A stretch of 64,000 nucleotides of DNA from Thiomicrospira cyclica ALM1 (GTDB lineage Bacteria; Pseudomonadota; Gammaproteobacteria; Thiomicrospirales; Thiomicrospiraceae). This document shows, in pieces, positions 1 to 64,000 of this stretch (position 1 is its first letter; every line of letters begins with the position of its first letter). Location: assembly GCF_000214825.1 (NCBI RefSeq), contig NC_015581.1:1736001-1800000 (forward strand). Direction: 5' to 3'. The translations under genes and the position numbers were made by a program. The notes beneath the pieces are model-generated. The model was not told the origin of the DNA, made no database searches, and was given only the letters and a program-made list of their open reading frames with translations.

Positions 1-351
1 GGTGTGGGCAAAGAGGTTATAGCTGCCGCCGTAGAGTTCACCGGTGCTGAGGATGTTATCGCCGGCTTCCGCCAGGGTTTGAATGGTATAGGTAATCGCA
101 GCCATACCAGATGATACCGCCAGGCCTGCTATGCCGCCTTCCATTGCGGCAATACGAGTTTCTAACACCGCATTGGTTGGATTCATAATGCGAGAATAGA
201 TATTGCCCGCTACCTTCAGGTCAAATAAATCGGCGGCATGTTGGGCGTCATCAAACGCAAACGAGGTGGTTTGATAAATTGGCACCGCCACCGATTTGGT
301 GGTGTCTTCAGGCTTATAGCCGCCATGTAATGCAATGGTTTCTAATTTCAT
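1..351 (-). CDS. metY: O-acetylhomoserine aminocarboxypropyltransferase, N-terminal part (runs off the left edge)
   Basis: Reading leftward from an ATG at 351, the frame stays open to the window edge and gives about 117 residues. They begin [20 protein letters not shown] and include [21 protein letters not shown], then [12 protein letters not shown] and an AAMEGG segment. This is the N-terminus of the Cys/Met-metabolism PLP-dependent family, closest in style to O-acetylhomoserine sulfhydrylase. Members of that family make homocysteine from O-acetylhomoserine and sulfide in the cytosol. The PLP lysine lies beyond the edge, so catalytic competence cannot be judged. One CAGGCCTG palindrome lies inside at 121. 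A cystathionine synthase/lyase relative is the main alternative. Confidence 0.88.
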
Positions 352-425
352 AATTGCGCCTTTTTCCGTTACCTAGAGTTGAAGTTCAAGTCTTTATTAT
401 TGTAAAGGTTCGCAACGGTCTGTGC

Positions 426-445
426 TGACTTTACCGCTAAAGTCA
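426..445. other. Perfect 8-bp-stem hairpin after the cupin gene
   Basis: The arms TGACTTTA (426-433) and TAAAGTCA (438-445) are exact inverted repeats around CCGC. The hairpin lies 11 bp beyond the stop of the minus-strand cupin gene and upstream of metY. No T tract follows on either strand, so it is not a classical intrinsic terminator. It may be an RNA 3'-end stem or a protein-binding site near the metY promoter. Confidence 0.4.
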
Positions 446-455
446 CTTAAACAGG

Positions 456-1106
456 CTACAAATGCCCGGTTTTCACCCATATTAAGGTATCTTGCTCCAC
501 AAACGGATGATGGCGACTGGCGTGCGGACTGCGCAACCAAGATCCTTTTGGGTAACGACCATGCTCGTCAATAAACTCACCCTCCAGCACAAAAATCTCC
601 TCGCCACCGTAATGGGTATGAGGTTGAAACACCTCACCCGCCGACCACCAAACCAGCGCACTATGCTCGGTACCAAACTGATGCAATCCCATCACCTTTA
701 AGCCGCCATGCCCCGGTTGCCAGGCCTGCTGACGGGTGTTAATAGCCAGCGTTTCGGTATCGCCGGGCTGAAATTGATCCAACTTCACAAACAACACACA
801 GCCCTGTTTTGAAAAAGGTGCGTGCTGGGAGCCTGGGGGATTGCGTAAATAACTACCCGCTGGATAATCTCCGCGCTCATCAGAAAACACCCCTTCGAGC
901 ACAAAAATTTCTTCACCTTGCGGATGTGAATGTGGCGGAAACGCCGAACCGGGCATAAACTGAACTACGCTGGTGGTGCGACCCGATTCCGCGGCTTCGC
1001 GCTCCAAGGGTTTGCGCAACACGCCATCCGCCCGACTGCCCAACCAGGCCTGCTTAGCGGTTTCCACCACAACGCGCTGGCTTAAATCCATATTAATTAC
1101 GTCCAT
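456..1106 (-). CDS. Double-cupin, ChrR-like protein
   Basis: A 216-residue protein with two tandem cupin domains. The first, around residues 50-110, has FPPHSHPQGEEIFVLEG; the second, around 158-205, has the near-copy FQPHTHYGGEEIFVLEG. The paired His and Glu residues are the usual cupin metal ligands. The layout matches the ChrR-type cupin family (anti-sigma C-terminal domains and stand-alone oxidative-stress cupins). No zinc-binding anti-sigma N-domain is present, so anti-sigma activity is not implied. An AAAGGAG ribosome site sits just upstream of the ATG at 1106, fixing the start. It is divergent from the methyltransferase gene. Function beyond metal-cupin is unknown. Confidence 0.82.
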   Translation of the reverse strand: MDVINMDLSQRVVVETAKQAWLGSRADGVLRKPLEREAAESGRTTSVVQFMPGSAFPPHSHPQGEEIFVLEGVFSDERGDYPAGSYLRNPPGSQHAPFSKQGCVLFVKLDQFQPGDTETLAINTRQQAWQPGHGGLKVMGLHQFGTEHSALVWWSAGEVFQPHTHYGGEEIFVLEGEFIDEHGRYPKGSWLRSPHASRHHPFVEQDTLIWVKTGHL

Positions 1107-1153
1107 TCACGCTCCTTTCATCAGCGATAGCGGTTATCTTGCTGACCTTAGCT

Positions 1154-1159
1154 TATAAT
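1154..1159 (+). promoter_or_regulatory. -10 box of the methyltransferase promoter
   Basis: A perfect TATAAT sits in the 75-bp divergent gap, 34 bp before the ATG at 1193. A good -35 was not found. Its position favours the ATG at 1193 over the GTG at 1181, because transcription would begin near 1166. Confidence 0.45.
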
Positions 1160-1192
1160 AGATAACCACTTTAACCAAATGTGAATAAAACT

Positions 1193-1774
1193 ATGGCCAC
1201 GATTGCCGAACTAAAAAAAGACCTGACCATTGAAACCGAATTACTAGGCACGCCCCTAACCTTTAAAACCACCTGGGGAATTTTTAGCCCGCGTGAAATC
1301 GACGATGGCACGCAATTGCTATTGCGCCATCTGGATATAAAAACCGATGATGTGGTATTGGATTTGGGTTGTGGCTACGGCCCGCTAGGCATTGCGATTG
1401 CCGCCAAAGCACCGCATGGCCAAGTGCATATGGTTGATAAAGATTTTGTTGCTGTGGATTACGCCAATAAAAATGCCCGCTTGAACGGTTTTGACCATGC
1501 GAAAGCCTATTTGTCGAATGGCCTAAGCGCGGTACCCAAAGAGATGCAATTCACCACCGTGGTATCGAATATACCTGCCAAGGTTGGCAAAGAAATGCTC
1601 AGCATTATGCTCAACGATATCCATGCACAAATGACGCCAGGAGGGCAACTCGTGGTGGTGACCATCAATGGCTTGCGTGATTACATGAAACGTAATTTTA
1701 TGGAAGTTTTCGGCTATTACGACAAGGTTAAGCAGGGCAAAGATTACACGATATCAAGAACGGTTAAGCAGTAG
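1193..1774 (+). CDS. RsmC-like class I SAM-dependent methyltransferase
   Basis: A cytosolic methyltransferase of the MTS/RsmC small-domain type, 193 residues from the ATG at 1193 (197 from the in-frame GTG at 1181). Motif I is VLDLGCGYGPLG, followed by an acidic VHMVDKD strand. At the position where this family has NPP, it reads SNIPAK. RsmC enzymes methylate guanine N2 in 16S rRNA, but the weakened NPP motif means the substrate is uncertain. The frame is intact. Its last 25 codons and stop are duplicated 2.8 kb downstream (4522-4606), so its 3' end may have been supplied or copied by the cassette between the repeats. A CAGGCCTG palindrome starts at the last base of the stop codon region. Confidence 0.85.
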   Translation: MATIAELKKDLTIETELLGTPLTFKTTWGIFSPREIDDGTQLLLRHLDIKTDDVVLDLGCGYGPLGIAIAAKAPHGQVHMVDKDFVAVDYANKNARLNGFDHAKAYLSNGLSAVPKEMQFTTVVSNIPAKVGKEMLSIMLNDIHAQMTPGGQLVVVTINGLRDYMKRNFMEVFGYYDKVKQGKDYTISRTVKQ

Positions 1775-1784
1775 CAGGCCTGGT
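1700..1784 (+). repeat. 85-bp direct repeat, left copy (methyltransferase 3' end)
   Basis: Compared by eye, this segment matches 4522-4606 at a constant offset of 2822 bp. There are four mismatches, three of them in the first 15 bases, and no gaps. It covers the last codons of the methyltransferase, the TAG stop and the CAGGCCTGG that follows. Similarity ends abruptly after 1784. Duplication of a gene 3' end around foreign-looking DNA resembles integrative-element attachment sites, though no integrase is present. Confidence 0.9.
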
Positions 1785-1790
1785 GGGCAT

Positions 1791-1816
1791 GTGTTTTTAT
1801 ACCCTAATAAAAACAC
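1791..1816. terminator. Inverted repeat between convergent genes
   Basis: GTGTTTTTAT (1791-1800) and ATAAAAACAC (1807-1816) are perfect 10-bp arms around ACCCTA. The site lies between the end of the methyltransferase gene and the end of the convergent Sel1 gene, a good place for a bidirectional terminator. The arms are AT-rich, so strength is doubtful. It also sits 7 bp inside the left boundary of the repeat-flanked cassette and could be a boundary element. Confidence 0.45.
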
Positions 1817-1853
1817 CGACTCACCCTTTAAAAAGTTGTATTTTAATACACAA

Positions 1854-2948
1854 CTAATCACAATCTTTATAGTTGGATTCCAAACACCTTCTGGCTTTAG
1901 TTTGGGCAGTTGCGACTTGTTCGACTGTCATTCTATTTTGAGCCATATCTCTATTATTTGCTGCAAGTTCATTGCCATTAGCAGAACTGATGTTAAACCA
2001 TTTATATGCAGCTACATAGTCTTGCTTAACACCACTTCCATTTGCATACATAACACCTAAACTGTTCTGTGAAACTGCATCACCTTGCTTGGCTGCTTTT
2101 TTGAACCAATAAAAGGCTTGTTTATAGTCTTGTGCTACACCTGTTCCATTTATATACATAACACCCAAGCCGTACTGTGCATCAAAAAGACCTTGTTTGG
2201 CAGCTTGCTCATACCAATAAACCGCTTGTGTATAATCTTCCGCAACGCCAAGCCCATCTGTATACATAACACCTAAAATGAATTGTGCACGAACATAACC
2301 TTGCTTGGCAGCTTGCTCATACCAATAAGCCGCTGCTTTAAGGTCTTGCTTAACACCCTCACCATTTCCATACATAACACCCAATCTAAATTGTGCATAT
2401 ATTCGACCTTGCTTTGCCGCTTGTTCATACCAAAAGACTGCTTGATTATAGTCTTTCGTTACGCCTTGTCCATATAGATAACTATCACCTAAAAAGTATT
2501 GCGCATCTGCATCACCCTGTTTAGCTGCTTGCTCATACCAGTAAATTGCTTGCTTGTAATCTTGTGCCACACCTAGTCCACTTCGATACAAAACACCTAA
2601 GTGAAACTGTGCATCTGTATCGCCTTGTTCGGCTGCTTGCTCATACCAATAGGCTGCTTGATTGTAATCTTGCTCTACATATAATCCATTTAGATACATA
2701 ACAGCTAAACTGAATTGAGCATCAGCAAAACCTTGCTTGGCAGCTTGCTCATACCAATAGGCAGCTTGGTTGTAGTCTTGCTCTACACCAGAACCAACGT
2801 AATACTTAACACCCAATTCAAATTGCGCCTCTGCATCGCCTTGCTTTGCAGCCTGCTCTAACGCTGAAACTCTACTCGCGTGCACTGCCACAGCCTGCCC
2901 CAATAACAAAAAAGCCAACAACACATTACGTAAGATGGATGTTTTCAT
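1854..2948 (-). CDS. Secreted or periplasmic Sel1-repeat protein
   Basis: A 364-residue protein. The N-terminus has a signal peptide (basic start, hydrophobic LLAFLLLGQAVAV, likely cut after VHA near residue 24). Eight Sel1-type TPR repeats of 36 residues follow, each starting EQAAKQG and ending near YWY, then a 46-residue C-terminal cap with two Cys. The repeats are so alike that a 108-bp DNA period is visible. Sel1 repeats form alpha-solenoids that bind proteins, and secreted ones often act as adaptors or inhibitors of envelope enzymes. It is the last gene of the three-gene minus-strand cassette and has no CAGGCCTG sites. Partner unknown; confident on fold, not on role. Confidence 0.88.
   Translation of the reverse strand: MKTSILRNVLLAFLLLGQAVAVHASRVSALEQAAKQGDAEAQFELGVKYYVGSGVEQDYNQAAYWYEQAAKQGFADAQFSLAVMYLNGLYVEQDYNQAAYWYEQAAEQGDTDAQFHLGVLYRSGLGVAQDYKQAIYWYEQAAKQGDADAQYFLGDSYLYGQGVTKDYNQAVFWYEQAAKQGRIYAQFRLGVMYGNGEGVKQDLKAAAYWYEQAAKQGYVRAQFILGVMYTDGLGVAEDYTQAVYWYEQAAKQGLFDAQYGLGVMYINGTGVAQDYKQAFYWFKKAAKQGDAVSQNSLGVMYANGSGVKQDYVAAYKWFNISSANGNELAANNRDMAQNRMTVEQVATAQTKARRCLESNYKDCD
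2175..2870 (-). repeat. 108-bp tandem coding repeats of the Sel1 gene
   Basis: The complement of GAGCAAGCTGCCAAGCAAGG and close variants recurs every 108 bp, once per 36-residue Sel1 unit. Such repeats can gain or lose units by recombination. This is ordinary protein-repeat structure, not a CRISPR array: there are no unique spacers. Confidence 0.75.
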
Positions 2949-2961
2949 ATTAAAACCACGC

Positions 2962-3504
2962 TTATACTGCAGCCTTTAAAGTACGAATTATATTTCTTAG
3001 TTTGATTTCATTTTCCATAGACAAGCTTTGTGTTAATTGCAAATTAGCAATTTCAATCGCAGAAAAACCAAAATTATCATCTGTTAAACTTAGATTAGCA
3101 CCTTGCCTTATTAAAATATTAACTTTTTCTAAATCCAAATTCATTATTGCATTCATTAATTGAGTATAGCCATTCTCATCATACTGATCAATAGAATTAA
3201 TAATTTTTGGGTTGTTACTCTTCTTTTTATTAAGTTGATCACTATATATCTTATTAAAGTCTTCACCCTTTACAACGGAGTCAACCAAGCTGCTAAGTAA
3301 CAAAGTATCATCCTCTATGGATCTAACTCTTAATTTCAAATAACAACCAAGCGTATTTACCTCAGACCCATCTGACTCTGATAAAGCCTTTGCCCACAGA
3401 CCTGGTCTTACCTTGCCATCCTCGAATTCTTTGTAGGCAAGCTCATATAGTATTTCTTCAACTTTTCTGTTTAAAGATCTTTTCAATCTTAATTTTTCAA
3501 ACAT
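2962..3504 (-). CDS. Ankyrin-like protein of unknown function
   Basis: From the ATG at 3504 the protein has 180 residues. I prefer this start because an AGAG ribosome site precedes it and it leaves a gap after the upstream gene, whereas the longer frame to 3615 overlaps it. The N-terminal half is charged and helical (RKVEEILYELAYKEFEDG then RPGLWAKAL), a pattern seen in small bacterial proteins found beside repeat proteins. The C-terminal half has ankyrin-like helices (NGYTQLMNAIMNLDLEKVNI, then LIRQGANLSL). No signal peptide or membrane segment, so probably cytosolic. It lies 13 bp upstream of the Sel1 gene, likely in one operon. AT-rich compared with the flanks. Confidence 0.65.
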   Translation of the reverse strand: MFEKLRLKRSLNRKVEEILYELAYKEFEDGKVRPGLWAKALSESDGSEVNTLGCYLKLRVRSIEDDTLLLSSLVDSVVKGEDFNKIYSDQLNKKKSNNPKIINSIDQYDENGYTQLMNAIMNLDLEKVNILIRQGANLSLTDDNFGFSAIEIANLQLTQSLSMENEIKLRNIIRTLKAAV

Positions 3505-3532
3505 TATGCACTCTTTTAATAAACTTAGACTT

Positions 3533-4435
3533 CTATGAAAAAATATTATTAAGCTTACGCTCTCTTTCTTCAGCATTTTTTTCGTTGAGTAGCACTTCTT
3601 TCTTTTTTGTCTCAATAAGGTTCTGCTTGCTTTGCAGTGCCTCTTTTTCTCTCAAGACAGCGCTTTCAATTTCTTTAGCCGAGGATAAGTATCCATAATA
3701 AAACTGATCTTTATCTATTTTAGAGAAATATTTTTTGAGCCTCTCATCTCTTGATGATAGTCTTTCACAATCATCTAAAACTTGAGCATCTTTAGACCAA
3801 TCCACTTTTTCGTGGAGTTTTAGCTCTTTATTTATTCCAAACAATAGTTTTTCTTGGTGACGCTTTCTATTCCCTTTATTTATTGAATCCGCCACTACCC
3901 CAATCATTGCAAAAGTTATTACCGTCAAAATAAATCCAAAAAACCACCCGGTAAACAATGATGCGATCAAAGTCATTATTACAAAGAATGCCACTATCGC
4001 ACCACTGCTCTTACTCCAATCATTAGTAGGGTATAGATTATTTTTCTCAACCACCTGCTTTGCTTCTAAAAGCGCACCCTTGTTCTCTTCAATTAAACTT
4101 TTATCAACGGGGCATGTTTCACAATCAGCTTTTAATTCACTAAATTTTTTAAAATGAACCTTTTTATTTTCTGGGGACCAGTCCATTAATGCGACTATCC
4201 ATGCAAAAATGCCAAGAAAAGGAAGCGCAGGCACATAAAACCAACCATTGATTCCAAATCGCTTACGCTCGCTTACTAGTATTACGAAGGTTACGAACAT
4301 ACCAATAACCGGAAAATATAACCATAAAGCCCACTTTAGGTTGCGACCTAAACGGGTATAAATAATAGTAAATGGTATGATCACAAGCGTTACTAGAAAG
4401 AACCAAGCAAGCAATACAACAAAAACAAACTCCAT
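3533..4435 (-). CDS. Multi-pass membrane protein with C-terminal coiled coil
   Basis: A 300-residue protein not recognised as a named family. About five hydrophobic segments are visible: residues 1-25, 36-55 and 68-85 in the first half, and two closely spaced ones near 148-185. A middle loop has CETCP. The C-terminal third is highly charged and predicted coiled coil (KEIESAVLREKEALQSKQ and onward, rich in E and K). This suggests an inner-membrane protein with a cytosolic helical tail that could hold a partner such as the adjacent ankyrin-like protein. First gene of the cassette; AT-rich. Function unknown. Confidence 0.65.
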   Translation of the reverse strand: MEFVFVVLLAWFFLVTLVIIPFTIIYTRLGRNLKWALWLYFPVIGMFVTFVILVSERKRFGINGWFYVPALPFLGIFAWIVALMDWSPENKKVHFKKFSELKADCETCPVDKSLIEENKGALLEAKQVVEKNNLYPTNDWSKSSGAIVAFFVIMTLIASLFTGWFFGFILTVITFAMIGVVADSINKGNRKRHQEKLLFGINKELKLHEKVDWSKDAQVLDDCERLSSRDERLKKYFSKIDKDQFYYGYLSSAKEIESAVLREKEALQSKQNLIETKKKEVLLNEKNAEERERKLNNIFS

Positions 4436-4521
4436 AAAAACTAACCTGTCTTCAATAGAAACTTAAACATAGTGAAAAAACCTTATTAGCCTATGTATAA
4501 ATTACACTAAAACATGAATTA

Positions 4522-4606
4522 ATGGAAATATTCTGCTATTACGACAAGGTCAAGCAGGGCAAAGATTACACGATATCAAGAACGGTTAAGCAGTAGCAGG
4601 CCTGGT
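4522..4606 (+). repeat. 85-bp direct repeat, right copy (orphan methyltransferase 3' end)
   Basis: Second copy of 1700-1784. It still encodes, in frame, MEIFCYYDKVKQGKDYTISR followed by TVKQ and the TAG stop, though no gene body precedes it. The CAGGCCTGG after the stop is kept. Preservation of the codons shows it derives from a methyltransferase gene of the same or a very closely related sequence. Confidence 0.9.
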
Positions 4607-4648
4607 TGCCAGCTCTGCTATAAAACACACTTGCTATTAAGCCAAGTT

Positions 4649-4672
4649 CTGTATAAAGTATATTTTATACAG
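4649..4672. promoter_or_regulatory. Perfect 9-bp inverted repeat over the ATPase promoter
   Basis: CTGTATAAA (4649-4657) and TTTATACAG (4664-4672) flank GTATAT. A TTGCTA at 4631-4636 and the TATAAA inside the left arm could serve as -35 and -10 (15-bp spacing, short). The ATPase ATG is 21 bp downstream of the right arm. The geometry suggests a dimeric repressor operator; the repressor is not identifiable here. Confidence 0.5.
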
Positions 4673-4692
4673 AAACCGGAAAGTCCTAAAAC

Positions 4693-5883
4693 ATGATTAA
4701 TAGCATCCTGCGCCAAACATCCAATTTTATCCTTGCCCGCAAGCTGCCAAACTATCAGCGCTTCTTACTTAAAAAAATGGATTTTTCCGATCGGCTTATT
4801 GGTATTCGTGGCGCACGCGGTAGTGGCAAAACGACGATCATGTTGCAATATGCGCAATCTACGGCTTGGCCAGCTTCAAAAATGCTCTATCTCTCATGCG
4901 ATCACCCTGCCATGGTGGATGAAGATTTATTTGAAATAGCACAAACCTTTTATCAAGAAGGCGGCAAACTGCTCATCTTGGATGAAATCCAAAAAGCAAA
5001 AAACTTCAGCCTGACCCTGAAGGCTATTTATGACACCTTTGATTTACAGGTTATTTTTTCGGGCTCGTCTGCCATTCAAATAAGCCAAATGAGCGCAGAC
5101 TTATCGCGACGTGCTGTGTTATTTCATCTACCGGTCTTATCCTTACGGGAGTTTATTGAAATTGAAACAGGTCTTAAAATCGCGCCAGTATCACTGGATC
5201 AACTTCTTAATCAACATCAGGATCTTGCTTTTAATCTAAGCAAACAACTGCGTCCGATCGAATACTTTCGTCGTTACTGCCAAACCGGAGCCTATCCTTT
5301 TTATCAAGAATCAATCAGCAACTACCCACTTAAATTACTAGAAACCATCAACCACACCATTGATGCCGATTTACCCGCAATATTTAATCTCGACCCAACA
5401 AAGCTCGATAAGCTGAAAAAAATTCTCTATATGCTTTGCACCACACCACCCGTTGAACTCAACAAAGCCAAACTCAGTGGTGCGGTGCATACCTCTTGGC
5501 CAACACTGGCCAAATACATCGCACTCATGCAGTCAGCAGACTTGCTTCATAGCATAAGAGGCGGGGCTGGCATGCGTGCGGTGAATCGGCCCGATAAGTT
5601 ACTGCTTAATAATCCCAACCTGTTCAGCGTACTATGCGCTAATCCCAACATCGGCAGTCTAAGAGAAAGCTTTTTTGTCTCGCAACTGAGCTTAGAGCAC
5701 CAGGTGCACTACCACGATCAAGGTGATTTTTTAATCGACGACCAGCGGGTTTTTGAAATCGGTGGGGCCAGTAAAACCAAGCAACAGATTAAGCACAATA
5801 AGCAGGCCTGGTTGGCTGTTGATGATATGGAAGTCGGGCATGGGAATACCGTGCCACTGTGGCTGTTTGGTTTACTTTACTAA
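4693..5883 (+). CDS. AAA_14/DUF4143 family ATPase
   Basis: A 396-residue orphan ATPase. Walker A is GARGSGKTT (residues 40-48), Walker B is LLILDEIQK (near 92-100), and an SGSSA sensor motif follows. The C-terminal half has the DUF4143 character, ending with a nuclease-like ALP of the form VFEIGGASKTKQQI. The family is common in accessory regions and often moves horizontally; its biochemical role is unsettled. The gene stands alone on the plus strand between the repeat-flanked cassette and the RhuM fragment. A CAGGCCTGG lies near its 3' end (5803). Confident on family. Confidence 0.85.
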   Translation: MINSILRQTSNFILARKLPNYQRFLLKKMDFSDRLIGIRGARGSGKTTIMLQYAQSTAWPASKMLYLSCDHPAMVDEDLFEIAQTFYQEGGKLLILDEIQKAKNFSLTLKAIYDTFDLQVIFSGSSAIQISQMSADLSRRAVLFHLPVLSLREFIEIETGLKIAPVSLDQLLNQHQDLAFNLSKQLRPIEYFRRYCQTGAYPFYQESISNYPLKLLETINHTIDADLPAIFNLDPTKLDKLKKILYMLCTTPPVELNKAKLSGAVHTSWPTLAKYIALMQSADLLHSIRGGAGMRAVNRPDKLLLNNPNLFSVLCANPNIGSLRESFFVSQLSLEHQVHYHDQGDFLIDDQRVFEIGGASKTKQQIKHNKQAWLAVDDMEVGHGNTVPLWLFGLLY

Positions 5884-5892
5884 ATAACCCAT

Positions 5893-6081
5893 TCAAAAAA
5901 CCTGCCGTGCGCCCTCTTGTCGAACTATCCGGAATTTCAGGATAGTTGCCGCTTTATCCAGCTCCTGCTCGGCATAAATGGTTTTTAAATGCTCGTTGAT
6001 TGTTGGCACTGTAAATCGAAATAAATCAGCCATCAACGCTTTCGTTAGCCAAATTGTTTTATCTTCAATCCGACACTCCAC
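5893..6081 (-). pseudogene. RhuM-family fragment
   Basis: A 62-residue frame opening with GTG at 6081. It reads ECRIEDKTIWLTKALMADLF, then TVPTINEHLKTIYAEQEL and a RQEGARQV motif before a stop. That is the N-terminal core of RhuM-type proteins (about 330 residues when intact), missing the first dozen residues and everything after about residue 80. An in-frame stop immediately precedes the GTG. It lies between the ATPase gene and the broken RecG-like gene and is best read as a recombination remnant. Confidence 0.75.
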
Positions 6082-6130
6082 TCACATTTTTTATTATGAA
6101 ATATCCTGATTAATGTGTGTAGTTCAATCC

Positions 6131-8151
6131 TTAATCTTGCGCTTTTAAATCATTGGCTGATGTTAAATATGCCTGTTTGGGTGAGTTTTTTTCTGTAGGA
6201 AAAGCGAGTTCAAGTTGTCCGCTTTTCACTAATCGTGTGAGGTATTGCTTCCTTCATGAATCAGGGTTTCTATTGAGCAACTCTGCTAATACTGAAAGCG
6301 GGACATAATGATTCTTGCATAGTTCAAAAATAATAGTTTCCAACTCAGAGCTTGGTAACTTCGCTTTTTCCATAGCCGGTTTAGCAATGGCTTTTAAATT
6401 GTTTATTAATAACGAATCTATTTCGCTTAAGTTATCAATAAAAGGGCATCTATGTATCGTGTAGTTTGAAATGCGCCTCCCAAATTCATCACGTTGGATA
6501 TCCGAACTCCGGGTGTTTGGATCCGAACTTAGGGTATTTGAGTTTGAACTTAGGGTGTTTGGATCCAAACTTAGGGTATTTGAGTTTGAACTCCGGGTAT
6601 TTGGCCCAAAAAATTCATCCGGTTTAGGAAGAAAATCATCAAGCATGGTTAAGTGATAACTTGCTCCGCGGCTCTGACCGGTTCTAATCAAGTAGCCCTG
6701 TTCAACCAATCGGTTAAGGGTTTTGCTTATATCACTGGCATGTTCTGTGCAAAGAGAAGTTAAGCGGTCATGCGATACCGTTTTTTCATTTAAAGCAATA
6801 CCAAGCGCTATTTGTCCAAGGTAACCCAATAAAGCAAAATCTTTTCCTAAATGGCGTGCCAGCAGCTCCATTGTCCCTTTTGGGAACAAATCCGTCATCC
6901 AAAGTTTAAGTTCAGTTCGTTCACTGGGATCGAAATATTCTTCAATACTCGGCGCTTTCCAATGATAGTGCTTAACATTTTTAAATACAGTAGGAATGCC
7001 AGTACCCGAGCGCTCACCTGCACCAATATAAAAAACATTTGATGTAAAATTCGGTTACGGCAATCCGGCTCACCCCCTCTAATGGCGGTTTCGACCGGAA
7101 TTCGCATAAGCCCTGGGTTACGAAACAAAATCATATCCGGCTTTTTCTCAATTAAAACTGAGGTGCGTCCACTATAATCCGCATGCACTAAGACATTACA
7201 CAGTGATTCACGAATAGCATCATGTAAAGGTGTAGAATCTTTTCGAACCCCTTTTTCCAATTCAAACGGTACTTTTAGGTCAGTCGTTAGCTTGCGATAA
7301 ACAATCTGATAAAAATCAAATAAATTACCAGACCAGGTGCCATCAAGTGTTACTCGGTCTTGCCACCGGGTTTCAGAGTCGTATTTGGAGTCAAATCCAT
7401 CTCGGTAATCCAGTTGATAATTGGGGAGTTTTTCTCGAATTAAATAATCTTGTCCAAACATCAACAAACCAGCGAGTGTTAAGCCTTGTTTTCCTGATTC
7501 ACGATCTTTGCGCCAAGCACCAATGCGTTCCAAAAAAGCTAAATCATCCACTTCATTAAACGGATGTTGCGGATTTCTGACAGCCATAAGTTGACGATAT
7601 CTTTTCAAGCTATCCGGGTTTAAATCCACTATGCCATAACCGAGTAAAATTTCATTATCTCGTGTTTCATTGACTTGTTCGGCTAAGGCACGCTTAACGT
7701 CTTCATCCGACATCAACTGATCCGAATCATTAAACCGCCTATAACTGTGATTAAACGGTGTGTTCTTTAGATAAACCGGTCTTAATTTGCGGGGCGCTTC
7801 AGGAATGGTCACTTTTATGATAACCCCCTCAAGAAGATCAATGACCTCGATCAATTGATCATTTAGCAAATTAGCACTCACCACACTTGGATTGTTTGCG
7901 CCTGTCGCAATTTCCTTTAGAACCTTATCGGTATCCGTTAAGCCGCTAATCGAAAACTGACCATTTTTCTCTTTAACGCCTAATAAAATAACGCCACCGT
8001 AGGTGTTTGCCAAAGCGGAGTAACTTTGCCAAAAATCTTTTGGGAGCGACCCCTTACCGTTTTGCCCTAAAGCCGATTTGCACTCAACCGTACAGCTTTC
8101 CTTGAGTAGCTGAATATCTTCCAAGCACTCAATTTTAATTTCGTTTGGCAT
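6131..8151 (-). pseudogene. AlbA_2/RecG-like ATP-binding protein, broken by a frameshift and a nonsense codon
   Basis: The intact reading would be about 673 residues. The front part (8151 to about 7036) is an AlbA_2 (Schlafen-like) domain with TYGGVILLGVKEKNG near residue 50, then a HATPase-like segment with DAIRESLCNVLVHADYSGR. At a run of six T on the coding strand (7030-7035 on the plus strand) the frame is lost. One more T would restore HQMFFYIGAGERSGTG and continue into the ORF whose internal Met is at 6898. That second part carries winged-helix sequence and a repetitive linker, and stops at a TGA (6254-6256). Beyond the TGA the same frame continues RKQYLTRLVKSGQLELAF to a TAA at 6131, a normal family C-terminus. 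It overlaps the upstream restriction gene by TAATG. Confidence 0.82.
6497..6605 (-). repeat. 21-bp tandem coding repeats in the RecG-like gene
   Basis: Alternating 7-residue units PNTLSSN / SNTLSSD / PNTRSSD come from 21-bp units containing TTTGG and AACTTAGGG or AACTCCGGG on the plus strand. About five units are visible. They form an Asn/Ser linker between the winged-helix part and the C-terminal helices. Length variation by slippage is likely. Confidence 0.7.
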
Positions 8152-11100
8152 TAGGTTCTCTCCGGATACAACACCTGATCAACTTCTTGCATTAAGCGGG
8201 CGGTTTCGGTTAGGGCGACGATGATTTTTTGGTAGTGCAGTATGTCATCAAAACTCAGTTCGCGGCCTTGGCGGTCTTTTAGCCATTTTTGTGCCGGCTG
8301 ATAACCGCCAATATAAAACAACCAGGCCTGGTGCGGTACGTTGTCGAAGTATTGGGTGTCGTTAATCCAGACTTTGCCCAGTTCATTATTGCTCTTGGCA
8401 ATCGGTTCATAGCCAGGGCTGGTTTTGCTAATTTTTCGGGTGATTTTATTGTCGCCCCCCACCGGATATTGGGTAATTGGCGTGTCAAGTAACGGCGATT
8501 CCATCAGGTGCAATAAACGAATTTGGTCGCCGAGTTCGACCAATTGCCAAAAGGTGTCCGGGTCTGGATAAGGCACACGCGGGAAATCAGTTTTAAGGAA
8601 CTCTTTATAGGTATCGCGGTAGGTCGGACTGTGCAATACCGCATAAATATAATCCAGTATATCAATCGGCGTGAATTGGTTTTTTGAACCACAGAGGCAC
8701 GAAGGCACAAAGGATTTTTGATCATTTTCAGCGACAAATGGCAAATTGAGCGCGGCTTCAAACGCCTTGATTTCATCGGGGTTGAGATTGGGAATGCGTT
8801 TGCTACCGTCTTCCGGATAGAGGTAAATTGGGAACTGTACTCCCCCCCCTCGGTAGTAAAGATTGAAGTCAGATGGTGAATCAGAAATAAAAACTAGATT
8901 CCATTGATTGGCACCTACAACTTGGCCTTGTCTTCCAATAATTATCCCATTATTTATTTTATTCATGTGAGACATAACTTTACGAACAGTCCGCCAAACC
9001 AATTTATCTTCATACATAATGTACTGGTCATCAAATGGTCGATAAGAAATTGGTTGAATATATGATTTAATATCTTGTCCCTGAAGATTTTTCCAACCCT
9101 CTAATATATCCCAACCTTTTTTTTCTTTAACAGCAAATTGCTTATGAAGTTCTTCAGGTTTGGGTTCGCTGTCTCTAAACTTTTCAAATTTGGAAATTAA
9201 TTTTTGACGATTTTCATCAATTACAAAACCGTCATGGGCGGTTGTCATACCTACCCCATTGATTGGAAATAAATTATTTAACGATAAGAGTTTTTCATAC
9301 TCTCCTTGCAAGCCAAAATCTTTAGGCACCATAAAATACATGGGCGAGACATTCGGAATGGCTTGATAGGGCACGTCTTTAAACGCGGTGTTTTGTAAAA
9401 AGCTGTATTTGTCTTTGCGTTTGCCATAGAGGTCATAGTGGTAAACTTGCCCTAAATCACCAGGCCTGGTGATGCGCGAGCCGTTTTTAACCAAAATATT
9501 AATCGACACGCCTTGTTCAATATCAAACACATTTTCGTCTTTTGAGCCATCGGGCGAGGTTTCTTTTTTCTTGGCGTTGCCGTGCAGATCGATGGTGTAG
9601 ATTTCATCGTAGGTGCTGAGCAGGTTCCAGCGCATACCGCGAAAAGTCGGATTGTCTAAAAAACCGTGTGGATTGATAAACGCCATCACGCCTTCGCCGT
9701 TTTTTTCGATAAAGTATTGGGCAAAGCGCATAAATTTAACGTAATCGTCGTTAATCCATTTCGGGTTACGTTCTTGCAGTTTTTGTTTGCCGCCGGGTTC
9801 TTTTTTGTAATCGTCCATTAATGACATAATCCAGTCGCCTTTATTGGCACTTTCGCCAGAATAAGGCGGGTTGCCAATCACCACCATGACCGGGGTGTCT
9901 TTTTTCACCGCATTGGCTTCGCGCGACTCTTCACTTATCCACTGAGAGAACAATATATTGTCTGTATCGGGATGATATTCCTCCAGTGAGTTAGTAAGGA
10001 AGATGCGCAAGCGGTTGTCGGATTGTTTACGTTGTTCGGCGGTGTAGCCGGTTTCGCCGAGCAACATATCGAGTTTTAAATGCGCCATTGCATAGGACGC
10101 CATTAAAATTTCAAAGCCATTTAAACGCGGGATTAAATGTTCATCCACATAACTCGGCCAAATGCCTTGCATGTGTTGAAAGCGAGTTTGATAGAGGTAT
10201 TTGACCACTTCGGCTAAGAAGGTGCCGGTGCCGGTTGCGGGGTCGAGAATTTGCACGCGATGAACATCTTTGGTGCCAACCAACTTGCCATTTTTTTTAT
10301 AAATCTTCTTGGATTGATCCGCTGCCAACGCATCGACTTCAATCGTGGTTTTGCTGTTATCGGCTAGGCCATCTTTTAAACCGAATTTGGTTTTTAAAAT
10401 CTCATCCACCGCGCGCACGATAAAGCTGACCACGGGTTCGGGGGTGTACCAAACGCCACGCGATTTGCGTAATGACGGATCGTATTTAGCGAGAAAAGTT
10501 TCGTAAAAATGAATAATCGGGTCGGTTTGGGCGGTGGCTTTGCCATAGCCGTGCAGAATGCTTTTAACATCGGTATGACGAAACACTTCAGCGAGGTTAT
10601 CGACAGTGGTGAGGATGCGTTCGTCAATATTGTAACCAGCGATGGACTGAAATAAATTACGCAATAATGGATTGGATTTGGGAATCAGACGCGCGGCTTC
10701 GTCGCGGTCGAAGGTTTGTAAATCCTGGTCGTGATAACGCGCGGCGAACATACCGTAGGCCAGGGTTTGCGCAAAAAGATCGGCGAACTGTTTGGGTTCA
10801 AGGTCGTGAATTAATTGCTTTCTAAATACGTTATATCGATTGGTAAGTTCACTTTGCGTGTTATTTTCGAGGTCGGCGTTGAGGGCGGCTTCGAGAATGC
10901 TTTCTAATAAACGCGCTTTGCCCGCCATCAATTCGGCGAGTTTGCCGGGGTTTTTAATCGCTTGGGTGACCTTGATCGAGAAGTCACGAATATAGCTTTC
11001 AAATAGATTGATCGCCTTGTAGTCAATTTCGTATTTTTTGAGGTTATCAAACGCGGGTTGGGCTAATCGCACTTCGGCGACTTTTTCGCCTTCAACAAAA

Positions 11101-11417
11101 AACTGAAACCAGATATAGTCGGTGATAATGAGGTTGTCGAGGGCTTTTTTGTAACGGTTGAATTGTTCGTTGTAGCCTTTGTGATTTAGGTCTTTGCCGA
11201 CATCTTTCGCTTCGATATAGCCAATCGGTACGGTTTTGCGGGTGACAACAAAATCCGGGTTGCCGCAATCGGTGATTTTGGAGGGTTCGTTGGTGATTTT
11301 GCAGTCGGGAAGCAGGCCTGCTAATAGCTGTTCTAGATCGGCTCGAAACGTATGTTCGCTGGTGTGGCCGTCTGCCAAGCGTGAATTGATCTTGTCGATA
11401 TACTGAATAACATCCAT
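8151..11417 (-). CDS. Single-chain restriction-modification enzyme (type IIG/ISP-like, no helicase)
   Basis: A 1088-residue enzyme joining nuclease, N6-adenine methyltransferase and target recognition. The N-terminus has a PD-(D/E)xK core: GNPDFVV with Asp55, then GYIEAKD with Glu69 and Lys71. The methyltransferase has motif X GVWYTPEPVVSFIV, motif I ILDPATGTGTF (near 395) and motif IV GNPPYSGES (near 520). The C-terminal 450 residues resemble the type ISP specificity region, but the helicase of LlaBIII-like enzymes is missing. It should methylate and cut unmodified foreign DNA. The reading frame is intact. Its stop overlaps the start of the RecG-like pseudogene (TAATG), so the two were once coupled. 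The start is an ATG after GGAAAG. Confidence 0.85.
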   Translation of the reverse strand: MDVIQYIDKINSRLADGHTSEHTFRADLEQLLAGLLPDCKITNEPSKITDCGNPDFVVTRKTVPIGYIEAKDVGKDLNHKGYNEQFNRYKKALDNLIITDYIWFQFFVEGEKVAEVRLAQPAFDNLKKYEIDYKAINLFESYIRDFSIKVTQAIKNPGKLAELMAGKARLLESILEAALNADLENNTQSELTNRYNVFRKQLIHDLEPKQFADLFAQTLAYGMFAARYHDQDLQTFDRDEAARLIPKSNPLLRNLFQSIAGYNIDERILTTVDNLAEVFRHTDVKSILHGYGKATAQTDPIIHFYETFLAKYDPSLRKSRGVWYTPEPVVSFIVRAVDEILKTKFGLKDGLADNSKTTIEVDALAADQSKKIYKKNGKLVGTKDVHRVQILDPATGTGTFLAEVVKYLYQTRFQHMQGIWPSYVDEHLIPRLNGFEILMASYAMAHLKLDMLLGETGYTAEQRKQSDNRLRIFLTNSLEEYHPDTDNILFSQWISEESREANAVKKDTPVMVVIGNPPYSGESANKGDWIMSLMDDYKKEPGGKQKLQERNPKWINDDYVKFMRFAQYFIEKNGEGVMAFINPHGFLDNPTFRGMRWNLLSTYDEIYTIDLHGNAKKKETSPDGSKDENVFDIEQGVSINILVKNGSRITRPGDLGQVYHYDLYGKRKDKYSFLQNTAFKDVPYQAIPNVSPMYFMVPKDFGLQGEYEKLLSLNNLFPINGVGMTTAHDGFVIDENRQKLISKFEKFRDSEPKPEELHKQFAVKEKKGWDILEGWKNLQGQDIKSYIQPISYRPFDDQYIMYEDKLVWRTVRKVMSHMNKINNGIIIGRQGQVVGANQWNLVFISDSPSDFNLYYRGGGVQFPIYLYPEDGSKRIPNLNPDEIKAFEAALNLPFVAENDQKSFVPSCLCGSKNQFTPIDILDYIYAVLHSPTYRDTYKEFLKTDFPRVPYPDPDTFWQLVELGDQIRLLHLMESPLLDTPITQYPVGGDNKITRKISKTSPGYEPIAKSNNELGKVWINDTQYFDNVPHQAWLFYIGGYQPAQKWLKDRQGRELSFDDILHYQKIIVALTETARLMQEVDQVLYPERT
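8685..8716. repeat. In-frame insert resembling a dispersed genomic repeat
   Basis: Within the restriction gene the plus strand reads GAACCACAGAGGCACGAAGG followed by CACAAAGGATTTTTG. On the coding strand this gives SFVPSCLCGSKNQ, a Cys-rich piece between otherwise family-like segments. The ACCACAGAGGCAC...CACAAAG pattern looks like a short dispersed repeat that I recall from other proteobacterial genomes. That comparison is from memory and unverified. Confidence 0.35.
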
Positions 11418-11507
11418 AAGCTTTCCGTTTTCTACCCAAAATCTAAAAAGCTAGTTTACTAGAAATGAGTAAGCCAGTCTGGCGAAGGTGGATAAATTAC
11501 TATGGTT

Positions 11508-11699
11508 TTACAGACTGTGGCGAAAATAACCTTGCAAATAATCCGCCACTCCGGCCTCGGCATTCGATAAGGTGATTGCCGCCTGCGGATAAGGCCAGTA
11601 CTTGAGCAACCATTGCAAGGCTTGGCGATTGGCTGCAGAAATAATGTGATCGGGATTTAATAGTGTGCCATCTAAATCGATGACGATAAGCTTGATCAT
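11508..11699 (-). pseudogene. HAD-superfamily hydrolase with internal deletion
   Basis: From the ATG at 11699 only 63 residues are encoded. They start MIKLIVIDLDGTLLNPDHII, the exact N-terminus of Cof-type HAD phosphatases with nucleophile motif DLDGTLL. After about 30 residues they jump to AAITLSNAEAGVADYLQ, which resembles the extreme C-terminus of the same family (family length about 270). The middle, with the cap and motifs II-IV, is gone while the frame is kept. It should be catalytically dead. An upstream in-frame Met at 11738 lengthens it but lacks family similarity. Confidence 0.75.
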
Positions 11700-11857
11700 G
11701 AAACCACTCTCGGTATTGGGTATCTGCTCTGTATCCATAAGTCGTTATGCCGTTGATTTATTATAACGCGAAACCACCCCTAACTACGTCAAGCCCATCG
11801 CTGTAAAAAAGCCGAACCGGCCGAAAAAAATTAAACCTATCGAGCGCATTTATCAGT

Positions 11858-11918
11858 AAAATACTGCGAGCATTTTTCGATGCTAATCTAAACGACTATT
11901 TATCAATCGCAGTATTTT
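11858..11918 (+). promoter_or_regulatory. Long hairpin with T run just before the YkgJ-like gene
   Basis: AAAATACTGCGA (11858-11869) pairs exactly with TCGCAGTATTTT (11907-11918), and T residues continue to 11920. The 37-nt loop holds a second small inverted repeat (GCAT 11870-11873, ATGC 11880-11883). The structure ends 15 bp before the ATG at 11934 and abuts the GATGAGGTGA ribosome site. It has the form of a terminator/attenuator or leader RNA controlling the downstream gene. No known riboswitch class was recognised. Confidence 0.5.
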
Positions 11919-11933
11919 TTGATGAGGTGATGT

Positions 11934-12320
11934 ATGGATGACTTCAATCCATGCTTGTCTTGCGGTGCCTGCTGTCATCATTTTCGAGTGTCATTTTACT
12001 GGTCGGAAGCCGATCCCTTTCTAGGCGGCACAGTGCCAGTAGAACTCACTGAAAAAATCAATAACAATTACATTTGTATGCAGGGCACTAACCAGCCTAA
12101 TCCCCGCTGTATTACCTTAGAAGGGACCTTGGGAGAAGGTGTTAGCTGTAAAATTTACGACCAACGTCCGACACCTTGCCGTGAGTTTCCATTATGGCTT
12201 GAAGATGGTAGCCTCAATCCGGAATGCAATCGTTTGCGCGCCTTAAAAGGGATGCCGCCTATCGTGCTACCAGACCATCAACCCAATGATGACCCGCCAC
12301 TCATTCCCAGTGTTGCTTAG
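11934..12320 (+). CDS. YkgJ-type cysteine-cluster protein
   Basis: A 128-residue protein with the family's signature near the N-terminus, CLSCGACCHHF (residues 8-18). Further Cys occur at ISC-like GVSCKIYDQRPTPCREFP (about 78-95) and NPECNRL. These cysteines are thought to bind a metal (zinc or iron) in the CxxCxxCC family. A GAGGTGA ribosome site precedes the ATG. A long stem-loop lies directly upstream, so expression may be controlled in the leader. The gene is convergent with the end of the rhodopsin operon. Function of the family is unknown. Confidence 0.85.
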   Translation: MDDFNPCLSCGACCHHFRVSFYWSEADPFLGGTVPVELTEKINNNYICMQGTNQPNPRCITLEGTLGEGVSCKIYDQRPTPCREFPLWLEDGSLNPECNRLRALKGMPPIVLPDHQPNDDPPLIPSVA

Positions 12321-12341
12321 GCGAACTTATAATAAGCGAAC

Positions 12342-12536
12342 TTATAGCAAAAATAGCCCAATCATCACCAAAACCCCACCGTATATCGCCAACATAAAGG
12401 CATGGGCTTTAAACCATGCCACCACTGTTTGCAGAATTTCTTCGGGGCGATATTGGAAAAAAGCCAAAATGACCATTCCTAAAGCGATGATCAATAACAG
12501 TGCTGGGACAATCAGTAACAATTGATAAAGCGTCAT
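12342..12536 (-). CDS. Small two-helix membrane protein at the end of the rhodopsin operon
   Basis: 64 residues with two hydrophobic segments (LLLIVPALLLIIALGMVILAF at about 5-25 and FMLAIYGGVLVMIGLFLL at the end) separated by a loop YRPEEILQTVVAWFKAHA. Its ATG overlaps the stop of the preceding gene (ATGA), so it is almost certainly co-translated with it. Not recognised as a named family. It belongs to the run of genes transcribed from the rhodopsin side. Confidence 0.65.
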   Translation of the reverse strand: MTLYQLLLIVPALLLIIALGMVILAFFQYRPEEILQTVVAWFKAHAFMLAIYGGVLVMIGLFLL

Positions 12537-12853
12537 AATGACATGACCTCCAAAAGATGGTTATGTAATTCTGCCAACCAGGCCTGTGCTTGCTCGTTAG
12601 GCAAGGTATCTTCACTTAATTCCACACCAGCAAGCTTAATCGCACAGACTAATAACTGGGCATCGACTTGGTGGCGTAACTCTTCCAGTTGCGCCAGCAC
12701 CTTGCTTACAGACCGTGGGTTTTGTTGACTAAAAAGCCGCACACAGGCTGATAGCTCCAGATCTTCAATCGCAATGTAAGCGGCTAACAAACTATGGAGC
12801 TCTGGATACTTATCTAAAAAATCCATTTGTATTTGCCAATCAAACTCGCGCAT
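12533..12853 (-). CDS. Hypothetical soluble helical protein
   Basis: 106 residues, mostly helical, with no signal peptide and no membrane segment. It starts MREFDWQIQMDFLDKYPELH and is rich in Leu, Glu and Gln. I do not recognise the family. It starts 4 bp after the lipoprotein gene and overlaps the next gene by 4 bp, so it is translationally linked to both. A CAGGCCTG copy at 12579 encodes the QAW of AQAWLAEL. Confidence 0.65.
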   Translation of the reverse strand: MREFDWQIQMDFLDKYPELHSLLAAYIAIEDLELSACVRLFSQQNPRSVSKVLAQLEELRHQVDAQLLVCAIKLAGVELSEDTLPNEQAQAWLAELHNHLLEVMSL

Positions 12854-12857
12854 ATAG

Positions 12858-13373
12858 TCAGTCCGGTTGCGGAAAGGCCGTTAGGACGAAGAAATCATCG
12901 CCACGCCTAACAAGCACAACTCGCACTATCGCTTGGTCCGGCACCCATTGCGGCTTCGCATCAGGATTATTATTTAATTGCGCGCGAGTAAGATAAGTGC
13001 CGTGAGTTGGAACTCGAGCAAAAAACCCTTGGCGAGCTAGCTCACCCTGCCACCAATCCGCCACCTGCTCTCGCTGTAGGTTCAGCACCGCATTAACTGA
13101 GGCTTCTGCAACCGCAAGATTGCTAAAGGTTGACACGGTATTTAATCGTGAATCAGTCTGTAAACGTTCGATTAAATAATCATCCGTTTTAGCAACGTGG
13201 CGCTCTATGGTGTGGCCACCCAGTGCTTCATGCTCCACTAAAGACACCTGAATCGGTTGGCTCAGATCAGCAAGTCCCGTCGCTGGTTTATCGCAACCAA
13301 CCAGCCCAGTTAGCACTAGCAAGGTTAGCAATAACCCCGACATTAGCCGCAATAAAAAACCTTGTTGTATCAT
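12858..13373 (-). CDS. Predicted lipoprotein linked to the rhodopsin-retinal operon
   Basis: 171 residues. The N-terminus has a hydrophobic stretch (LLRLMSGLLLTLLVLTG) ending in a lipobox LVGC, so Cys27 would be lipidated. The mature part is soluble and contains a segment that reads like a Glu/Ala-rich helix, then a VPTHGTYLTRAQLNNNP region and an IVRVVLVRRGDDFFVLTAFP strand pair near the end. No family recognised. It starts 17 bp after blh and looks part of the same transcript, so a role in the outer membrane or periplasm related to the photosystem is possible but unproven. Confidence 0.65.
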   Translation of the reverse strand: MIQQGFLLRLMSGLLLTLLVLTGLVGCDKPATGLADLSQPIQVSLVEHEALGGHTIERHVAKTDDYLIERLQTDSRLNTVSTFSNLAVAEASVNAVLNLQREQVADWWQGELARQGFFARVPTHGTYLTRAQLNNNPDAKPQWVPDQAIVRVVLVRRGDDFFVLTAFPQPD

Positions 13374-13390
13374 TTGTTTAATGTCCTCAT

Positions 13391-14290
13391 TTAAGCTGTT
13401 TTAGTTGATTGCTTGATGTGCTGTAGTGCCACCAACATCATATGCGGTACCGTGAGGGCCGCGAGACCAATAAATACCAGACGTAACACCAGGGCCTCGA
13501 TTGACAAGTCAGACCAATACCAGGCGAGCACACCTAGTAATAATAGGGTGGCCAAGGTGTATAGCACGAGCATTTTGGTTAATTTAGCATACTGCGCTTG
13601 ACCCGCGTGTTGATATATTCCCAATAAATGCCGCGGGCTATGAAGCAGACAAAAGTAAACAATAAAGTAGAGCAAGGGTGGCGCGCTGTACGCCAAAATT
13701 AATAACGCCGCTGATTCTGCCGCTGTCCGCCATTGTTTTTGAAACAGCGCAACCATGATAATTAGCAACATAATGCCTGCTAAAACGAACGGATCTATGG
13801 CTAGGGTATAAGCCAACGCTCCGCCACCTTCTCCAGAGAGATGACTAAATAGTCTGGCAACTTCTTCAGGGTGAAATCCAATGGGCATCAGCAGCAGCAG
13901 AACGCCAAGCCCAAGGCGTAGCGGTCGATTGAGCGATTGTTCCCAGTCGCCGGAGAAATGCCAAGCGCTAATGATTAAAAAGACCAGCAAACTTATGACT
14001 GGCATTACCCACCAAATGGCAACCACCGCCACGCTAATCAATAGATAGCCTATTGCAAATAAGGCTTTTTGACGCAAGGTGTTATGAATGCCAATTTGTT
14101 CGGCCAGCCATGGATCAAGGGCGCCATGCGGTAGCCCTAACGCAATAACCAATACGGCTAGCAGTGCTATTTGCCAGGTTATTGGTAGCAGGTCTGGTTG
14201 TAGCTTTAACAGGCCGGCAACTAGGAGTGCTACTAGCGTAAACCCAAAACTCTGCAGGCGATCGGCGTGCGTGTAAAAATGATTTGTCAT
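13391..14290 (-). CDS. blh: Brp/Blh-family beta-carotene 15,15'-dioxygenase
   Basis: A 299-residue integral membrane enzyme that would cleave beta-carotene into two retinal molecules for the rhodopsin. About eight hydrophobic helices are visible. His residues typical of this family appear in LGLPHGALDPWLAEQ (near 54), in ISAWHFSGDWEQ (near 118), in LLHSPRHLLGIYQHAG (near 217) and in VPHMMLVALQH near the end; these are the probable iron ligands. It follows crtY by 1 bp, so the two are likely coupled. Placement last in a rhodopsin-crtEIBY-blh set is the canonical order. Confidence 0.92.
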   Translation of the reverse strand: MTNHFYTHADRLQSFGFTLVALLVAGLLKLQPDLLPITWQIALLAVLVIALGLPHGALDPWLAEQIGIHNTLRQKALFAIGYLLISVAVVAIWWVMPVISLLVFLIISAWHFSGDWEQSLNRPLRLGLGVLLLLMPIGFHPEEVARLFSHLSGEGGGALAYTLAIDPFVLAGIMLLIIMVALFQKQWRTAAESAALLILAYSAPPLLYFIVYFCLLHSPRHLLGIYQHAGQAQYAKLTKMLVLYTLATLLLLGVLAWYWSDLSIEALVLRLVFIGLAALTVPHMMLVALQHIKQSTKTA

Positions 14291-14291
14291 G

Positions 14292-15446
14292 TTACCTTCT
14301 CAAAACCAGACAGATAAGTCCTTTTAAAAATGGCGTTTTTGGCAGGCTTATTATAATACTGACTAGATCAATAATGCTGGGTCGATCGTCCATGAATCGC
14401 AAAAAACGGATGGGGGCAACCCTGGCTAACAAGCGCTCGAAGATGATCGGACCCAGTTCAGGGTTCTGCTTGATAACCTGTAAAAAAATCCTATCCATAA
14501 ATGCTAATACCGGTGGCGTTGCCGGCTGTCCAACCAAACTGTTGCGCTGAATCATCGCATCAGCCGCTTGTTTTGCCCAGCGTTGTATCCGCAAAAACCC
14601 ATATCCTGAAGACGCCCGTAAAGCGCCCCCACCGATACCGGCATTGACATAGTTTTTAGCCGAAGGCGACATTGGGTTCGCGTCTTTAAACTGGGGCAGG
14701 CCCATTGGAAGCACGCCCATTTCTTGACGAATAATGTTGGCCTGCTGCCAGCCTTTTTGGGCAAGTAATGTATCTAGATACTTTGCAATGACTGCCGATT
14801 TAATGGGTTTATTGGAGAAAAAAGTGACCTCAACCAGTGTTCGCTCGGCGGAGATTGGCAAAATGTAATTAAAGCAAAATGCCTGTTCTGCAACACGCAT
14901 CTCGGTCATTAAATCCAAACTATCTTGCGCTATAAGCGGATCGATATCCGCGACTTCTAATCCCACAAAACATTGAAATAAGCTGGCCTGCATAAGGGTT
15001 TCCTTGCATGGCGGGCGCGTATCTACCACTTGACTTGCCAGATAATCCTGCTGAGGGGTGGTAATTCTCCACCCATCGCCATCGGGGCTAATGCTAAGAA
15101 CAGGAGTGCTGAGCTTGAGACTAATCTGATTGGTGGTGTCGAGCTGCGTCATGGCATAGCCATAGAAGTCAGCCGCTCGGACATAATGATAAGCGTAGCC
15201 TTTACAGGCTTGTGTTTGTATGGGTTTTGCGGCGGAACTAAATCGCCAATTTTGCCAAGACTGACTAATCAGGTGCTGATATGTGGATGGCTGTTTATCC
15301 CAAAAACACCAGCTTCGATCATCCTCGTAGCGGCTTCTCGAATCAAGAATAAGTGCTTGCCCTTGGAACCCTTGGTCAATCAGCTGATTTGTTAGCGATA
15401 AGCCAGCGCAGCCCCCGCCAATAATGATTAAGTCGAATTGTTGCAT
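14292..15446 (-). CDS. crtY: Lycopene beta-cyclase
   Basis: 384 residues, CrtY type. The N-terminal FAD/NAD-binding motif is LIIIGGGCAGLSLTNQL (residues 6-22), followed by SRYEDDRSWCFWDKQPS, a CrtY hallmark. The later segment LPMGLPQF then GIGGGALRASSGYGF is also typical. It cyclises both ends of lycopene to beta-carotene at the inner membrane. Its ATG overlaps the crtB stop as TAATG. It provides the substrate for Blh. Length is normal for the family (about 380). Confidence 0.93.
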   Translation of the reverse strand: MQQFDLIIIGGGCAGLSLTNQLIDQGFQGQALILDSRSRYEDDRSWCFWDKQPSTYQHLISQSWQNWRFSSAAKPIQTQACKGYAYHYVRAADFYGYAMTQLDTTNQISLKLSTPVLSISPDGDGWRITTPQQDYLASQVVDTRPPCKETLMQASLFQCFVGLEVADIDPLIAQDSLDLMTEMRVAEQAFCFNYILPISAERTLVEVTFFSNKPIKSAVIAKYLDTLLAQKGWQQANIIRQEMGVLPMGLPQFKDANPMSPSAKNYVNAGIGGGALRASSGYGFLRIQRWAKQAADAMIQRNSLVGQPATPPVLAFMDRIFLQVIKQNPELGPIIFERLLARVAPIRFLRFMDDRPSIIDLVSIIISLPKTPFLKGLICLVLRR

Positions 15447-16318
15447 TACGTATTTTTGATAAACTTTGGCTGTTTTTTAATAGCATAACGGCTAATCGCG
15501 TCAAAGGCACAGCCTATTTTTTTTAGCCATGATACTTTGGCACGAAAGCGCCACGCTTGATAGTCAGCTTTTTTGATCTCTTCACCAATTTCGCGGTATA
15601 CACTGGCGGCCACTAAAATGCCATAAGCCGCCCGCCCTGGCAAATAAGGTAGCCCGAGTAAACCCCTTTGATAGTAGTTATCGGCGAGATCAAGAAGTTT
15701 TTTAGTCGCTTGTTGCAGACACAATTGTTGGTCCTGGTTCGGATTGAGTATTTGCTCAGGCGACATTGTGCCAATCCAGTCAGCCGGAAAATACACTCGA
15801 TTATTTTGGGCGTCCTCGGCCAGGTCTCGTGCAATATTTGTTAGCTGCATAGCAATGCCTAAATCAATGGCATAGGGGTGCGCTTCGGGGTCGCTAACAT
15901 CAAGGGCTTCGCACATCATTAGTCCAACCGTGCCGGCGACCTGATAGGCATAGTGTTGTAATTCTGATTGATTTTGCACACGTACATCTTCCAGATCTGA
16001 CGCGACCCCATTGATTAAATCTAAGAGCGGGGCTTCAATAGCCATGTCTCGGCATAATTCAGTAGCTTGATAAGCGAGCCGGTCGATAGGTTGCTGTTGC
16101 AATATAGACTGTTTTAACGCGTGTAATGCTGTTTTCGCATACCGCTGGTCTTGCGCTTCATCTGCGAGGTCATCGATTTGACGGCAAACGGCATAAAGGC
16201 GTGCGGCACGATTACGATGTCTTTTAGATAGCAAATGACTGGCAAAATAAAAGCTACGCCCGTGTGATCGTAATATCGCCAGAGCGTCTATGTGTTGATT
16301 GGTAACAATAGGGCTCAT
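15446..16318 (-). CDS. crtB: Phytoene synthase
   Basis: 290 residues. Both Asp-rich prenyl-binding motifs are present: YAVCRQIDDLADEAQD near residue 42 and LTNIARDLAEDAQNNRVYFP near 160. It joins two geranylgeranyl diphosphates to phytoene. Start and stop overlap its neighbours by TAATG on each side (crtI upstream, crtY downstream), which shows tight coupling. No unusual features. Confidence 0.95.
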   Translation of the reverse strand: MSPIVTNQHIDALAILRSHGRSFYFASHLLSKRHRNRAARLYAVCRQIDDLADEAQDQRYAKTALHALKQSILQQQPIDRLAYQATELCRDMAIEAPLLDLINGVASDLEDVRVQNQSELQHYAYQVAGTVGLMMCEALDVSDPEAHPYAIDLGIAMQLTNIARDLAEDAQNNRVYFPADWIGTMSPEQILNPNQDQQLCLQQATKKLLDLADNYYQRGLLGLPYLPGRAAYGILVAASVYREIGEEIKKADYQAWRFRAKVSWLKKIGCAFDAISRYAIKKQPKFIKNT

Positions 16319-17802
16319 TAGCCGGCCTCTGGCAGTAAGTGCTCAAGGACTTTCGCCGACGTAATGACGCCAGGCAGGCCTGCGCCTGGGTGCGTTCCCG
16401 CGCCCACAAGAAGGAGGTTGCTTGGCCCTTCACCCCGATTGTGGAATCGAAACCATGCTGATTGTGTAAACAAAGGCGATATCGAAAAACCCGCCCCTTC
16501 AGGTGAAAAGTAGTCTTTTGCAAAGTCTTGTGGCGTCATAAAAAACTGATCTGCAATGTGCGCTGTTAGATTTGGCAGAATGCTCGCTCCCAATGCTTCA
16601 ACAATTCGATCAGCTAGTATAGGACCTTCTTGCGACCAATCCTGTTGTCCCTGTAGGTTAGGTACTGGCACCAACGCATAAAAGCTATCGTGACCTTCTG
16701 GCGCAAAAGTTGGATCGGTGGCCGTTGGTCGGTGCAAGTAAATTGAGAAGTCATCGGCTAAAATTTTACGATTAAAAATATCATCTAATAATGCTTCGTA
16801 ACGCGGTCCCATCCAAATTGTATGATGCGCCACCTCTGGATACTGACGATCGGTACCAAAGAATAAAACAAAGAGCCCCATTGATTTTTTACTGTGTTTG
16901 GCTTTCAGCTTAGCTAACCAGCTCACTTTTTTTGCTGGCACCAGCTCTTGATAGAGATAGGCTGGATCGGTATTAGAAATTATCCAGTCGGCGTGCTGCT
17001 GAGTCTGGTTACCCCACTTATCCATCAGCGCGACTGATTCGACCTTTTGATCATTAAAATTTAATGCCGTAACTGTGCTATTTAGTTTTACTTCAATGCC
17101 TTGACGGGTCATCAAATCGGCCAGTGCATCTACCAGAGCGCCAGTACCGCCCATCGCAAAATGCACCCCATGCGCTTGTTCTAAAAAATGAATCAATCCA
17201 TAAATACTGGTGGTATCAAATGGATTACCGCCGACAAGTAAGGGTTGAATAGAAAAGGCTTGGCGTAAATAATCATTTTTAAGATGACGACAAACCATTT
17301 GCCAGACACTGCGCCAAGCGCCCAAGCGTGCAAGATGTGGGACCTGTGCTAGCATCACGCCAAGACGATGAAACGGTTGATCACCTAGCTGGGTATAGCC
17401 AACGTCATAGAGTTTTTTTGAATGGACAAGTAATCGCTGGTAACCATCGACGTCTTGAGGATTAATTCTGTTGATCTCTGCAAGCGTATCCTCCATCGTG
17501 CCACCGTAATTAAAATGTTCGCCGTCGGCAAACTCAAAGCGATACCAAGGCTTGAGGGCAACAAGCTTTACATGATCTTCCAGCCGCTCTCCGAACAGAC
17601 TAAACAGTTCTTCTAGAAGAAATGGTGCCGTGATTACCGTTGGGCCGGCATCATGTTTATAACCATTACGCTCAAATACCTGTGCACGTCCGCCTAGACG
17701 TGTACACCGGTCGACTAAGGTGACTTCGTGTCCTTTTGCGCGAGCACGTAGTGCTGCGGCCATACCGCCAAAACCACCACCAATAACGATAACCTTGCTC
17801 AC
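16318..17802 (-). CDS. crtI: Phytoene desaturase (lycopene-forming)
   Basis: 494 residues starting with GTG at 17802. The N-terminus is the Rossmann motif VIVIGGGFGGMAAALRARA, then VTLVDRCTRLGGRAQVFERN. The C-terminal motif GPSNLLLVGAGTHPGAGLPG is the CrtI bacterial-type signature. The enzyme introduces four double bases into phytoene to make lycopene, with FAD, at the membrane. The start overlaps the crtE stop (GTGA). Neurosporene-forming homologues exist, but a downstream crtY and blh point to lycopene. A CAGGCCTG copy (16375) encodes part of the GAGLPG motif. Confidence 0.94.
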   Translation of the reverse strand: MSKVIVIGGGFGGMAAALRARAKGHEVTLVDRCTRLGGRAQVFERNGYKHDAGPTVITAPFLLEELFSLFGERLEDHVKLVALKPWYRFEFADGEHFNYGGTMEDTLAEINRINPQDVDGYQRLLVHSKKLYDVGYTQLGDQPFHRLGVMLAQVPHLARLGAWRSVWQMVCRHLKNDYLRQAFSIQPLLVGGNPFDTTSIYGLIHFLEQAHGVHFAMGGTGALVDALADLMTRQGIEVKLNSTVTALNFNDQKVESVALMDKWGNQTQQHADWIISNTDPAYLYQELVPAKKVSWLAKLKAKHSKKSMGLFVLFFGTDRQYPEVAHHTIWMGPRYEALLDDIFNRKILADDFSIYLHRPTATDPTFAPEGHDSFYALVPVPNLQGQQDWSQEGPILADRIVEALGASILPNLTAHIADQFFMTPQDFAKDYFSPEGAGFSISPLFTQSAWFRFHNRGEGPSNLLLVGAGTHPGAGLPGVITSAKVLEHLLPEAG

Positions 17803-18689
17803 GCTTGCATTGCCTCTTGTGAAGTATAGGGGCTTAATGCCATGCTAAGTTGATGACACATATCCGCCAGAAGCTGACCACTGTTATTGGGTAATGCCTG
17901 ACTTTGCTCTAAGGCTTTTTGAATATAAAACTCAACAAGCATGACTGCTTGGAGTTCTGCACTTGGCCGGCTCAAACCAGAGGCTTCAAGCACATAAACA
18001 ATATTACAGCTGCTGTTGATAAGGTCTTTGCGTTGATCCTGAAGATCATCAAAAATTTGATAGGCCAAAGCAAAGGATTCTCCTGCTTGCCTTGCCGCTA
18101 AGAGTGACGCATGATTGCTAGAAGCAATCATAGTGAGTTCGAGGGGGAGCGCCATCAAGCTTCCCGATTTTTGAATGGCTATTTTTAAGTACTGATCCAA
18201 ACTTGACTGTTGATTATCATGGTTTAAATCTAACACCTGACCTGAAATAAGCTGTGCTGTTCGGTCATGCATATGCTGCACCAATTCAGCCGTTGCTGTT
18301 CTAACTTCTGTAACAGCGGCATAGGCGGCAGACAACATTAACGTACCGGCACACATGGCATCATTAACACTAAAACGATACCAAGCCGCTTCGCGACCAC
18401 GACGATGTGTATCGCCATCTTGAATATCATCGTGAAGAAGTGATGCGTTGTGAATCATTTCACAAGCCGCAGCAATAGCCAATGTATCCTTTTTAGCAAG
18501 ATTAACAGCACAACCGGAATAGAGCGCTAATTTTGCTCGATTACGGCCACCGCCACTTGCCAGATGGTATGTAAATAATTCGTTAAGAATAGGGTTATCA
18601 AGCTTATTGAACTGTTGATGTATAGTAACTTCACATTCTTTTAAGAGACCTTGGAACTGAATCGAAATAGAATCTTCATGCGTATTCAT
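17799..18689 (-). CDS. crtE: Geranylgeranyl diphosphate synthase
   Basis: 296 residues from the ATG at 18689, chosen because AGGAGGTTGTG sits 4-5 bp upstream; the open frame reaches 18713. First Asp-rich motif is LLHDDIQDGDTHRRG, second is YQIFDDLQDQRKD; together they define a trans-prenyltransferase. It makes the C20 precursor for phytoene. The four-residue DDIQD rather than DDxxxxD first motif suits the CrtE group. It lies 83 bp after the rhodopsin gene, the largest gap inside the operon, so a promoter or processing site there is possible. Confidence 0.93.
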   Translation of the reverse strand: MNTHEDSISIQFQGLLKECEVTIHQQFNKLDNPILNELFTYHLASGGGRNRAKLALYSGCAVNLAKKDTLAIAAACEMIHNASLLHDDIQDGDTHRRGREAAWYRFSVNDAMCAGTLMLSAAYAAVTEVRTATAELVQHMHDRTAQLISGQVLDLNHDNQQSSLDQYLKIAIQKSGSLMALPLELTMIASSNHASLLAARQAGESFALAYQIFDDLQDQRKDLINSSCNIVYVLEASGLSRPSAELQAVMLVEFYIQKALEQSQALPNNSGQLLADMCHQLSMALSPYTSQEAMQA

Positions 18690-18771
18690 GTCACAACCTC
18701 CTAAAAATCCCAAGCCAGTTATTTTGGCCTGGGATTCTATTCACTATTTCACCTTGAATACTTCCAAGATA

Positions 18772-19521
18772 TTAAGCTTTTTCATTTTGTGATTTGCGAA
18801 CAGCAATCATGAAGATAATTACACCAAAGACTACTTTAGCAACAAGGTCAGCAACGGTATAACCTACTTCTATTACAGTTTGCGCTTGACCACCATCTAA
18901 TGACATTACGAATGGCGCAAAGTAAACAACTGGATAGAAACTCCATGACAAGACCAGAATCCACCGTGCTGTATTTAGTAAGCCACGAACGTTTTCATGC
19001 TGTCTTGCAATCGATTCCGATAGACCAATAAACAATGTATACACAATGTATAGGAATGGAATCATGGATAGCGCGCCCCACAACAGACGAGTTGAGTCGA
19101 TGCCACCAGATACTTCACCTGGATAGCCCAACGCAATCATTAATGCTGCCGCACCACCTAGTAAGATAGCTTTACGGACTGTTTCAGAACGCGTCAAGCT
19201 CATAACTAAAATCAGTTCAATCAATAGCAATGGCACAGTTAAAAACCAATCAACGTAACGATAAGCAACGTTAAATGCCACACCGGTTGATGTAACAACA
19301 CCGTCTACAGCTGTATAGGCATCGCCCCAGCTATCGAACATGCGCAAATAATGGTAACCAGCAATAAAGGTTACCAACCCAGTAACAACAACCGCCATTT
19401 TGTATTTGTCAGATACTTGTGACAGGCCTAGCCAGAAAAATAGTGTTGCAGCTAAAAAAGCGGCAATACCCAGCGAGAAGGCGTTATAGACCAACTCATA
19501 CTGTCCAAATGTTAATTCCAT
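18772..19521 (-). CDS. Proteorhodopsin/xanthorhodopsin-type proton pump
   Basis: 249 residues from the ATG at 19521; a GGAGGTTGTC ribosome site fixes this start, although the frame opens at a TTG at 19533. Seven membrane helices. Helix C reads YVDWFLTVPLLLIELI, giving Asp91, Thr95 and Glu102, the DTE motif of outward proton pumps. Leu99 is at the spectral-tuning position (Leu105 of green proteorhodopsin), so green absorption is expected. His57 is the conserved helix-B partner and Lys229 (VADLVAKVVFG) binds retinal. Trp148-Gly149 in helix E has Gly where bacteriorhodopsin has Trp138; this is the fenestration that lets xanthorhodopsin bind a carotenoid antenna. First gene of the retinal operon. 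Confidence 0.95.
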   Translation of the reverse strand: MELTFGQYELVYNAFSLGIAAFLAATLFFWLGLSQVSDKYKMAVVVTGLVTFIAGYHYLRMFDSWGDAYTAVDGVVTSTGVAFNVAYRYVDWFLTVPLLLIELILVMSLTRSETVRKAILLGGAAALMIALGYPGEVSGGIDSTRLLWGALSMIPFLYIVYTLFIGLSESIARQHENVRGLLNTARWILVLSWSFYPVVYFAPFVMSLDGGQAQTVIEVGYTVADLVAKVVFGVIIFMIAVRKSQNEKA

Positions 19522-19589
19522 GACAACCTCCAAATCATCAATTGATAAGCTTTATATTTATAGATCTTATAGCAACGGTTAAAACGACC

Positions 19590-19611
19590 ACCTGTATAAC
19601 ATTTGTATAAT
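19590..19611 (-). promoter_or_regulatory. Candidate LitR/CarH direct-repeat operator upstream of rhodopsin
   Basis: Two 11-bp units on the coding strand, ATTATACAAAT and GTTATACAGGT, lie head to tail about 70-90 bp before the rhodopsin ATG. Each contains TNNACA, matching the TnnACA core of MerR-family CarA/CarH/LitR sites, which are 11-bp direct repeats. TATA-rich sequence follows toward the gene and could hold the -10. No litR gene lies in this window, so the assignment is inference. Confidence 0.45.
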
Positions 19612-19735
19612 GTTACGTAGAAGATTCTAACACTAAAAAATTACCCCAACTTTATTAAGGACATTAAAGTTTTTGTTTTGGTCGTAAATTTTATTAATGA
19701 CTTTACAGAGGTGAGAGGAGGAATGGCGTAAAAAA

Positions 19736-20431
19736 TTAAACCACAGTTAAACTAAGAGCGAGGTAGATTTGCCAAAGCCCCATTAACATGACCGTTGCCC
19801 CAGCGGATCGCTTGACCCAGGTTAGCCGCGCCCAACGGGTAAAGTAAAACGCAAACACACCCATGAGCATTAAGTTTGGCAAGGTGCCCAATCCAAACGC
19901 CAACATGACTAAAGCACCCTGGGTCATTGATGCGGCACTGAACGCCATTATCAGCACACTATAGACCAACCCACAGGGTAACCAACCCCAAACAAGGCCA
20001 TATAACCAGGCCTGCGGCAGGGTTCTTACCGGGGTCAGCTTTTGGGTGAAGGGCTGTAAGCGACGCCACAAGCCAGCACCAAGACGCTCAACTGCCGCAA
20101 CCCCTAGCCACCAGCCCCCTAAATACAAACCCAATGCAATCATAAACAGACCGGCAAACACCTGCAGCGCCTGCTGAAACGGCAAAAAAGGCACCAGCGT
20201 CGTTAATGATGCGGCCAACAAGCCGATCAGCGCACCAATAATGACATAACTGCTAATCCGCCCTAAATTATAAGCTAACTGAAAGGGTAACATTCGCCAC
20301 TGACTGAGCTGGTGTTTGGGCGTTAAACTGAACGTAAGGGTGCCAACTACCCCGCCGCACATCCCTAAACAATGCACGCCACCTAATAATCCAACAATAA
20401 ATGCCGCGATTAACATACCTTCCAGTGCCAT
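19736..20431 (-). CDS. TauE/SafE-like (DsbD_2/UreH-type) membrane protein
   Basis: 231 residues, about six membrane helices. The first helix carries GLLGGVHCLGMCGGVVG, the Cys-containing motif of the cytochrome-biogenesis (DsbD-transmembrane-like) and UreH_2 group often annotated sulfite exporter TauE/SafE. Related genes near cbb3 loci move copper or reducing power. Its ATG overlaps the comM stop (TAATG), so it is in one transcript with comM and ubiK. The substrate cannot be told from sequence. Confidence 0.8.
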   Translation of the reverse strand: MALEGMLIAAFIVGLLGGVHCLGMCGGVVGTLTFSLTPKHQLSQWRMLPFQLAYNLGRISSYVIIGALIGLLAASLTTLVPFLPFQQALQVFAGLFMIALGLYLGGWWLGVAAVERLGAGLWRRLQPFTQKLTPVRTLPQAWLYGLVWGWLPCGLVYSVLIMAFSAASMTQGALVMLAFGLGTLPNLMLMGVFAFYFTRWARLTWVKRSAGATVMLMGLWQIYLALSLTVV

Positions 20432-21942
20432 TAGGCTGTCGCTCCCAAATGATCTAAATTACGATAGCCCAAGGCTTCGGCTAGGTGTTTGCGATCAATT
20501 TGTTCCGCATCGGCCATATCGGCTAGCGTTTGCGCAACCCGCAATACTTTATGAAAACTGCGTGCGGATAAACCCAACTTGGTCAAAGCGGTGGCCAAAA
20601 AATCACGTTCAGCTTGAGCCAGTGGCAGTACTTGGCACTGCTGTGCGGTTAATTGACTATTCAGACAGCCTTGACGCGCCAACTGACGTTCTCGGCTTTG
20701 GGTAACTCGCAGACGCACCTGAGCGGACGTTTCTTGCGGGGTATTTTGGGGTCTAGCAAGATCGGCCAAATCGACGGCGGCCAGCTGAAGATGCAAATCA
20801 ATACGATCCAAAATAGGCCCTGATAATTTGCGCTGATAACGTAATATTTGCTCCGGTGTTTCTTTACAGCGAGGATCATCGGCAAAAAAGCCAGACGGTG
20901 ATGGATTGAGCGCTCCCACAAACAGACTGTTACAGGGATAACTCACCTGCTGTTTTACCCGCGCAATATTAACCTGCTTGGTCTCAAGCGGCTCGCGCAA
21001 AGCTTCGAGAACATCGCGTTTAAATTCTGGCATTTCATCAAAAAAAATGACGCCGTGATGCGCCAAAGATAAAGCGCCCGGACGCGGATTTTGGCCCCCG
21101 CCAATCACCGCAGCCGCCGAGGATGAATGATGGGGGGCTTGCCATGGACGCTGTAAAAAACTTTCGGCTTTAACGCGCTGACCGGCCAAGGATTGCAATT
21201 GTGCCACCTCAAGCGCTTCATCCCGATTGAGTGGTGGTAATAAACTAACCAAACGCTGTGCCAGCATACTTTTACCCGCACCCGGAGGACCCACCATTAA
21301 CAACGAATGATGGCCACTCGCTGCAATTTCTAATACTCGCTTCGCTTGCGCTTGACCCTGAACATCGACCAGATCAAATGCATAATCAGGCTCTGTTGCA
21401 AGGGCAACGGGTTTCTGCGCAGCCAACTCGACATGACCCAGCAAATAATCACAGACCTGACGTAAATTGTCCGCTAAGCCCACATTGGGATAATCAAGCA
21501 AACCCACCTGCTCGGCCATATCACTTGGAAGTACCAGCCGATGACCTGCTGACGCCCCCGCAACAAGTGCTGGCAACAGCCCCTGACACATCCGCACCTG
21601 CCCCTCCAAACCCAGCTCGCCATAAAATTCGTGCTCGGCAAGGCGGGCGCCCGTTAATTGCCCCGTGGCCACTAAAACACCCAACGCAATACCCAAATCA
21701 AAGCGACTGCCGGCTTTGGGAAGGTCGGCGGGGGCAAGATTAATCGTAATCCGCTTGGGCGGTAAGTCAAAACCACTATTAAGAATCGCACTTCGCACGC
21801 GATCTTTGCTTTCTTTCACCGCCGCTTCTGGCAAGCCGACCAAGGTCAAACTGGGTAAGCCATTCGCGGCATGAACTTCAATGGTTACCTGTTCAGCCGT
21901 TAATCCTACTTGGGTTCGACAATAAATTCGCGCAACACTCAA
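20431..21942 (-). CDS. comM: YifB/ComM family Mg-chelatase-like AAA+ protein
   Basis: 503 residues, starting with TTG at 21942 in a TTGA overlap with ubiK. The N-terminal Lon-like domain has CRTQVGLTAEQVTIEVHAAN, and the AAA+ core has Walker A MVGPPGAGKSMLAQRL and Walker B GVIFFDEMPEF. ComM is a hexameric branch-migration helicase that widens heteroduplex during natural transformation. DprA is also encoded in this window (28840), so both processing factors are here, but comM and dprA occur in most bacteria and do not prove competence. Confidence 0.92.
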   Translation of the reverse strand: MSVARIYCRTQVGLTAEQVTIEVHAANGLPSLTLVGLPEAAVKESKDRVRSAILNSGFDLPPKRITINLAPADLPKAGSRFDLGIALGVLVATGQLTGARLAEHEFYGELGLEGQVRMCQGLLPALVAGASAGHRLVLPSDMAEQVGLLDYPNVGLADNLRQVCDYLLGHVELAAQKPVALATEPDYAFDLVDVQGQAQAKRVLEIAASGHHSLLMVGPPGAGKSMLAQRLVSLLPPLNRDEALEVAQLQSLAGQRVKAESFLQRPWQAPHHSSSAAAVIGGGQNPRPGALSLAHHGVIFFDEMPEFKRDVLEALREPLETKQVNIARVKQQVSYPCNSLFVGALNPSPSGFFADDPRCKETPEQILRYQRKLSGPILDRIDLHLQLAAVDLADLARPQNTPQETSAQVRLRVTQSRERQLARQGCLNSQLTAQQCQVLPLAQAERDFLATALTKLGLSARSFHKVLRVAQTLADMADAEQIDRKHLAEALGYRNLDHLGATA

Positions 21943-22193
21943 CGGTTTTGGGCACCAGACTGTTCGAATTCGGCCAGTTTTGCTTCTAGGGCATCTAGCT
22001 TAGCACGCGTTTTCGCTAACACCTGCTGCTGAATTTCAAATTCTTCACGAGTCACTAAGTCCATTTCTTGCAGTGCTTGTTGAATTTTAGCTTTAACTTG
22101 CGCTTTAAACTGTTCAGGGGCTTGGCCGACTTCGGCAGGTATGGCGTCTAAAACTTGTTTTACGATGCCATCAAGATGCTGTGGATTGAACAT
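21939..22193 (-). CDS. ubiK: UbiK accessory factor (YqiC/BMFP family)
   Basis: 84 residues, nearly all helical. The C-terminal half is a coiled coil (REEFEIQQQVLAKTRAKLDA and LEAKLAEFE). This matches UbiK, the small trimeric protein that helps the aerobic ubiquinone-making complex with UbiJ. Quinone supply fits a cell using cbb3 respiration. An inverted repeat GTTATA-AG-TATAAC lies in the upstream gap to the SPOR gene. The stop overlaps the comM start. Confidence 0.88.
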   Translation of the reverse strand: MFNPQHLDGIVKQVLDAIPAEVGQAPEQFKAQVKAKIQQALQEMDLVTREEFEIQQQVLAKTRAKLDALEAKLAEFEQSGAQNR

Positions 22194-22287
22194 GGGATTA
22201 CCTTTTTCTTTAGGGTGAATAAGAGAGTTAAGGGTTATAAGTATAACTTAAAACACCATGAAACGATAGAATAGATAAGTATTTTTA

Positions 22288-22971
22288 CTAATTATTAATG
22301 ACTTGTGGCGCTATTTTAACCACGCGCGTATCAGCACCAAAACGACGCAACTCATTACGGTGCTGATTAAGTTTTAATCGATCTGTGTAAGGTCCAATGA
22401 CAATTCGATAAAACTTACCATTAGCCGTTTCGATCGGTGCAATTTGCATGACCCTATCTTCGGTCGATAAACGACGTTGTTCACGCTGGGCTTGCTCCAA
22501 ATGACGAAAAGAACCGGCTTGAATCCATAAGGGCTCCGGAAGCTGAACAGGTAAGGGCTGAACATCGGTAACCGTGGCCAAGCGCGGCAGATCTTCATAA
22601 AAACGAAAACTTGGCCTTGATGGCTCTGTAACACTTGCTGCAACCTCTGGCGTAGCCACCGGCTCAACTACAACCGCTGGCGCTGACGATTCAGTAGGCT
22701 TGGTTGATTCATGGGCTAAGGCTTCTAATGCCAAGGCTTCATCTCTTAACGCATCTTGCGACCACTGGCTTTTCGGCCCATGTTGTTTAAAGTGGTTGGT
22801 TACATAAAAACCGAGCGCTAAGACAAGACTTAAACCCAAAATCAACCACACAAAGCCCTTAGAGCTTAGTGGTCGCTGCGACGGCTGAGCATTATTTGGC
22901 GTTGGCGCCTGTTGCGATTTACGTTGATATCCGGCTTTTTGAGCTGGGCCATAGCGATAGTCACGCGCCAT
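22288..22971 (-). CDS. SPOR-domain membrane protein
   Basis: 227 residues. A basic cytosolic N-terminus (RDYRYGPAQKAGYQRKSQQ) precedes one membrane helix (FVWLILGLSLVLALGFYV, about 40-57). A Pro/Ala/Ser-rich periplasmic linker follows, then a C-terminal SPOR domain (IQAGSFRHLEQAQREQRRLS ... FYRIVIGPYTDRLKLNQHR). SPOR domains bind denuded septal peptidoglycan, so this is a FtsN-like or DedD-like division factor. It lies 9 bp after argS. FtsN itself is often next to argS in gammaproteobacteria, which supports an FtsN-like role. Confidence 0.87.
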   Translation of the reverse strand: MARDYRYGPAQKAGYQRKSQQAPTPNNAQPSQRPLSSKGFVWLILGLSLVLALGFYVTNHFKQHGPKSQWSQDALRDEALALEALAHESTKPTESSAPAVVVEPVATPEVAASVTEPSRPSFRFYEDLPRLATVTDVQPLPVQLPEPLWIQAGSFRHLEQAQREQRRLSTEDRVMQIAPIETANGKFYRIVIGPYTDRLKLNQHRNELRRFGADTRVVKIAPQVINN

Positions 22972-22980
22972 AATGGTTCA

Positions 22981-24762
22981 CTACATACGCTCAGGGGCGC
23001 TAACCCCGAGTAAGGTTAAACCATTGACCAACACTTGCTTAATCGCAACCAGCAAACTCAAACGCGCATTGCGCAAATGATCATCGGCTACTAATAACGG
23101 TTGCGCATTGTAGTAACTATGCAACGCATGGGCCAGGTCTTTTAGGTAATAGGCAATCTGATGCGGTTCACGCGCTTCCGCCGCCCGCGCAATCAAATCT
23201 GGAAACTGCGCCAACTTGGCGGCAACGTCTTGTTCGTGCTCAGTGGTTAATAGTGCCAGATTTTCCAGGCCTGCTTGGGCATCAAAGGCTGTGAAGCCTT
23301 TTTCGGTTACCTGTTGCAGTACACTGCAAATACGCGCATGAGCATATTGGATGTAATAGACTGGGTTTTCATTGGATTTCGATTTCGCTAAATCCAAATC
23401 AAAGTCCATGTGCTGTTCGGATTTTCGTGACACATAAAAATATCGCGCCGCATCATTACCCACTTCGTCACGCAATTCACGCAAGGTCACAAATTGGCCA
23501 CTACGCGTTGACATTTGGGCACGCTCACCACCGCGATAGAGAATGGCAAACTGCACTAACTGCACTTGTAAAGCATTGGGGTTAGTCCCCATCGCGTCCA
23601 TCGCCGCTTTCACCCGTGGAATATAGCCATGATGATCGGCGCCCCAAATATCAATGAGGGTTTCAAACTCGCGCTCTAGCTTATTAAAGTGATAAGCTAT
23701 ATCGGATGCAAAATAGGTTTTGATGCCATTCTCACGCACCACAACACGATCTTTTTCATCACCATAATCGGTTGAGCGAAACCATAACGCGCCATTTTGT
23801 TCATAAATTTTCCCGGCTTGTTGGAGTTTTTCAATCGCGGCATCAACCACTCCGGAATTCATTAATGAACGCTCAGAGAACCAGTTATCAAAGGTCACAC
23901 CAAACTCAGCTAGGTCTTCTTCGATATCGGCTAAAATATCGTGCAGAGCCAAATTAAACAGCTCTTCATAGTCATGCGCACCCAATAAGGCTTTCGCTTT
24001 GGCAATGAGATCGTCAATATGACGTTCTTTATCACCCGCCTGCCCCTGTGCATCCGTTTCACCTTCATCAGCGGCAATTCCGGCCATAACTTCAAAACTG
24101 GGTTTACGCAAGGTCTGGCCAAATTTAACCTCTAATTGACGCGCGATCGCGTAGATGTAATCGCCCTTATAGCCATTACTCGGAAAACGGAAGCTTTCAC
24201 CGCAAAGCTCCAAATAACGCAACCAAACCGAAGTCGCCAAGATATCCATTTGGCGACCGGCATCATTAACATAATACTCACGCGTCACCTGATAACCGGC
24301 AAACGCCAACAAATTCGCTAAGCTCGCACCATAGGCCGCACCACGGCCATGACCCACATGCAATGGGCCTGTGGGGTTGGCTGATACAAATTCCACCAAT
24401 ACCGATGCGCCTTGACCCGTACTGGTTTGACCAAATTGCGGGCCTTGTTGATGAACTTGAGCAACTACCGCCATTTTGGCTTGTTCATTCACATAAAAAT
24501 TAATAAACCCAGGACCGGCAATGACCACTTGAGTCACCGATTCGTGTGCGGGTAAGGCTGCTACTAATTTTTCCGCTAAGGCGCGCGGTGGCAGGCCTGC
24601 TTGTTTGGCCAGCATCATCGCTAGGTTGGTGGCAAAATCGCCATGGGCTTTATCTTTGGTTGCATCAATTTGCAAAGTAAAATTCAGTTCTTGCGGTAAA
24701 ACTTGGTCTGCCTGCAACGTTTTAATGGCAGTGATCAATAATTGATTCAGCGTGTTTTTCAT
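22981..24762 (-). CDS. argS: Arginyl-tRNA synthetase
   Basis: 593 residues, class I synthetase. An N-terminal Arg-tRNA-specific domain precedes the HIGH-type motif SANPTGPLHVGHGRGAAYG (near 130). The KMSKS equivalent is AQMSTRSGQ, typical of ArgRS without a canonical KMSKS. The C-terminal DALR anticodon-binding domain contains YAHARICSVLQQ. It charges tRNA-Arg in the cytosol. It lies between topA and a SPOR-domain gene. Two CAGGCCTG copies encode Ala-Gly-Leu segments. Confidence 0.97.
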   Translation of the reverse strand: MKNTLNQLLITAIKTLQADQVLPQELNFTLQIDATKDKAHGDFATNLAMMLAKQAGLPPRALAEKLVAALPAHESVTQVVIAGPGFINFYVNEQAKMAVVAQVHQQGPQFGQTSTGQGASVLVEFVSANPTGPLHVGHGRGAAYGASLANLLAFAGYQVTREYYVNDAGRQMDILATSVWLRYLELCGESFRFPSNGYKGDYIYAIARQLEVKFGQTLRKPSFEVMAGIAADEGETDAQGQAGDKERHIDDLIAKAKALLGAHDYEELFNLALHDILADIEEDLAEFGVTFDNWFSERSLMNSGVVDAAIEKLQQAGKIYEQNGALWFRSTDYGDEKDRVVVRENGIKTYFASDIAYHFNKLEREFETLIDIWGADHHGYIPRVKAAMDAMGTNPNALQVQLVQFAILYRGGERAQMSTRSGQFVTLRELRDEVGNDAARYFYVSRKSEQHMDFDLDLAKSKSNENPVYYIQYAHARICSVLQQVTEKGFTAFDAQAGLENLALLTTEHEQDVAAKLAQFPDLIARAAEAREPHQIAYYLKDLAHALHSYYNAQPLLVADDHLRNARLSLLVAIKQVLVNGLTLLGVSAPERM

Positions 24763-24807
24763 TGCTATCTCATTAAACCTAATAGTAAATCTGTTGTAAG
24801 TAGCCGG

Positions 24808-27246
24808 TTATTTTTTTGCGGTCACTTTCTTTGTCGTTGTTTTTTTAGCCGGTGCTCTCTTGGCCGCCGGCTTTTTCGCCGCCGCGGCGCGACCCCGTTT
24901 TTTCGGTGGCGGCGCCGCCGCTAAACGCGTTTGACACTCTTCAAGAGTTAACTCCATCGGGTCTTCATCTTTGGCAATTTTAGCATTCACTTTAGTCACA
25001 GTATCGGTGATGTAAGGCCCCCAGCGCCCTTTCAAAATTTTGACATCTGTACTTGGGAAACTACGCACAATTTTATCGGCATCGGCTTGAATTTTGGCTT
25101 CAATCACGAGTACCGCTTCTTCAAGCGTAATGCTAAGCGGATCATAGCCTTTAATCGGCGCAAATTGTTTTTCGCCATACTCTAGGTAGGGACCAAAAGG
25201 CCCTTGTTTCGCAGTAATGGTTTGACCTTGTTCGACACCAAACGGGGTGCCATCAGCGGCCGCCGCATGATAGGCTTCGGGCATATCACCCAACACCCGT
25301 GGTAACTTAAATAGCTCTAAGGCTTCTTCAAGTTTAATCGTATCCATTTTTTGACCCGGTTTCAGGCTGGCAAAGGTGGGTTTTTCATCATTTTCGCCAT
25401 CACCGAGCTGAACGAAGGGGCCAAAGCGACCAATTTTGACCAGCATCGGTTTACCGGTCTTCGGATCATTGCCGAGTAACCGTGCCTGGCCGGCTTCTTC
25501 ACGAGATAGCGTTTCGGCTAGCTCAACATTGGGGTGAAACTTATGATAGAAGTCTTCGAGCATATCCTGCCAGGCCTGCTGACCCATCGCGATTTGGTCA
25601 AACTTAGCTTCTACTTGGGCGGTAAATTGAAAATCTAACACCTGACCAAAGTTCTTGACCAAAAAGTCGTTGACGATTCCGGCAATGTCCGTAGGAAACA
25701 GTTTGTTTTTTTCGCTACCGGTAATTTCTTCGAGGGTTTCAGCCTTGACTTGTCCAGCCTGCCAACTCAGCAGACGCACCGCACGAGGTGAGCCTTCGCG
25801 ATCTTCTTTAATTACATAGCCACGCTGTTGAATGGTATCAATCGTAGGGGCATAAGTAGACGGACGTCCAATACCCATTTCTTCTAAGGTACGTACTAGG
25901 CTAGCTTCATTATAACGGGCCGGCGCGCGACTAAAACTTTGCTTCGCTTGCAGCAGGACTGGTTGCAGATTTTGACCAACTTTTAACGCGGGTAACAGCA
26001 CATCTTGATCCTTTTGACCATCGAGGTTGTAGACTTTCATAAAGCCTTCAAAGGTTACGACTTCGCCTTTGGCGACAAGTAGTTCGTTGTTGGAAGGGGC
26101 AATCGCAATATCTACTTGGCTGCGTAATAACTCGGCCTCACTCATTTGCGAGGCCAGGGCTCGAGCCCAAATCAATTGATATAAACGCTGCTCATTTCGC
26201 TCACCACCCACCTCAGTTACGGAAAAATCGGTCGGACGAATGGCTTCGTGCGCTTCTTGGGCATCGGCTTGCTTGGTTTTATAGCGACGAGGATGGCTGT
26301 AATTAGCACCAAAACGCTTGGTGATGACATCCTTAGCTTGCCCAATCGCCACTTCCGACAGATTAACCGAATCAGTACGCATATAGGTGATCTTGCCAGA
26401 CTCATATAATCGCTGGGCAATGACCATGGTTTGTTTGACTGAAAAGCCCAGCTTTTGCGAGGCTTCTTGCTGCAAAGTCGAGGTCGTAAACGGCGGTTTT
26501 GGCGAGCGTTTGGCAGGTTTTTGATCGAGTTGTGCAACACTAAAGGTCGCGCCCGTTAAACTGGCTAAATAGGCTTGCGCACTGGCTTCATCGTCAAAAG
26601 CAGCCAGACGTTTAACCGGCAACATTTCATCTGGCTGACCTTGCGCATTTAATGTGTAGAGTTCGCCAGAAACCTTAAAACTCGAAACGGGTGTAAAGGC
26701 ATCTATTTCTCGCTCACGCTCAACAATTAGACGCACAGCCACTGACTGTACGCGCCCGGCTGATAAGCCGGTACGAATTTTTTTCCACAAAATGGGGGAG
26801 AGCTCAAAACCCACTACCCGGTCTAGAATACGTCGGGCCTGCTGGGCATTGACTAAGTTCAAATCCACCTGACGCGGATTCGCTACCGCCTGCGTAATCG
26901 CCGGCTTGGTAATCTCATGAAACACGATGCGCTTGGTTTCAGCTACATTCAGGTTTAAGGCTTCGGCTAAATGCCAGGCAATCGCCTCTCCCTCGCGGTC
27001 CTCGTCCGTGGCCAACCAAACGGCATCTGCCTCTTTAGCTAATTTGCGTAATTCCGTGACGGTTTTTTTCTTGTCGGGTGAGACTTCATAACTGGGTAAG
27101 AAACGATTAGGGATATCAATCCCCATACCCTTTTTGGACAGGTCGCGAATATGACCATAGCTAGAACGAACCACAAAGTCCTTACCTAAGTACTGCTCAA
27201 TGGTCTTGGCCTTTGCTGGCGATTCCACAATAACTAAGTTCTTCAT
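24808..27246 (-). CDS. topA: DNA topoisomerase I
   Basis: 812 residues, type IA. TOPRIM signature KNLVIVESPAKAKTIEQYLG at the start and ATDEDREGEAIAWHL; the active-site Tyr is in ITYMRTDSVNLS. Zinc-ribbon-like C-terminal repeats are simplified, with GPYLEYGEKQF and GPYITDTVT segments lacking visible Cys pairs. The last 40 residues form a Lys/Ala-rich tail (KKRGRAAAAKK and PAKKTTTKK), likely for DNA contact. It removes negative supercoils. Confidence 0.96.
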   Translation of the reverse strand: MKNLVIVESPAKAKTIEQYLGKDFVVRSSYGHIRDLSKKGMGIDIPNRFLPSYEVSPDKKKTVTELRKLAKEADAVWLATDEDREGEAIAWHLAEALNLNVAETKRIVFHEITKPAITQAVANPRQVDLNLVNAQQARRILDRVVGFELSPILWKKIRTGLSAGRVQSVAVRLIVEREREIDAFTPVSSFKVSGELYTLNAQGQPDEMLPVKRLAAFDDEASAQAYLASLTGATFSVAQLDQKPAKRSPKPPFTTSTLQQEASQKLGFSVKQTMVIAQRLYESGKITYMRTDSVNLSEVAIGQAKDVITKRFGANYSHPRRYKTKQADAQEAHEAIRPTDFSVTEVGGERNEQRLYQLIWARALASQMSEAELLRSQVDIAIAPSNNELLVAKGEVVTFEGFMKVYNLDGQKDQDVLLPALKVGQNLQPVLLQAKQSFSRAPARYNEASLVRTLEEMGIGRPSTYAPTIDTIQQRGYVIKEDREGSPRAVRLLSWQAGQVKAETLEEITGSEKNKLFPTDIAGIVNDFLVKNFGQVLDFQFTAQVEAKFDQIAMGQQAWQDMLEDFYHKFHPNVELAETLSREEAGQARLLGNDPKTGKPMLVKIGRFGPFVQLGDGENDEKPTFASLKPGQKMDTIKLEEALELFKLPRVLGDMPEAYHAAAADGTPFGVEQGQTITAKQGPFGPYLEYGEKQFAPIKGYDPLSITLEEAVLVIEAKIQADADKIVRSFPSTDVKILKGRWGPYITDTVTKVNAKIAKDEDPMELTLEECQTRLAAAPPPKKRGRAAAAKKPAAKRAPAKKTTTKKVTAKK

Positions 27247-27322
27247 TCACCTCAACCTAAAAAATTGTTTTGCACATTAAATGCAGGCATTCTACCGAAA
27301 ACTTGATCAATACCCAATAAAA

Positions 27323-28342
27323 TCAATTCAGGCATCGCAGTATCTCACAATCTGTAAAAGATAATGGTGCAAGTTGGTCTAAATCCGTAACACCCAACTG
27401 CGTGGCTGTTTGACTCAAAAATGGGGCACCGGGCTGGCGCTGCCACCCACATTGCAAGGCCTGCTGGGCTAAGTTAGGACACCCCTGCGCGTCAAGCCAC
27501 ACTGCCCAATTATTCCACAGCTGCGCCGAATCTGCGTGCTGAGGCCAAAGCTGTGCTAACAGCGCATCACCGGCTGACCAGGCCTGCTGGTCATAGTGAT
27601 GATTGAGCAGAGCTAAACCCAATGGCAAAAACTCTGGCCACCGCTGATAGCCTGACGCATAGGCGGCTTGAGCCGCTGTGACCTGCCCAACTGATTCGAG
27701 ATCAAACGCGCGTTGAAACCAACCACGTGCTTGCGCAAATGGCGGCGGTTTAATAGGGTCTGCTAACACAATTCCCCAGTAATCACCTCTAGCCCAAGTT
27801 CGCTCAAAAACACCCGTTTTAGTTAAACGCCTAGGCTCATTTTCCGAACGTAAAATCCAATCTCCTGCACGGCGATCAAATCCGACCACTACCGCGTAAT
27901 GCCATCGCGGCACCGATTCTAAACCCAGGTTTTGCAGCACCAACACAGGATAACCGGCCAGAACCGCTTCTTCCAACGCCGCCAAATTACCCGGAATCTG
28001 ATAGGGCAACCAACCAGCTTGGCGCACGACGGCCATTAACTCAATTTGTAAGGTACCGGCCTTTTCAGGAATAAACAACCGACCGATTAAGTCTTCTGGG
28101 CCAACATCATCCCCTTGGTAAGCCATCATACTGGCCAAGGCCGCAGGTCCACAATAGTAGTCTTGATTTGGAAAAAAAGGGACCTCTAGCAACTCAAACT
28201 GCATCGTTGCACTGGTTGCTTGCAACCAGGCCTGGCTTTGCTTAGGCGTCGCACAGCCGCTTAACCAAAGCACAGACACCAAAAACAAAACACCCAGCCA
28301 AAGCCGGGTGTTGAGTGGCCATTTAAGGGCAGTAGGGGCCAT
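27323..28342 (-). CDS. PA2778-family cysteine peptidase with TPR-like tail
   Basis: 339 residues with a lipoprotein-type signal (LGVLFLVSVLWLSGCATPK, lipid on the Cys near 30). The peptidase-like domain has QDYYCGPAALASMMAYQG (Cys as nucleophile) and PRWHYAVVVGFDRRAGDWIL (His), a C39-type papain fold. The C-terminal 130 residues are helical and TPR-like (QRAFDLESVGQVTAAQAAYA). It is translationally linked to the upstream PA2779-type gene (end-to-start overlap). The pair is conserved; its function is not known. Confidence 0.85.
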   Translation of the reverse strand: MAPTALKWPLNTRLWLGVLFLVSVLWLSGCATPKQSQAWLQATSATMQFELLEVPFFPNQDYYCGPAALASMMAYQGDDVGPEDLIGRLFIPEKAGTLQIELMAVVRQAGWLPYQIPGNLAALEEAVLAGYPVLVLQNLGLESVPRWHYAVVVGFDRRAGDWILRSENEPRRLTKTGVFERTWARGDYWGIVLADPIKPPPFAQARGWFQRAFDLESVGQVTAAQAAYASGYQRWPEFLPLGLALLNHHYDQQAWSAGDALLAQLWPQHADSAQLWNNWAVWLDAQGCPNLAQQALQCGWQRQPGAPFLSQTATQLGVTDLDQLAPLSFTDCEILRCLN

Positions 28343-28731
28343 TATCTAACCGGATGAATGAATGGGAAAATATCCGTTGCGCCAATGACGTCTGTCACCA
28401 CAAACACCACAAAGATAAACAACGCGATACCAACAACACCCGCACCCGCTGGTAAATCTTGTAATTGACTGTGTAATTGCGCAATTTCGGCATCGGTCAT
28501 AGCCGCAACACGTTGCTCAACCTCCATTACCGACACGCCCATCGCAACTAACTGCTGTTGAACGTCAGCACGACTAATCTGCTGCATGACTTGATCACGC
28601 AACTCTAATTGCGCCTCCATAGCGGCTAATTCCGCATTAGAAATCATGCTCGCTTGCGCACCCATGCTTGCGGCACCTAAAACAATTGCGGCCAAGACAC
28701 CACCAAACCATTTTTTAATCATTACATGCAC
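28342..28731 (-). CDS. PA2779-family protein
   Basis: 129 residues. A signal peptide (WFGGVLAAIVLGAASMGAQA) is followed by a helical region (SNAELAAMEAQLELRDQVMQ with MTDAEIAQLHSQLQDLPAG) and a C-terminal membrane helix (GVVGIALFIFVVFVVTDVIG). PA2779 proteins accompany PA2778 peptidases, as here, where it is the first gene of the pair. Probably a membrane-bound partner of the peptidase. Confidence 0.83.
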   Translation of the reverse strand: MHVMIKKWFGGVLAAIVLGAASMGAQASMISNAELAAMEAQLELRDQVMQQISRADVQQQLVAMGVSVMEVEQRVAAMTDAEIAQLHSQLQDLPAGAGVVGIALFIFVVFVVTDVIGATDIFPFIHPVR

Positions 28732-28839
28732 TCCACTTAATCAATAAAAGATAAATTGAACCGTAAAACAGACCGTTTAAGTTTATCCGCAAAGATTCCC
28801 TTAACTCAAGCGAAATATAACGTCGATTGATGATGAGGA

Positions 28840-30021
28840 CTAACTTCGCTGCCAGCGCCCAGCCGATAGACCCTGACATAACCCAGCCAATTCCAACATC
28901 ATCATCGCTGTCTGTACCTCGGCGGCATTGTAATCACTTAATGCCATCAACTGCTCTAAAGAAACCGGTTCAAACTCCATCAAACCATAAAGTTGACGCT
29001 CTTGCTCCGATAAACTATCGAGCTCTGGCGGTTTCTGAGTTGCCTTGTCCTCGTCTAAGTTGGTCAAACATAGCTGACCCGATAGGGCTTGATGTTGTTG
29101 TAGTAACGGCCACAAGTCTTCCAAAATGTCGGTCACCTGCTCAACTAACTTTGCGCCCTGGCGAATGATGGCATGAGGTCCACGTGCCAGACTATTTTGA
29201 ATGCTACCGGGTATCGCAAACACCTCCCGACCCTGCTCTAGTGCTTGCCTTGCGGTGATAAGCGAGCCACTTTGCAACGCCGCCTCTACGACTAAACAGC
29301 CTAACGCCATACCACTGATAATACGATTGCGCTGTGGAAAGTGATGCCGTAGTGGCGGCGTGCCAAGCGGATATTCGCTGACTATCGCGCCTTGCTCGAC
29401 AATCTGATCCGCCAAACGCTGATGTGCTTTTGGATAGACTTGATCTAAACCGGTACCTACCACCGCCAGAGTACCCGCCAAGCCCTGTAATCCGCCTTGA
29501 TGGGCCGCCGCATCAATGCCCCGCGCCAACCCGCTCACGATTTGCAAGCCGGCGTTCGCTAAGGCTTCAGCAAAATCGGCTGTCACAGCTAAACCTTGAC
29601 GAGTGGCATGCCGACTGCCCACTATCGCAAACTGGGGCTGTTGTAAGCAAACAATATCCCCCTTTACAAATAGCGCAATCGGTGGGTCAGCAATGGTTTT
29701 TAGCAAGGGTGGATAGGCGGCATCTCCAAGCAAGACCAAATGATTTTGGGGTTGCAACAACCACTGATCCAAAGCCTCAATCGCCTGCTCAGTAACCCCA
29801 AAACATCGGGCAACGGCTTCACCACGCCAACCTGCAAGCTGAGACCAGGCCTGCGGATCGGCATCATAAATAGCCTCCCAACTCGGAAAAGAATGCACCA
29901 ACGCTGTAAGTCCTTTTAGGCTCGCCTGCCCCAGCACCAAACGCTTAATGAGTAGGGGTGGAATGCCTAGCGGTGCATCAATGCTAAAACTTGTCTGCAG
30001 GTCGGTCAGTAGAATGCTCAT
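28840..30021 (-). CDS. dprA: DNA-processing protein DprA
   Basis: 393 residues. N-terminal helical (SAM-like) domain, then the Rossmann core with FAIVGSRHATRQGLAVTADF, VSGLARGIDAAAHQG and VVGTGLDQVYPKAHQ, and a C-terminal winged-helix domain (LMALSDYNAAEVQTAMMMLE). DprA binds incoming single-stranded DNA and loads RecA during transformation. The start is an ATG at 30021 with no visible Shine-Dalgarno and an AT-rich TATTATAG only about 10 bp upstream, so the message may be nearly leaderless. Divergent from def. Confidence 0.94.
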   Translation of the reverse strand: MSILLTDLQTSFSIDAPLGIPPLLIKRLVLGQASLKGLTALVHSFPSWEAIYDADPQAWSQLAGWRGEAVARCFGVTEQAIEALDQWLLQPQNHLVLLGDAAYPPLLKTIADPPIALFVKGDIVCLQQPQFAIVGSRHATRQGLAVTADFAEALANAGLQIVSGLARGIDAAAHQGGLQGLAGTLAVVGTGLDQVYPKAHQRLADQIVEQGAIVSEYPLGTPPLRHHFPQRNRIISGMALGCLVVEAALQSGSLITARQALEQGREVFAIPGSIQNSLARGPHAIIRQGAKLVEQVTDILEDLWPLLQQHQALSGQLCLTNLDEDKATQKPPELDSLSEQERQLYGLMEFEPVSLEQLMALSDYNAAEVQTAMMMLELAGLCQGLSAGRWQRS

Positions 30022-30076
30022 ATTTTCGCTATAATAAGAAATAAATTTAATTTAAAAACTAAGTATAACTACTAAT

Positions 30077-30589
30077 ATGCAAAAACTCGAGCTTGTTTTG
30101 TATCCGGATACTGGATTACGCGAAAAATGTCGTCCCGTGGCGGAAATGAATGACCGTATTGATCGATTGATCGATGATATGTTTTATACCATGTACGAAG
30201 CACCAGGCATTGGCTTAGCCGCGCCACAAGTAGCCGTACAAGAGCGGGTTATTGTGGTTGATGTCAGTGAAGATAATTCCAAACCCATCGCCTTGATTAA
30301 CCCTGAAATCATTGGCGCCGAAGGCGATATTAGTTGGGAAGAAGGCTGTTTATCACTGCCTGGGATTTATGGTGAGGTTAAACGTCCACGCCATATTAAA
30401 GTTCGTGGCTTAAATCGCGATGGTCAGCACACTGAAATGATCGCCGATGATCTACTTGCGGTTTGCATTCAACACGAAATTGACCATTTAAACGGCGTGC
30501 TATTTACCGATCACTTGTCCACTCTCAAGCGCACACGCTTACTACACAAATTTAAGAAAATGCAAGCGGCTGAACGAGGACAGGACTAA
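30077..30589 (+). CDS. def: Peptide deformylase
   Basis: 170 residues with all three motifs: GIGLAAPQ (near 44), EGCLSLPG (near 93) and HEIDHLNG (near 135), giving the Cys and two His metal ligands. It removes formyl groups from new proteins. It is followed by fmt, the formyltransferase, with which it overlaps only at the boundary (TAATG). No ribosome site precedes the ATG, and a TATAAC sits 8-13 bp upstream, so the mRNA may begin at or near the start codon. Confidence 0.97.
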   Translation: MQKLELVLYPDTGLREKCRPVAEMNDRIDRLIDDMFYTMYEAPGIGLAAPQVAVQERVIVVDVSEDNSKPIALINPEIIGAEGDISWEEGCLSLPGIYGEVKRPRHIKVRGLNRDGQHTEMIADDLLAVCIQHEIDHLNGVLFTDHLSTLKRTRLLHKFKKMQAAERGQD

Positions 30590-31524
30590 TGGGTTATCGG
30601 ATTCTGTTTGCAGGCACACCCGAATTCTCGGTCGCACCGCTACAAGCCCTGCTCGACTCTGAGCATGACGTTGTTGGGGTTTATACCCAACCTGACCGAC
30701 CCGCCGGTCGCGGACGCAAACTGACACCCAGCCCGGTCAAACAGCTCGCACTGGTGCACCAACTTCCGGTTGAGCAACCCGAATCACTCAAAACTACCGA
30801 TGCACAAGCCATCCTTGCCAGCTATCAAGCCGATTTAATGATAGTAGTGGCTTACGGTTTACTGCTGCCACCAGCGGTACTGACCACGCCAAAACTCGGT
30901 TGTTTAAACATCCACGCGTCCTTATTGCCCCGATGGCGCGGTGCGGCACCGATACAGCGGGCCATTGCTGCGGGTGATGCGATAACGGGCATTACCATTA
31001 TGCAAATGGATGCCGGACTCGATACCGGCCCCATGCTCTATAAAGCTGAACTTAGCATCAATACTGATGACACGGCACAAACGCTTCATGACAAATTAGC
31101 CCCACTGGGAGCAGATGCCTTGTTAGCCACACTAGCTCATTTACCTAATTTGACGCCAGAAGTTCAAGATGATGTGCAGGCCTGCTATGCCGCAAAGCTA
31201 ACCAAGGCCGAAGCACAGCTGAATTGGCAACAACATGCCGAGGAGTTGGTGCGACAAATCCATGCCTTTAATCCTTGGCCGATGGCTTTTTCGCTCTTAG
31301 ATGAGCAACCTTTACGTCTGCTGAACGCGGAAGTGGTCACCACGCATACCGAGCATATGAACGATCAACCTGGCGAAATCATCCATCTTGATAAAGACGG
31401 GCTTTATGTGGCTTGTGGGCAAGGACAAGTCCGATTAACCCAGGTGCAACCCGCCGGAAAAAAAGCGATGAGTGCCTACGATTTTGCCCAGGCGCGTAAC
31501 CTGCTGGGACGGGTGTTGCGCTAA
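30589..31524 (+). CDS. fmt: Methionyl-tRNA formyltransferase
   Basis: 311 residues. N-terminal formyl-THF binding region has RILFAGTPEFSVAPLQALL and the loop PRWRGAAPIQRAI, with the catalytic LNIHASLLPRWRG (Asn, His) and MDAGLDTGPML. The C-terminal OB-like domain follows. It formylates initiator Met-tRNA and is coupled to def. One CAGGCCTG copy at 31177 encodes VQACYA. Normal length. Confidence 0.97.
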   Translation: MGYRILFAGTPEFSVAPLQALLDSEHDVVGVYTQPDRPAGRGRKLTPSPVKQLALVHQLPVEQPESLKTTDAQAILASYQADLMIVVAYGLLLPPAVLTTPKLGCLNIHASLLPRWRGAAPIQRAIAAGDAITGITIMQMDAGLDTGPMLYKAELSINTDDTAQTLHDKLAPLGADALLATLAHLPNLTPEVQDDVQACYAAKLTKAEAQLNWQQHAEELVRQIHAFNPWPMAFSLLDEQPLRLLNAEVVTTHTEHMNDQPGEIIHLDKDGLYVACGQGQVRLTQVQPAGKKAMSAYDFAQARNLLGRVLR

Positions 31525-32825
31525 TGTCTCGTCACCTGGCACTCAAAGCGCTACTACAAGTCACCCAACACGGCAAATCACTGAGTCAGGTGATGCCTGA
31601 AATTTTGCCTCAAATAGCGGACCGTCGAGACCGAGCATTTTGCCAAAACTTAGTTTTTGGTTGTTTACGCTGGCACGGTCGACTGACTGCGATTCGGGAA
31701 TGCTTGCTCGACAAACCAATGCGCGCCAAAGATGAAGATGTGAATAGTTTAATTTTGCTGGCACTCTATCAAATCCTGTATCTCGACACGCCCAGTCATG
31801 CCGCAGTTGCAGAAACCTTAAAAGTGGCGCAAAAACTAAAAAAACCATGGGCTAAAGGTCTATTGAATGGACTGTTACGCCGCTTTATTCGTGAACAAAC
31901 CGAGGTGCTGGCAAAACTGACAAATACACCGGCGATCGAGCAAGCCCATCCGCAATGGCTGGTAGATCAATTAGCAGCGGCCTATCCTGACGAATATTTA
32001 GCGGTATTAGCGGCGAACAACAGTAACCCGTTAATCACGCTGCGCGTTAACCCCACCCAATGCCCAATCAACGATTTTATAGACCAGCTGGGTAAAGCCG
32101 AGATCCTCGCTACGACGCATCCTGCCAGCCCTGATGGTTTAGTATTGCAACAACCAACGGATATAACCACTTTACCCGGCTATGGCGAGGGCTGGTTTAG
32201 CGTCCAAGATATTGCAGCTCAACAAGCCGCCGCTCTACTAGCGCCACAACCCGGTGAACGCATCCTCGATGCTTGTGCCGCACCCGGGGGCAAGACCACC
32301 CATTTACTGGAATACGCGAATAACAAGCTAGACCTGTTAGCACTGGATAAAGACCCTGATCGGCTTAGACGTGTCGCCGAAAATTTAGCTCGACTGCAGT
32401 TGAAGGCTAACTTAAAAGCCGCCGATGCCGCAAATTTAGAGACCTGGTGGGATGGGAAACTTTTTGACAGAATTTTATTAGATGCGCCCTGCTCGGCGAC
32501 GGGTATCATTCGGCGTCATCCCGATATTAAGTTGCATCGTCGTCCCGAGGATATAGCGGCACTACAGCCTATTCAAGCAGGCCTACTGCACCAACTCTGG
32601 TCAACACTTAAGCCCGGTGGCCACTTGCTCTATGCAACCTGCTCTGTTTTGCCACAAGAAAATAGTGAACAAATTTCCGCCTTTCTGGCAGCACACCCGG
32701 ATGCTCAACTGGTACCCATTACGCCACCGATGGCATTAACTTCTGCGACGCAGGTCGGTTGGCAAATCCTGCCCGGCCAAGCAGGCATGGATGGTTTTTA
32801 CTATGCACTTTTGGCAAAACGTTAA
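31524..32825 (+). CDS. rsmB: 16S rRNA (cytosine(967)-C(5))-methyltransferase
   Basis: 433 residues. N-terminal NusB-like RNA-binding domain, then the methyltransferase core with ILDACAAPGGKTTHLLE (motif I), LLALDKDPDRL and the catalytic ILLDAPCSATGIIRRHPDIK (Cys in motif IV), and LLYATCSVLPQENSEQI (motif VI Cys). It makes m5C967 in 16S rRNA. Fifth base overlaps fmt by TAATG. The 3' end overlaps the next gene's start. Confidence 0.96.
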   Translation: MSRHLALKALLQVTQHGKSLSQVMPEILPQIADRRDRAFCQNLVFGCLRWHGRLTAIRECLLDKPMRAKDEDVNSLILLALYQILYLDTPSHAAVAETLKVAQKLKKPWAKGLLNGLLRRFIREQTEVLAKLTNTPAIEQAHPQWLVDQLAAAYPDEYLAVLAANNSNPLITLRVNPTQCPINDFIDQLGKAEILATTHPASPDGLVLQQPTDITTLPGYGEGWFSVQDIAAQQAAALLAPQPGERILDACAAPGGKTTHLLEYANNKLDLLALDKDPDRLRRVAENLARLQLKANLKAADAANLETWWDGKLFDRILLDAPCSATGIIRRHPDIKLHRRPEDIAALQPIQAGLLHQLWSTLKPGGHLLYATCSVLPQENSEQISAFLAAHPDAQLVPITPPMALTSATQVGWQILPGQAGMDGFYYALLAKR

Positions 32826-33396
32826 GCTCAGCCTGCTCATCTGCTTCCTGGTCACTGTGCCATTGAGTGCTAGCGCCATGACACCAAAGGGTGAAATCAC
32901 CATTATTCATTTAAATGAATCACAACAAGGTGGGCAATTACTTCTGGATGCACAAGGCGACATTCTCTTGTCACCAGGCCTGATGGAAGCCATTGATAAG
33001 GGCATTAAGGTCTATTTTAGAACTCAAGTTGAAGTGCGCCAGCAAAAATCGGGCTTAATGGCTTGGCACCAACCGGTTATTACCCAGATTGATTACCTAA
33101 CCGAGCTCAGCTACTCTCGCTTCTATCAACGCTACACGCTAGTCAATCAGCGCAATGGCAATGTCAGACATTTTCAAAACATTAACCAAGCCCTCAATAC
33201 GTTAACTCGACTGCAGAGCTTTCCATTGTTGCCGATGTCGCAACTGCATCCCGGACTGGACTACCAAATTAGACTAAAATTTTCGGTAGACTATTGGCAA
33301 TTAAATGCGCCACTATTAACCCATGCCTTATTCAATCGCGATTGGCGCTTAGCCAGTCGGTGGAACCATGTTCCCGTTCAACTAGGACGAATTTAA
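32803..33396 (+). CDS. DUF4390 periplasmic protein
   Basis: 197 residues from the ATG at 32803; a GGATGG 8 bp before it supports this start, and an in-frame ATG at 32791 is the alternative. It has a signal peptide (NVKLSLLICFLVTVPLSASA). The mature part is beta-rich with the family's VYFRTQVEVRQQ pattern and ends VPVQLGRI. DUF4390 genes lie between rsmB and ntrY in many gammaproteobacteria, as here. It overlaps the rsmB end. Function unknown. Confidence 0.87.
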   Translation: MHFWQNVKLSLLICFLVTVPLSASAMTPKGEITIIHLNESQQGGQLLLDAQGDILLSPGLMEAIDKGIKVYFRTQVEVRQQKSGLMAWHQPVITQIDYLTELSYSRFYQRYTLVNQRNGNVRHFQNINQALNTLTRLQSFPLLPMSQLHPGLDYQIRLKFSVDYWQLNAPLLTHALFNRDWRLASRWNHVPVQLGRI

Positions 33397-35607
33397 GTGT
33401 TCAGACGTAGCCAACAATTTTTTAGAAGTTATGGTTGGATTCTACTGAGTACCCTACTGCTCATTAGCGCCCTTGCGGTGATGCGTTATTTATTACAGCA
33501 TGCACCGGACTTGGTTTCTTATTATCTTGCCTTGCTAATTTTCAGCCTGATGGCCAGCTTGGCCTTGTTAGCGATATTGGCACGAAGTTTAGTCAAACTG
33601 TACCAACAATACCGGCGAGGCGAATCGGGCATTCAAACGACCGTTCAGTTGTCGGGGACGCTGTCTCTATTACTCGCCGTGCCTATTATGATTTTATTTT
33701 ATTTTTCGCTCAGTGTGATTCACCAGAGCATTGACCAATGGTTTGACTTAAAAACCGAAGAAGCCTTAAGTGATGCGAGTGCACTGGTTAGAAGTAATTT
33801 AGACAATGCCACGCGCGACCATCTTAATGCGACTTTGCGCACTGAGGAGCGCTTTCGAGAAGCCTTAATTCAGCGACCCGCGTTTAGCATTAATGATCTA
33901 CGCGAAACGCTAAATGCCCAAGAGGTTTCTCTTTACCAAAGCAATGGACAATTGATCGCTTTTAGTAATGCCTTTGGTTTAACCATCCTACCAGAGCGCC
34001 CTGCTGACAACTTACTGCAACAGGTACGTCAGCGCAATAACTACGCGGCATTAGAAACACAATTGAATAATGAACAAGACATTATTCGCGTACTCGTACC
34101 GGTTATTGATCCCTTTTTAAATCAAACCTTTGCGCTACAGGCCATTTTTACCGTGCCAGATTATATCACCCGTTATGCCGAATCCGTTCGACTCGCTGAA
34201 AGCCAGTATCAGGAGCTCAATTACCTACGCCAACCCCTAAAAACCAGTTTTAGCCTGCTGTTGTTTTTGGTTGTTTTAGGAACCCTTGTCAGTACGATTC
34301 TTTTTACGATTCAAGCGGTTCAAAATCTAACGCGCCCCATTCGACAACTGATCCAAAGTACCCAGCGAGTCGCCGATGGCGACTACACGACTGTTATGCC
34401 TATCGAGCGCAATGATGAATTTGGTCGCCTGATCCAATCGTTTAATGTTATGACGCAACAAGTGGCTAAAGCGCGTAATGATATTAAGCTTAACCATCAA
34501 CAAACCGAATTACAGAAACTCTACTTTCAAGCGGTTATCCGCAACCTGACCAATGGCGTGATCACTTTTGATACCCAACGACGGTTGCGTACCTTTAACA
34601 ATCGTGCCATAGATATTCTCAAACTCCATCATCACCCGCTGACAGGACAAGTATTTAGTGAGGTTTTTAATGAAATTCAAGATCCTCATTTGGCACCACT
34701 GATTAAGCGGCTTATTAATAAATTACAAAAACCGCAACAAACCGATGATAAGACACTTTACAAAGACCACCAGCCCTGGGCATTTGAGGTTTCGCTTCAA
34801 ATCGACAATGAACAACGTATTTTACGCGTCCAAGGCGCAAGCTTGACTACCCTGGATCACCAACTAGCCGGTTATGTGTTGGTACTCGATGACATTACCG
34901 ATTTAGTGCAAGCCCAATTACATGCCGCTTGGGGTGATGTAGCGCGACGTTTAGCGCATGAAATAAAAAACCCACTTACGCCTATCCAGTTGAGTGCGGA
35001 ACGTTTGGCATTTAAACTGATGCCAAAACTCGATGAAAACGACCAAGCCTTGTTGCAACGGATGACCCAAACCATTACACAGCAGGTGCAAAGTATGCAA
35101 AGTCTTGTGCAAGCATTTATTGATTATGCCCATACACCGGACTTAAACTTAGCCGATACCAACCTAAACGATTTGGTTCAGGAAATTGCTATTCTCTATC
35201 AAACCAGCTTACCCGCTAACTGCCTTGAGTTGAACCTCTACAAAGGGGACATTAGGGTATCTGTAGATGCCAATCGTATTCGCCAAATGCTTCATAACCT
35301 GGTTAAAAACGCAATTGAGGCACTAGCAGAGCAACCAAGCCCACTGGTGACAATCAGTACAACGGCTGCAAATAACCCTGAACGTATCTGTTTATCAGTA
35401 CAAGATAACGGACCTGGCATACCTAATGCGGCAGATAATTGGGTGTTTGAACCCTATGCGACAAATAAACCAAAGGGCACCGGGCTGGGGTTAGCCATCG
35501 TAAAAAAAATTGTTGAAGAACACCAAGCTCAAATTGAACTCAAAACCAATGAACAAGGCACTGAGTTTATTATTTGCTTTCATCGCCACAAAAAGGACGC
35601 TCTTTGA
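33397..35607 (+). CDS. ntrY: NtrY-type sensor histidine kinase
   Basis: 736 residues from a GTG start. Three or four N-terminal membrane helices with a large periplasmic stretch (about 115-285), then HAMP (LTRPIRQLIQSTQRVADGDY), a PAS domain (LTNGVITFDTQRRLRTFNNR), HisKA (LAHEIKNPLTPIQLSAERL, phospho-His) and HATPase (NLVKNAIEALAEQ, GTGLGLAIVKKI). It is the sensor partner of the next gene; the pair overlaps by TGATG. Likely senses envelope, redox or nitrogen state; signal unknown. Confidence 0.92.
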   Translation: MFRRSQQFFRSYGWILLSTLLLISALAVMRYLLQHAPDLVSYYLALLIFSLMASLALLAILARSLVKLYQQYRRGESGIQTTVQLSGTLSLLLAVPIMILFYFSLSVIHQSIDQWFDLKTEEALSDASALVRSNLDNATRDHLNATLRTEERFREALIQRPAFSINDLRETLNAQEVSLYQSNGQLIAFSNAFGLTILPERPADNLLQQVRQRNNYAALETQLNNEQDIIRVLVPVIDPFLNQTFALQAIFTVPDYITRYAESVRLAESQYQELNYLRQPLKTSFSLLLFLVVLGTLVSTILFTIQAVQNLTRPIRQLIQSTQRVADGDYTTVMPIERNDEFGRLIQSFNVMTQQVAKARNDIKLNHQQTELQKLYFQAVIRNLTNGVITFDTQRRLRTFNNRAIDILKLHHHPLTGQVFSEVFNEIQDPHLAPLIKRLINKLQKPQQTDDKTLYKDHQPWAFEVSLQIDNEQRILRVQGASLTTLDHQLAGYVLVLDDITDLVQAQLHAAWGDVARRLAHEIKNPLTPIQLSAERLAFKLMPKLDENDQALLQRMTQTITQQVQSMQSLVQAFIDYAHTPDLNLADTNLNDLVQEIAILYQTSLPANCLELNLYKGDIRVSVDANRIRQMLHNLVKNAIEALAEQPSPLVTISTTAANNPERICLSVQDNGPGIPNAADNWVFEPYATNKPKGTGLGLAIVKKIVEEHQAQIELKTNEQGTEFIICFHRHKKDAL

Positions 35608-36950
35608 TGCCTGGAACATTGCTAATTATTGATGATGAAAAAGACATTCGTCTATTAATGAAAGAAATTTTTGACGAAGAAGGCTATGACGTATTTTTAG
35701 CCAGCAATGGCACGCAAGGACAACAACTTTGGCAAGAGCATCGCCCCGATGTCATTTTTTTAGATATTTGGATGCCTGACACCGATGGGCTTACACTTCT
35801 AAAAAATATGGCACATGATCAATGGCTAGAGCATACCACTGTCATAATGATGTCTGGACACGGCACAATTGAAACTGCGATGGAGGCCACTCGACATGGC
35901 GCCTATGATTTTTTAGAAAAACCCCTTTCTTTAGCGAAAGTGATCTTAACCGCGGAGCGGGCGTTCGAGCATAATCGCCTAAAATCCGAAAACACCGCAT
36001 GGCGACGTCAACAGCCACAAAACATCATGCCGATAGGCAAAAGTAAGGTCATTCGTGAATTACGCGATACCATTGCGCGTCTGGCAAAATATACGATGCC
36101 CGTGCTGATTAATGGCGAGGCCGGTGTTGGAAAGCACTTGTTTGCAAAAGCACTCCACAACCACTCGACCCGCCACCAAGCACGAATTACCGAAGTCCAT
36201 GCCTTGGAGTTATCCGCAAACTTAGCCGATTGGCAACTCAATAGCGAGCAACCTAGCTTACTTGATCCACTAAAAGGCGGGAGCTTAGTGGTTTCTCATC
36301 TAGACCAGCTCAGTAGCGAGGCACAAAATTTTTTAGCCCAGTTGATCTTTGCACCCAATCAACAAGACAGCCAGTCGCAAAAATTGACCAAACTAGACCT
36401 GCGCGTTTTGTGCACAACACAACAGGACTTGGCGCCCCTGGTTGAGCAAGGACAATTTCGGGAAGACCTATTTAAACGCCTTAATGTTATGCCCATTCAA
36501 GTACCACCACTGCGCCAGCATTTAGAGGATATTCCTGACCTAGTCACACATTTTGTCGAACAAGCGGTATCCCAAGAAGGCCTGCCCAAACGAGAGTTTA
36601 GCCCGGATGATTATGCGGTATTACAACAACACACCTGGCCTGGTAACATTCGGGAATTAAAAAACCTAGTGCAACGACTACTCATTTTTGGCCAAACCCA
36701 CCAATTAACACCGGCTGAAATTCAGCAAATGTTGACCGAGAAACATCTGCAACACTATAATGAAGTACAAATTGATACCGGCGTTCCACTTAAGCAGGCG
36801 AAAGAGATATTTGAAGCGCAGTATTTGAAAAAACTACTACTTGAAACCCAAGGCAACGTTAGCGAAGCTGCTAAAATGGCTGGCTTAGAGCGAACCCACC
36901 TCTACCGAAAACTTAAGAGCCTCGACATCGATCCAAAAGATCCTTTGTAG
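35607..36950 (+). CDS. ntrX: NtrX-type response regulator with a degenerate AAA+ domain
   Basis: 447 residues from the ATG at 35607, which overlaps the ntrY stop and follows AAAAGGA. The receiver domain is complete (LLIIDDEKDIR, phospho-Asp in VIFLDIWMPDTDG, KP in DFLEKPLSL). The central AAA+ domain is altered: Walker A reads GEAGVGKHLF, the sigma-54 contact motif GAFTGA is absent because the region between RITEVHALEL and GGSLVVSHLDQ is shortened, and the Walker B DE is replaced by SHLDQ. The C-terminal Fis-like helix-turn-helix is normal (VSEAAKMAGLERTHLYRKLK). It can probably bind DNA and be phosphorylated but not activate sigma-54 RNA polymerase in the usual way. Confidence 0.9.
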   Translation: MPGTLLIIDDEKDIRLLMKEIFDEEGYDVFLASNGTQGQQLWQEHRPDVIFLDIWMPDTDGLTLLKNMAHDQWLEHTTVIMMSGHGTIETAMEATRHGAYDFLEKPLSLAKVILTAERAFEHNRLKSENTAWRRQQPQNIMPIGKSKVIRELRDTIARLAKYTMPVLINGEAGVGKHLFAKALHNHSTRHQARITEVHALELSANLADWQLNSEQPSLLDPLKGGSLVVSHLDQLSSEAQNFLAQLIFAPNQQDSQSQKLTKLDLRVLCTTQQDLAPLVEQGQFREDLFKRLNVMPIQVPPLRQHLEDIPDLVTHFVEQAVSQEGLPKREFSPDDYAVLQQHTWPGNIRELKNLVQRLLIFGQTHQLTPAEIQQMLTEKHLQHYNEVQIDTGVPLKQAKEIFEAQYLKKLLLETQGNVSEAAKMAGLERTHLYRKLKSLDIDPKDPL

Positions 36951-36962
36951 GAAACCTCACAA

Positions 36963-38363
36963 ATGAACATAATCATCCTAGGCGCTGGTCAAGTTGGCTC
37001 CTCTCTTGCCGAACTATTAGTGACCGACGATAACGACATTACCCTTGTTGATTTAGACAATAGTCATCTACAACGCCTGCAAGATAGGCTTGATATTCGC
37101 ACCATACATGGCCATGCGTCCCATCCAGACATTTTGATTCAAGCCGGTTTAGAAACCGCTGACTTATTAATCGCGGCAACGCAAAACGATGAAACCAATA
37201 TTTGCGCCTGCCAAATTGCGCATATTCTGCAAAAAAGCGTCACTAAAATTGCCCGCGTTCGCGGCAATAGTTATCTTGAGCACGCGGAGCTGTTTGATAA
37301 AACGCTTAACGACAATGCGATACCTATTGATGTTTTGATTAGTCCGGAAGGTTTGGTTACCAACTATATCTTGCAACTCATCGCCTACCCAGGCTCTTTA
37401 CAAGTCATTGATTTTGCTGATGGCCGAGTACGCCTTGTCGCCATGCGTGCACACAACGGTGGTCCACTCGTCGGTAAAAAAATATCAGAGCTGAAGCACC
37501 ATTTACCAAGCCGATTGCGCTTTCGAATTGTCGCGATTTACCGCCATGATGAGGTCGTTATGCCGACTGGGGATGTGACCATTCGGGTTGGCGATGAGGT
37601 GTTTTTTATGGCCGAACCACACGATATTTCTCAAATCGTAGAAGAGTTTCGGCGTGAAAAACAAAAACGTGCACGCAATATCATGATTGCCGGGGGCGGG
37701 CACATTGGTTTTAACTTAGCCAAACAACTCGAGAACAGCCATCAAGTCAAAATTATTGAGCACAATATCACGCGAGCCAGAGAAATTGCCGAAGTTCTCG
37801 ATCGCGCCATCATAATTAATGGCGATGTGGCAGATAAGGATCTACTAATTGAAGAAAATATTGATGAGATTGATCTTTTCATCGCGGTCACCAATCAAGA
37901 TGAGGCCAACATTATCTCTTCCATGCTGGCTAAAAAGCTGGGCGTCAAACGCGTTATTGCGTTAGTGAACAACCAGTCTTACTTGGATCTAATTCACCTT
38001 AACTCCATTGATATTGCCATTTCAGCCGATCGCATCACGACCAATAACCTACTGCACTATATGCGTAAGGGTGATACCGTAAAAGCGTTTACGCTGAGGA
38101 GAGGTACAGCAGAGGCGATGGAGGTTATTGTCCATGGCAGTGAAAACTCCTCAAAGATTATTGGCAAACGCCTAATTGATGTCGACTGGCCACAAGACAT
38201 TACCATTGGTTGTATTATTCGTGATAACGAGGTGATGCTGGCGCATCGAGACTTGGTTATTGAAGCCGAAGATCATGTCATTTTATTTTTAACCGATCGT
38301 AGTCGCACCCAACAGATTGCGGAGCTTTTTTCGCCCGAACAAAAACGAGGCTGGTTGCGCTAA
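36963..38363 (+). CDS. trkA: Trk potassium-uptake regulatory subunit
   Basis: 466 residues with two RCK halves, each with a Rossmann NAD motif: IIILGAGQVGSSLAELL at the start and IMIAGGGHIGFNLAKQLE near 240. TrkA_C domains follow each. It is peripheral on the inner face of the membrane and gates TrkH with NAD(H)/ATP. It is directly followed by trkH (2 bp apart) and preceded by ntrX (12 bp). Confidence 0.96.
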   Translation: MNIIILGAGQVGSSLAELLVTDDNDITLVDLDNSHLQRLQDRLDIRTIHGHASHPDILIQAGLETADLLIAATQNDETNICACQIAHILQKSVTKIARVRGNSYLEHAELFDKTLNDNAIPIDVLISPEGLVTNYILQLIAYPGSLQVIDFADGRVRLVAMRAHNGGPLVGKKISELKHHLPSRLRFRIVAIYRHDEVVMPTGDVTIRVGDEVFFMAEPHDISQIVEEFRREKQKRARNIMIAGGGHIGFNLAKQLENSHQVKIIEHNITRAREIAEVLDRAIIINGDVADKDLLIEENIDEIDLFIAVTNQDEANIISSMLAKKLGVKRVIALVNNQSYLDLIHLNSIDIAISADRITTNNLLHYMRKGDTVKAFTLRRGTAEAMEVIVHGSENSSKIIGKRLIDVDWPQDITIGCIIRDNEVMLAHRDLVIEAEDHVILFLTDRSRTQQIAELFSPEQKRGWLR

Positions 38364-38365
38364 GC

Positions 38366-39817
38366 ATGCAAAACTCAATGATTATCAAAATTTTGGGTTT
38401 ACTGCTGATGGTGTATAGCGTGACCCTTGTGCCTCCGATCATCATTGCGCTCATTTACCAAGATGGCGCGCATTGGGCGTTTGCATCAGCCTTGGTTATC
38501 ACTCTATTAGCAGGCCTGCTGCTCTGGTATCCTAATCGCCGGGAAAGACGCGAACTCAAAATTCGAGATGGCTTTATTGTGGTGGTGATGTTTTGGACCG
38601 CACTTGGATTGGTGGGGGCGCTCCCGCTGGTGCTCGAAGAAGAGGTTCCAATCAGTATTACCGATGCCGTTTTTGAATCCTTTTCTGGCTTGACCACCAC
38701 AGGTGCGACTATATTAAGCGGTCTGGATACCATGCCACATGCGATTTTATGGTATCGCCAACAATTACAATGGCTAGGCGGGATGGGGATTATCGTATTA
38801 GCCGTAGCCATTCTGCCGATGCTGGGCATTGGGGGGATGCAGCTGTATCGTGCTGAAATGCCGGGGCCAACCAAGGATAATAAAATCGCCCCGCGTATTT
38901 CAGAAACGGCTAAGACCCTCTGGCTTATTTATGTCGCGCTCACCGTTGCTTGTGCCGCGGCCTATAAACTCGCCGGGATGAATTGGTTTGATGCGATTGG
39001 ACACAGCTTTTCAACCGTTGCTATTGGTGGCTTCTCAACCCACGATGCCAGTATGGGCTATTTTGACAGTGCTCTAATTGAAGCGATTGCGATATTTTTT
39101 ATGTTTCTAGCTGGCGCAAACTTTGCCCTGCATTTTCGGGCTTTTCGTACCCTAGAGGTGCGTACCTACATTACCGACCCTGAATTTAAGACCTACACCA
39201 GTGTGTTAATTATTGGTATTTTAATAAGCACGGGCTACTTGTATTGGCAAGCAGTTTACCCAAGCTGGGGCGAAGCCTTGCGCTACGGAAGCTTCATGAC
39301 CGTGTCGATTGCAACCACAACGGGCTTTGGGAATGCCGACTTTGCAACCTGGCCAGGTTTTTTACCCGTCATGTTGATTCTGATGAGCTTTATTGGCGGC
39401 AGTGCCGGTTCAACCGGCGGCGGGATTAAGGTTATTCGCTTCTTGCTGTTATTGAAACAGGGGGTGCGCGAGGTGCAACGATTAATGCATCCGAATGCAC
39501 TCATGCCCGTGAAATTGAATGGAAGGGCTATTTCAGAACGGGTTATGTCGTCTGTTTGGGGTTTCTTTGCACTCTATGTTGCCACCTTTGCGGTCATTCT
39601 ATTACTACTGATGGCATTTGGTATGGATCAAGTTACCGCATTTTCAGCCACAGCGGCGACCTTAAACAATCTAGGGCCCGGTTTAGGTGAAGTTGCTGAT
39701 AACTTTGGGCAGATCAATGACCCGCAAAAATGGATCTTAACGCTGTCAATGCTGCTGGGGCGTTTAGAAATCTTTACGCTATTGGTTATTCTAACCCGCA
39801 GCTTCTGGCGCGCTTAG
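38366..39817 (+). CDS. trkH: Trk potassium transporter membrane subunit
   Basis: 483 residues, about ten membrane helices. Four pore-loop repeats are visible, including ESFSGLTTTGATIL, SFSTVAIGGFSTHD, VSIATTTGFGNADF and ATLNNLGPGLGEV, each with the Gly that forms the K+ filter. It imports potassium with TrkA. Its stop overlaps that of ccoS on the other strand by 4 bp, a tail-to-tail arrangement. Confidence 0.96.
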   Translation: MQNSMIIKILGLLLMVYSVTLVPPIIIALIYQDGAHWAFASALVITLLAGLLLWYPNRRERRELKIRDGFIVVVMFWTALGLVGALPLVLEEEVPISITDAVFESFSGLTTTGATILSGLDTMPHAILWYRQQLQWLGGMGIIVLAVAILPMLGIGGMQLYRAEMPGPTKDNKIAPRISETAKTLWLIYVALTVACAAAYKLAGMNWFDAIGHSFSTVAIGGFSTHDASMGYFDSALIEAIAIFFMFLAGANFALHFRAFRTLEVRTYITDPEFKTYTSVLIIGILISTGYLYWQAVYPSWGEALRYGSFMTVSIATTTGFGNADFATWPGFLPVMLILMSFIGGSAGSTGGGIKVIRFLLLLKQGVREVQRLMHPNALMPVKLNGRAISERVMSSVWGFFALYVATFAVILLLLMAFGMDQVTAFSATAATLNNLGPGLGEVADNFGQINDPQKWILTLSMLLGRLEIFTLLVILTRSFWRA

Positions 39818-40032
39818 GACTGAGAGTTCTTTTTTGGGTCACCCGGCATAACCACTTTCTTACCACCAGCGGCTTCCTGCGCATCAGCGGAAACATCTTC
39901 TTCCATTAACATTCGATGGGCCGCGCCATCCATATCGTCAAATTGACCACTTTTTGCCATCAAGATAAAGACCGCTACCACTAAAGCACCAACAACCAAT
40001 ACCAAGGGGATGGTGATATAAATAATTTCCAA
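39814..40032 (-). CDS. ccoS: cbb3-type oxidase assembly protein CcoS
   Basis: 72 residues: one N-terminal membrane helix (IIYITIPLVLVVGALVVAVFI) followed by a SGQFDDMDGAAHRML motif typical of CcoS/FixS. It helps insert copper and haem into CcoN. It is the last gene of the cbb3 assembly run, 1-2 bp after ccoI. Confidence 0.93.
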   Translation of the reverse strand: MEIIYITIPLVLVVGALVVAVFILMAKSGQFDDMDGAAHRMLMEEDVSADAQEAAGGKKVVMPGDPKKNSQS

Positions 40033-40033
40033 A

Positions 40034-42541
40034 TTACACCTCTTGCTTTATGTCAGTCACGCTATCCCCAACAAAGCGTGGGTTGCGTGGCTGACCATCC
40101 TTGTAAAAGCGCCTAATCCGCATGGCATTAAGTATCACCACTAAACCGCTCAATGGCATAGTAATCGAGGCGATTATTGGGGTCAACATAGCGGCCATAG
40201 CTAAAGGCACCATCGTAATATTATAAGCGATTGATATCGCGATGTTTTCTTTTACCGTTTTGAGGGTTCTCTTCGCTAAATCAAAGGCCGTATCAATCGC
40301 CAACAGGCGACTGTGTAGTAGCACAATATCGGCTGAATCCATCGACACATCTGTACCACTACCCATGGCAATACCTACATTGGCACGACTGAGTGCCGGT
40401 GCATCATTAATGCCATCACCGACCATAGCCACCTGTTGCCCCTGTGCTTGCAAATCCGCAATAACTTGGCTTTTATCTTCCGGCATAACCTCAGCGATGA
40501 CATTCATACCGCCCAGCTGTTTCGCAACGGCTTGAGCGACTTCATAGCGATCGCCACTTAAAATGGTTAACGCTTTTCCTCGCGCTTTTAAACGCTGGAT
40601 TAAAAGAATCGCATCGGGACGAAGCTGATCTTCAATAAACACCACACCCAACACCTGTTGATCTCGCGCCACCCACATACTCGTGCGACCCATCTGAGCC
40701 TGTTGCTCTGAATGTGTAATGAGTTGTTCTGGGCAGACCAAGCCTTGCGCTTCAAGCCATTTTTGAGTCCCTAAATACCAGGCCTGCTGCTGTACCCTTG
40801 CCGACACTCCCTGACCTGGCCAGGCTTTAAAATCGTCACACAAGATTTGTCGATTCCACTGTGGCGCATGCTGATTAGCATAATCCATAATCGCTTGTGC
40901 CAAACTATGCTCAGATTGCTGCTCGATTTTAGCCATTACGCTGACTACTTCAGTAACATCGATATCGGCTAACCAGGCCTGGTCAACCCACGCCATCTTG
41001 CCTTGCGTTAAGGTTCCGGTTTTATCAAAGACAATATGATCGACCTCATTCAAGGTTTCTAGTACCACGGTATTTTTGATCAAAATACCATTTTTGGCTG
41101 ACACCCCCGCCGCAACGGCCATAGCCATCGGCGTGGCGAGACCAAGAGCACAGGGACAGGTGATAATTAGCACTGCAGTACCTGCCAAAACCGCTACCTC
41201 GATACCGGCTTGCCAATACCAAAACACAAAGGCCGCAACGGCTAGAGATACCGTCACGGTTACAAACCAAGGCATAATTTTTTCAGCGGTGCATTGAATA
41301 CCGGCTTTAGAGCCTTGCGCATCGGATACCAGATGAATGATTTGTCCTAGCTTGGTGTCTGCGAGCGTGGCTTCTACTCGAACTTCTAAACTGCCATCTA
41401 GGTTAATAGTACCTGCCGCTACCTGGTCACCCGGTTGCTTGTAGACTTCACGTGACTCACCACTTAACATAGATTCATTGACACTGCCCTGCCCGACCAC
41501 AACCAGTCCATCAACCGGAAACTTTTCCCCAGGTTTAACCCGCACAAAATCGCCGAGCTTTAATCGACTAACCGGTGTAATCTGCTCCTCACCCTCAAGC
41601 CATTTGCGAGCCATTTTAGGTTGCAAGTCCATTAAACGTTTTGTGGCATCTAGGGCTCGATTTTTAGATATCGCTTCTAGATAACGGCCAATCAATAGTA
41701 AGAAGGTTAAATCTATAACCGTGCCAAAGAAGGCACGACCAAACTCCTCTGGATGAAGCATCACCCAGGTTGAATAGATAAAAGTAACCAGTAGTCCCAG
41801 TGTTATCGAAAAATCCATACCCAAGGTTTTGGCTTTTAAACCTTGCCAGGCGCCTTTTAAAAACGGCTGAGCAGAGTAAACCAGCGTAACCCCAGCTAGA
41901 AAAAACAACATCCAATAGAAATAGATACGATACGCCGAATCATCCTGTGCACCGGTATAGAGCGCAACAGAAAACCACATCGAGTTCATCAAGGCAAAAC
42001 CAGCAAAACCTATGCGGTAAAGCAAATCTCGATTTGCTTTGCGATAAGCCTGCTCACTCTCAGCAGCATCATAGGGACGCGCCTCGTAACCAATTCTGGC
42101 GAGTTCCTTGAGAATAGTTGATAACTTAACCTGCTGTTGATCCCAACGAAGTTTTATTTGCTTGTTAGTAAAGTTAACGTTGGCATAACTAATACCCTCG
42201 ACCTTGGCAAGTGAATGTTCAATGAGCCAGATACAGGCGGCACAGTGAATGGAGTCAGACATAAGTGTGACTTCGCGCTGCTTTCCTTTTTGCTTAATAA
42301 AGTCGGCTTGAACTTCGTCATAATCGTAAAAGTCAGCGGAGGCTAGTTGCTTAAGATCGGGAGCAACAGGGCGTTGCGTGTCGGGAGATAATTTATAAAA
42401 GCTGGCTAAGCCAGCGGCATGAATGGTTTCACAGACAGAGCCACACCCGTGACAACAAAAATCACGTTCGTGACCCTCAATAGACCGAACCACCTTTTCA
42501 CCAGGTGGAATCGCCTGTCCGCAATGATAACAACCTGACAT
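40034..42541 (-). CDS. ccoI: Copper-translocating P-type ATPase CcoI
   Basis: 835 residues. N-terminal zinc-finger-like HCGQAIPPGEK and CCHGCGSVC, then a heavy-metal-associated domain with SIHCAACIWLIEHSLAKVEG, eight membrane helices, the CPCALGLATP metal-transport motif, phosphorylation site DKTGTLT and MVGDGINDAPAL. It exports copper across the inner membrane for CuB insertion into the cbb3 oxidase. Its ATG lies 3 bp after the fixH stop. Two CAGGCCTG copies encode QAW. Confidence 0.95.
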   Translation of the reverse strand: MSGCYHCGQAIPPGEKVVRSIEGHERDFCCHGCGSVCETIHAAGLASFYKLSPDTQRPVAPDLKQLASADFYDYDEVQADFIKQKGKQREVTLMSDSIHCAACIWLIEHSLAKVEGISYANVNFTNKQIKLRWDQQQVKLSTILKELARIGYEARPYDAAESEQAYRKANRDLLYRIGFAGFALMNSMWFSVALYTGAQDDSAYRIYFYWMLFFLAGVTLVYSAQPFLKGAWQGLKAKTLGMDFSITLGLLVTFIYSTWVMLHPEEFGRAFFGTVIDLTFLLLIGRYLEAISKNRALDATKRLMDLQPKMARKWLEGEEQITPVSRLKLGDFVRVKPGEKFPVDGLVVVGQGSVNESMLSGESREVYKQPGDQVAAGTINLDGSLEVRVEATLADTKLGQIIHLVSDAQGSKAGIQCTAEKIMPWFVTVTVSLAVAAFVFWYWQAGIEVAVLAGTAVLIITCPCALGLATPMAMAVAAGVSAKNGILIKNTVVLETLNEVDHIVFDKTGTLTQGKMAWVDQAWLADIDVTEVVSVMAKIEQQSEHSLAQAIMDYANQHAPQWNRQILCDDFKAWPGQGVSARVQQQAWYLGTQKWLEAQGLVCPEQLITHSEQQAQMGRTSMWVARDQQVLGVVFIEDQLRPDAILLIQRLKARGKALTILSGDRYEVAQAVAKQLGGMNVIAEVMPEDKSQVIADLQAQGQQVAMVGDGINDAPALSRANVGIAMGSGTDVSMDSADIVLLHSRLLAIDTAFDLAKRTLKTVKENIAISIAYNITMVPLAMAAMLTPIIASITMPLSGLVVILNAMRIRRFYKDGQPRNPRFVGDSVTDIKQEV

Positions 42542-42544
42542 GAA

Positions 42545-43063
42545 TTAGGAGTCAGACTGAACCATAATTGAGCGGCCTATGCTGTAATGTTTATCACCTT
42601 TTACAACTTCGACGATTAAATCCCACTTACCCTTAACCGGTAACTCGAAGTCAGCAAGATACTGACCTGACGCGCCGGCTGATTGAAAAACGAGTTCGCC
42701 ATCAAGATTTCTGTCGGATGGGCGATAAAAGTAGAGAGTTGCAGAATCGACATCAAATGGCCGGTTATCTCGATCTAAAATATCCAGCGTAACGCGTTCC
42801 GACTTGCCAACGGTTAATACCGGCATATCAACGCGTAATTGCCAACCCATTCGCTCCATTTCTTGGCGATGCGCTATGATAGAGGCATGGTTTTTACCAC
42901 GCTCATAGGCATTGTCAATGACCAGTCCTGGATTTGTTGAAATCGCCATACCGACCATGAAAAAGTTAGTCATTAATACTGCCATTAGTACACCAAACCA
43001 CATTAAAACGATTGGGTTTTTCCAAGGTTTGCTCCAATCGCGTTTATCAATCTTCTTTGTCAT
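42545..43063 (-). CDS. ccoH: FixH/CcoH oxidase assembly protein
   Basis: 172 residues with one membrane helix (NPIVLMWFGVLMAVLMTNFFMVGM, about 17-40) and a periplasmic beta-rich domain ending in a FELPVKGKWDLIVEVVKGD strand. The family (FixH) binds early cbb3 assembly intermediates. It sits between ccoG and ccoI, the usual place. Confidence 0.9.
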   Translation of the reverse strand: MTKKIDKRDWSKPWKNPIVLMWFGVLMAVLMTNFFMVGMAISTNPGLVIDNAYERGKNHASIIAHRQEMERMGWQLRVDMPVLTVGKSERVTLDILDRDNRPFDVDSATLYFYRPSDRNLDGELVFQSAGASGQYLADFELPVKGKWDLIVEVVKGDKHYSIGRSIMVQSDS

Positions 43064-43089
43064 CTTATTTTCTCTTGTATTACAAAGTA

Positions 43090-44556
43090 CTATTGAGCGG
43101 GACCGTGAAATACCGCTTGGTAATTTACAACCGTACTCGGATTATTTAGATCCGTCACGCGAACAGTAATGGGCGTTGAAACCTGGGTTACTTCACTGCG
43201 TGGAATACGAATAAATAAACCTATCGTTGCAACATTACCAGGATCCACCTCGGCGACCCTGTCGGGTAATGCGAGCAAGTCATCATGTCCAAACACCTCA
43301 ACCTGCGCACGCATAACATCATTGGTTTTATTAACGACTTTTACGTCATAACGGTTTTGAATGGAACCATCACTCATTTGAACGAATAAGGGTGCACGTG
43401 CCTTCAACACCGTCACATCCATTGGCGACATATTCATTAAGCCCCATAAGAGCGCAGCCGCCGCAATACCCATAATAGAAGAATAAACAACTACCCGCGG
43501 ACGTCGCCAAATCGGCGGCAATGCCTTTCCAGCAAATTCATTAAGTGCCGCATAGCGAATTAAACCCTTCGGCTTATTCACTTTCGTCATAATCTCGTCA
43601 CAGGCGTCTATGCACAACCCACAGGTAATACAACCAAACTGCTGTCCTAAACGAATATCAACCCCTGTTGGGCAAACATCAACACACATACGACAATCAA
43701 TACAATCGCCTAAAGGCTCTGCTTCTTCACCCGATTTTACTCGACGCTGACGTCCTCGAGGTTCACCACGGTCTCGATCATAGGTTGGTAATACCGTTTC
43801 CGTATCGGTCATTGCACCTTGGATTCGAGAATAGGGACAAAATCCAATACAAACTTGTTCCCGCATAAAGCCAGCAATCAAGTAAGTTAAAACCATTAAA
43901 ACTGCAATTATCGCAAATTCATAATAACCAAGTTGGAAATAAAAAAGTCTAATCCATAACTGAAAAGCATCCGTAAAGTAAGCCACAAAACTAAAACCGG
44001 TCATAAAGGCAATAAACAACCAAATTAAGTGCTTTGGTAACTTAACTTTGAGTTTTTGCATGCTAAAGGGTGCCGCATCCATCTTAATACGCTTAGCAGG
44101 TTTACCTTCTAGCTTTTCTTCAAGCCAGGTATAAACATCAACCCACACAGTATGAAAACAGAAAAAGCCACACCAAACTCGCCCAGCAATGGCCGTTGCA
44201 GCGGCCAGAAACAGCGCAAAAAACAACAATATCATCGCAAGTAGCCAAATATCTTGTGGCAAAACTGTGATGCCAAAAATATGGAATTGTCGATTACCAA
44301 TGTCCCAAAGAACTGCCTGACGACCATCCCAGCGTAAGTAAGGGCCAAAGAATAATAACAACCAGAAAGATGCCGCAATCCACTTTAGAGTACGAAATCG
44401 GCCTGGAATCCGCTTAGCGTGTATCGTCCCCCCTGCATGAATTGGTAAAATTTCAACACCAATATCATCCAATGTTTTGGACTGTACCGAAACATCATCC
44501 AGCACTGATCCTGTGTGAATATTAGGACGATACGCTTCTTTGTTATGCTCTGACAT
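43090..44556 (-). CDS. ccoG: Cytochrome c oxidase accessory protein CcoG (FixG)
   Basis: 488 residues. About five membrane helices carry an N-terminal CxxC-like motif (GRVWCGFFCFHTVW), and a cytosolic domain has two [4Fe-4S] motifs (CIDCRMCVDVCPTG and CITCGLCIDAC). The C-terminal periplasmic domain is an Ig-like module. CcoG is a copper reductase that supplies Cu(I) for the cbb3 CuB centre. Gene order between ccoP and fixH is typical. Confidence 0.95.
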   Translation of the reverse strand: MSEHNKEAYRPNIHTGSVLDDVSVQSKTLDDIGVEILPIHAGGTIHAKRIPGRFRTLKWIAASFWLLLFFGPYLRWDGRQAVLWDIGNRQFHIFGITVLPQDIWLLAMILLFFALFLAAATAIAGRVWCGFFCFHTVWVDVYTWLEEKLEGKPAKRIKMDAAPFSMQKLKVKLPKHLIWLFIAFMTGFSFVAYFTDAFQLWIRLFYFQLGYYEFAIIAVLMVLTYLIAGFMREQVCIGFCPYSRIQGAMTDTETVLPTYDRDRGEPRGRQRRVKSGEEAEPLGDCIDCRMCVDVCPTGVDIRLGQQFGCITCGLCIDACDEIMTKVNKPKGLIRYAALNEFAGKALPPIWRRPRVVVYSSIMGIAAAALLWGLMNMSPMDVTVLKARAPLFVQMSDGSIQNRYDVKVVNKTNDVMRAQVEVFGHDDLLALPDRVAEVDPGNVATIGLFIRIPRSEVTQVSTPITVRVTDLNNPSTVVNYQAVFHGPAQ

Positions 44557-44637
44557 CAGTTACCCCTATGTTTTGCCATATTGTACTCAGTTGAGGCATA
44601 ACAAAACATACAAAATTTTTTATAAAGCGCCATTAAC

Positions 44638-44663
44638 AAAAATGGGCCCGTAGGCCCATTTTT
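44638..44663 (-). terminator. Terminator after the ccoNOQP-small ORF transcript
   Basis: AAAAATGGGCC (44638-44648) and GGCCCATTTTT (44653-44663) are perfect 11-bp arms with a CGTA loop. On the minus strand the hairpin ends in a T run. It directly follows the 39-residue ORF, separating the oxidase structural genes from ccoG. Confidence 0.85.
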
Positions 44664-44782
44664 TACTTCTTATTATCGAGTCGCTTAAACATTTTCCACC
44701 CAAAAGCTAAAAATGTAATTAACGTAATTGCAACACTCAATATTGATGCCCAAAGCACCCAATCATTATTTAACTCGTTCAT
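44663..44782 (-). CDS. 39-residue single-helix protein, CcoM-like candidate
   Basis: Too short for usual ORF cut-offs. An ATG at 44782 follows a strong AAAGAGGAG ribosome site by 7 bp. It encodes MNELNNDWVLWASILSVAIT, then LITFLAFGWKMFKRLDNKK and stops at 44663. One membrane helix with a short basic tail. It starts about 32 bp after ccoP and is followed by the terminator, so it ends the ccoNOQP transcript. In Pseudomonas stutzeri a comparably small single-helix subunit, CcoM, is part of the oxidase. Sequence identity to it is not established here; function is inferred from position and shape. Confidence 0.7.
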   Translation of the reverse strand: MNELNNDWVLWASILSVAITLITFLAFGWKMFKRLDNKK

Positions 44783-44813
44783 AATAATCTCCTCTTTAGA
44801 ACAACAGCTAAAA

Positions 44814-45740
44814 TCACTCACCACCGCCCAAAGAATGAACATAGACTGCTAAACGCTTAATGTTCACTTCCGCATCAGGTAAACGTTCTTTAAAAGAAGG
44901 CATTTCTGCACGGCGGGTATTTGCTAAATATGCACCACCATCGCGAACGTTTACACCATATTTGATTGTGTGAATATAAGAATCTATGCGACTGGCTTGC
45001 AGGTTATCAGGCACACCTTGGAAGCGGTTAATTTCATTAGCCAGGTTCGCGGCACCATTTGGAGCTAGCGGCTTACCAGCAGGGCCATGGCAAGCCATAC
45101 ACATACCCTTACCATTATACAAGGCTTTGCCAACCGCAAATTCTTCAGCCTCTGGATTACCTTCAGACAGAGCGATTGAGTATTTAGCAACTTCAATCAC
45201 CTCTTCATCGGTAAGATTACCCATCATACCGCGTGCTGGCATATTACCAACACGACCATTGATCATCGCCGCTTCAATTGCTTTAACTGAACCACCCCAC
45301 AACCAATCGTCATTTGCTAGGATTGGAAAGTTTGGGTTACCTGAACCCTCGGCGCCATGGCAGGCCATACAGTAGTCAGAGAATATAACTCTTGACGTAT
45401 TAATCGCATAGGCACGAAGGTTGTCGTCTTGAATAATTTCAGTGACATCTAATGCACGCAACTGCTCTTCTTCCGCTGCAAAGGTTCGCTGGCGCCAGTC
45501 ATTCAAAACCTGAAAATCTTGATGGTACTCTTCTATCTGAGTCCAACCAGCGACCCCTTTAGAATGTGAGCTAACCCATGGAATCGCCGGGTAATAAATC
45601 ACGTAAAAAATGATAGCAACGAAACCCGCATAAAAGGCTAACATCCACCATAAGGGTGGTGGATTGTCCAATTCGCGGATGTCATCATCCCAAATGTGCC
45701 CAGTATTTCCTTCATCTGGCCATGGATTATGTTGTGTCAT
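44814..45740 (-). CDS. ccoP: cbb3 cytochrome c oxidase, diheme subunit CcoP
   Basis: 308 residues. Two N-terminal membrane helices (LWWMLAFYAGFVAIIFYVIYY is the clear one) and two cytochrome c domains with haem motifs CMACHGAEG (about 130) and CMACHGPAG (about 215). Distal Met ligands are in MPARGMMG and AEMPSFKERLP. It passes electrons from soluble donors to CcoO. Third to fourth gene of the cco operon. Confidence 0.96.
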   Translation of the reverse strand: MTQHNPWPDEGNTGHIWDDDIRELDNPPPLWWMLAFYAGFVAIIFYVIYYPAIPWVSSHSKGVAGWTQIEEYHQDFQVLNDWRQRTFAAEEEQLRALDVTEIIQDDNLRAYAINTSRVIFSDYCMACHGAEGSGNPNFPILANDDWLWGGSVKAIEAAMINGRVGNMPARGMMGNLTDEEVIEVAKYSIALSEGNPEAEEFAVGKALYNGKGMCMACHGPAGKPLAPNGAANLANEINRFQGVPDNLQASRIDSYIHTIKYGVNVRDGGAYLANTRRAEMPSFKERLPDAEVNIKRLAVYVHSLGGGE

Positions 45741-45761
45741 CCCTATTCTCCTCAGAATACG

Positions 45762-45944
45762 TCAATCTTCGTCTAATACTTTAAACTTTTGTTCTTCTAA
45801 CTCTTTTTTCTTACTTGGACGCAGTGCCCACCAAAAGGCATAAGCTAAGCCAAAAAAGATCACAATGGTTACGATGAGCCCTGCCCAGTCGTGACCGGTC
45901 ATAGCTGACCAGTCCGTACTGAAGTAGCTTTGAAGATTACTCAC
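45762..45944 (-). CDS. ccoQ: cbb3 oxidase subunit CcoQ
   Basis: 60 residues with one membrane helix ([20 protein letters not shown]) and a charged tail ([19 protein letters not shown]). CcoQ stabilises the complex, especially in oxygen. It overlaps the ccoO stop by 8 bp. Typical size and place. Confidence 0.9.
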
Positions 45945-46791
45945 GGTAAACCTTACTATCGTCTAGTGTAACCATTGTGCCTAAGACTTGCATATAAGCG
46001 ACAATGGCATCCATTTCAGTTTTACCTTTTACATGCTCTTGCGCCATTTCGATTTCGTCATCAGTGTATGGCACACCAATGCGACGCATGGCACGCAAAC
46101 GAGCCTGCATGTCACGGGTCATACCAAAGAAATAACCTTCAATACTTCTTTCAGCAAGCCATGGGTAAGCTGGCATGATTGACTCAGGAATCATGTCCTT
46201 TGGGCGAATAAGGTGCATAATATGCCACTCATCAGAATACTTGCCCCCTACACGTGCCAGATCTGGGCCCGTACGCTTTGAGCCCCACTGAAAAGGATGG
46301 TCATAAATTGACTCGGTTGCCAATGAAAAATGACCATAACGTTCACGCTCATCACGGAATGGACGAATCATCTGAGAGTGACAGATATAGCAACCTTCGC
46401 GAAGGTAAATATCACGTCCAGCCAACTCTAATGGTGTGTAAGGACGCACACCATCGCCCGCCTTCCAATCAGATCCCCAACTACCATCTTCACGCTTGAA
46501 GATTAGGCGCTTATTCTCACTACCAGGAGCCAATACTACCCGACCATTTTCATCCATTACGAATTCACGCTGCCACACAAGCTCTGGGAACTTTTCATTC
46601 TTAATGTTACCAAACTGGTCAACCTTCTCCGTGTAGTCAACTGCTGACTTCAAATAAAACAATGGAACGATCTGAACGATACCGGCAATTGACACTGCAA
46701 AAGCAGTCGCAATCATTAGCGCAAAAATATTTCGCTCAAATCGGTCTTGTAGGTTCTTGGGTTTGTCTTCACCACCGACACCTCTTGCCAT
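45937..46791 (-). CDS. ccoO: cbb3 cytochrome c oxidase, monoheme subunit CcoO
   Basis: 284 residues. One N-terminal membrane helix ([20 protein letters not shown]) and a periplasmic cytochrome c domain with [12 protein letters not shown] (haem motif near 130) and Met ligand [14 protein letters not shown]. It receives electrons for CcoN. It is 65 bp after ccoN in the operon. Confidence 0.96.
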
Positions 46792-46855
46792 GAGTTCTTC
46801 TCCTCAACTCAATTCATTACCGCCACCAAAATTGGTGGCGAAATTACACTATTAA

Positions 46856-48298
46856 TTACGCTGTTGCTGCAGCCACATTTTGGCCTGCGCTCTGACGCGC
46901 TTTCGCCATTCTAACGGTCATAATGACGTTGAATAACATCAATGCCGCACCAGAAGTAAACAGAATGCCGCCCATAGTACGCATCACATAGTAAGGATGC
47001 ATAGCTGCAACAGATTCAACAAAAGAGTATGCCAACATGCCATATTCATCGTAGGCACGCCACATTAGACCTTGCATGATGCCAGATACCCACATAGCTA
47101 CGATATATAGCACAGTACCAATTGTGGCCAACCAGAAGTGGAAGTTAATTAACTTCATCGAATACATTTCAGTATTCCACAACTTCATGACCATATGATA
47201 GATAGCCCCAATGGATACCATCGCAACCCAGCCAAGTGCACCGGAGTGAACGTGACCGATAGTCCAGTCAGTGTAGTGAGAAAGTGCGTTCACTGTTTTA
47301 GATGCCATTACCGGCCCCTCAAACGTCGCCATGGCATAGAAAGCTAAAGCCATAATTAGGAAGCGAAGAATGTAGTCCGTACGTAGACGATCCCAAGCAC
47401 CTGACAGAGTCAACATACCGTTCAATGCACCACCCCATGAAGGAATGATCATCGCTAGAGAAATAGCGGCACCTAACGAGCCTGTCCAGTCTGGCAATGC
47501 GGTATATTGAAGGTGGTGAGCACCTAACCACACATAACCAAACATCAATGCCCAAAAGTGGATAACCGAAAGGCGGTATGAATAGATTGGACGCTGCGCT
47601 TGCTTAGGTACAAAGTAGTACATAATCGCCAGGAAACCAGCCGTCAAGAAGAAACCAACCGCATTATGACCCCACCACCATTGAATCATGGCATCTTGAA
47701 CACCACTAAAAATAGAGTAGGAGGTGAATAGAGATACAGGGATAGCTAGACCATTCACAACATACAGATAAGTGATCATGATCATCATACCCATAAAGAA
47801 CCAGTTAGAGACATACACGTGTGAATGCGTTTGCTTATTACGTGAAGCAATAGTCATAATAAAGTTGAAGGTAAACATTAGCCAAACCGCTGCAATGACA
47901 ATATCGATTGGCCAGATTAGCTCATGGTATTCCTTACCTTGGGTCATCCCCATTGATAAAGATATAACACCAAGCACCAATGCAATCGTATACACAATGG
48001 CCATTGTCCATGCCGTGCCATTACTAAATAATTTAACGCCATTGGTACGCTGAACCGTGTAGAAGGCAGTTGCCATCAACGTCATACCACCAAAAGCAAA
48101 AATTACCGTATTAGTGTGCATAACACGAAGACGTGCAAACGTTATTTCAGCGATATCAAAATTTAACGCTGGCCAAGCAAGCTGTGAAGCCGCCATAGTA
48201 CCCATAGAGGTACCGAGTACCAAAAATACCACGGCCATGACAGTCAAATACTTGACAACACTATCGTCGTACTTAGGTTTAGCTATTGCTGTATCCAT
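46856..48298 (-). CDS. ccoN: cbb3 cytochrome c oxidase catalytic subunit CcoN
   Basis: 480 residues with twelve membrane helices. Ligand sites are visible: RVMHTNTVIFAFGG (low-spin haem His near 60), WWWGHNAVGFF (CuB His and the cross-link Tyr in helix VII region), AHHLQYTALPDW (CuB His pair) and TIGHVHSGALGW (haem His). It reduces oxygen to water and pumps protons with high O2 affinity, suited to microaerobic sulfur oxidation. First gene of the cco operon. Confidence 0.97.
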   Translation of the reverse strand: MDTAIAKPKYDDSVVKYLTVMAVVFLVLGTSMGTMAASQLAWPALNFDIAEITFARLRVMHTNTVIFAFGGMTLMATAFYTVQRTNGVKLFSNGTAWTMAIVYTIALVLGVISLSMGMTQGKEYHELIWPIDIVIAAVWLMFTFNFIMTIASRNKQTHSHVYVSNWFFMGMMIMITYLYVVNGLAIPVSLFTSYSIFSGVQDAMIQWWWGHNAVGFFLTAGFLAIMYYFVPKQAQRPIYSYRLSVIHFWALMFGYVWLGAHHLQYTALPDWTGSLGAAISLAMIIPSWGGALNGMLTLSGAWDRLRTDYILRFLIMALAFYAMATFEGPVMASKTVNALSHYTDWTIGHVHSGALGWVAMVSIGAIYHMVMKLWNTEMYSMKLINFHFWLATIGTVLYIVAMWVSGIMQGLMWRAYDEYGMLAYSFVESVAAMHPYYVMRTMGGILFTSGAALMLFNVIMTVRMAKARQSAGQNVAAATA

Positions 48299-48674
48299 TT
48301 TTGGATTCCCCTTAGTTAATAATACGTTTTGAGTTATTGTTAATTTCCCGAACTCTGCCGATCAGGTCTTAGCCACGAGCAGTCAAAATTCATCTAGCCA
48401 ACCCCAGAACGGAACAACCAATAACTCTCGACATTTGTAATTTCTCGCGAATTATCTTATAACCATACCGACATATACAATTAAAAAAAATTTATGACCC
48501 AGCATTAAATCACTTTAATTCGTAACTTGCTTTCAGTCTTTTCACTAATAAAATATGCCATTTACCGCTAATTTCCCTATGTTTTATAAGGTTTTATATT
48601 AAATCCTGCAAAAACCAATAAATTTCGTTATCATAAAAAAATTTTTAGCACTTTGTTTCTTAAGGACAACAGCC
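48299..48674. other. Divergent 376-bp intergenic region between ccoN and hisB
   Basis: AT-rich, no convincing gene. A TTGCTT (48527-48532) and TAAAAT (48549-48554) with a 16-bp gap are a possible promoter for hisB, leaving a leader of about 110 bp. No good FNR/Anr box TTGATNNNNATCAA was found near ccoN; the nearest is TTGAGTTATTGTTAA (48329 area), a poor match. The AAGGA ribosome site of hisB is at the right end. Confidence 0.4.
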
Positions 48675-49268
48675 ATGGTCGCACGCGAAGCCAATATTGA
48701 GCGCAACACACTTGAAACTAAAATCAAAATTTCAGTCAACCTTGACGGTACAGGCGTTGCAAAATTTAATACGGGCGTGCCCTTTTTTGAACACATGCTT
48801 GAACAAATTGCACGTCATGGCTTAGTTGACCTAAACATTCATGCTGATGGCGACCTGCACATAGACGACCACCACACCGTCGAAGACATTGGCATTGCAT
48901 TCGGGCAAGCTGTTCTTAATGCTGTTGGTGATAAACGAGGCATTGTACGCTATGGCCATGCTTATGTACCACTAGACGAAGCACTTTCTCTCGTGGTCAT
49001 TGACTTATCAGGTCGACCAGGCCTGGTATTTAATGCCAACTTCAATCGTGAAAAAATTGGCCAATTTGAAACCCAACTGGTTGAAGAGTTTTTCCAAGCA
49101 TTTGCTAATAATGCCCGTGTTACCTTGCACATAGACAATCTTTACGGTAAAAACGCCCATCACCAGGTTGAGACCATCTTCAAAGCCTTTGGGCGCGCAT
49201 TACGAATGGCGCTTTCAGCCGATGATAGAATGCAAAACCAACTCCCCTCAACCAAAGGGGCGCTTTAG
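48675..49268 (+). CDS. hisB: Imidazoleglycerol-phosphate dehydratase
   Basis: 197 residues, the stand-alone HisB without the phosphatase domain. It has HxxHH-type metal motifs: [17 protein letters not shown] and [15 protein letters not shown], and [17 protein letters not shown] near the end. It makes imidazole-acetol phosphate. First gene of the his cluster, separated from hisH by 3 bp. A CAGGCCTG copy (49018) encodes RPGLVF. Confidence 0.97.
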
Positions 49269-49271
49269 TCT

Positions 49272-49919
49272 ATGAATAGCAAGCTAGTTGTGGTGGTTGA
49301 TTACGGTATGGGTAATCTTCGCTCTGTAGCTAAGGCTGCGGAGCATGTTGCACCTGATCACTGCCACATTCAGATTAGTCATGATGCACACGAAATTGCC
49401 GAAGCTGATGCCGTAATATTTCCAGGACAAGGTGCTGCGAAAGCCTGTATGGCAGCTATTGCTGAACATAATTTAACGACAGCATTACATCAAGCAGCGA
49501 ATGAGAAGCCTTTTTTGGGAATTTGTATGGGCCTACAGGTCCTAATGACACATTCGCATGAAAATAATGGTGTAGATTGCTTGAATGTTATTAAGGGTCA
49601 GGTATCTAGGTTTGACACATCCGGCTTATCTGAATTTAAAATCCCCCACATGGGCTGGAACCAAATTCACCAACAAGACGGCCACCCTATGTGGCATGGC
49701 ATACCGCAAGATAGCCGTTTCTACTTTGTACATAGCTATTTTGTAGTACCCGACAATAGTGACTTAATCCTGGGTTCAACGGATTATGCCCACCAAACAT
49801 TTGCCAGCTGCGTTGCGCAAAATCAATTATTTGCCATCCAAGCACACCCAGAAAAAAGCGCTCAAGCAGGTCTGCAACTTTTAAAAAACTTTATGAACTG
49901 GCAACCGAAATCGGCATAA
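49272..49919 (+). CDS. hisH: Imidazole glycerol phosphate synthase subunit HisH
   Basis: 215 residues, glutamine amidotransferase class I. Nucleophile motif is FLGICMGLQVLM (Cys), with the catalytic His-Glu in FAIQAHPEKSAQ. It provides ammonia to HisF. Located between hisB and hisA. Confidence 0.97.
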   Translation: MNSKLVVVVDYGMGNLRSVAKAAEHVAPDHCHIQISHDAHEIAEADAVIFPGQGAAKACMAAIAEHNLTTALHQAANEKPFLGICMGLQVLMTHSHENNGVDCLNVIKGQVSRFDTSGLSEFKIPHMGWNQIHQQDGHPMWHGIPQDSRFYFVHSYFVVPDNSDLILGSTDYAHQTFASCVAQNQLFAIQAHPEKSAQAGLQLLKNFMNWQPKSA

Positions 49920-49960
49920 AATAGTGCCAGTTTTATAACCATTAGGATTAGATAATTTCA

Positions 49961-50707
49961 ATGCTACTTATACCCGCAATTGACTTAAAAGATGGCCAGT
50001 GTGTTCGACTAAGACAAGGGCTTATGGACGATGCAACCGTATTTTCTAGCGATATAACTGCTATGGCTGATCGCTGGGTTAAGCAGGGCGCTCGTCGGCT
50101 TCATATGGTCGACCTTAACGGTGCTTTTGAAGGTACACCGGTTAATCGTGATGCGATATTAGAGATCACAAAAGCTTTCCCAGCTCTCCCTATCCAAATT
50201 GGTGGCGGAATTCGCGACCTAAAAACTATTGACGCCTATTTAACTGCGGGCGTTGAAACCTGCATCATTGGCACCCAAGCCGTACATCACCCAGAATTTG
50301 TTGCGCAAGCCTGCAAAGCATTTCCTGGTCACATTATGGTTGGTCTAGATGCCAAAGAGGGGCTTGTGGCTATTAACGGCTGGGCTGAAGTGACGGATCA
50401 CCAAGTCATCGACCTAGCCAAGCGCTTTGAACAAGACGGAATTGCCGCAATCATTTACACAGATATCGGCCGTGACGGCATGATGCAAGGTGTTAATATC
50501 GCCGCCACCCATCAGCTCGCAAAATCGACTAGCACGCCTATTATCGCATCTGGTGGCATCACCAATCTTGATGACATTAGAGCACTTGCACCCTTGGCCG
50601 AAGATGGTGTTATGGGAGCCATTACAGGTCGTGCAATTTATGAGGGATCACTCGATTTTTCGGAAGGTCAAGCTTTAGCAGATAAACTGGCCGGGGCTAA
50701 GTTTTAA
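49961..50707 (+). CDS. hisA: ProFAR isomerase
   Basis: 248 residues, TIM barrel. [20 protein letters not shown] carries the first phosphate-side Asp; [12 protein letters not shown] and [13 protein letters not shown] are the phosphate-binding loops. It isomerises ProFAR in histidine synthesis. It is 41 bp after hisH and abuts hisF. Confidence 0.97.
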
Positions 50708-51481
50708 ATGGGTTTAGCAAAACGTATTATCCCATGTTTAGATGTTGCAAACGGTCGCGTTGTTAAAGGCGTACAATTTATTGACATCCGTGACGCGGGT
50801 GACCCCGTTGAAGTCGCTAAACGTTATGACTTGCAAGGCGCTGATGAAATCACCTTTCTAGATATTACAGCGAGCTCTGATCAACGTGACACCCTAATTG
50901 AAACCGTCGCCCAGGTTGCCAGCCAAGTATTTATTCCGCTGACCGTTGGGGGGGGCGTAAGAACGGTAGATGATATTCGCCGCCTTCTTAATGCCGGTGC
51001 TGATAAAGTTTCCATTAATACGGCGGCCATTCATCGTCCCGAATTTGTCAAAGAAGCCTCTGATCGCTTTGGTTCACAGTGTATCGTTGTTGCTATTGAC
51101 GCAAAGCGTGTCAGTCAAGCTAATGAGCCATTACGTTGGGAAATATTCACCCATGGCGGCCGCAACGCAACTGGCATTGATGCCATCGAGTGGGCTCAAA
51201 AAATGGTGTCCTTAGGTGCCGGCGAACTACTTGTCACCAGCATGGATAAAGATGGCACAAAAAGTGGTTTTGATCTAGAGCTAACGCGAGCCATTGCTGA
51301 CAATGTTAGTGCTCCCGTTATTGCCTCAGGAGGCGTTGGAGAACTCCAAGACCTGGTAGATGGTGTTGTTGAAGGTCATGCACAAGCGGTATTGGCTGCC
51401 AGTATTTTTCACTTTGGTCAACATACCATTGCCCAAGCCAAACAGGCCATGCAGAACGCGGGCGTAGAGGTAAGATTATGA
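50708..51481 (+). CDS. hisF: Imidazole glycerol phosphate synthase subunit HisF
   Basis: 257 residues, TIM barrel like HisA. It starts [20 protein letters not shown], with Asp in CLDV, and has [13 protein letters not shown] and [13 protein letters not shown]. It forms imidazole glycerol phosphate with HisH. It overlaps hisE by 4 bp (ATGA). Confidence 0.97.
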
Positions 51482-51801
51482 ACGACATTCTAAACCGATT
51501 GGATCAAGAGCTTAACGCCCGCAAAGGGATGAGTCCTGACTCATCCTATGTTGCCAGCCTCTATGCTAAAGGACTAGATAAAATACTAAAAAAAGTAGGG
51601 GAAGAAGCCGTTGAAACCATTATGGCCGCTAAAGATGGCGATAATGAGCACCTAGTTTATGAGATCACTGACCTTTGGTTTCATACCTTAATTTTATTGG
51701 CCCACAAAAACCTAACCAGTGAGGATATTCTCAACGAACTAGAACGAAGATTTGGCGTATCAGGTCATACTGAAAAAGCGCAGCGTCCATTAACTGATTA
51801 A
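51478..51801 (+). CDS. hisE: Phosphoribosyl-ATP pyrophosphatase
   Basis: 107 residues, all-helical. The metal-binding [20 protein letters not shown] motif is clear. It hydrolyses phosphoribosyl-ATP. There is no hisI next to it, so the cyclohydrolase must be encoded elsewhere. Last his gene, 13 bp before the HIT gene. Confidence 0.95.
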
Positions 51802-51814
51802 TTAGGAACAAAAC

Positions 51815-52135
51815 ATGAATAATGAACCCAGCGTTTTTACCCGCATTATTAACCGTGAAATACCCGCTGATATTGTTTATGAAGACGATAAATGCATTGT
51901 TATCAAAGACATCAATCCCAGGGCCCGCATTCATCTTCTTGTTATCCCTAAAAAGCCCATTGCAACCTTGTTTGATTTAACACCTGAAGACAAAGACCTG
52001 ATGGGGCATATGATGTTGTTACTACCTCAACTTGCACAAGCGCAAAATCTTGACGGCTTTAAAACTCAAGTACACACAGGCGAATCGGGCGGGCAAGAGG
52101 TTTTCCACATCCACATACATTTACTTGGTAACTAA
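51815..52135 (+). CDS. hinT: HIT-family nucleotide-binding protein
   Basis: 106 residues. The histidine triad appears as VFHIHIHLLGN near the end. The start FTRIINREIPADIVYEDDKC is typical of HinT. These proteins hydrolyse nucleoside phosphoramidates. It often lies between hisE and tatA in gammaproteobacteria. Confidence 0.94.
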   Translation: MNNEPSVFTRIINREIPADIVYEDDKCIVIKDINPRARIHLLVIPKKPIATLFDLTPEDKDLMGHMMLLLPQLAQAQNLDGFKTQVHTGESGGQEVFHIHIHLLGN

Positions 52136-52180
52136 CATCTAAGTTTGTTATTATTCATTCTTTAACCCAACCCGCTAATT

Positions 52181-52450
52181 TTGGAGTGCAATATGGGCAT
52201 TAGTATTTGGCAATTATTAATTATTTTAGCTATCGTGTTAGTTATCTTCGGTGCAAAGCGCTTAAAAAACGTAGGAACAGACCTAGGTAGTGCCATCAAA
52301 GGTTTCAAAAAAGCCGTTGCAGAAGATGAAGACAAAAAAGCTGCCGATCAAGCGCAGACAAAAAACCTAACTGATGAACAGCAAGATCAAAATGTCTATG
52401 ACGTTCAGGCAACAGAAAAAGAAAGTAACGATACAAAGCCAAAAGCTTAA
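52181..52450 (+). CDS. tatA: Sec-independent translocase subunit TatA
   Basis: 89 residues. One N-terminal membrane helix ([20 protein letters not shown]) followed by an amphipathic helix ([19 protein letters not shown]) and a charged tail. It forms the pore of the Tat system, exporting folded proteins. First gene of tatABC. Confidence 0.95.
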
Positions 52451-52497
52451 GGCTTAACAGAACTTTTTTCATTGCAACAGACAAAGGACTAAATGCC

Positions 52498-52953
52498 ATG
52501 TTTGATATGGGTATTCTGGAAATAGCCGTCATCCTCGTTATCACTCTATTGGTTGTAGGTCCTGAACGCATGCCCGAAGTTGCTAGAAAAGCTGGTCAGA
52601 TGGTTGCTAAAGCGCGTAACTTTATCAACTCGGTTAAAGATGACTCTAATTTAAGAGATACGGTTCGTGAATTACAGCAAGCTGTTGATCTTAAAGAAGA
52701 AAAGAAAAACATTGAGCATATTCGAAAAGACTTGATGACGGGGTTTGATGATATCAAAGATCAAGTTAATTTTGATGAACTTCAACGCCCCTTTGACAGC
52801 AAGTCAGTAGCAGGCCCTCCTTCAGATGCTCAACGCGAGCAAGCTAGTAAGCAACTTGAATCAACTAATGACGTACCAACTGAGTCCTCCCCGCCTGAGT
52901 CGGCCGAAACAACGGCATCAACACTACGGCAAGATAAGACCGCAAGAGAATAA
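52498..52953 (+). CDS. tatB: Sec-independent translocase subunit TatB
   Basis: 151 residues. N-terminal helix with FDMGILEIAVILVITLLVVG and PERMPEVARKAGQMVAKAR, then a long charged tail rich in Pro, Ser and Glu. It binds signal peptides with TatC. The tail is normal in length for the family. Confidence 0.95.
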   Translation: MFDMGILEIAVILVITLLVVGPERMPEVARKAGQMVAKARNFINSVKDDSNLRDTVRELQQAVDLKEEKKNIEHIRKDLMTGFDDIKDQVNFDELQRPFDSKSVAGPPSDAQREQASKQLESTNDVPTESSPPESAETTASTLRQDKTARE

Positions 52954-52959
52954 TCCATA

Positions 52960-53970
52960 ATGAAACAGAGTGCATTACCGCCAAACGATCAAGAAATGAC
53001 GCTGGTTCAACACCTGCTGGAGCTCAGAAATTCAGTCACCAAGTCGGTAATCGCAATTGCGGTAATGTTTCTTATTTTATTTCCCTTTGCAAATGATATT
53101 TACACCTTTATTGCCGAACCCTTAACACGCTATTTACCCGATAACACCAGCATGATTGCGGTTGGTGTGGCATCACCCTTCTTAACACCCTTCAAGTTAA
53201 GCTTGGTCTTAGCGATCTATTTAGCCATGCCATTTTTACTCTATCAGCTATGGAGCTTCATTGCTCCTGCGCTTTATAGCCACGAAAAGCAATTGGTTGG
53301 CCCAGTGCTCTTTTTTAGCTCTTTTTTGTTTTATGCTGGTGGTGCTTTTTCTTATTTTGTCGTTTTCCCATTAGTTTTTGGGTTTTTATCTCAAACCGCG
53401 CCTGAGGGTGTAACAATTGCAACTGACATCGCGCTCTATCTTGACTTTGTTATCAAGATGTTCTTTGCATTTGGTTTAGCCTTTGAGGTTCCAGTCATCA
53501 CAGTACTGTTGATTTTGACCGGCATGGTGAAACCCAAAACTATGTCGCATGCCAGACCCTATGTGATTGTTGCGGCCTTTGTTCTGGGTATGCTGTTAAC
53601 ACCGCCAGATATTATTTCGCAAACACTGCTTGCGGTTCCTGTTTGGTTACTTTACGAGCTGGGCATTATTATTGGTACCATCATTCTGAAACGCAAAGGG
53701 TTGGATAAAAGCGAAGCTGAAGCGGAAGAAACCGCTTATGAGCATGAACCTAGTAGTAAAAGTTATCAAGGTTCCGCCCAAAAATTTGACCGTGGCTTTG
53801 CAGAACAAAATAGTAAATCCAGTGATGATGATTTCGACTTTGACAGCGAATTTGATAAGATTGAACGTGAAATGGCGGCTTTGCGCAATCAGTCAACGTC
53901 AACTAAATCAAATGACACAGAGGGCAAGTCCAGTGATGATCAGCAGGAGCCAAAAGGTCCAAACAAATAG
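52960..53970 (+). CDS. tatC: Sec-independent translocase subunit TatC with long acidic tail
   Basis: 336 residues, larger than the usual 250. The six-helix core has LVQHLLELRNSVTKSVIAIA and KMFFAFGLAFEVPVITVLL. After the last helix an 85-residue acidic tail follows (KSEAEAEETAYEHEPSSKSY and DDDFDFDSEFDKIEREM). It recognises twin-arginine signals. The tail overlaps the start of the next gene by 35 bp, which may have extended it. Confidence 0.94.
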   Translation: MKQSALPPNDQEMTLVQHLLELRNSVTKSVIAIAVMFLILFPFANDIYTFIAEPLTRYLPDNTSMIAVGVASPFLTPFKLSLVLAIYLAMPFLLYQLWSFIAPALYSHEKQLVGPVLFFSSFLFYAGGAFSYFVVFPLVFGFLSQTAPEGVTIATDIALYLDFVIKMFFAFGLAFEVPVITVLLILTGMVKPKTMSHARPYVIVAAFVLGMLLTPPDIISQTLLAVPVWLLYELGIIIGTIILKRKGLDKSEAEAEETAYEHEPSSKSYQGSAQKFDRGFAEQNSKSSDDDFDFDSEFDKIEREMAALRNQSTSTKSNDTEGKSSDDQQEPKGPNK

Positions 53971-55654
53971 ACCAAATCATCGGCTATCCCTATGGGCAGC
54001 GCTCATTATGGCGTGTGCCTTTACATGGCTCCCTGCAACTCATGCATTCGCAAACAATGCTTTAACCAGCCACCCATCTGCCTACATTGCGCTCCATGCC
54101 GATGACCCCATCAACTGGCATTTATGGGGGCCTGAAGCGATACAGTTAGCGCAAGAACAACAGAAACCCCTATTTATTTCTTCTGGCTATTTTGCTTGCC
54201 ATTGGTGCCACGTGATGCATCAGGAAAACTATAAAGATGGCTTAGTCGCTGAACTACTTAATCAACACTTTATTTCGGTAAAAATTGATCGCGAACTCTT
54301 GCCAGACCTAGATGACTATCTACTCAATCGATTACGCGCCGCGACAGGTGCGGCTGGCTGGCCATTACATGGCATCCTAACGCCCGAAGGACATCTATTC
54401 AGTGGCTTTGTATATCAACCACGCGATACCCTTTTGCAAACTTTACTGCTCCTTAATCAATGGTGGCGAGAGGATGCCGAGCACATTCGCACACTAAGCA
54501 GGCCTGCTACTCAAGCCAATGAAGCGCTTATGTCACGTCATACGTTATTAGAAAGTTTGAATGGCCAGTTACCAGACCTGCTAGATACCTTTGAGGGTGG
54601 TATTAATCAAACTCAAAAATTTCCGCATAGCCCATTATTACTGAGCTTGTTAAAAAAAGGCGCTGAAGATCTAGATGAATGGCTAGAAATCACCCTAGAA
54701 CAAATGCAACAGGAACACCTACGTGATCATGTTCATCAAGGCTTTTTTCGCTACACCGTTGACCCTAATTGGCAGGAGCCGCATTTTGAGAAAATGCTCT
54801 ACGATAATGCTCAATTAGCAGAATTGTTTTTTATCGCTGGTCAGAGGTTTCAGCGCGATGATTTTATTGTCACGGCTAACGAAACATTAGCCTATGTTGA
54901 ACGCGAACTTTTTTCACCGATAACGGGCTTAGCAAAATCTAGTCAATCTGCGATTGATGAGCAAGGTATTGATGGTGGACGTTATATTTGGTCACGCACC
55001 CAACTAGCTGAAACACTAACAGCGGAACAGTTTGCTATCGCAAACCAGGCCTGGCAACTGGATGGACCTGCACCATTTGAAACCGGCTGGCTACCAAAAC
55101 CGATCGCAGCGCCAGAATGGCCAGCTATTCGTGAAGCACTCGCCCATCGACCGGCCATAACGGATGATAAACAACTGCTCAGTTGGAATGGCCTACTGAT
55201 TCGCAGTTATTTGCATGGCTTCTTGGCTAGCGAAAATCCGACTTATTATCACCGAATGATAAGCCTAGCAGACCGCCTCCAACAACTACTGCAATTACCA
55301 CAACCTCCGCGAGCACTCAATAATCAAGGCCAGCTTGTGGAATACGCAACCTTAGAAGATTTTGCCTACACAATTAGTGCCCTTGATGACATGGCATATT
55401 ACCTGGATGACGACTATTGGTTGGAGCAAGCGAAGACCTTACGCGCCCGCGCTCAACAGCTGTTTTTTATTAACTCTCAGTGGCATACCAGCACTCAAGC
55501 ACTTTTGCCGGGACAAAGTCGCTACTTTGATTTAATTGACCTAGCTACGCCATCGAGTACCGCTATTATGCGATGCGCCGAGCCCCAAATTGCCTACTCG
55601 AATGATTTTCAACCTTGGCAATATGCCAGTTACCTGCGTTATCGTTGTGATTAA
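53936..55654 (+). CDS. DUF255 thioredoxin-fold protein
   Basis: 572 residues from the ATG at 53936, chosen because a signal peptide (HRLSLWAALIMACAFTWLPA then THAFA) follows it and a GAGGGC lies upstream; the frame opens earlier, inside tatC. The mature part starts with a thioredoxin-like domain with ACHWCHVMHQENYKDG (Cys-x-x-Cys-type redox site), then a six-hairpin glycosidase-like helical region (FDGGINQTQKFPHSPLLL-like, EPHFEKMLYDNAQLAELFF). This is the YyaL/spermatogenesis-associated protein 20 family, here exported. Substrate unknown. Coding overlap with tatC is 35 bp. Confidence 0.82.
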   Translation: MISRSQKVQTNRPNHRLSLWAALIMACAFTWLPATHAFANNALTSHPSAYIALHADDPINWHLWGPEAIQLAQEQQKPLFISSGYFACHWCHVMHQENYKDGLVAELLNQHFISVKIDRELLPDLDDYLLNRLRAATGAAGWPLHGILTPEGHLFSGFVYQPRDTLLQTLLLLNQWWREDAEHIRTLSRPATQANEALMSRHTLLESLNGQLPDLLDTFEGGINQTQKFPHSPLLLSLLKKGAEDLDEWLEITLEQMQQEHLRDHVHQGFFRYTVDPNWQEPHFEKMLYDNAQLAELFFIAGQRFQRDDFIVTANETLAYVERELFSPITGLAKSSQSAIDEQGIDGGRYIWSRTQLAETLTAEQFAIANQAWQLDGPAPFETGWLPKPIAAPEWPAIREALAHRPAITDDKQLLSWNGLLIRSYLHGFLASENPTYYHRMISLADRLQQLLQLPQPPRALNNQGQLVEYATLEDFAYTISALDDMAYYLDDDYWLEQAKTLRARAQQLFFINSQWHTSTQALLPGQSRYFDLIDLATPSSTAIMRCAEPQIAYSNDFQPWQYASYLRYRCD

Positions 55655-55657
55655 TCG

Positions 55658-56356
55658 ATGGCTTTAATCATAATTGCAGTGATTGTTCTGGCAACGATTA
55701 GCTTTGTGCCTCAGCTATGGACTCATGCGATCCTAAAAAAACATAGCCAACCACATCCAGAGCTACCTGGCGATGCTAAAACCTTTACCGAACACCTCAT
55801 TAAAAAACATCAGCTTTCTGAAGTGACCCTGCATTGTTTACCTGAAAATAGTGCACAAGGTGATCACTATGACCCATTAACTCATAGCATCCATCTATCC
55901 TTTCAAAACTATCACAGCAGTTCACTAACGGCGATTGTGACGGCCGCACACGAATTTGGTCATGCACTCCAACATCATGAGCGCTATGAACCCTTACTAC
56001 AACGAACTGATATGGTAATGCGAGCTCAATGGTTGCAAAAATTTAGTGGTTTAGCTCTGCTTGCAACCCCAGTGCTCATTCCCTTACTCCATACTCCAAT
56101 GATTGGCTTGATTACCTTTGCCGCTGGTTTTATTGCGATGGGAATTCCTGTATTAATTCATCTAAGCACCTTACCCGTAGAGTTTGATGCCAGCTATAAG
56201 CGCGCCTTACCCTTATTAAAAGATGGCGAATACCTTAATCAAAAAGACTTGCGTGCGGCTCGCCACATTCTTACCGCCTGTGCCTTCACCTATGTTAGCG
56301 CTAGCCTAGCCAGCCTATTTAATCTATGGCGCTGGTTTAGTGGCTGGCGACGCTAA
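55658..56356 (+). CDS. YugP-like membrane zinc metallopeptidase
   Basis: 232 residues. An N-terminal membrane helix (ALIIIAVIVLATISFVPQLW), the zinc motif TAAHEFGHALQHHE (HExxH) and two or three later membrane helices (FSGLALLATPVLIPLLH, GLITFAAGFIAMGIPVLIHL). The Zn_peptidase_2 family resembles HtpX-type proteases and may act in membrane quality control. It is 3 bp after the DUF255 gene and just before rpoH, a heat-shock gene, which fits such a role. Confidence 0.87.
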   Translation: MALIIIAVIVLATISFVPQLWTHAILKKHSQPHPELPGDAKTFTEHLIKKHQLSEVTLHCLPENSAQGDHYDPLTHSIHLSFQNYHSSSLTAIVTAAHEFGHALQHHERYEPLLQRTDMVMRAQWLQKFSGLALLATPVLIPLLHTPMIGLITFAAGFIAMGIPVLIHLSTLPVEFDASYKRALPLLKDGEYLNQKDLRAARHILTACAFTYVSASLASLFNLWRWFSGWRR

Positions 56357-56385
56357 TTGCAAAACGACCGAAACCGTGCTATTTT
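56357..56385 (+). promoter_or_regulatory. Sigma-70 type promoter of rpoH
   Basis: TTGCAA (56357-56362), 17-bp spacer, TATTTT (56380-56385). The rpoH ATG at 56421 lies about 30 bp after the expected start of transcription. A good match to -35, moderate to -10. Confidence 0.45.
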
Positions 56386-56420
56386 AATAGTATTACTATT
56401 TACTAATGGAGGTTGTAGAG

Positions 56421-57278
56421 ATGACAAGTACGGCACTTACAATTCAACAACTTACTCCGGGTCAAAACCTGGAATCCTACATCAAAACAGTTAAATCCTT
56501 GCCTGTTCTCAGTGCCGAGGAAGAAAAGTCGCTAGCTGAAAAACTTTATTACCATAAAGATCTTGAAGCAGCGCGTCAGCTTATTTTGGCATCTCTTCGT
56601 TTCGTGGTTCCTATTGCCCGCAGTTATCAGGGTTATGGACTACCAATGAATGACCTGATCCAAGAAGGTAACATTGGTTTGATGAAGGCAGTTAAACGCT
56701 TCAATCCAGAAGAAAATGTCCGTCTTATGACTTTTGCGGTGCATTGGATCAAGGCTGAAATTAACGAATTTGTGATTAAAAACTGGCGCATAGTTAAAAC
56801 CGCAACGACCAAAGCGCAACGTAAGTTATTTTTTAAACTTCGCGGAGCTAAAAATTCACTCACTTGGTTTACCGATAAGGAAGCCGATGAAGTCGCTGAG
56901 CAGCTGGGTGTCACCCGTGCCGATGTGCTTGAAATGGATAGTCGTTTATACGGTAAGGATATGCAGGTTGATATGAGCCAAGATGATGAAGAGACTGAAG
57001 GCTACTTCGCACCGGTATTAGTTAGCCAAATGGCAACACCCGAAGAATCTTTACTACAAGAAAGTGAAGAAAACTATCAACAACGTGCAATGCAACAAGC
57101 TCTAGCAGTATTAGATGAGCGTAGCCGCGATATTATTCAGACACGCTGGCTCGATGATTCCAAACTAGGATTAAAGGAACTCGCAGAACGCTATCAGGTA
57201 TCTATGGAACGGATACGTCAAATTGAAGTGCAAGCCATGAAAAAGATGAAGCTAGCGATCACATCGATTCCTGCTTAG
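56421..57278 (+). CDS. rpoH: RNA polymerase sigma-32 factor
   Basis: 285 residues from the ATG at 56421; the perfect GGAGGT 8 bp before it shows that the upstream in-frame ATG at 56406 is just part of the ribosome site. Regions 2 (AYxxLLxxxNLRLVV-type, here ARQLILASLRFVVPIARSYQ and PMNDLIQEGNIGLMKAVKRF), 2.4 (VHWIKAEINEFVIKNWRIVK), the RpoH box (QRKLFFKLR) and region 4 (GLKELAERYQVSMERIRQIE) are present. It directs heat-shock transcription. Confidence 0.96.
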   Translation: MTSTALTIQQLTPGQNLESYIKTVKSLPVLSAEEEKSLAEKLYYHKDLEAARQLILASLRFVVPIARSYQGYGLPMNDLIQEGNIGLMKAVKRFNPEENVRLMTFAVHWIKAEINEFVIKNWRIVKTATTKAQRKLFFKLRGAKNSLTWFTDKEADEVAEQLGVTRADVLEMDSRLYGKDMQVDMSQDDEETEGYFAPVLVSQMATPEESLLQESEENYQQRAMQQALAVLDERSRDIIQTRWLDDSKLGLKELAERYQVSMERIRQIEVQAMKKMKLAITSIPA

Positions 57279-57300
57279 TAGTTCTTTGCATCTAAACACA

Positions 57301-57326
57301 AAACCAGCAGTAATGCTGGTTTTTTT
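57301..57326. terminator. Bidirectional terminator between rpoH and the carboxysome block
   Basis: AAACCAGCA (57301-57309) and TGCTGGTTT (57314-57322) flank GTAA, with a T run after it on the plus strand. On the minus strand a TTTGTGTTT follows, so it could also end the convergent transcript. Confidence 0.85.
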
Positions 57327-57338
57327 ATGAGTCGAAAA

Positions 57339-57878
57339 TTAGTTCGGCATTACCGACGAGTGATGATGAAGTATCTTCCAACGCCCTGCATGAAACGCAT
57401 ATACAAAAGTATAGCGTGCTTTAACAACCTTGCGCTTAACCCCCTCACCACCGACTGTAAACTCGTAGACCCCAGCATCGGTCAGTTTATTACAGCCTTT
57501 ACGCACTATGCGTTGTAACACCCTAGCCGATGGTTGCTTTAGCAAAAAGTGTTTAAAGTAGGCTTCAATTTCAGCTAATCCCGAACGCGGCAGGTTTGAA
57601 ACCGTAGGTAAGAGCACCGCGTCATCTGAATAAAGAGAGGCTACATAACGAGCATCACCTGATGCCAAGGCTTCGTTCCATAGAGTAAATAATTGTTCGG
57701 CAAGAGCTTCATCAACCGGCGCACAGTAGTTTACCTCTTGCGCCGATGGTGTATCAAATGGCTGTTGAAGCGTTGGAAGTCTCGGACGTGTCACATGACG
57801 CAATGAGTTATCAAGACTTACACTCGAATGGCGCATATACTCGATACCTGTTGTGCCAGTAATACGACTATTACCCAT
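57339..57878 (-). CDS. SnoaL/DUF4440-fold protein with N-terminal ITG motif, paralog 1
   Basis: 179 residues. Residues 1-50 are a low-complexity, Ser/Arg/Pro-rich tail containing SRITGTTGIEYMRHSSVSLD. The rest is a SnoaL-like (CaMKII association/DUF4440) domain: LFTLWNEALASGDARYVASL, then VLLPTVSNLPRSGLAEI and YTFVYAFHAGRWKILHHHSS. It is about half identical to the protein at 59275. It is last in the CO2-concentrating block, next to CsoS1D. The ITG motif resembles the (V/I)TG elements of CsoS2 repeats, which bind shell proteins. No enzymatic role is known; a carboxysome cargo or linker role is inferred. Confidence 0.7.
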   Translation of the reverse strand: MGNSRITGTTGIEYMRHSSVSLDNSLRHVTRPRLPTLQQPFDTPSAQEVNYCAPVDEALAEQLFTLWNEALASGDARYVASLYSDDAVLLPTVSNLPRSGLAEIEAYFKHFLLKQPSARVLQRIVRKGCNKLTDAGVYEFTVGGEGVKRKVVKARYTFVYAFHAGRWKILHHHSSVMPN

Positions 57879-57904
57879 TTTAGTACTCGCCTTTAGCGTT
57901 CATA

Positions 57905-58531
57905 TTAAACACGCACATCTTGTCCGGTTAAACTCTGAATAGCTTTAGTTGCCGCTTCTGCCGCCACATTAATATCCGCCTCTCGCCCTGCCATAATTAA
58001 ACGACCATAAGCACCAACGGCCCGCGCTTCAATAAGGGTGATGTTAGACGCCTTTTCAGCCTCATTGGCCGCATACACAATGTAGCCAGCGGGTTCTGTT
58101 TCTAAAATATACATACTTTGGCCAGGTAAAATCATCGAACCACGTCGGTTATCTCGGTTAATCAATACCGCATGATCCGGCGTAATGGCACGAATAATTT
58201 CATTCCACATAATATGACATTTCTGTCGGGAAGACTCTTCTGTTTGTAAGTAATTTAAAACTTTTTGACCTGACTCAAGTACATCGCTCTGATCACGGTG
58301 ATGAAGGAACATTGAACCATATGAACGTTCAACAATTTGTTGCCCCAAATGTACGTTTGAACCCTTTAACGCAATATCCGTTAAACGATGGACAGCCATA
58401 CCCGGTGCTACTTCCATCCACACACAAGCATCACCTGGTACAGGCAAAAAGCCCTGTGATGCCGTACCCATGTAGGATGCGATTTGTGGCTGCAATGAGT
58501 TGATAAAAATGTAGGTTCTAAGTTTAATCAT
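57905..58531 (-). CDS. csoS1D: Carboxysome shell pseudotrimer CsoS1D
   Basis: 208 residues with two tandem bacterial-microcompartment domains. Conserved segments [60 protein letters not shown] and [20 protein letters not shown] match CsoS1D. The protein forms stacked trimers with a large gated pore in the alpha-carboxysome shell, thought to pass RuBP and 3-PGA. The pore residues (EPAGY region) are kept. The rest of the cso operon is not in this window. It starts 22 bp after the Ham1-like gene. Confidence 0.94.
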
Positions 58532-58553
58532 ATAAAGTTTTTCGGGCGCCCTT

Positions 58554-59270
58554 CTACGGTCTTGTATTTACAATCTGTGGCACCAACGCATTAAATGCTT
58601 CAAGGCGATTGCTTAAGGTTTGCTTCTGTTCAAAATTAAGTAAGGCTGCCGTCATACCAAATTCTGGCACATAAAATACGGCATCATAACCATAACCGCT
58701 ATCACCCTCTATGCGGTCATGTAAATAGCCGGCCCACTCCCGTGTGACAATTATCGGTAAAGGATCGGCGGCATGGCGCATAAAAACAACGGTCGATATA
58801 TAACTTGCTCGACGTTCTTCACCCTTAAAAGGCTCTGCTAACGCTAACAACTTCTCACAATTTTGTTGGTCTGTTGCACCCTGACCAGCAAACCTAGCCG
58901 AAAAAAGTCCGGGCAGCTGGCCTAATGCTGGAACAAATAAGCCTGAATCATCACCAATAGCCGGTAAACCGGTTTGCTCGCAAGCATATCGGGCTTTCAA
59001 AATAGCATTTTCAATTAAAGTACCACCCGTTTCCTCGATAGGATCAATCGCAAACTCTGATTGCATCATCAAGGTTACTTCAGCAAAACAAGGCATGACC
59101 TCAGCGGCCTTATTTAAATTACCTGTTGCCAAAACCACTTTAGGCTTTACCAATTTGGCAGCACTACTTTGACTCACGCCATCAGCCTGTTTGCGTGCAA
59201 CCGGCTTATTGCGACTATAGGACAGAGGCTTTGGTCGTTTTACAGCTTGTTGTGGTCGTAGTCTTGGCAC
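58554..59270 (-). CDS. Ham1/RdgB-like NTP pyrophosphatase with basic N-terminal extension
   Basis: 238 residues. About 43 residues of basic tail ([27 protein letters not shown]) precede the normal start [20 protein letters not shown]. The catalytic motif follows with [21 protein letters not shown] and [19 protein letters not shown]. Family members hydrolyse ITP/XTP and other noncanonical purines. Ham1-like genes accompany csoS1D in cyanobacterial alpha-carboxysome loci, as here. The extension is not typical of RdgB and could direct it to the carboxysome. It lies 4 bp after paralog 2. Confidence 0.85.
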
Positions 59271-59274
59271 AGCT

Positions 59275-59823
59275 TTACTCTGGCATCATGGATGAATGAT
59301 GATGAATAATTTTCCAGTCACCGTTGCGGTGTTCATAAACAAAGGTATAACGCGCATTAACTTCTTGCGTTTGACCATTACTTGTTAACTTGAACACATA
59401 CACACCAGCGTCAGTTAGCTTATTACAGCCCTTCTTAACATTCCGTTGCTTAATGATGCCAACTGGCTGCTTTTCGAGAAAATGATTAAAGTAATCAATA
59501 ATTTCATTACGCGATGTGCGTGGCACATTAGAAACAGTCGGTAACAAAATAGCGTCATCAGCATAAAGGTCCGCAACATTGGACGCCTTACCAGTTTGCA
59601 AAGCCGCATTCCACTTATCAAATAAACTGGCCGCTAACTTTTCATCGGCTGGTTCGCAGTAACAACTTTCCGAAGATACCGGTGTATCAATAGGACGACG
59701 AGAAACGCCCGAACCTGTAATCGCTTGATAAGGCGTGCGTAGCGAGTTACTTAAACTTACTCCCGCGGCTTGTGAGTGATCAATTCCGGAAGTTCCGGTA
59801 ATTTGAAATGAGGTTGATTTCAT
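59275..59823 (-). CDS. SnoaL/DUF4440-fold protein with two N-terminal ITG motifs, paralog 2
   Basis: 182 residues. The N-terminal tail has two ITG elements, QITGTSGIDHSQAAGVSLSN and AITGSGVSRRPIDT. The SnoaL-like domain starts about residue 58 and ends YTFVYEHRNGDWKIIHHHSS, as in paralog 1. VKKGCNKLTDAGVYVF is shared by both. It is the first gene after the LysR regulator, just before the Ham1-like gene. Together with the other paralog it brackets ham1 and csoS1D, suggesting a common role in the carboxysome. Not a known named family member; function unknown. Confidence 0.72.
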   Translation of the reverse strand: MKSTSFQITGTSGIDHSQAAGVSLSNSLRTPYQAITGSGVSRRPIDTPVSSESCYCEPADEKLAASLFDKWNAALQTGKASNVADLYADDAILLPTVSNVPRTSRNEIIDYFNHFLEKQPVGIIKQRNVKKGCNKLTDAGVYVFKLTSNGQTQEVNARYTFVYEHRNGDWKIIHHHSSMMPE

Positions 59824-59882
59824 TTAAATTTATTTCCATAAAAACGCCTAAATAGACGCGCTAGTTTAACAAAATTTGATAC

Positions 59883-60881
59883 TTACTGCTTCACACTTGA
59901 TGCACTTTCTGAGGCATCGACACTGGTTTGGAAATACTCCGCCCCCTTCTCAAGCAGAAAATCCAAAAACTTACTTGCCAGTATCGACATGGATTTACCA
60001 CTAGGATAAACAATATTCAGCTCTTTCTCTAACGGGAAACCCTCGACATCTAAAACAGCCAATGGCCCTTCCACACCCTCAAGATACAATGAATGCTTGG
60101 GCACAACAGAGATACCCAAGCCACCAAAAACGGCGTGCTTTATCGTTTCTGTACTCTCAAGCGTAAGACGCTCATTAACCCGCAAATGCTGTTCATTAAA
60201 ACGCTCTTCTACTGCAGAGCGTATACCCGAACCAAACTCACGCATCAAAATAGGTTCCTCAGCAATTCGTGACAGAGGAATATTCGCTTGACCAACCAAA
60301 GGATGATCTCGGTGAGCGATAAACACCAATGGGTTGGGAGCAAATGGAATAACTACCGCATCCAGAGAGCTAGGGGGTTTTTGCCCCATAATATACATAT
60401 CGTCAAGGTTATCCGCGATTCGATTTAAGATCGTTTCGCGGTTACATACCGTAAAACTCAAATCAATATTTGGATAGACCTTCGAAAACTCACCCAAAGC
60501 GAGAGGTAAAAAATATTTTGCGGTGGTTACCACTGCAATGCGTAATCGCCCCTTACGCATCCCTTTGAAATCATGCAAACGCATCTCAAGGTTTGCCAGT
60601 ACGTCCATAACCTCTCGACAAGCAATAGCAACTTCTTCACCAACCTCCGTGAGAAAAATATTGCGCCCAAGTTGCTCATACAATGGGGTATCAATAGAAT
60701 CTTGAAAGCTTTTTACCTGAGCCGACACCGTTGGCTGAGTTAGATGCAGCTCTTCTGCAGCACGAGTAAAACTTGCAAGGCGAGCCACCGCTTCAAACAC
60801 CTGAATTTGACGCAAAGTTAAATGACGAATCAAATAGTGATGCGTAATGATCGGGTTATCTAAATGGCTACTCGCACTCAT
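59883..60881 (-). CDS. LysR-family regulator (CbbR/CcmR-like)
   Basis: 332 residues. N-terminal helix-turn-helix (LTLRQIQVFEAVARLASFTR and AAEELHLTQPTVSAQVKSFQ) and a LysR substrate-binding domain (LRIAVVTTAKYFLPLALGEF then GIRSAVEERFNEQ). Its place between SbtB and the carboxysome genes, all on one strand, suggests a CO2-responsive activator such as CcmR or CbbR. Ligand not determinable. Confidence 0.9.
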   Translation of the reverse strand: MSASSHLDNPIITHHYLIRHLTLRQIQVFEAVARLASFTRAAEELHLTQPTVSAQVKSFQDSIDTPLYEQLGRNIFLTEVGEEVAIACREVMDVLANLEMRLHDFKGMRKGRLRIAVVTTAKYFLPLALGEFSKVYPNIDLSFTVCNRETILNRIADNLDDMYIMGQKPPSSLDAVVIPFAPNPLVFIAHRDHPLVGQANIPLSRIAEEPILMREFGSGIRSAVEERFNEQHLRVNERLTLESTETIKHAVFGGLGISVVPKHSLYLEGVEGPLAVLDVEGFPLEKELNIVYPSGKSMSILASKFLDFLLEKGAEYFQTSVDASESASSVKQ

Positions 60882-60897
60882 TTTAACTTATCAGCAA

Positions 60898-61218
60898 CTA
60901 TTTTGCAGCCGGACGGCATTTGTTGGGTGTATGTACCTCGGCATTTAAACTAAATACAAAATGATGGTAGCCCTTTTCAATATCACGATTGAGTTCGGCT
61001 ATTAAGGGATCGAACTTATCAGTGGATACCATCACCATAAACATAATGTTACTATCGGCGTCAAAATGCCCTGATTGCAACCCCGAATCCCCTTCACCAT
61101 TCACACTAAGATTGGTATAACTGCTAATAGCCAGTTTTTTAAAAATCTTTTTAATGCGTGAATCCAAGATGTTCGATGTAATAATTTGAACTAACTTTTG
61201 GTTACATAAATTATCCAT
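60898..61218 (-). CDS. sbtB: PII-like protein SbtB
   Basis: 106 residues. A GEGDSGLQSGHFDADSNIMF T-loop-like region and VMVSTDKFDPLIAELNRDI helix fit the PII-like SbtB family, which binds adenine nucleotides and inhibits SbtA. It ends VHTPNKCRPAAK. A good AGGAG lies upstream. It is 19 bp after sbtA. Sequence is short and divergent, so identity rests partly on the position beside sbtA. Confidence 0.82.
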   Translation of the reverse strand: MDNLCNQKLVQIITSNILDSRIKKIFKKLAISSYTNLSVNGEGDSGLQSGHFDADSNIMFMVMVSTDKFDPLIAELNRDIEKGYHHFVFSLNAEVHTPNKCRPAAK

Positions 61219-61237
61219 ACAGCCTTCTCTCCTCTGC

Positions 61238-62227
61238 CTAGCCGATATACCAAACCGACAAGCTATAGAACAATGGAATGCCTACTAGCACGTTGAATGG
61301 GAAGGTAACACCTAAGGCCAGTGTTAAATAATAGGATGGGTTAGCTTCTGGCACCCCCATTCGCATGGCCGGTGGCACGGCAATATATGAAGCACTTGCT
61401 GCCAAAATTGCAACTAACATTGTTCCACCAGCGCTAAACCCAAGAATAGTCGCGCCAACAAAAATACCGATTAAACCACCAATCAATGGCATGATTATAC
61501 CAAAAGCGACGAGCGGAATACCGACCTGCTTGAAAGCCTTCATACGTCTAGCCGCTTCCATCCCCAAGTCAAGTAAGAAAAGACACAGTACACCCATAAA
61601 AATACCATGCGAGAAGGGGTATACTTTTTCCATGGCCTCTGGACTAGAAACCGCACCAATCACCATTGCACCAAGCAATAGTACAACACTACCATTTGTA
61701 GTCGCTTCATGTATCAAAGACTTCCAAGGTGTCGCAACTGCTTCACTGCCCGCGGCCTGCAATTTACTTCGTGCCATTGCAGCGAGCAATAGACCAATAA
61801 TAATGGCAGGCGCTTCCATAACCACCATCATGATAATCGGATAGGTTTCGTACTCAATACCAGACACATCCAAAAATGCAATCGCTGTTAAAAAGGTACC
61901 CGCGCTCACTGAGCCATAATGAGCCGTAATAGCCGCCGCATTAAACCGGTCTATGCGGTCTCTAAAACGCAAAATCATGTAGCCAATCATAGGGGTTAGG
62001 AAGCCTAACACCATAGCCCAAAAAATAGATTTAAACGCCAAACCAATCTCAGCGTTCGCTAACTCAGCACCGCCCTTAAGGCCTATTGCAATTAATAGGT
62101 AGATGGATAAGCCTTTGCCCAATCCATCAGGAAATTTCAAATCTGACTTAATAACTTTTGCAAAAACGCCTAGCGCGAAAAACAAAATAGCTGGAATTAA
62201 AATTGCATCTAAACCCATTGTAGACAC
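61238..62227 (-). CDS. sbtA: Sodium-dependent bicarbonate transporter SbtA
   Basis: 329 residues, ten membrane helices. Starts MSTMGLDAILIPAILFFALG, with YLLIAIGLKGGAELA and ITAHYGSVSAGTFLTAIAFL, which are SbtA hallmarks around the sodium and bicarbonate sites. It raises cytosolic bicarbonate for carboxysomes. It is followed by sbtB. Confidence 0.94.
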   Translation of the reverse strand: MSTMGLDAILIPAILFFALGVFAKVIKSDLKFPDGLGKGLSIYLLIAIGLKGGAELANAEIGLAFKSIFWAMVLGFLTPMIGYMILRFRDRIDRFNAAAITAHYGSVSAGTFLTAIAFLDVSGIEYETYPIIMMVVMEAPAIIIGLLLAAMARSKLQAAGSEAVATPWKSLIHEATTNGSVVLLLGAMVIGAVSSPEAMEKVYPFSHGIFMGVLCLFLLDLGMEAARRMKAFKQVGIPLVAFGIIMPLIGGLIGIFVGATILGFSAGGTMLVAILAASASYIAVPPAMRMGVPEANPSYYLTLALGVTFPFNVLVGIPLFYSLSVWYIG

Positions 62228-62298
62228 TCCTAATTAAAATCAAATGTCATGATAGGGCAAAAAAATTTTAAAATTAAATCGGAATTTCCTTCCTTACC

Positions 62299-62316
62299 CA
62301 TAGATCTAACTCTATG
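62299..62316. promoter_or_regulatory. Inverted repeat upstream of sbtA, candidate LysR site
   Basis: CATAGA (62299-62304) and TCTATG (62311-62316) are perfect arms with a 6-bp gap, 72-89 bp before the sbtA ATG. LysR regulators bind such dyads around T-N11-A; here the pairing is T-N12-A. The LysR gene downstream is the obvious candidate to bind it. Confidence 0.45.
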
Positions 62317-62345
62317 AATTAAGCGTTATCTGATTGAATGCTTTG

Positions 62346-63665
62346 TTAATTAAGACCATCTTGCTCTTTAAATTTCTTAAGGTAGTTGCGGACAATATCA
62401 TGCGTACCGATGTTGTCCCGCTCTTTAAAAATAACAAAATTGATAAATGCGTGTATTGCTAGTGCAATCAACAGCCCTTCAAATATACCGACCCAGTAGA
62501 CCAGTAACCCACACAGAATGGCTAATAACATGGCATAACGTCCAAAATTAGCGACATGCAACAGGCCCAAAATCATTTTGATGCCAACAAATATCATGAT
62601 AATACCCAGAGCAAACTTGGGTAAAAACTCTAAATATTGAATGTTGATAACAAAGAAAGTGATCACAAGCGCTATAACTAAAACTGAAAACTTAGTAAAG
62701 GCACCTGCTAGTCGATTCGTTGAGCTCTTGGCAAGACCATCTAAGTTTGTCATGCCACCAAAAAAACTTGATCCCATATTCGAAACCCAAATAGACAGCA
62801 GGCTATTATTACTATTACATTTACGTTTCAGTGGATCTATTTTTTCAATCGCAGCATTGCTCATAACCTGCTCTATAACATCAATAATCGCCAACATAAG
62901 CGCAAAGCCAATCGCGTAAGCCCAAAGACTTACTGAGTTGAAATCTGGTATGGGTAAAGCAAGAGCAAGCTCGGCATCTTCAACCTGCAACATCGACAAG
63001 GGTAAAAACAAGGAAACTAAAATTCCGAATACAATAAGTGCAAAATAGGGTACCGCAGGCTGGCGATCCTTAAATAATTTAAACAACACCAAGAACAGTA
63101 TCGCACCAACCAATGATAAACCAATCATTAACAGACGCTCCGTTGTAAAAAAACCATCTGCGGTTACAACTGACTCTGGAACCTCATAGGTGAAAACCAA
63201 AAAGGCCAGGACAATTTTTAAACCAATACCCGCCAATAGACCCTCAACTAAATAGGTCGGCACTAACTGCAATATGTAACGCTGCCAATTGAACTTCCAT
63301 ATAAGAGCCTGGAATGCGGCCGTTAGGAATATGATAAATGCCATATTCGAAATACCGAATATCGATACCCCCATGGCCAAAATAGGTGCCAAGCCTGCTG
63401 CTATACCAGGCGCTCCAATAAAATTACCAGGGCGAAACCAAGCAAACATCCAACCAATAAATGAGGCGAAAGCAACTGTAGCAAGGCCTACCTGAATAGG
63501 ATAATCCGACATGATAGCAATACCGATAGACAAAGGTATTGCCATAGCAGCGGTAATAATACCGGCCTGAATATCACGTGTAACATATTGCTTCTGAAAA
63601 GCCGCACAGCTCTTAGTTTCGCACTGTACGTCCTGTGAGGAATTTGAATTTGCTGTGTTAGACAT
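62346..63665 (-). CDS. SulP-family bicarbonate transporter
   Basis: 439 residues from the ATG at 63665; the frame opens earlier at a GTG (63761) with no ribosome site. About ten to twelve helices follow, with RDIQAGIITAAMAIPLSIGI at the start and GAPGIAAGLAPILAMGVSIF. There is no visible STAS domain at the C-terminus, unlike many SulP proteins. SulP homologues move bicarbonate in related chemolithoautotrophs, and the neighbouring sbtA supports this. Sulfate is the alternative substrate. Confidence 0.83.
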   Translation of the reverse strand: MSNTANSNSSQDVQCETKSCAAFQKQYVTRDIQAGIITAAMAIPLSIGIAIMSDYPIQVGLATVAFASFIGWMFAWFRPGNFIGAPGIAAGLAPILAMGVSIFGISNMAFIIFLTAAFQALIWKFNWQRYILQLVPTYLVEGLLAGIGLKIVLAFLVFTYEVPESVVTADGFFTTERLLMIGLSLVGAILFLVLFKLFKDRQPAVPYFALIVFGILVSLFLPLSMLQVEDAELALALPIPDFNSVSLWAYAIGFALMLAIIDVIEQVMSNAAIEKIDPLKRKCNSNNSLLSIWVSNMGSSFFGGMTNLDGLAKSSTNRLAGAFTKFSVLVIALVITFFVINIQYLEFLPKFALGIIMIFVGIKMILGLLHVANFGRYAMLLAILCGLLVYWVGIFEGLLIALAIHAFINFVIFKERDNIGTHDIVRNYLKKFKEQDGLN

Positions 63666-63833
63666 AAAAAAATACTTTCGTTTAGGGCTCAATACAAGAT
63701 CCATCAAACCAATTAAGAACCTACGTTCTGCTGAAACGACATTAATCAAAGCTTTTGGCACAAAAGACTAATGAATAACAATTGCATTAAGAAACATAGA
63801 GGTACGACATCTTTTAAACATCCCTCTACTCAT

Positions 63834-63860
63834 AAAAAAAAAGGCTGGATAACCAGCCTT
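63834..63860 (-). terminator. Terminator of the edge gene
   Basis: AAGGCTGG (63841-63848) pairs with CCAGCCTT (63853-63860) around ATAA. Read leftward it is followed by seven T (the A run at 63834-63840). It ends transcription of the gene entering from the right edge and stops it entering SulP. Confidence 0.85.
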
Positions 63861-63879
63861 TCATAAAAAACAAATCGCT

Positions 63880-64000
63880 TTATTTTTTGTATACGCGTTG
63901 TATATCTTCAGCTAGTTTGTATTCATCTGCTGACAGGTTATCACCAGCAGCGTAGATAATTAAACTCGCAAAATCACGCCCAAAGCTGATGTTAGGATAT
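63880..64000 (-). CDS. C-terminal end of an unidentified protein (right edge)
   Basis: The final 39 residues before a TAA at 63880 are YPNISFGRDFASLIIYAAGD then NLSADEYKLAEDIQRVYKK. The frame is open to the edge. Short and helical, with no motif I recognise. A terminator follows, so it is the last gene of its transcript. Confidence 0.65.
   Translation of the reverse strand, partial: YPNISFGRDFASLIIYAAGDNLSADEYKLAEDIQRVYKK

Follow-up and report, generated by a model that had tools for sequence, protein, structure and literature searches.

Which carbonic anhydrase (CA) serves the alpha-carboxysome of Thiomicrospira cyclica ALM1, whose cso operon has no csoSCA, and how could such an enzyme find its way to the shell? 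The window analyzed here, a stretch of 64,000 nucleotides from contig NC_015581.1, ends just before the cso operon, which starts beyond the SulP-family gene (Table 1) and comprises cbbL, cbbS, csoS2, csoSX, csoS4A/B, two csoS1 genes, bfr and an acRAF-like gene (locus L003). The identity of csoS2 is confirmed by a CsoS2_M match (1.7e-101), and no match to the CsoSCA_C domain (PF08936) was found anywhere in the genome. Near this operon, the initial annotation had pointed to two ITGT-tailed open reading frames on either side of ham1 and csoS1D, and both are confirmed, on the minus strand, with ham1 and the csoS1D-type BMC gene sitting between them. The gene order is the same in related genomes, and the order cbbR-iCA-ham1-csoS1D surrounds the upstream protein, ICA1, in all eight iota-CA-bearing genomes sampled from the genus. 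With moderate confidence, we take ICA1 and its downstream paralogue ICA2 to be the iota-CAs of the alpha-carboxysome, and their disordered N-terminal tail to be an address that docks on the shell.

Table 1. Features of the iota-CA region; positions refer to the window.
Feature	Position	Strand	Remarks
Iota-carbonic anhydrase 1 (ICA1, name used here)	59275..59823	-	182 aa; disordered ITG tail and NTF2-like iota-CA domain
ICA1 N-terminal tail, residues 1-57	59653..59823	-	proposed carboxysome address
ICA1 ITG motif 1, residues 8-10	59794..59802	-	
ICA1 ITG motif 2, residues 35-37	59713..59721	-	
ICA1 HHHSS iota-CA signature, residues 174-178	59290..59304	-	
Iota-carbonic anhydrase 2 (ICA2, name used here)	57339..57878	-	179 aa; paralogue
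ICA2 N-terminal tail, residues 1-55	57714..57878	-	one ITG motif, residues 6-8, 57855-57863
ICA2 HHHSS signature, residues 171-175	57354..57368	-	
ham1 (RdgB/HAM1-type NTP pyrophosphatase family)	58554..59270	-	Ham1p_like 4.4e-46, residues 45-231; basic N-terminal extension
csoS1D-type (CcmP-like) BMC shell protein	57905..58531	-	BMC 6.7e-9; CcmP model 8.2e-70, below its cut-off
CbbR-type LysR regulator, upstream of ICA1	59883..60881	-	best NCBIfam match CbbR 5.7e-60, below cut-off
P-II-like protein adjoining SbtA	60898..61218	-	P-II 1.1e-10
SbtA-family bicarbonate transporter	61238..62227	-	Sbt_1 8e-112
SulP-family transporter	62346..63761	-	Sulfate_transp 1.4e-21

Both proteins are probably carbonic anhydrases, of a class identified only recently, that supply CO2 inside carboxysomes. 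The DUF4440 domain to which they had been assigned is a real match but a secondary one, the best Pfam match being CaMKII_AD, above its cut-off in both cases (ICA1, 2.7e-20; ICA2, 3.4e-16). The NCBIfam name of both proteins, SgcJ/EcaC oxidoreductase, was likewise rejected as a statement of function, as it is an annotation label and the nearest relatives are iota-CA-like. Among PDB sequences ICA1 is matched best by 3h51 (E 2e-38), followed by the iota-CA 7c5x (E 1.3e-5), and 3h51 is also the top structural match of the predicted ICA1 model (Z 20.5), the two superposing at an rmsd of 1.5 with 54% identity across 122 aligned residues; the iota-CAs 7c5x and 7c5v reach Z 15.4 and 15.3. Fold alone was not accepted as proof of a CA, since NTF2 and ketosteroid isomerase chains also attain Z 15-16, and the CA assignment therefore draws on sequence nearness, signature and context. 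The C-terminal (H)HHSS motif of iota-CAs (PMC8425729) is present as HHHSS in ICA1 and ICA2 and is invariant across 28 aligned sequences. So are T96 and Y111, whose spacing resembles that of the pocket residues T106 and Y124 of all2909, a tentative pairing made by spacing. Catalytic activity of ICA1 and ICA2 is what we infer, next to the observed domain family, signature and CsoSCA absence and the predicted fold. Against such activity, the two metal-free iota-CAs that have been assayed display very low HCO3- dehydration in vitro, according to passages of PMC8132391, although the ICA domain lies closer to the other branch, COG4875, than to theirs.

The genomic context points in the same direction as the signature. 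Iota-CAs occur in 10/10 CsoS2-positive family genomes without CsoSCA (8 tailed, 2 FKBP-fused) versus 15/37 of those with CsoSCA (P 7.6e-4; 47 genomes in total), and the presence of any iota-CA associates with CsoS2 within the family (P 1.4e-4). The activity of the Thiomicrospira iota-CA, together with results for T. pelophila and T. aerophila, is reportedly the subject of Wieschollek et al. 2024 (AEM 90:e0107524). Passages of PMC12628692, PMC12646314 and PMC12918739, which cite Wieschollek 2024, state that an iota-CA replaces CsoSCA in Thiomicrospira carboxysomes, and the earlier remark that no role had been described for such proteins is thereby overturned, as the carboxysomal CA of this genus has already been identified in print as an iota-CA. 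The citing papers state that iota-CA is present in these carboxysomes, but the passages cited do not say how it enters; in the open-licence PMC literature searched we found no description of an ITG tail on an iota-CA or of such a tail serving as an address.

The tails of both proteins, with two ITG motifs in ICA1 and one in ICA2, contain the [IV]TG motif required of a CsoS2-type shell-binding peptide. Compared with shuffles of the same tail, the two motifs in ICA1 have a P of ~0.015 and the single motif in ICA2 a P of ~0.07, so that the ICA2 tail taken alone argues only weakly. The motif case is made solid by the family tails, of which 55 were collected (a few duplicates included): 48 carry two [IV][TS]G motifs and seven carry one, whereas two or more are found in 0.8% of shuffled tails. 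The tail is conserved in 27 genes from 23 family genomes. Across 39 redundancy-thinned tails, certain residues stay fixed amid variable surroundings, namely I and G in the first motif, S in the next [VIL]S and D in 'PIDT'; an R is conserved in 35/39. The pattern [IV][TS]G[TS].[GF][IL]...S within the first 80 residues picks out 30 of 801 ORF-called genes, all 30 of them tailed iota-CAs; a looser rule (two motifs within 55 residues) also catches two unrelated genes along with some pieces of CsoS2, and these background rates refer to the 801 ORF-called genes of the window and 47 loci, not to a whole proteome. In its own genome, a profile of the tail matches ICA1 and ICA2 only. Residues 1-44 of ICA1 are probably disordered, since AlphaFold gives them a pLDDT of <50.

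The tailed proteins form one branch in the domain tree (support 94/92), and the ICA2 group is placed among unlinked tailed proteins (89/97) on a long branch of 1.07 changes per column; the tree left out L121 and most copies from the wider genome search, and carries a warning of long branches meeting. A simple within-genus copy of ICA1 would explain why the ICA2 tail resembles the ICA1 tail, but not why the domain tree places ICA2 apart. It is somewhat unlikely that ICA1 alone is the carboxysomal CA and that ICA2 has drifted, for example into a structural or regulatory NTF2-like subunit. Such drift would be in line with the long branch, with the presence of two iota-CA matches in 3/9 sampled genomes of the genus (G000, G053 and G060), and with the single ITG motif of the window copy; however, ICA2 of all three genomes keeps HHHSS and the putative pocket T and Y, and its tail retains ITGT.GI and VSL.NSLR. 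Tailed and FKBP-fused iota-CAs separate in the tree, but a single clade is not rejected (p 0.306), and we therefore do not claim two independent recruitments.

With respect to the putative receptor of the tail, for which the shell, Rubisco and CsoS2 are candidates, the [IV]TG elements of CsoS2 contact His79 of CsoS1A, as described in passages of PMC10484944, and the two CsoS1 proteins of the locus have His79 and its DGLVAAH strand in matching positions. The organism's own CsoS2 contains 18 [IV][TS]G motifs, and a C-terminal stretch of CsoS2 is able to load foreign cargo (PMC10938918, in part). Derivation of the tail from the C-terminal CsoS2 peptide was considered but not adopted. A comparison of the tail and CsoS2 profiles was not significant (29/400 column shuffles as good; 49/400 for the last fragment only), and the reversed tail profile scores 11.3 against 13.0 for the true tail. 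The register chosen by eye, CsoS2 ITGSSGN...VTVSGGAR against tail ITGTSGI...VSLSNSLR, is also the one picked by hhalign, with a P of 0.16. Taken singly, 21/55 tails, ICA1 included, align to the last CsoS2 fragment with a score above that of at least 95% of their shuffles (for ICA1, 2/300 shuffles were equally good), and 34/55 score within the shuffles. Because the profile shuffle controls give homology no support and the single tails are mixed, the resemblance of the tail to CsoS2 is treated only as a possible functional analogy.

A disordered N-terminus does not in itself imply shell binding, since the equally disordered N-terminus of CsoSCA binds Rubisco and recruits the enzyme in this way (passages of PMC10614612). 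An iota-CA that is carboxysomal, but whose tail binds the Rubisco groove occupied by the CsoS2 N-terminal repeat and the CsoSCA N-terminus and not the shell, is unlikely, yet has points in its favor: the same passages describe the CsoSCA N-terminus as poorly conserved and sufficient to load GFP, and Rubisco-binding motifs as diverse, and the conserved R of the tails would suit such a role. Against Rubisco as the partner, [IV][ST]G, which is the shell motif of CsoS2, occurs in the tails far above shuffles, and reading them by eye revealed no CsoS2 Rubisco repeat and no KP-type stretch such as some CsoSCA proteins have.

The supposition that the tail goes with carboxysomes is supported. In three overlapping genome samples, 23/23, 36/38 and 9/10 tailed proteins belong to CsoS2-positive genomes, whereas 7/8, 8/8 and 19/19 strong untailed homologues belong to CsoS2-negative genomes (P 5e-6 and 4e-4 for the association in two samples), counts that are inflated by shared ancestry because the tailed domains form one branch. 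Homologues from carboxysome-free genomes were expected in the initial annotation to lack such tails, which holds with the exception of two MAGs in the 36/38 sample that have a tailed iota-CA and no detected CsoS2, one of which keeps a BMC gene. Weaker NTF2-like matches (E >1e-20; 14 and 16 genomes in the class and phylum samples) were dropped from these counts as too distant; one of the genomes concerned, G227, is CsoS2-positive. The untailed iota-CAs in CsoS2-positive genomes, among them both untailed ones of the family sample, are FKBP fusions, so the tail is not the sole N-terminus found beside carboxysomes. Marine Synechococcus is mentioned as having COG4875 genes in passages of PMC8132391.

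Among 34 untailed homologues from CsoS2-free genomes, none has the tail motif and 27 have a hydrophobic, signal-peptide-like N-terminus; on the hydrophobic scale used for signal-like N-termini, none of the 55 tails rises above 0.9. A signal peptide is also predicted for periplasmic-type COG4875 iota-CAs (PMC8132391, in part). For 13/39 tailed genes the flank examined contains no cso gene, and the tail is nonetheless kept. It is improbable that the tail serves oligomerization, stability or regulation, with the enzyme entering by its folded domain or staying cytosolic: an interaction of HnCsoSCA with the shell found without a defined peptide (passages of PMC12646314) gives folded-domain recruitment a precedent, and the link between tail and CsoS2 could partly reflect the shared ancestry of one tailed branch, but the tail occupies the position of a signal peptide, persists in genes remote from cso, and preserves its motifs although the rest of its sequence drifts.

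In the shell-docking mechanism that we favor, an iota-CA would stand in for the CsoSCA missing from the genome. The folded domain (~residues 58-180), an NTF2-like cone, would turn HCO3- into CO2 for Rubisco, and the disordered tail of 55-57 residues would be the address. As the comparison of N-termini shows, this lineage has, in place of the signal-peptide-like N-terminus, a tail that contains [IV][ST]GT and in most cases another [IV]TG. The tail may dock with the inner shell face through the His79-bearing strand of the CsoS1 hexamer, as CsoS2 [IV]TG repeats do; docking would encapsulate the enzyme and hold it at the shell. ICA2, with the same signature and a one-motif tail, would probably be a second cargo copy. 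Judging from sequence, the short tail on relatives from carboxysome bacteria probably acts as an address label.

The placement of CA in the alpha-carboxysome, bound to Rubisco or to the shell, is under debate. A broader proposition, which we hold tentatively and rate slightly short of an even chance, is that the tail is a transferable shell-docking tag that replaced a signal peptide, its function being borrowed from CsoS2, and that many alpha-carboxysomes have two unrelated CAs. If so, the csoSCA-bearing Thioalkalivibrio, Thiomicrorhabdus and others would gain a second CA of another class, with one CA bound to Rubisco and the other to the shell. If the address reading is true, a short natural tag shared by several sulfur-bacterial genera would join the CsoS2 C-terminus and the CsoSCA N-terminus as natural loading tags; a second CA is then predicted in many carboxysomes that already hold CsoSCA. 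The FKBP-fused iota-CA is a candidate CA for its csoSCA-less locus type, for which passages of PMC9164163 name no CA.

The closest known system is the carboxysomal iota-CA of Thiomicrospira, with which the present proteins share the genus, a csoSCA-less locus with csoSX and an iota-CA in the carboxysome locus; the second paralogue, ICA2, in three genomes sets them apart. The beta-type CsoSCA resembles the ICAs in being a CA with a disordered N-terminal stretch, which in CsoSCA is a targeting element, however, it belongs to an unrelated family and is recruited through Rubisco (passages of PMC10614612). The middle and C-terminal repeats of CsoS2 share with the tail the [IV][TS]G motif, often followed by T, but the tail differs from these repeats in being short, in sitting at the N-terminus of an enzyme and in lacking significant profile similarity outside the motif. 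SnoaL-like, DUF4440 and SgcJ/EcaC proteins belong to the same superfamily as the ICAs, whose nearest relatives are iota-CA-like. Finally, the periplasmic-type iota-CA (COG4875, BteCA-iota; 3H51) shares both fold and HHHSS with ICA1, and where COG4875 iota-CAs are predicted to carry a signal peptide, ICA1 and ICA2 carry an ITG tail instead.

The initial annotation placed two ITG-tailed proteins on either side of ham1 and csoS1D, and this arrangement holds: a ham1 gene and a csoS1D-type gene sit between the genes for ICA1 and ICA2, each encoding an N-terminal tail with [IV][TS]G motifs followed by an iota-carbonic anhydrase (iota-CA) domain. Upstream of ICA1 are cbbR, a P-II-like gene, sbtA and a sulP gene. 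The genome is one contig of 1,932,455 bases (the window being G000:C1:1736001-1800000), and just past the window end the same strand carries cbbL, cbbS, csoS2, a gene at the csoSCA place, csoS4A and csoS4B, together with two csoS1, a ferritin-like gene and an acRAF-like gene. csoS2 was confirmed by CsoS2_M, the ferritin-like and acRAF-like genes were matched in Pfam (the latter under the cut-off), and the others were named from sequence reading and gene order. Elsewhere in the window this chemolithoautotroph has genes that we take to specify a carotenoid pathway, together with a beta-carotene dioxygenase and a proton-pumping rhodopsin.

Features discussed (window coordinates, or locus and coordinates)
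Feature	Position	Strand	Length	Remarks
ICA1	59275-59823	minus	182 residues	
ICA2	57339-57878	minus	179 residues	
Ham1	58554-59270			
Presumed carotenoid and rhodopsin genes	13391-19533			
Gene at csoSCA place (csoSX)	L003:9022-9798		258 aa	just outside window
FKBP_C + iota-CA fusion	L040:5702-6424			no ITG tail; cso locus, csoSCA not found
FKBP_C + iota-CA fusion	L041:12877-13569			no ITG tail; cso locus, csoSCA not found

A 2024 study reportedly found iota-CA, with activity, in carboxysomes of T. pelophila and T. aerophila, and interruption of the gene in T. pelophila is said to have prevented growth at low CO2. The enzyme itself is therefore not new, and the earlier statement that no role had been described for such proteins does not stand: passages of PMC12628692 (pointing to the 2024 study) and PMC12918739 name an iota-CA as the Thiomicrospira carboxysomal CA, and PMC12646314 agrees in part of its text with the wording 'might be'. 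ICA1 is likely the orthologue of this enzyme, because each of the eight iota-CA-bearing genomes sampled in the genus shows the order cbbR-iCA-ham1-csoS1D; three of the eight have ICA2 as an additional copy.

CaMKII_AD is the top match for both proteins, and both contain (H)HHSS, given in a passage of PMC8425729 as the signature of iota-CAs. Among solved structures the Xanthomonas protein 3h51 is nearest to ICA1 in sequence (2e-38), followed by the iota-CA 7c5x (1.3e-5); with the family profile as query the values are 8e-46 and 2.8e-4. In the AlphaFold model of ICA1, pLDDT stays below 50 over residues 1-44 and reaches ten-residue means of 86-97 over residues 61-180; the model's best structural match is again 3h51 (Z 20.5, rmsd 1.5, 122 residues), and the iota-CAs 7c5x (Z 15.4) and 7c5v (Z 15.3) reach scores equalled by many other NTF2-like chains. 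Judged by spacing, T96 and Y111, invariant across 28 aligned sequences, would be equivalent to the Thr and Tyr reported as catalytic in the iota-CA all2909 (PMC8132391, in part).

Comparison gives good support to the initial proposal that the tail takes the domain into the carboxysome, the tail following CsoS2 in its distribution. A scan of GTDB species with the domain-only patterns HHHSS[MV]MP and [KQ]GCNK[LI]TD, possibly omitting records of the own genome, returned 64 stretches; relatives are encoded in 47 of them, 39 tailed (L075-L113) and 8 untailed. The tailed hosts are Thiomicrospira, Thiomicrorhabdus, Thioalkalivibrio, Guyparkeria, Methylonatrum and MAGs including a Halothiobacillus. 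In Thioalkalivibrio thiocyanoxidans ARh2 (L108) a tandem pair of iota-CA-like ORFs lies behind cbbR. CsoS2 was sought for 46 of the 47 loci, L098 sharing its assembly with L095, and was found in 36/38 tailed genomes versus 1/8 untailed (P 5e-6, a guide only, as are all P values here, because the samples partly coincide and relatedness makes genomes non-independent). The sole positive untailed genome carries an FKBP fusion without ITG tail (L119), also in a cso locus with no csoSCA found; L119 agrees with the G001 contig in length and in as much of the sequence as was compared. The two tailed exceptions are a small MAG (L082), whose counterpart G164 has an identical tail and retains a BMC gene, and a 3.6 kb contig in a 5.1 Mb MAG (L113) with no BMC match. 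cso genes are visible in the flank examined for 26 of the 39 tailed loci; 11 of the other 13, some with flanks that are short contigs, belong to CsoS2-positive genomes, so linkage to the locus alone does not explain where the tail occurs.

Counting only matches with E below 1e-20, and so leaving out weaker NTF2-like ones, the class sample (369 genomes) has tailed proteins in 10 genomes, 9 of them CsoS2-positive and the tenth being G164, and untailed ones in 8, none CsoS2-positive. CsoS2 occurs in 72 of the 369, and the majority of class members with a carboxysome therefore lack a tailed iota-CA. In the phylum sample (398 genomes) untailed matches occur in 19 genomes, again none CsoS2-positive; CsoS2 is present in only two, the own genome and one without a match, and this sample therefore adds little except that tails are absent.

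The tail motif is absent from all 34 untailed homologues of CsoS2-free genomes (7 from the GTDB scan, 8 class, 19 phylum). By a simple hydrophobicity rule rather than a signal-peptide predictor (Kyte-Doolittle, 12 residues), 27 of the 34 have a signal-peptide-like N-terminal stretch of at least 2.0, two lie near this threshold and three are almost without an N-terminal extension; the maximum in 55 tails is at most 0.9. Since predicted signal peptides are also reported for prokaryotic iota-CAs in part of PMC8132391, the tail seems to have replaced a secretory signal in the carboxysome lineage. In the tree, all tailed domains group on a single branch (support 94/92, not starred), and a tail-profile search of the own genome returned no protein besides ICA1 and ICA2.

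According to a passage of PMC10484944, the [IV]TG of CsoS2 contacts CsoS1A near His79, a residue kept within DGLVAAH (a segment quoted in PMC10938918) in both CsoS1 of the own locus. The tails average 1.87 [IV][TS]G motifs versus 0.145 in shuffles. Compared as profiles, 39 tails and the CsoS2 C-termini showed no significant similarity outside the motif (29/400 column shuffles as good; 49/400 against the last CsoS2 fragment), and single tails give a mixed picture, 21/55 beating at least 95% of their own shuffles against that fragment (ICA1, 2/300 as good). It is thus from motif and distribution that we infer docking of the tail on the shell. The main rival is that the tail binds Rubisco instead, as the CsoSCA N-terminus does according to part of PMC10614612; in another study CsoSCA was found to contact the shell with no defined peptide involved (PMC12646314).

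Ham1, present at low abundance in purified carboxysomes (PMC12918739, in part), has in the three ICA2-bearing genomes a basic N-terminal extension of ~43 residues with KP[LV][SA]YSRN. This resembles the N-termini of 5/40 CsoSCA (PIPYSR, PIPYKR and the like; the five include two copies of one genome), and 1/1278 other genes match the motif, which was picked after being seen. It is possible that Ham1 has acquired a targeting stretch of the CsoSCA type.

No CsoSCA_C domain was found in the own genome, and the gene occupying the csoSCA position, which the literature calls csoSX, has no match in Pfam. It is 41-45% identical to its two closest relatives, versus at least 89% for single-domain shell genes, and the N-terminal RAPNGRVIT of its product is similar to the N-termini of other Thiomicrospira genes at this place; CsoSX is said in part of PMC12918739 to retain the CsoSCA N-terminal region. 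In one MAG of the genus (G057, 83% complete) the situation of its relatives is inverted: CsoSCA is present and an iota-CA was not detected.

In the family sample an iota-CA relative occurs in 25/62 genomes, all 25 CsoS2-positive, compared with 22/37 of those without a relative (P 1.4e-4). CsoSCA is found in 37 genomes, every one CsoS2-positive, of which 15 have an iota-CA, versus 10/10 of the CsoS2-positive genomes lacking CsoSCA (8 tailed, 2 FKBP-fused; P 7.6e-4). From these counts iota-CA appears to replace CsoSCA where it was lost, yet also occurs beside it. The tail is present in 23 of the 25 genomes (27 genes); in G001 and G021, both CsoS2-positive, an FKBP-like N-terminal domain takes its place. 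At one of the fusion loci, L040, csoS4A was not detected and the csoS1 and acRAF genes are repeated; this locus recalls that of Thiomicrorhabdus aquaedulcis as described in part of PMC9164163.
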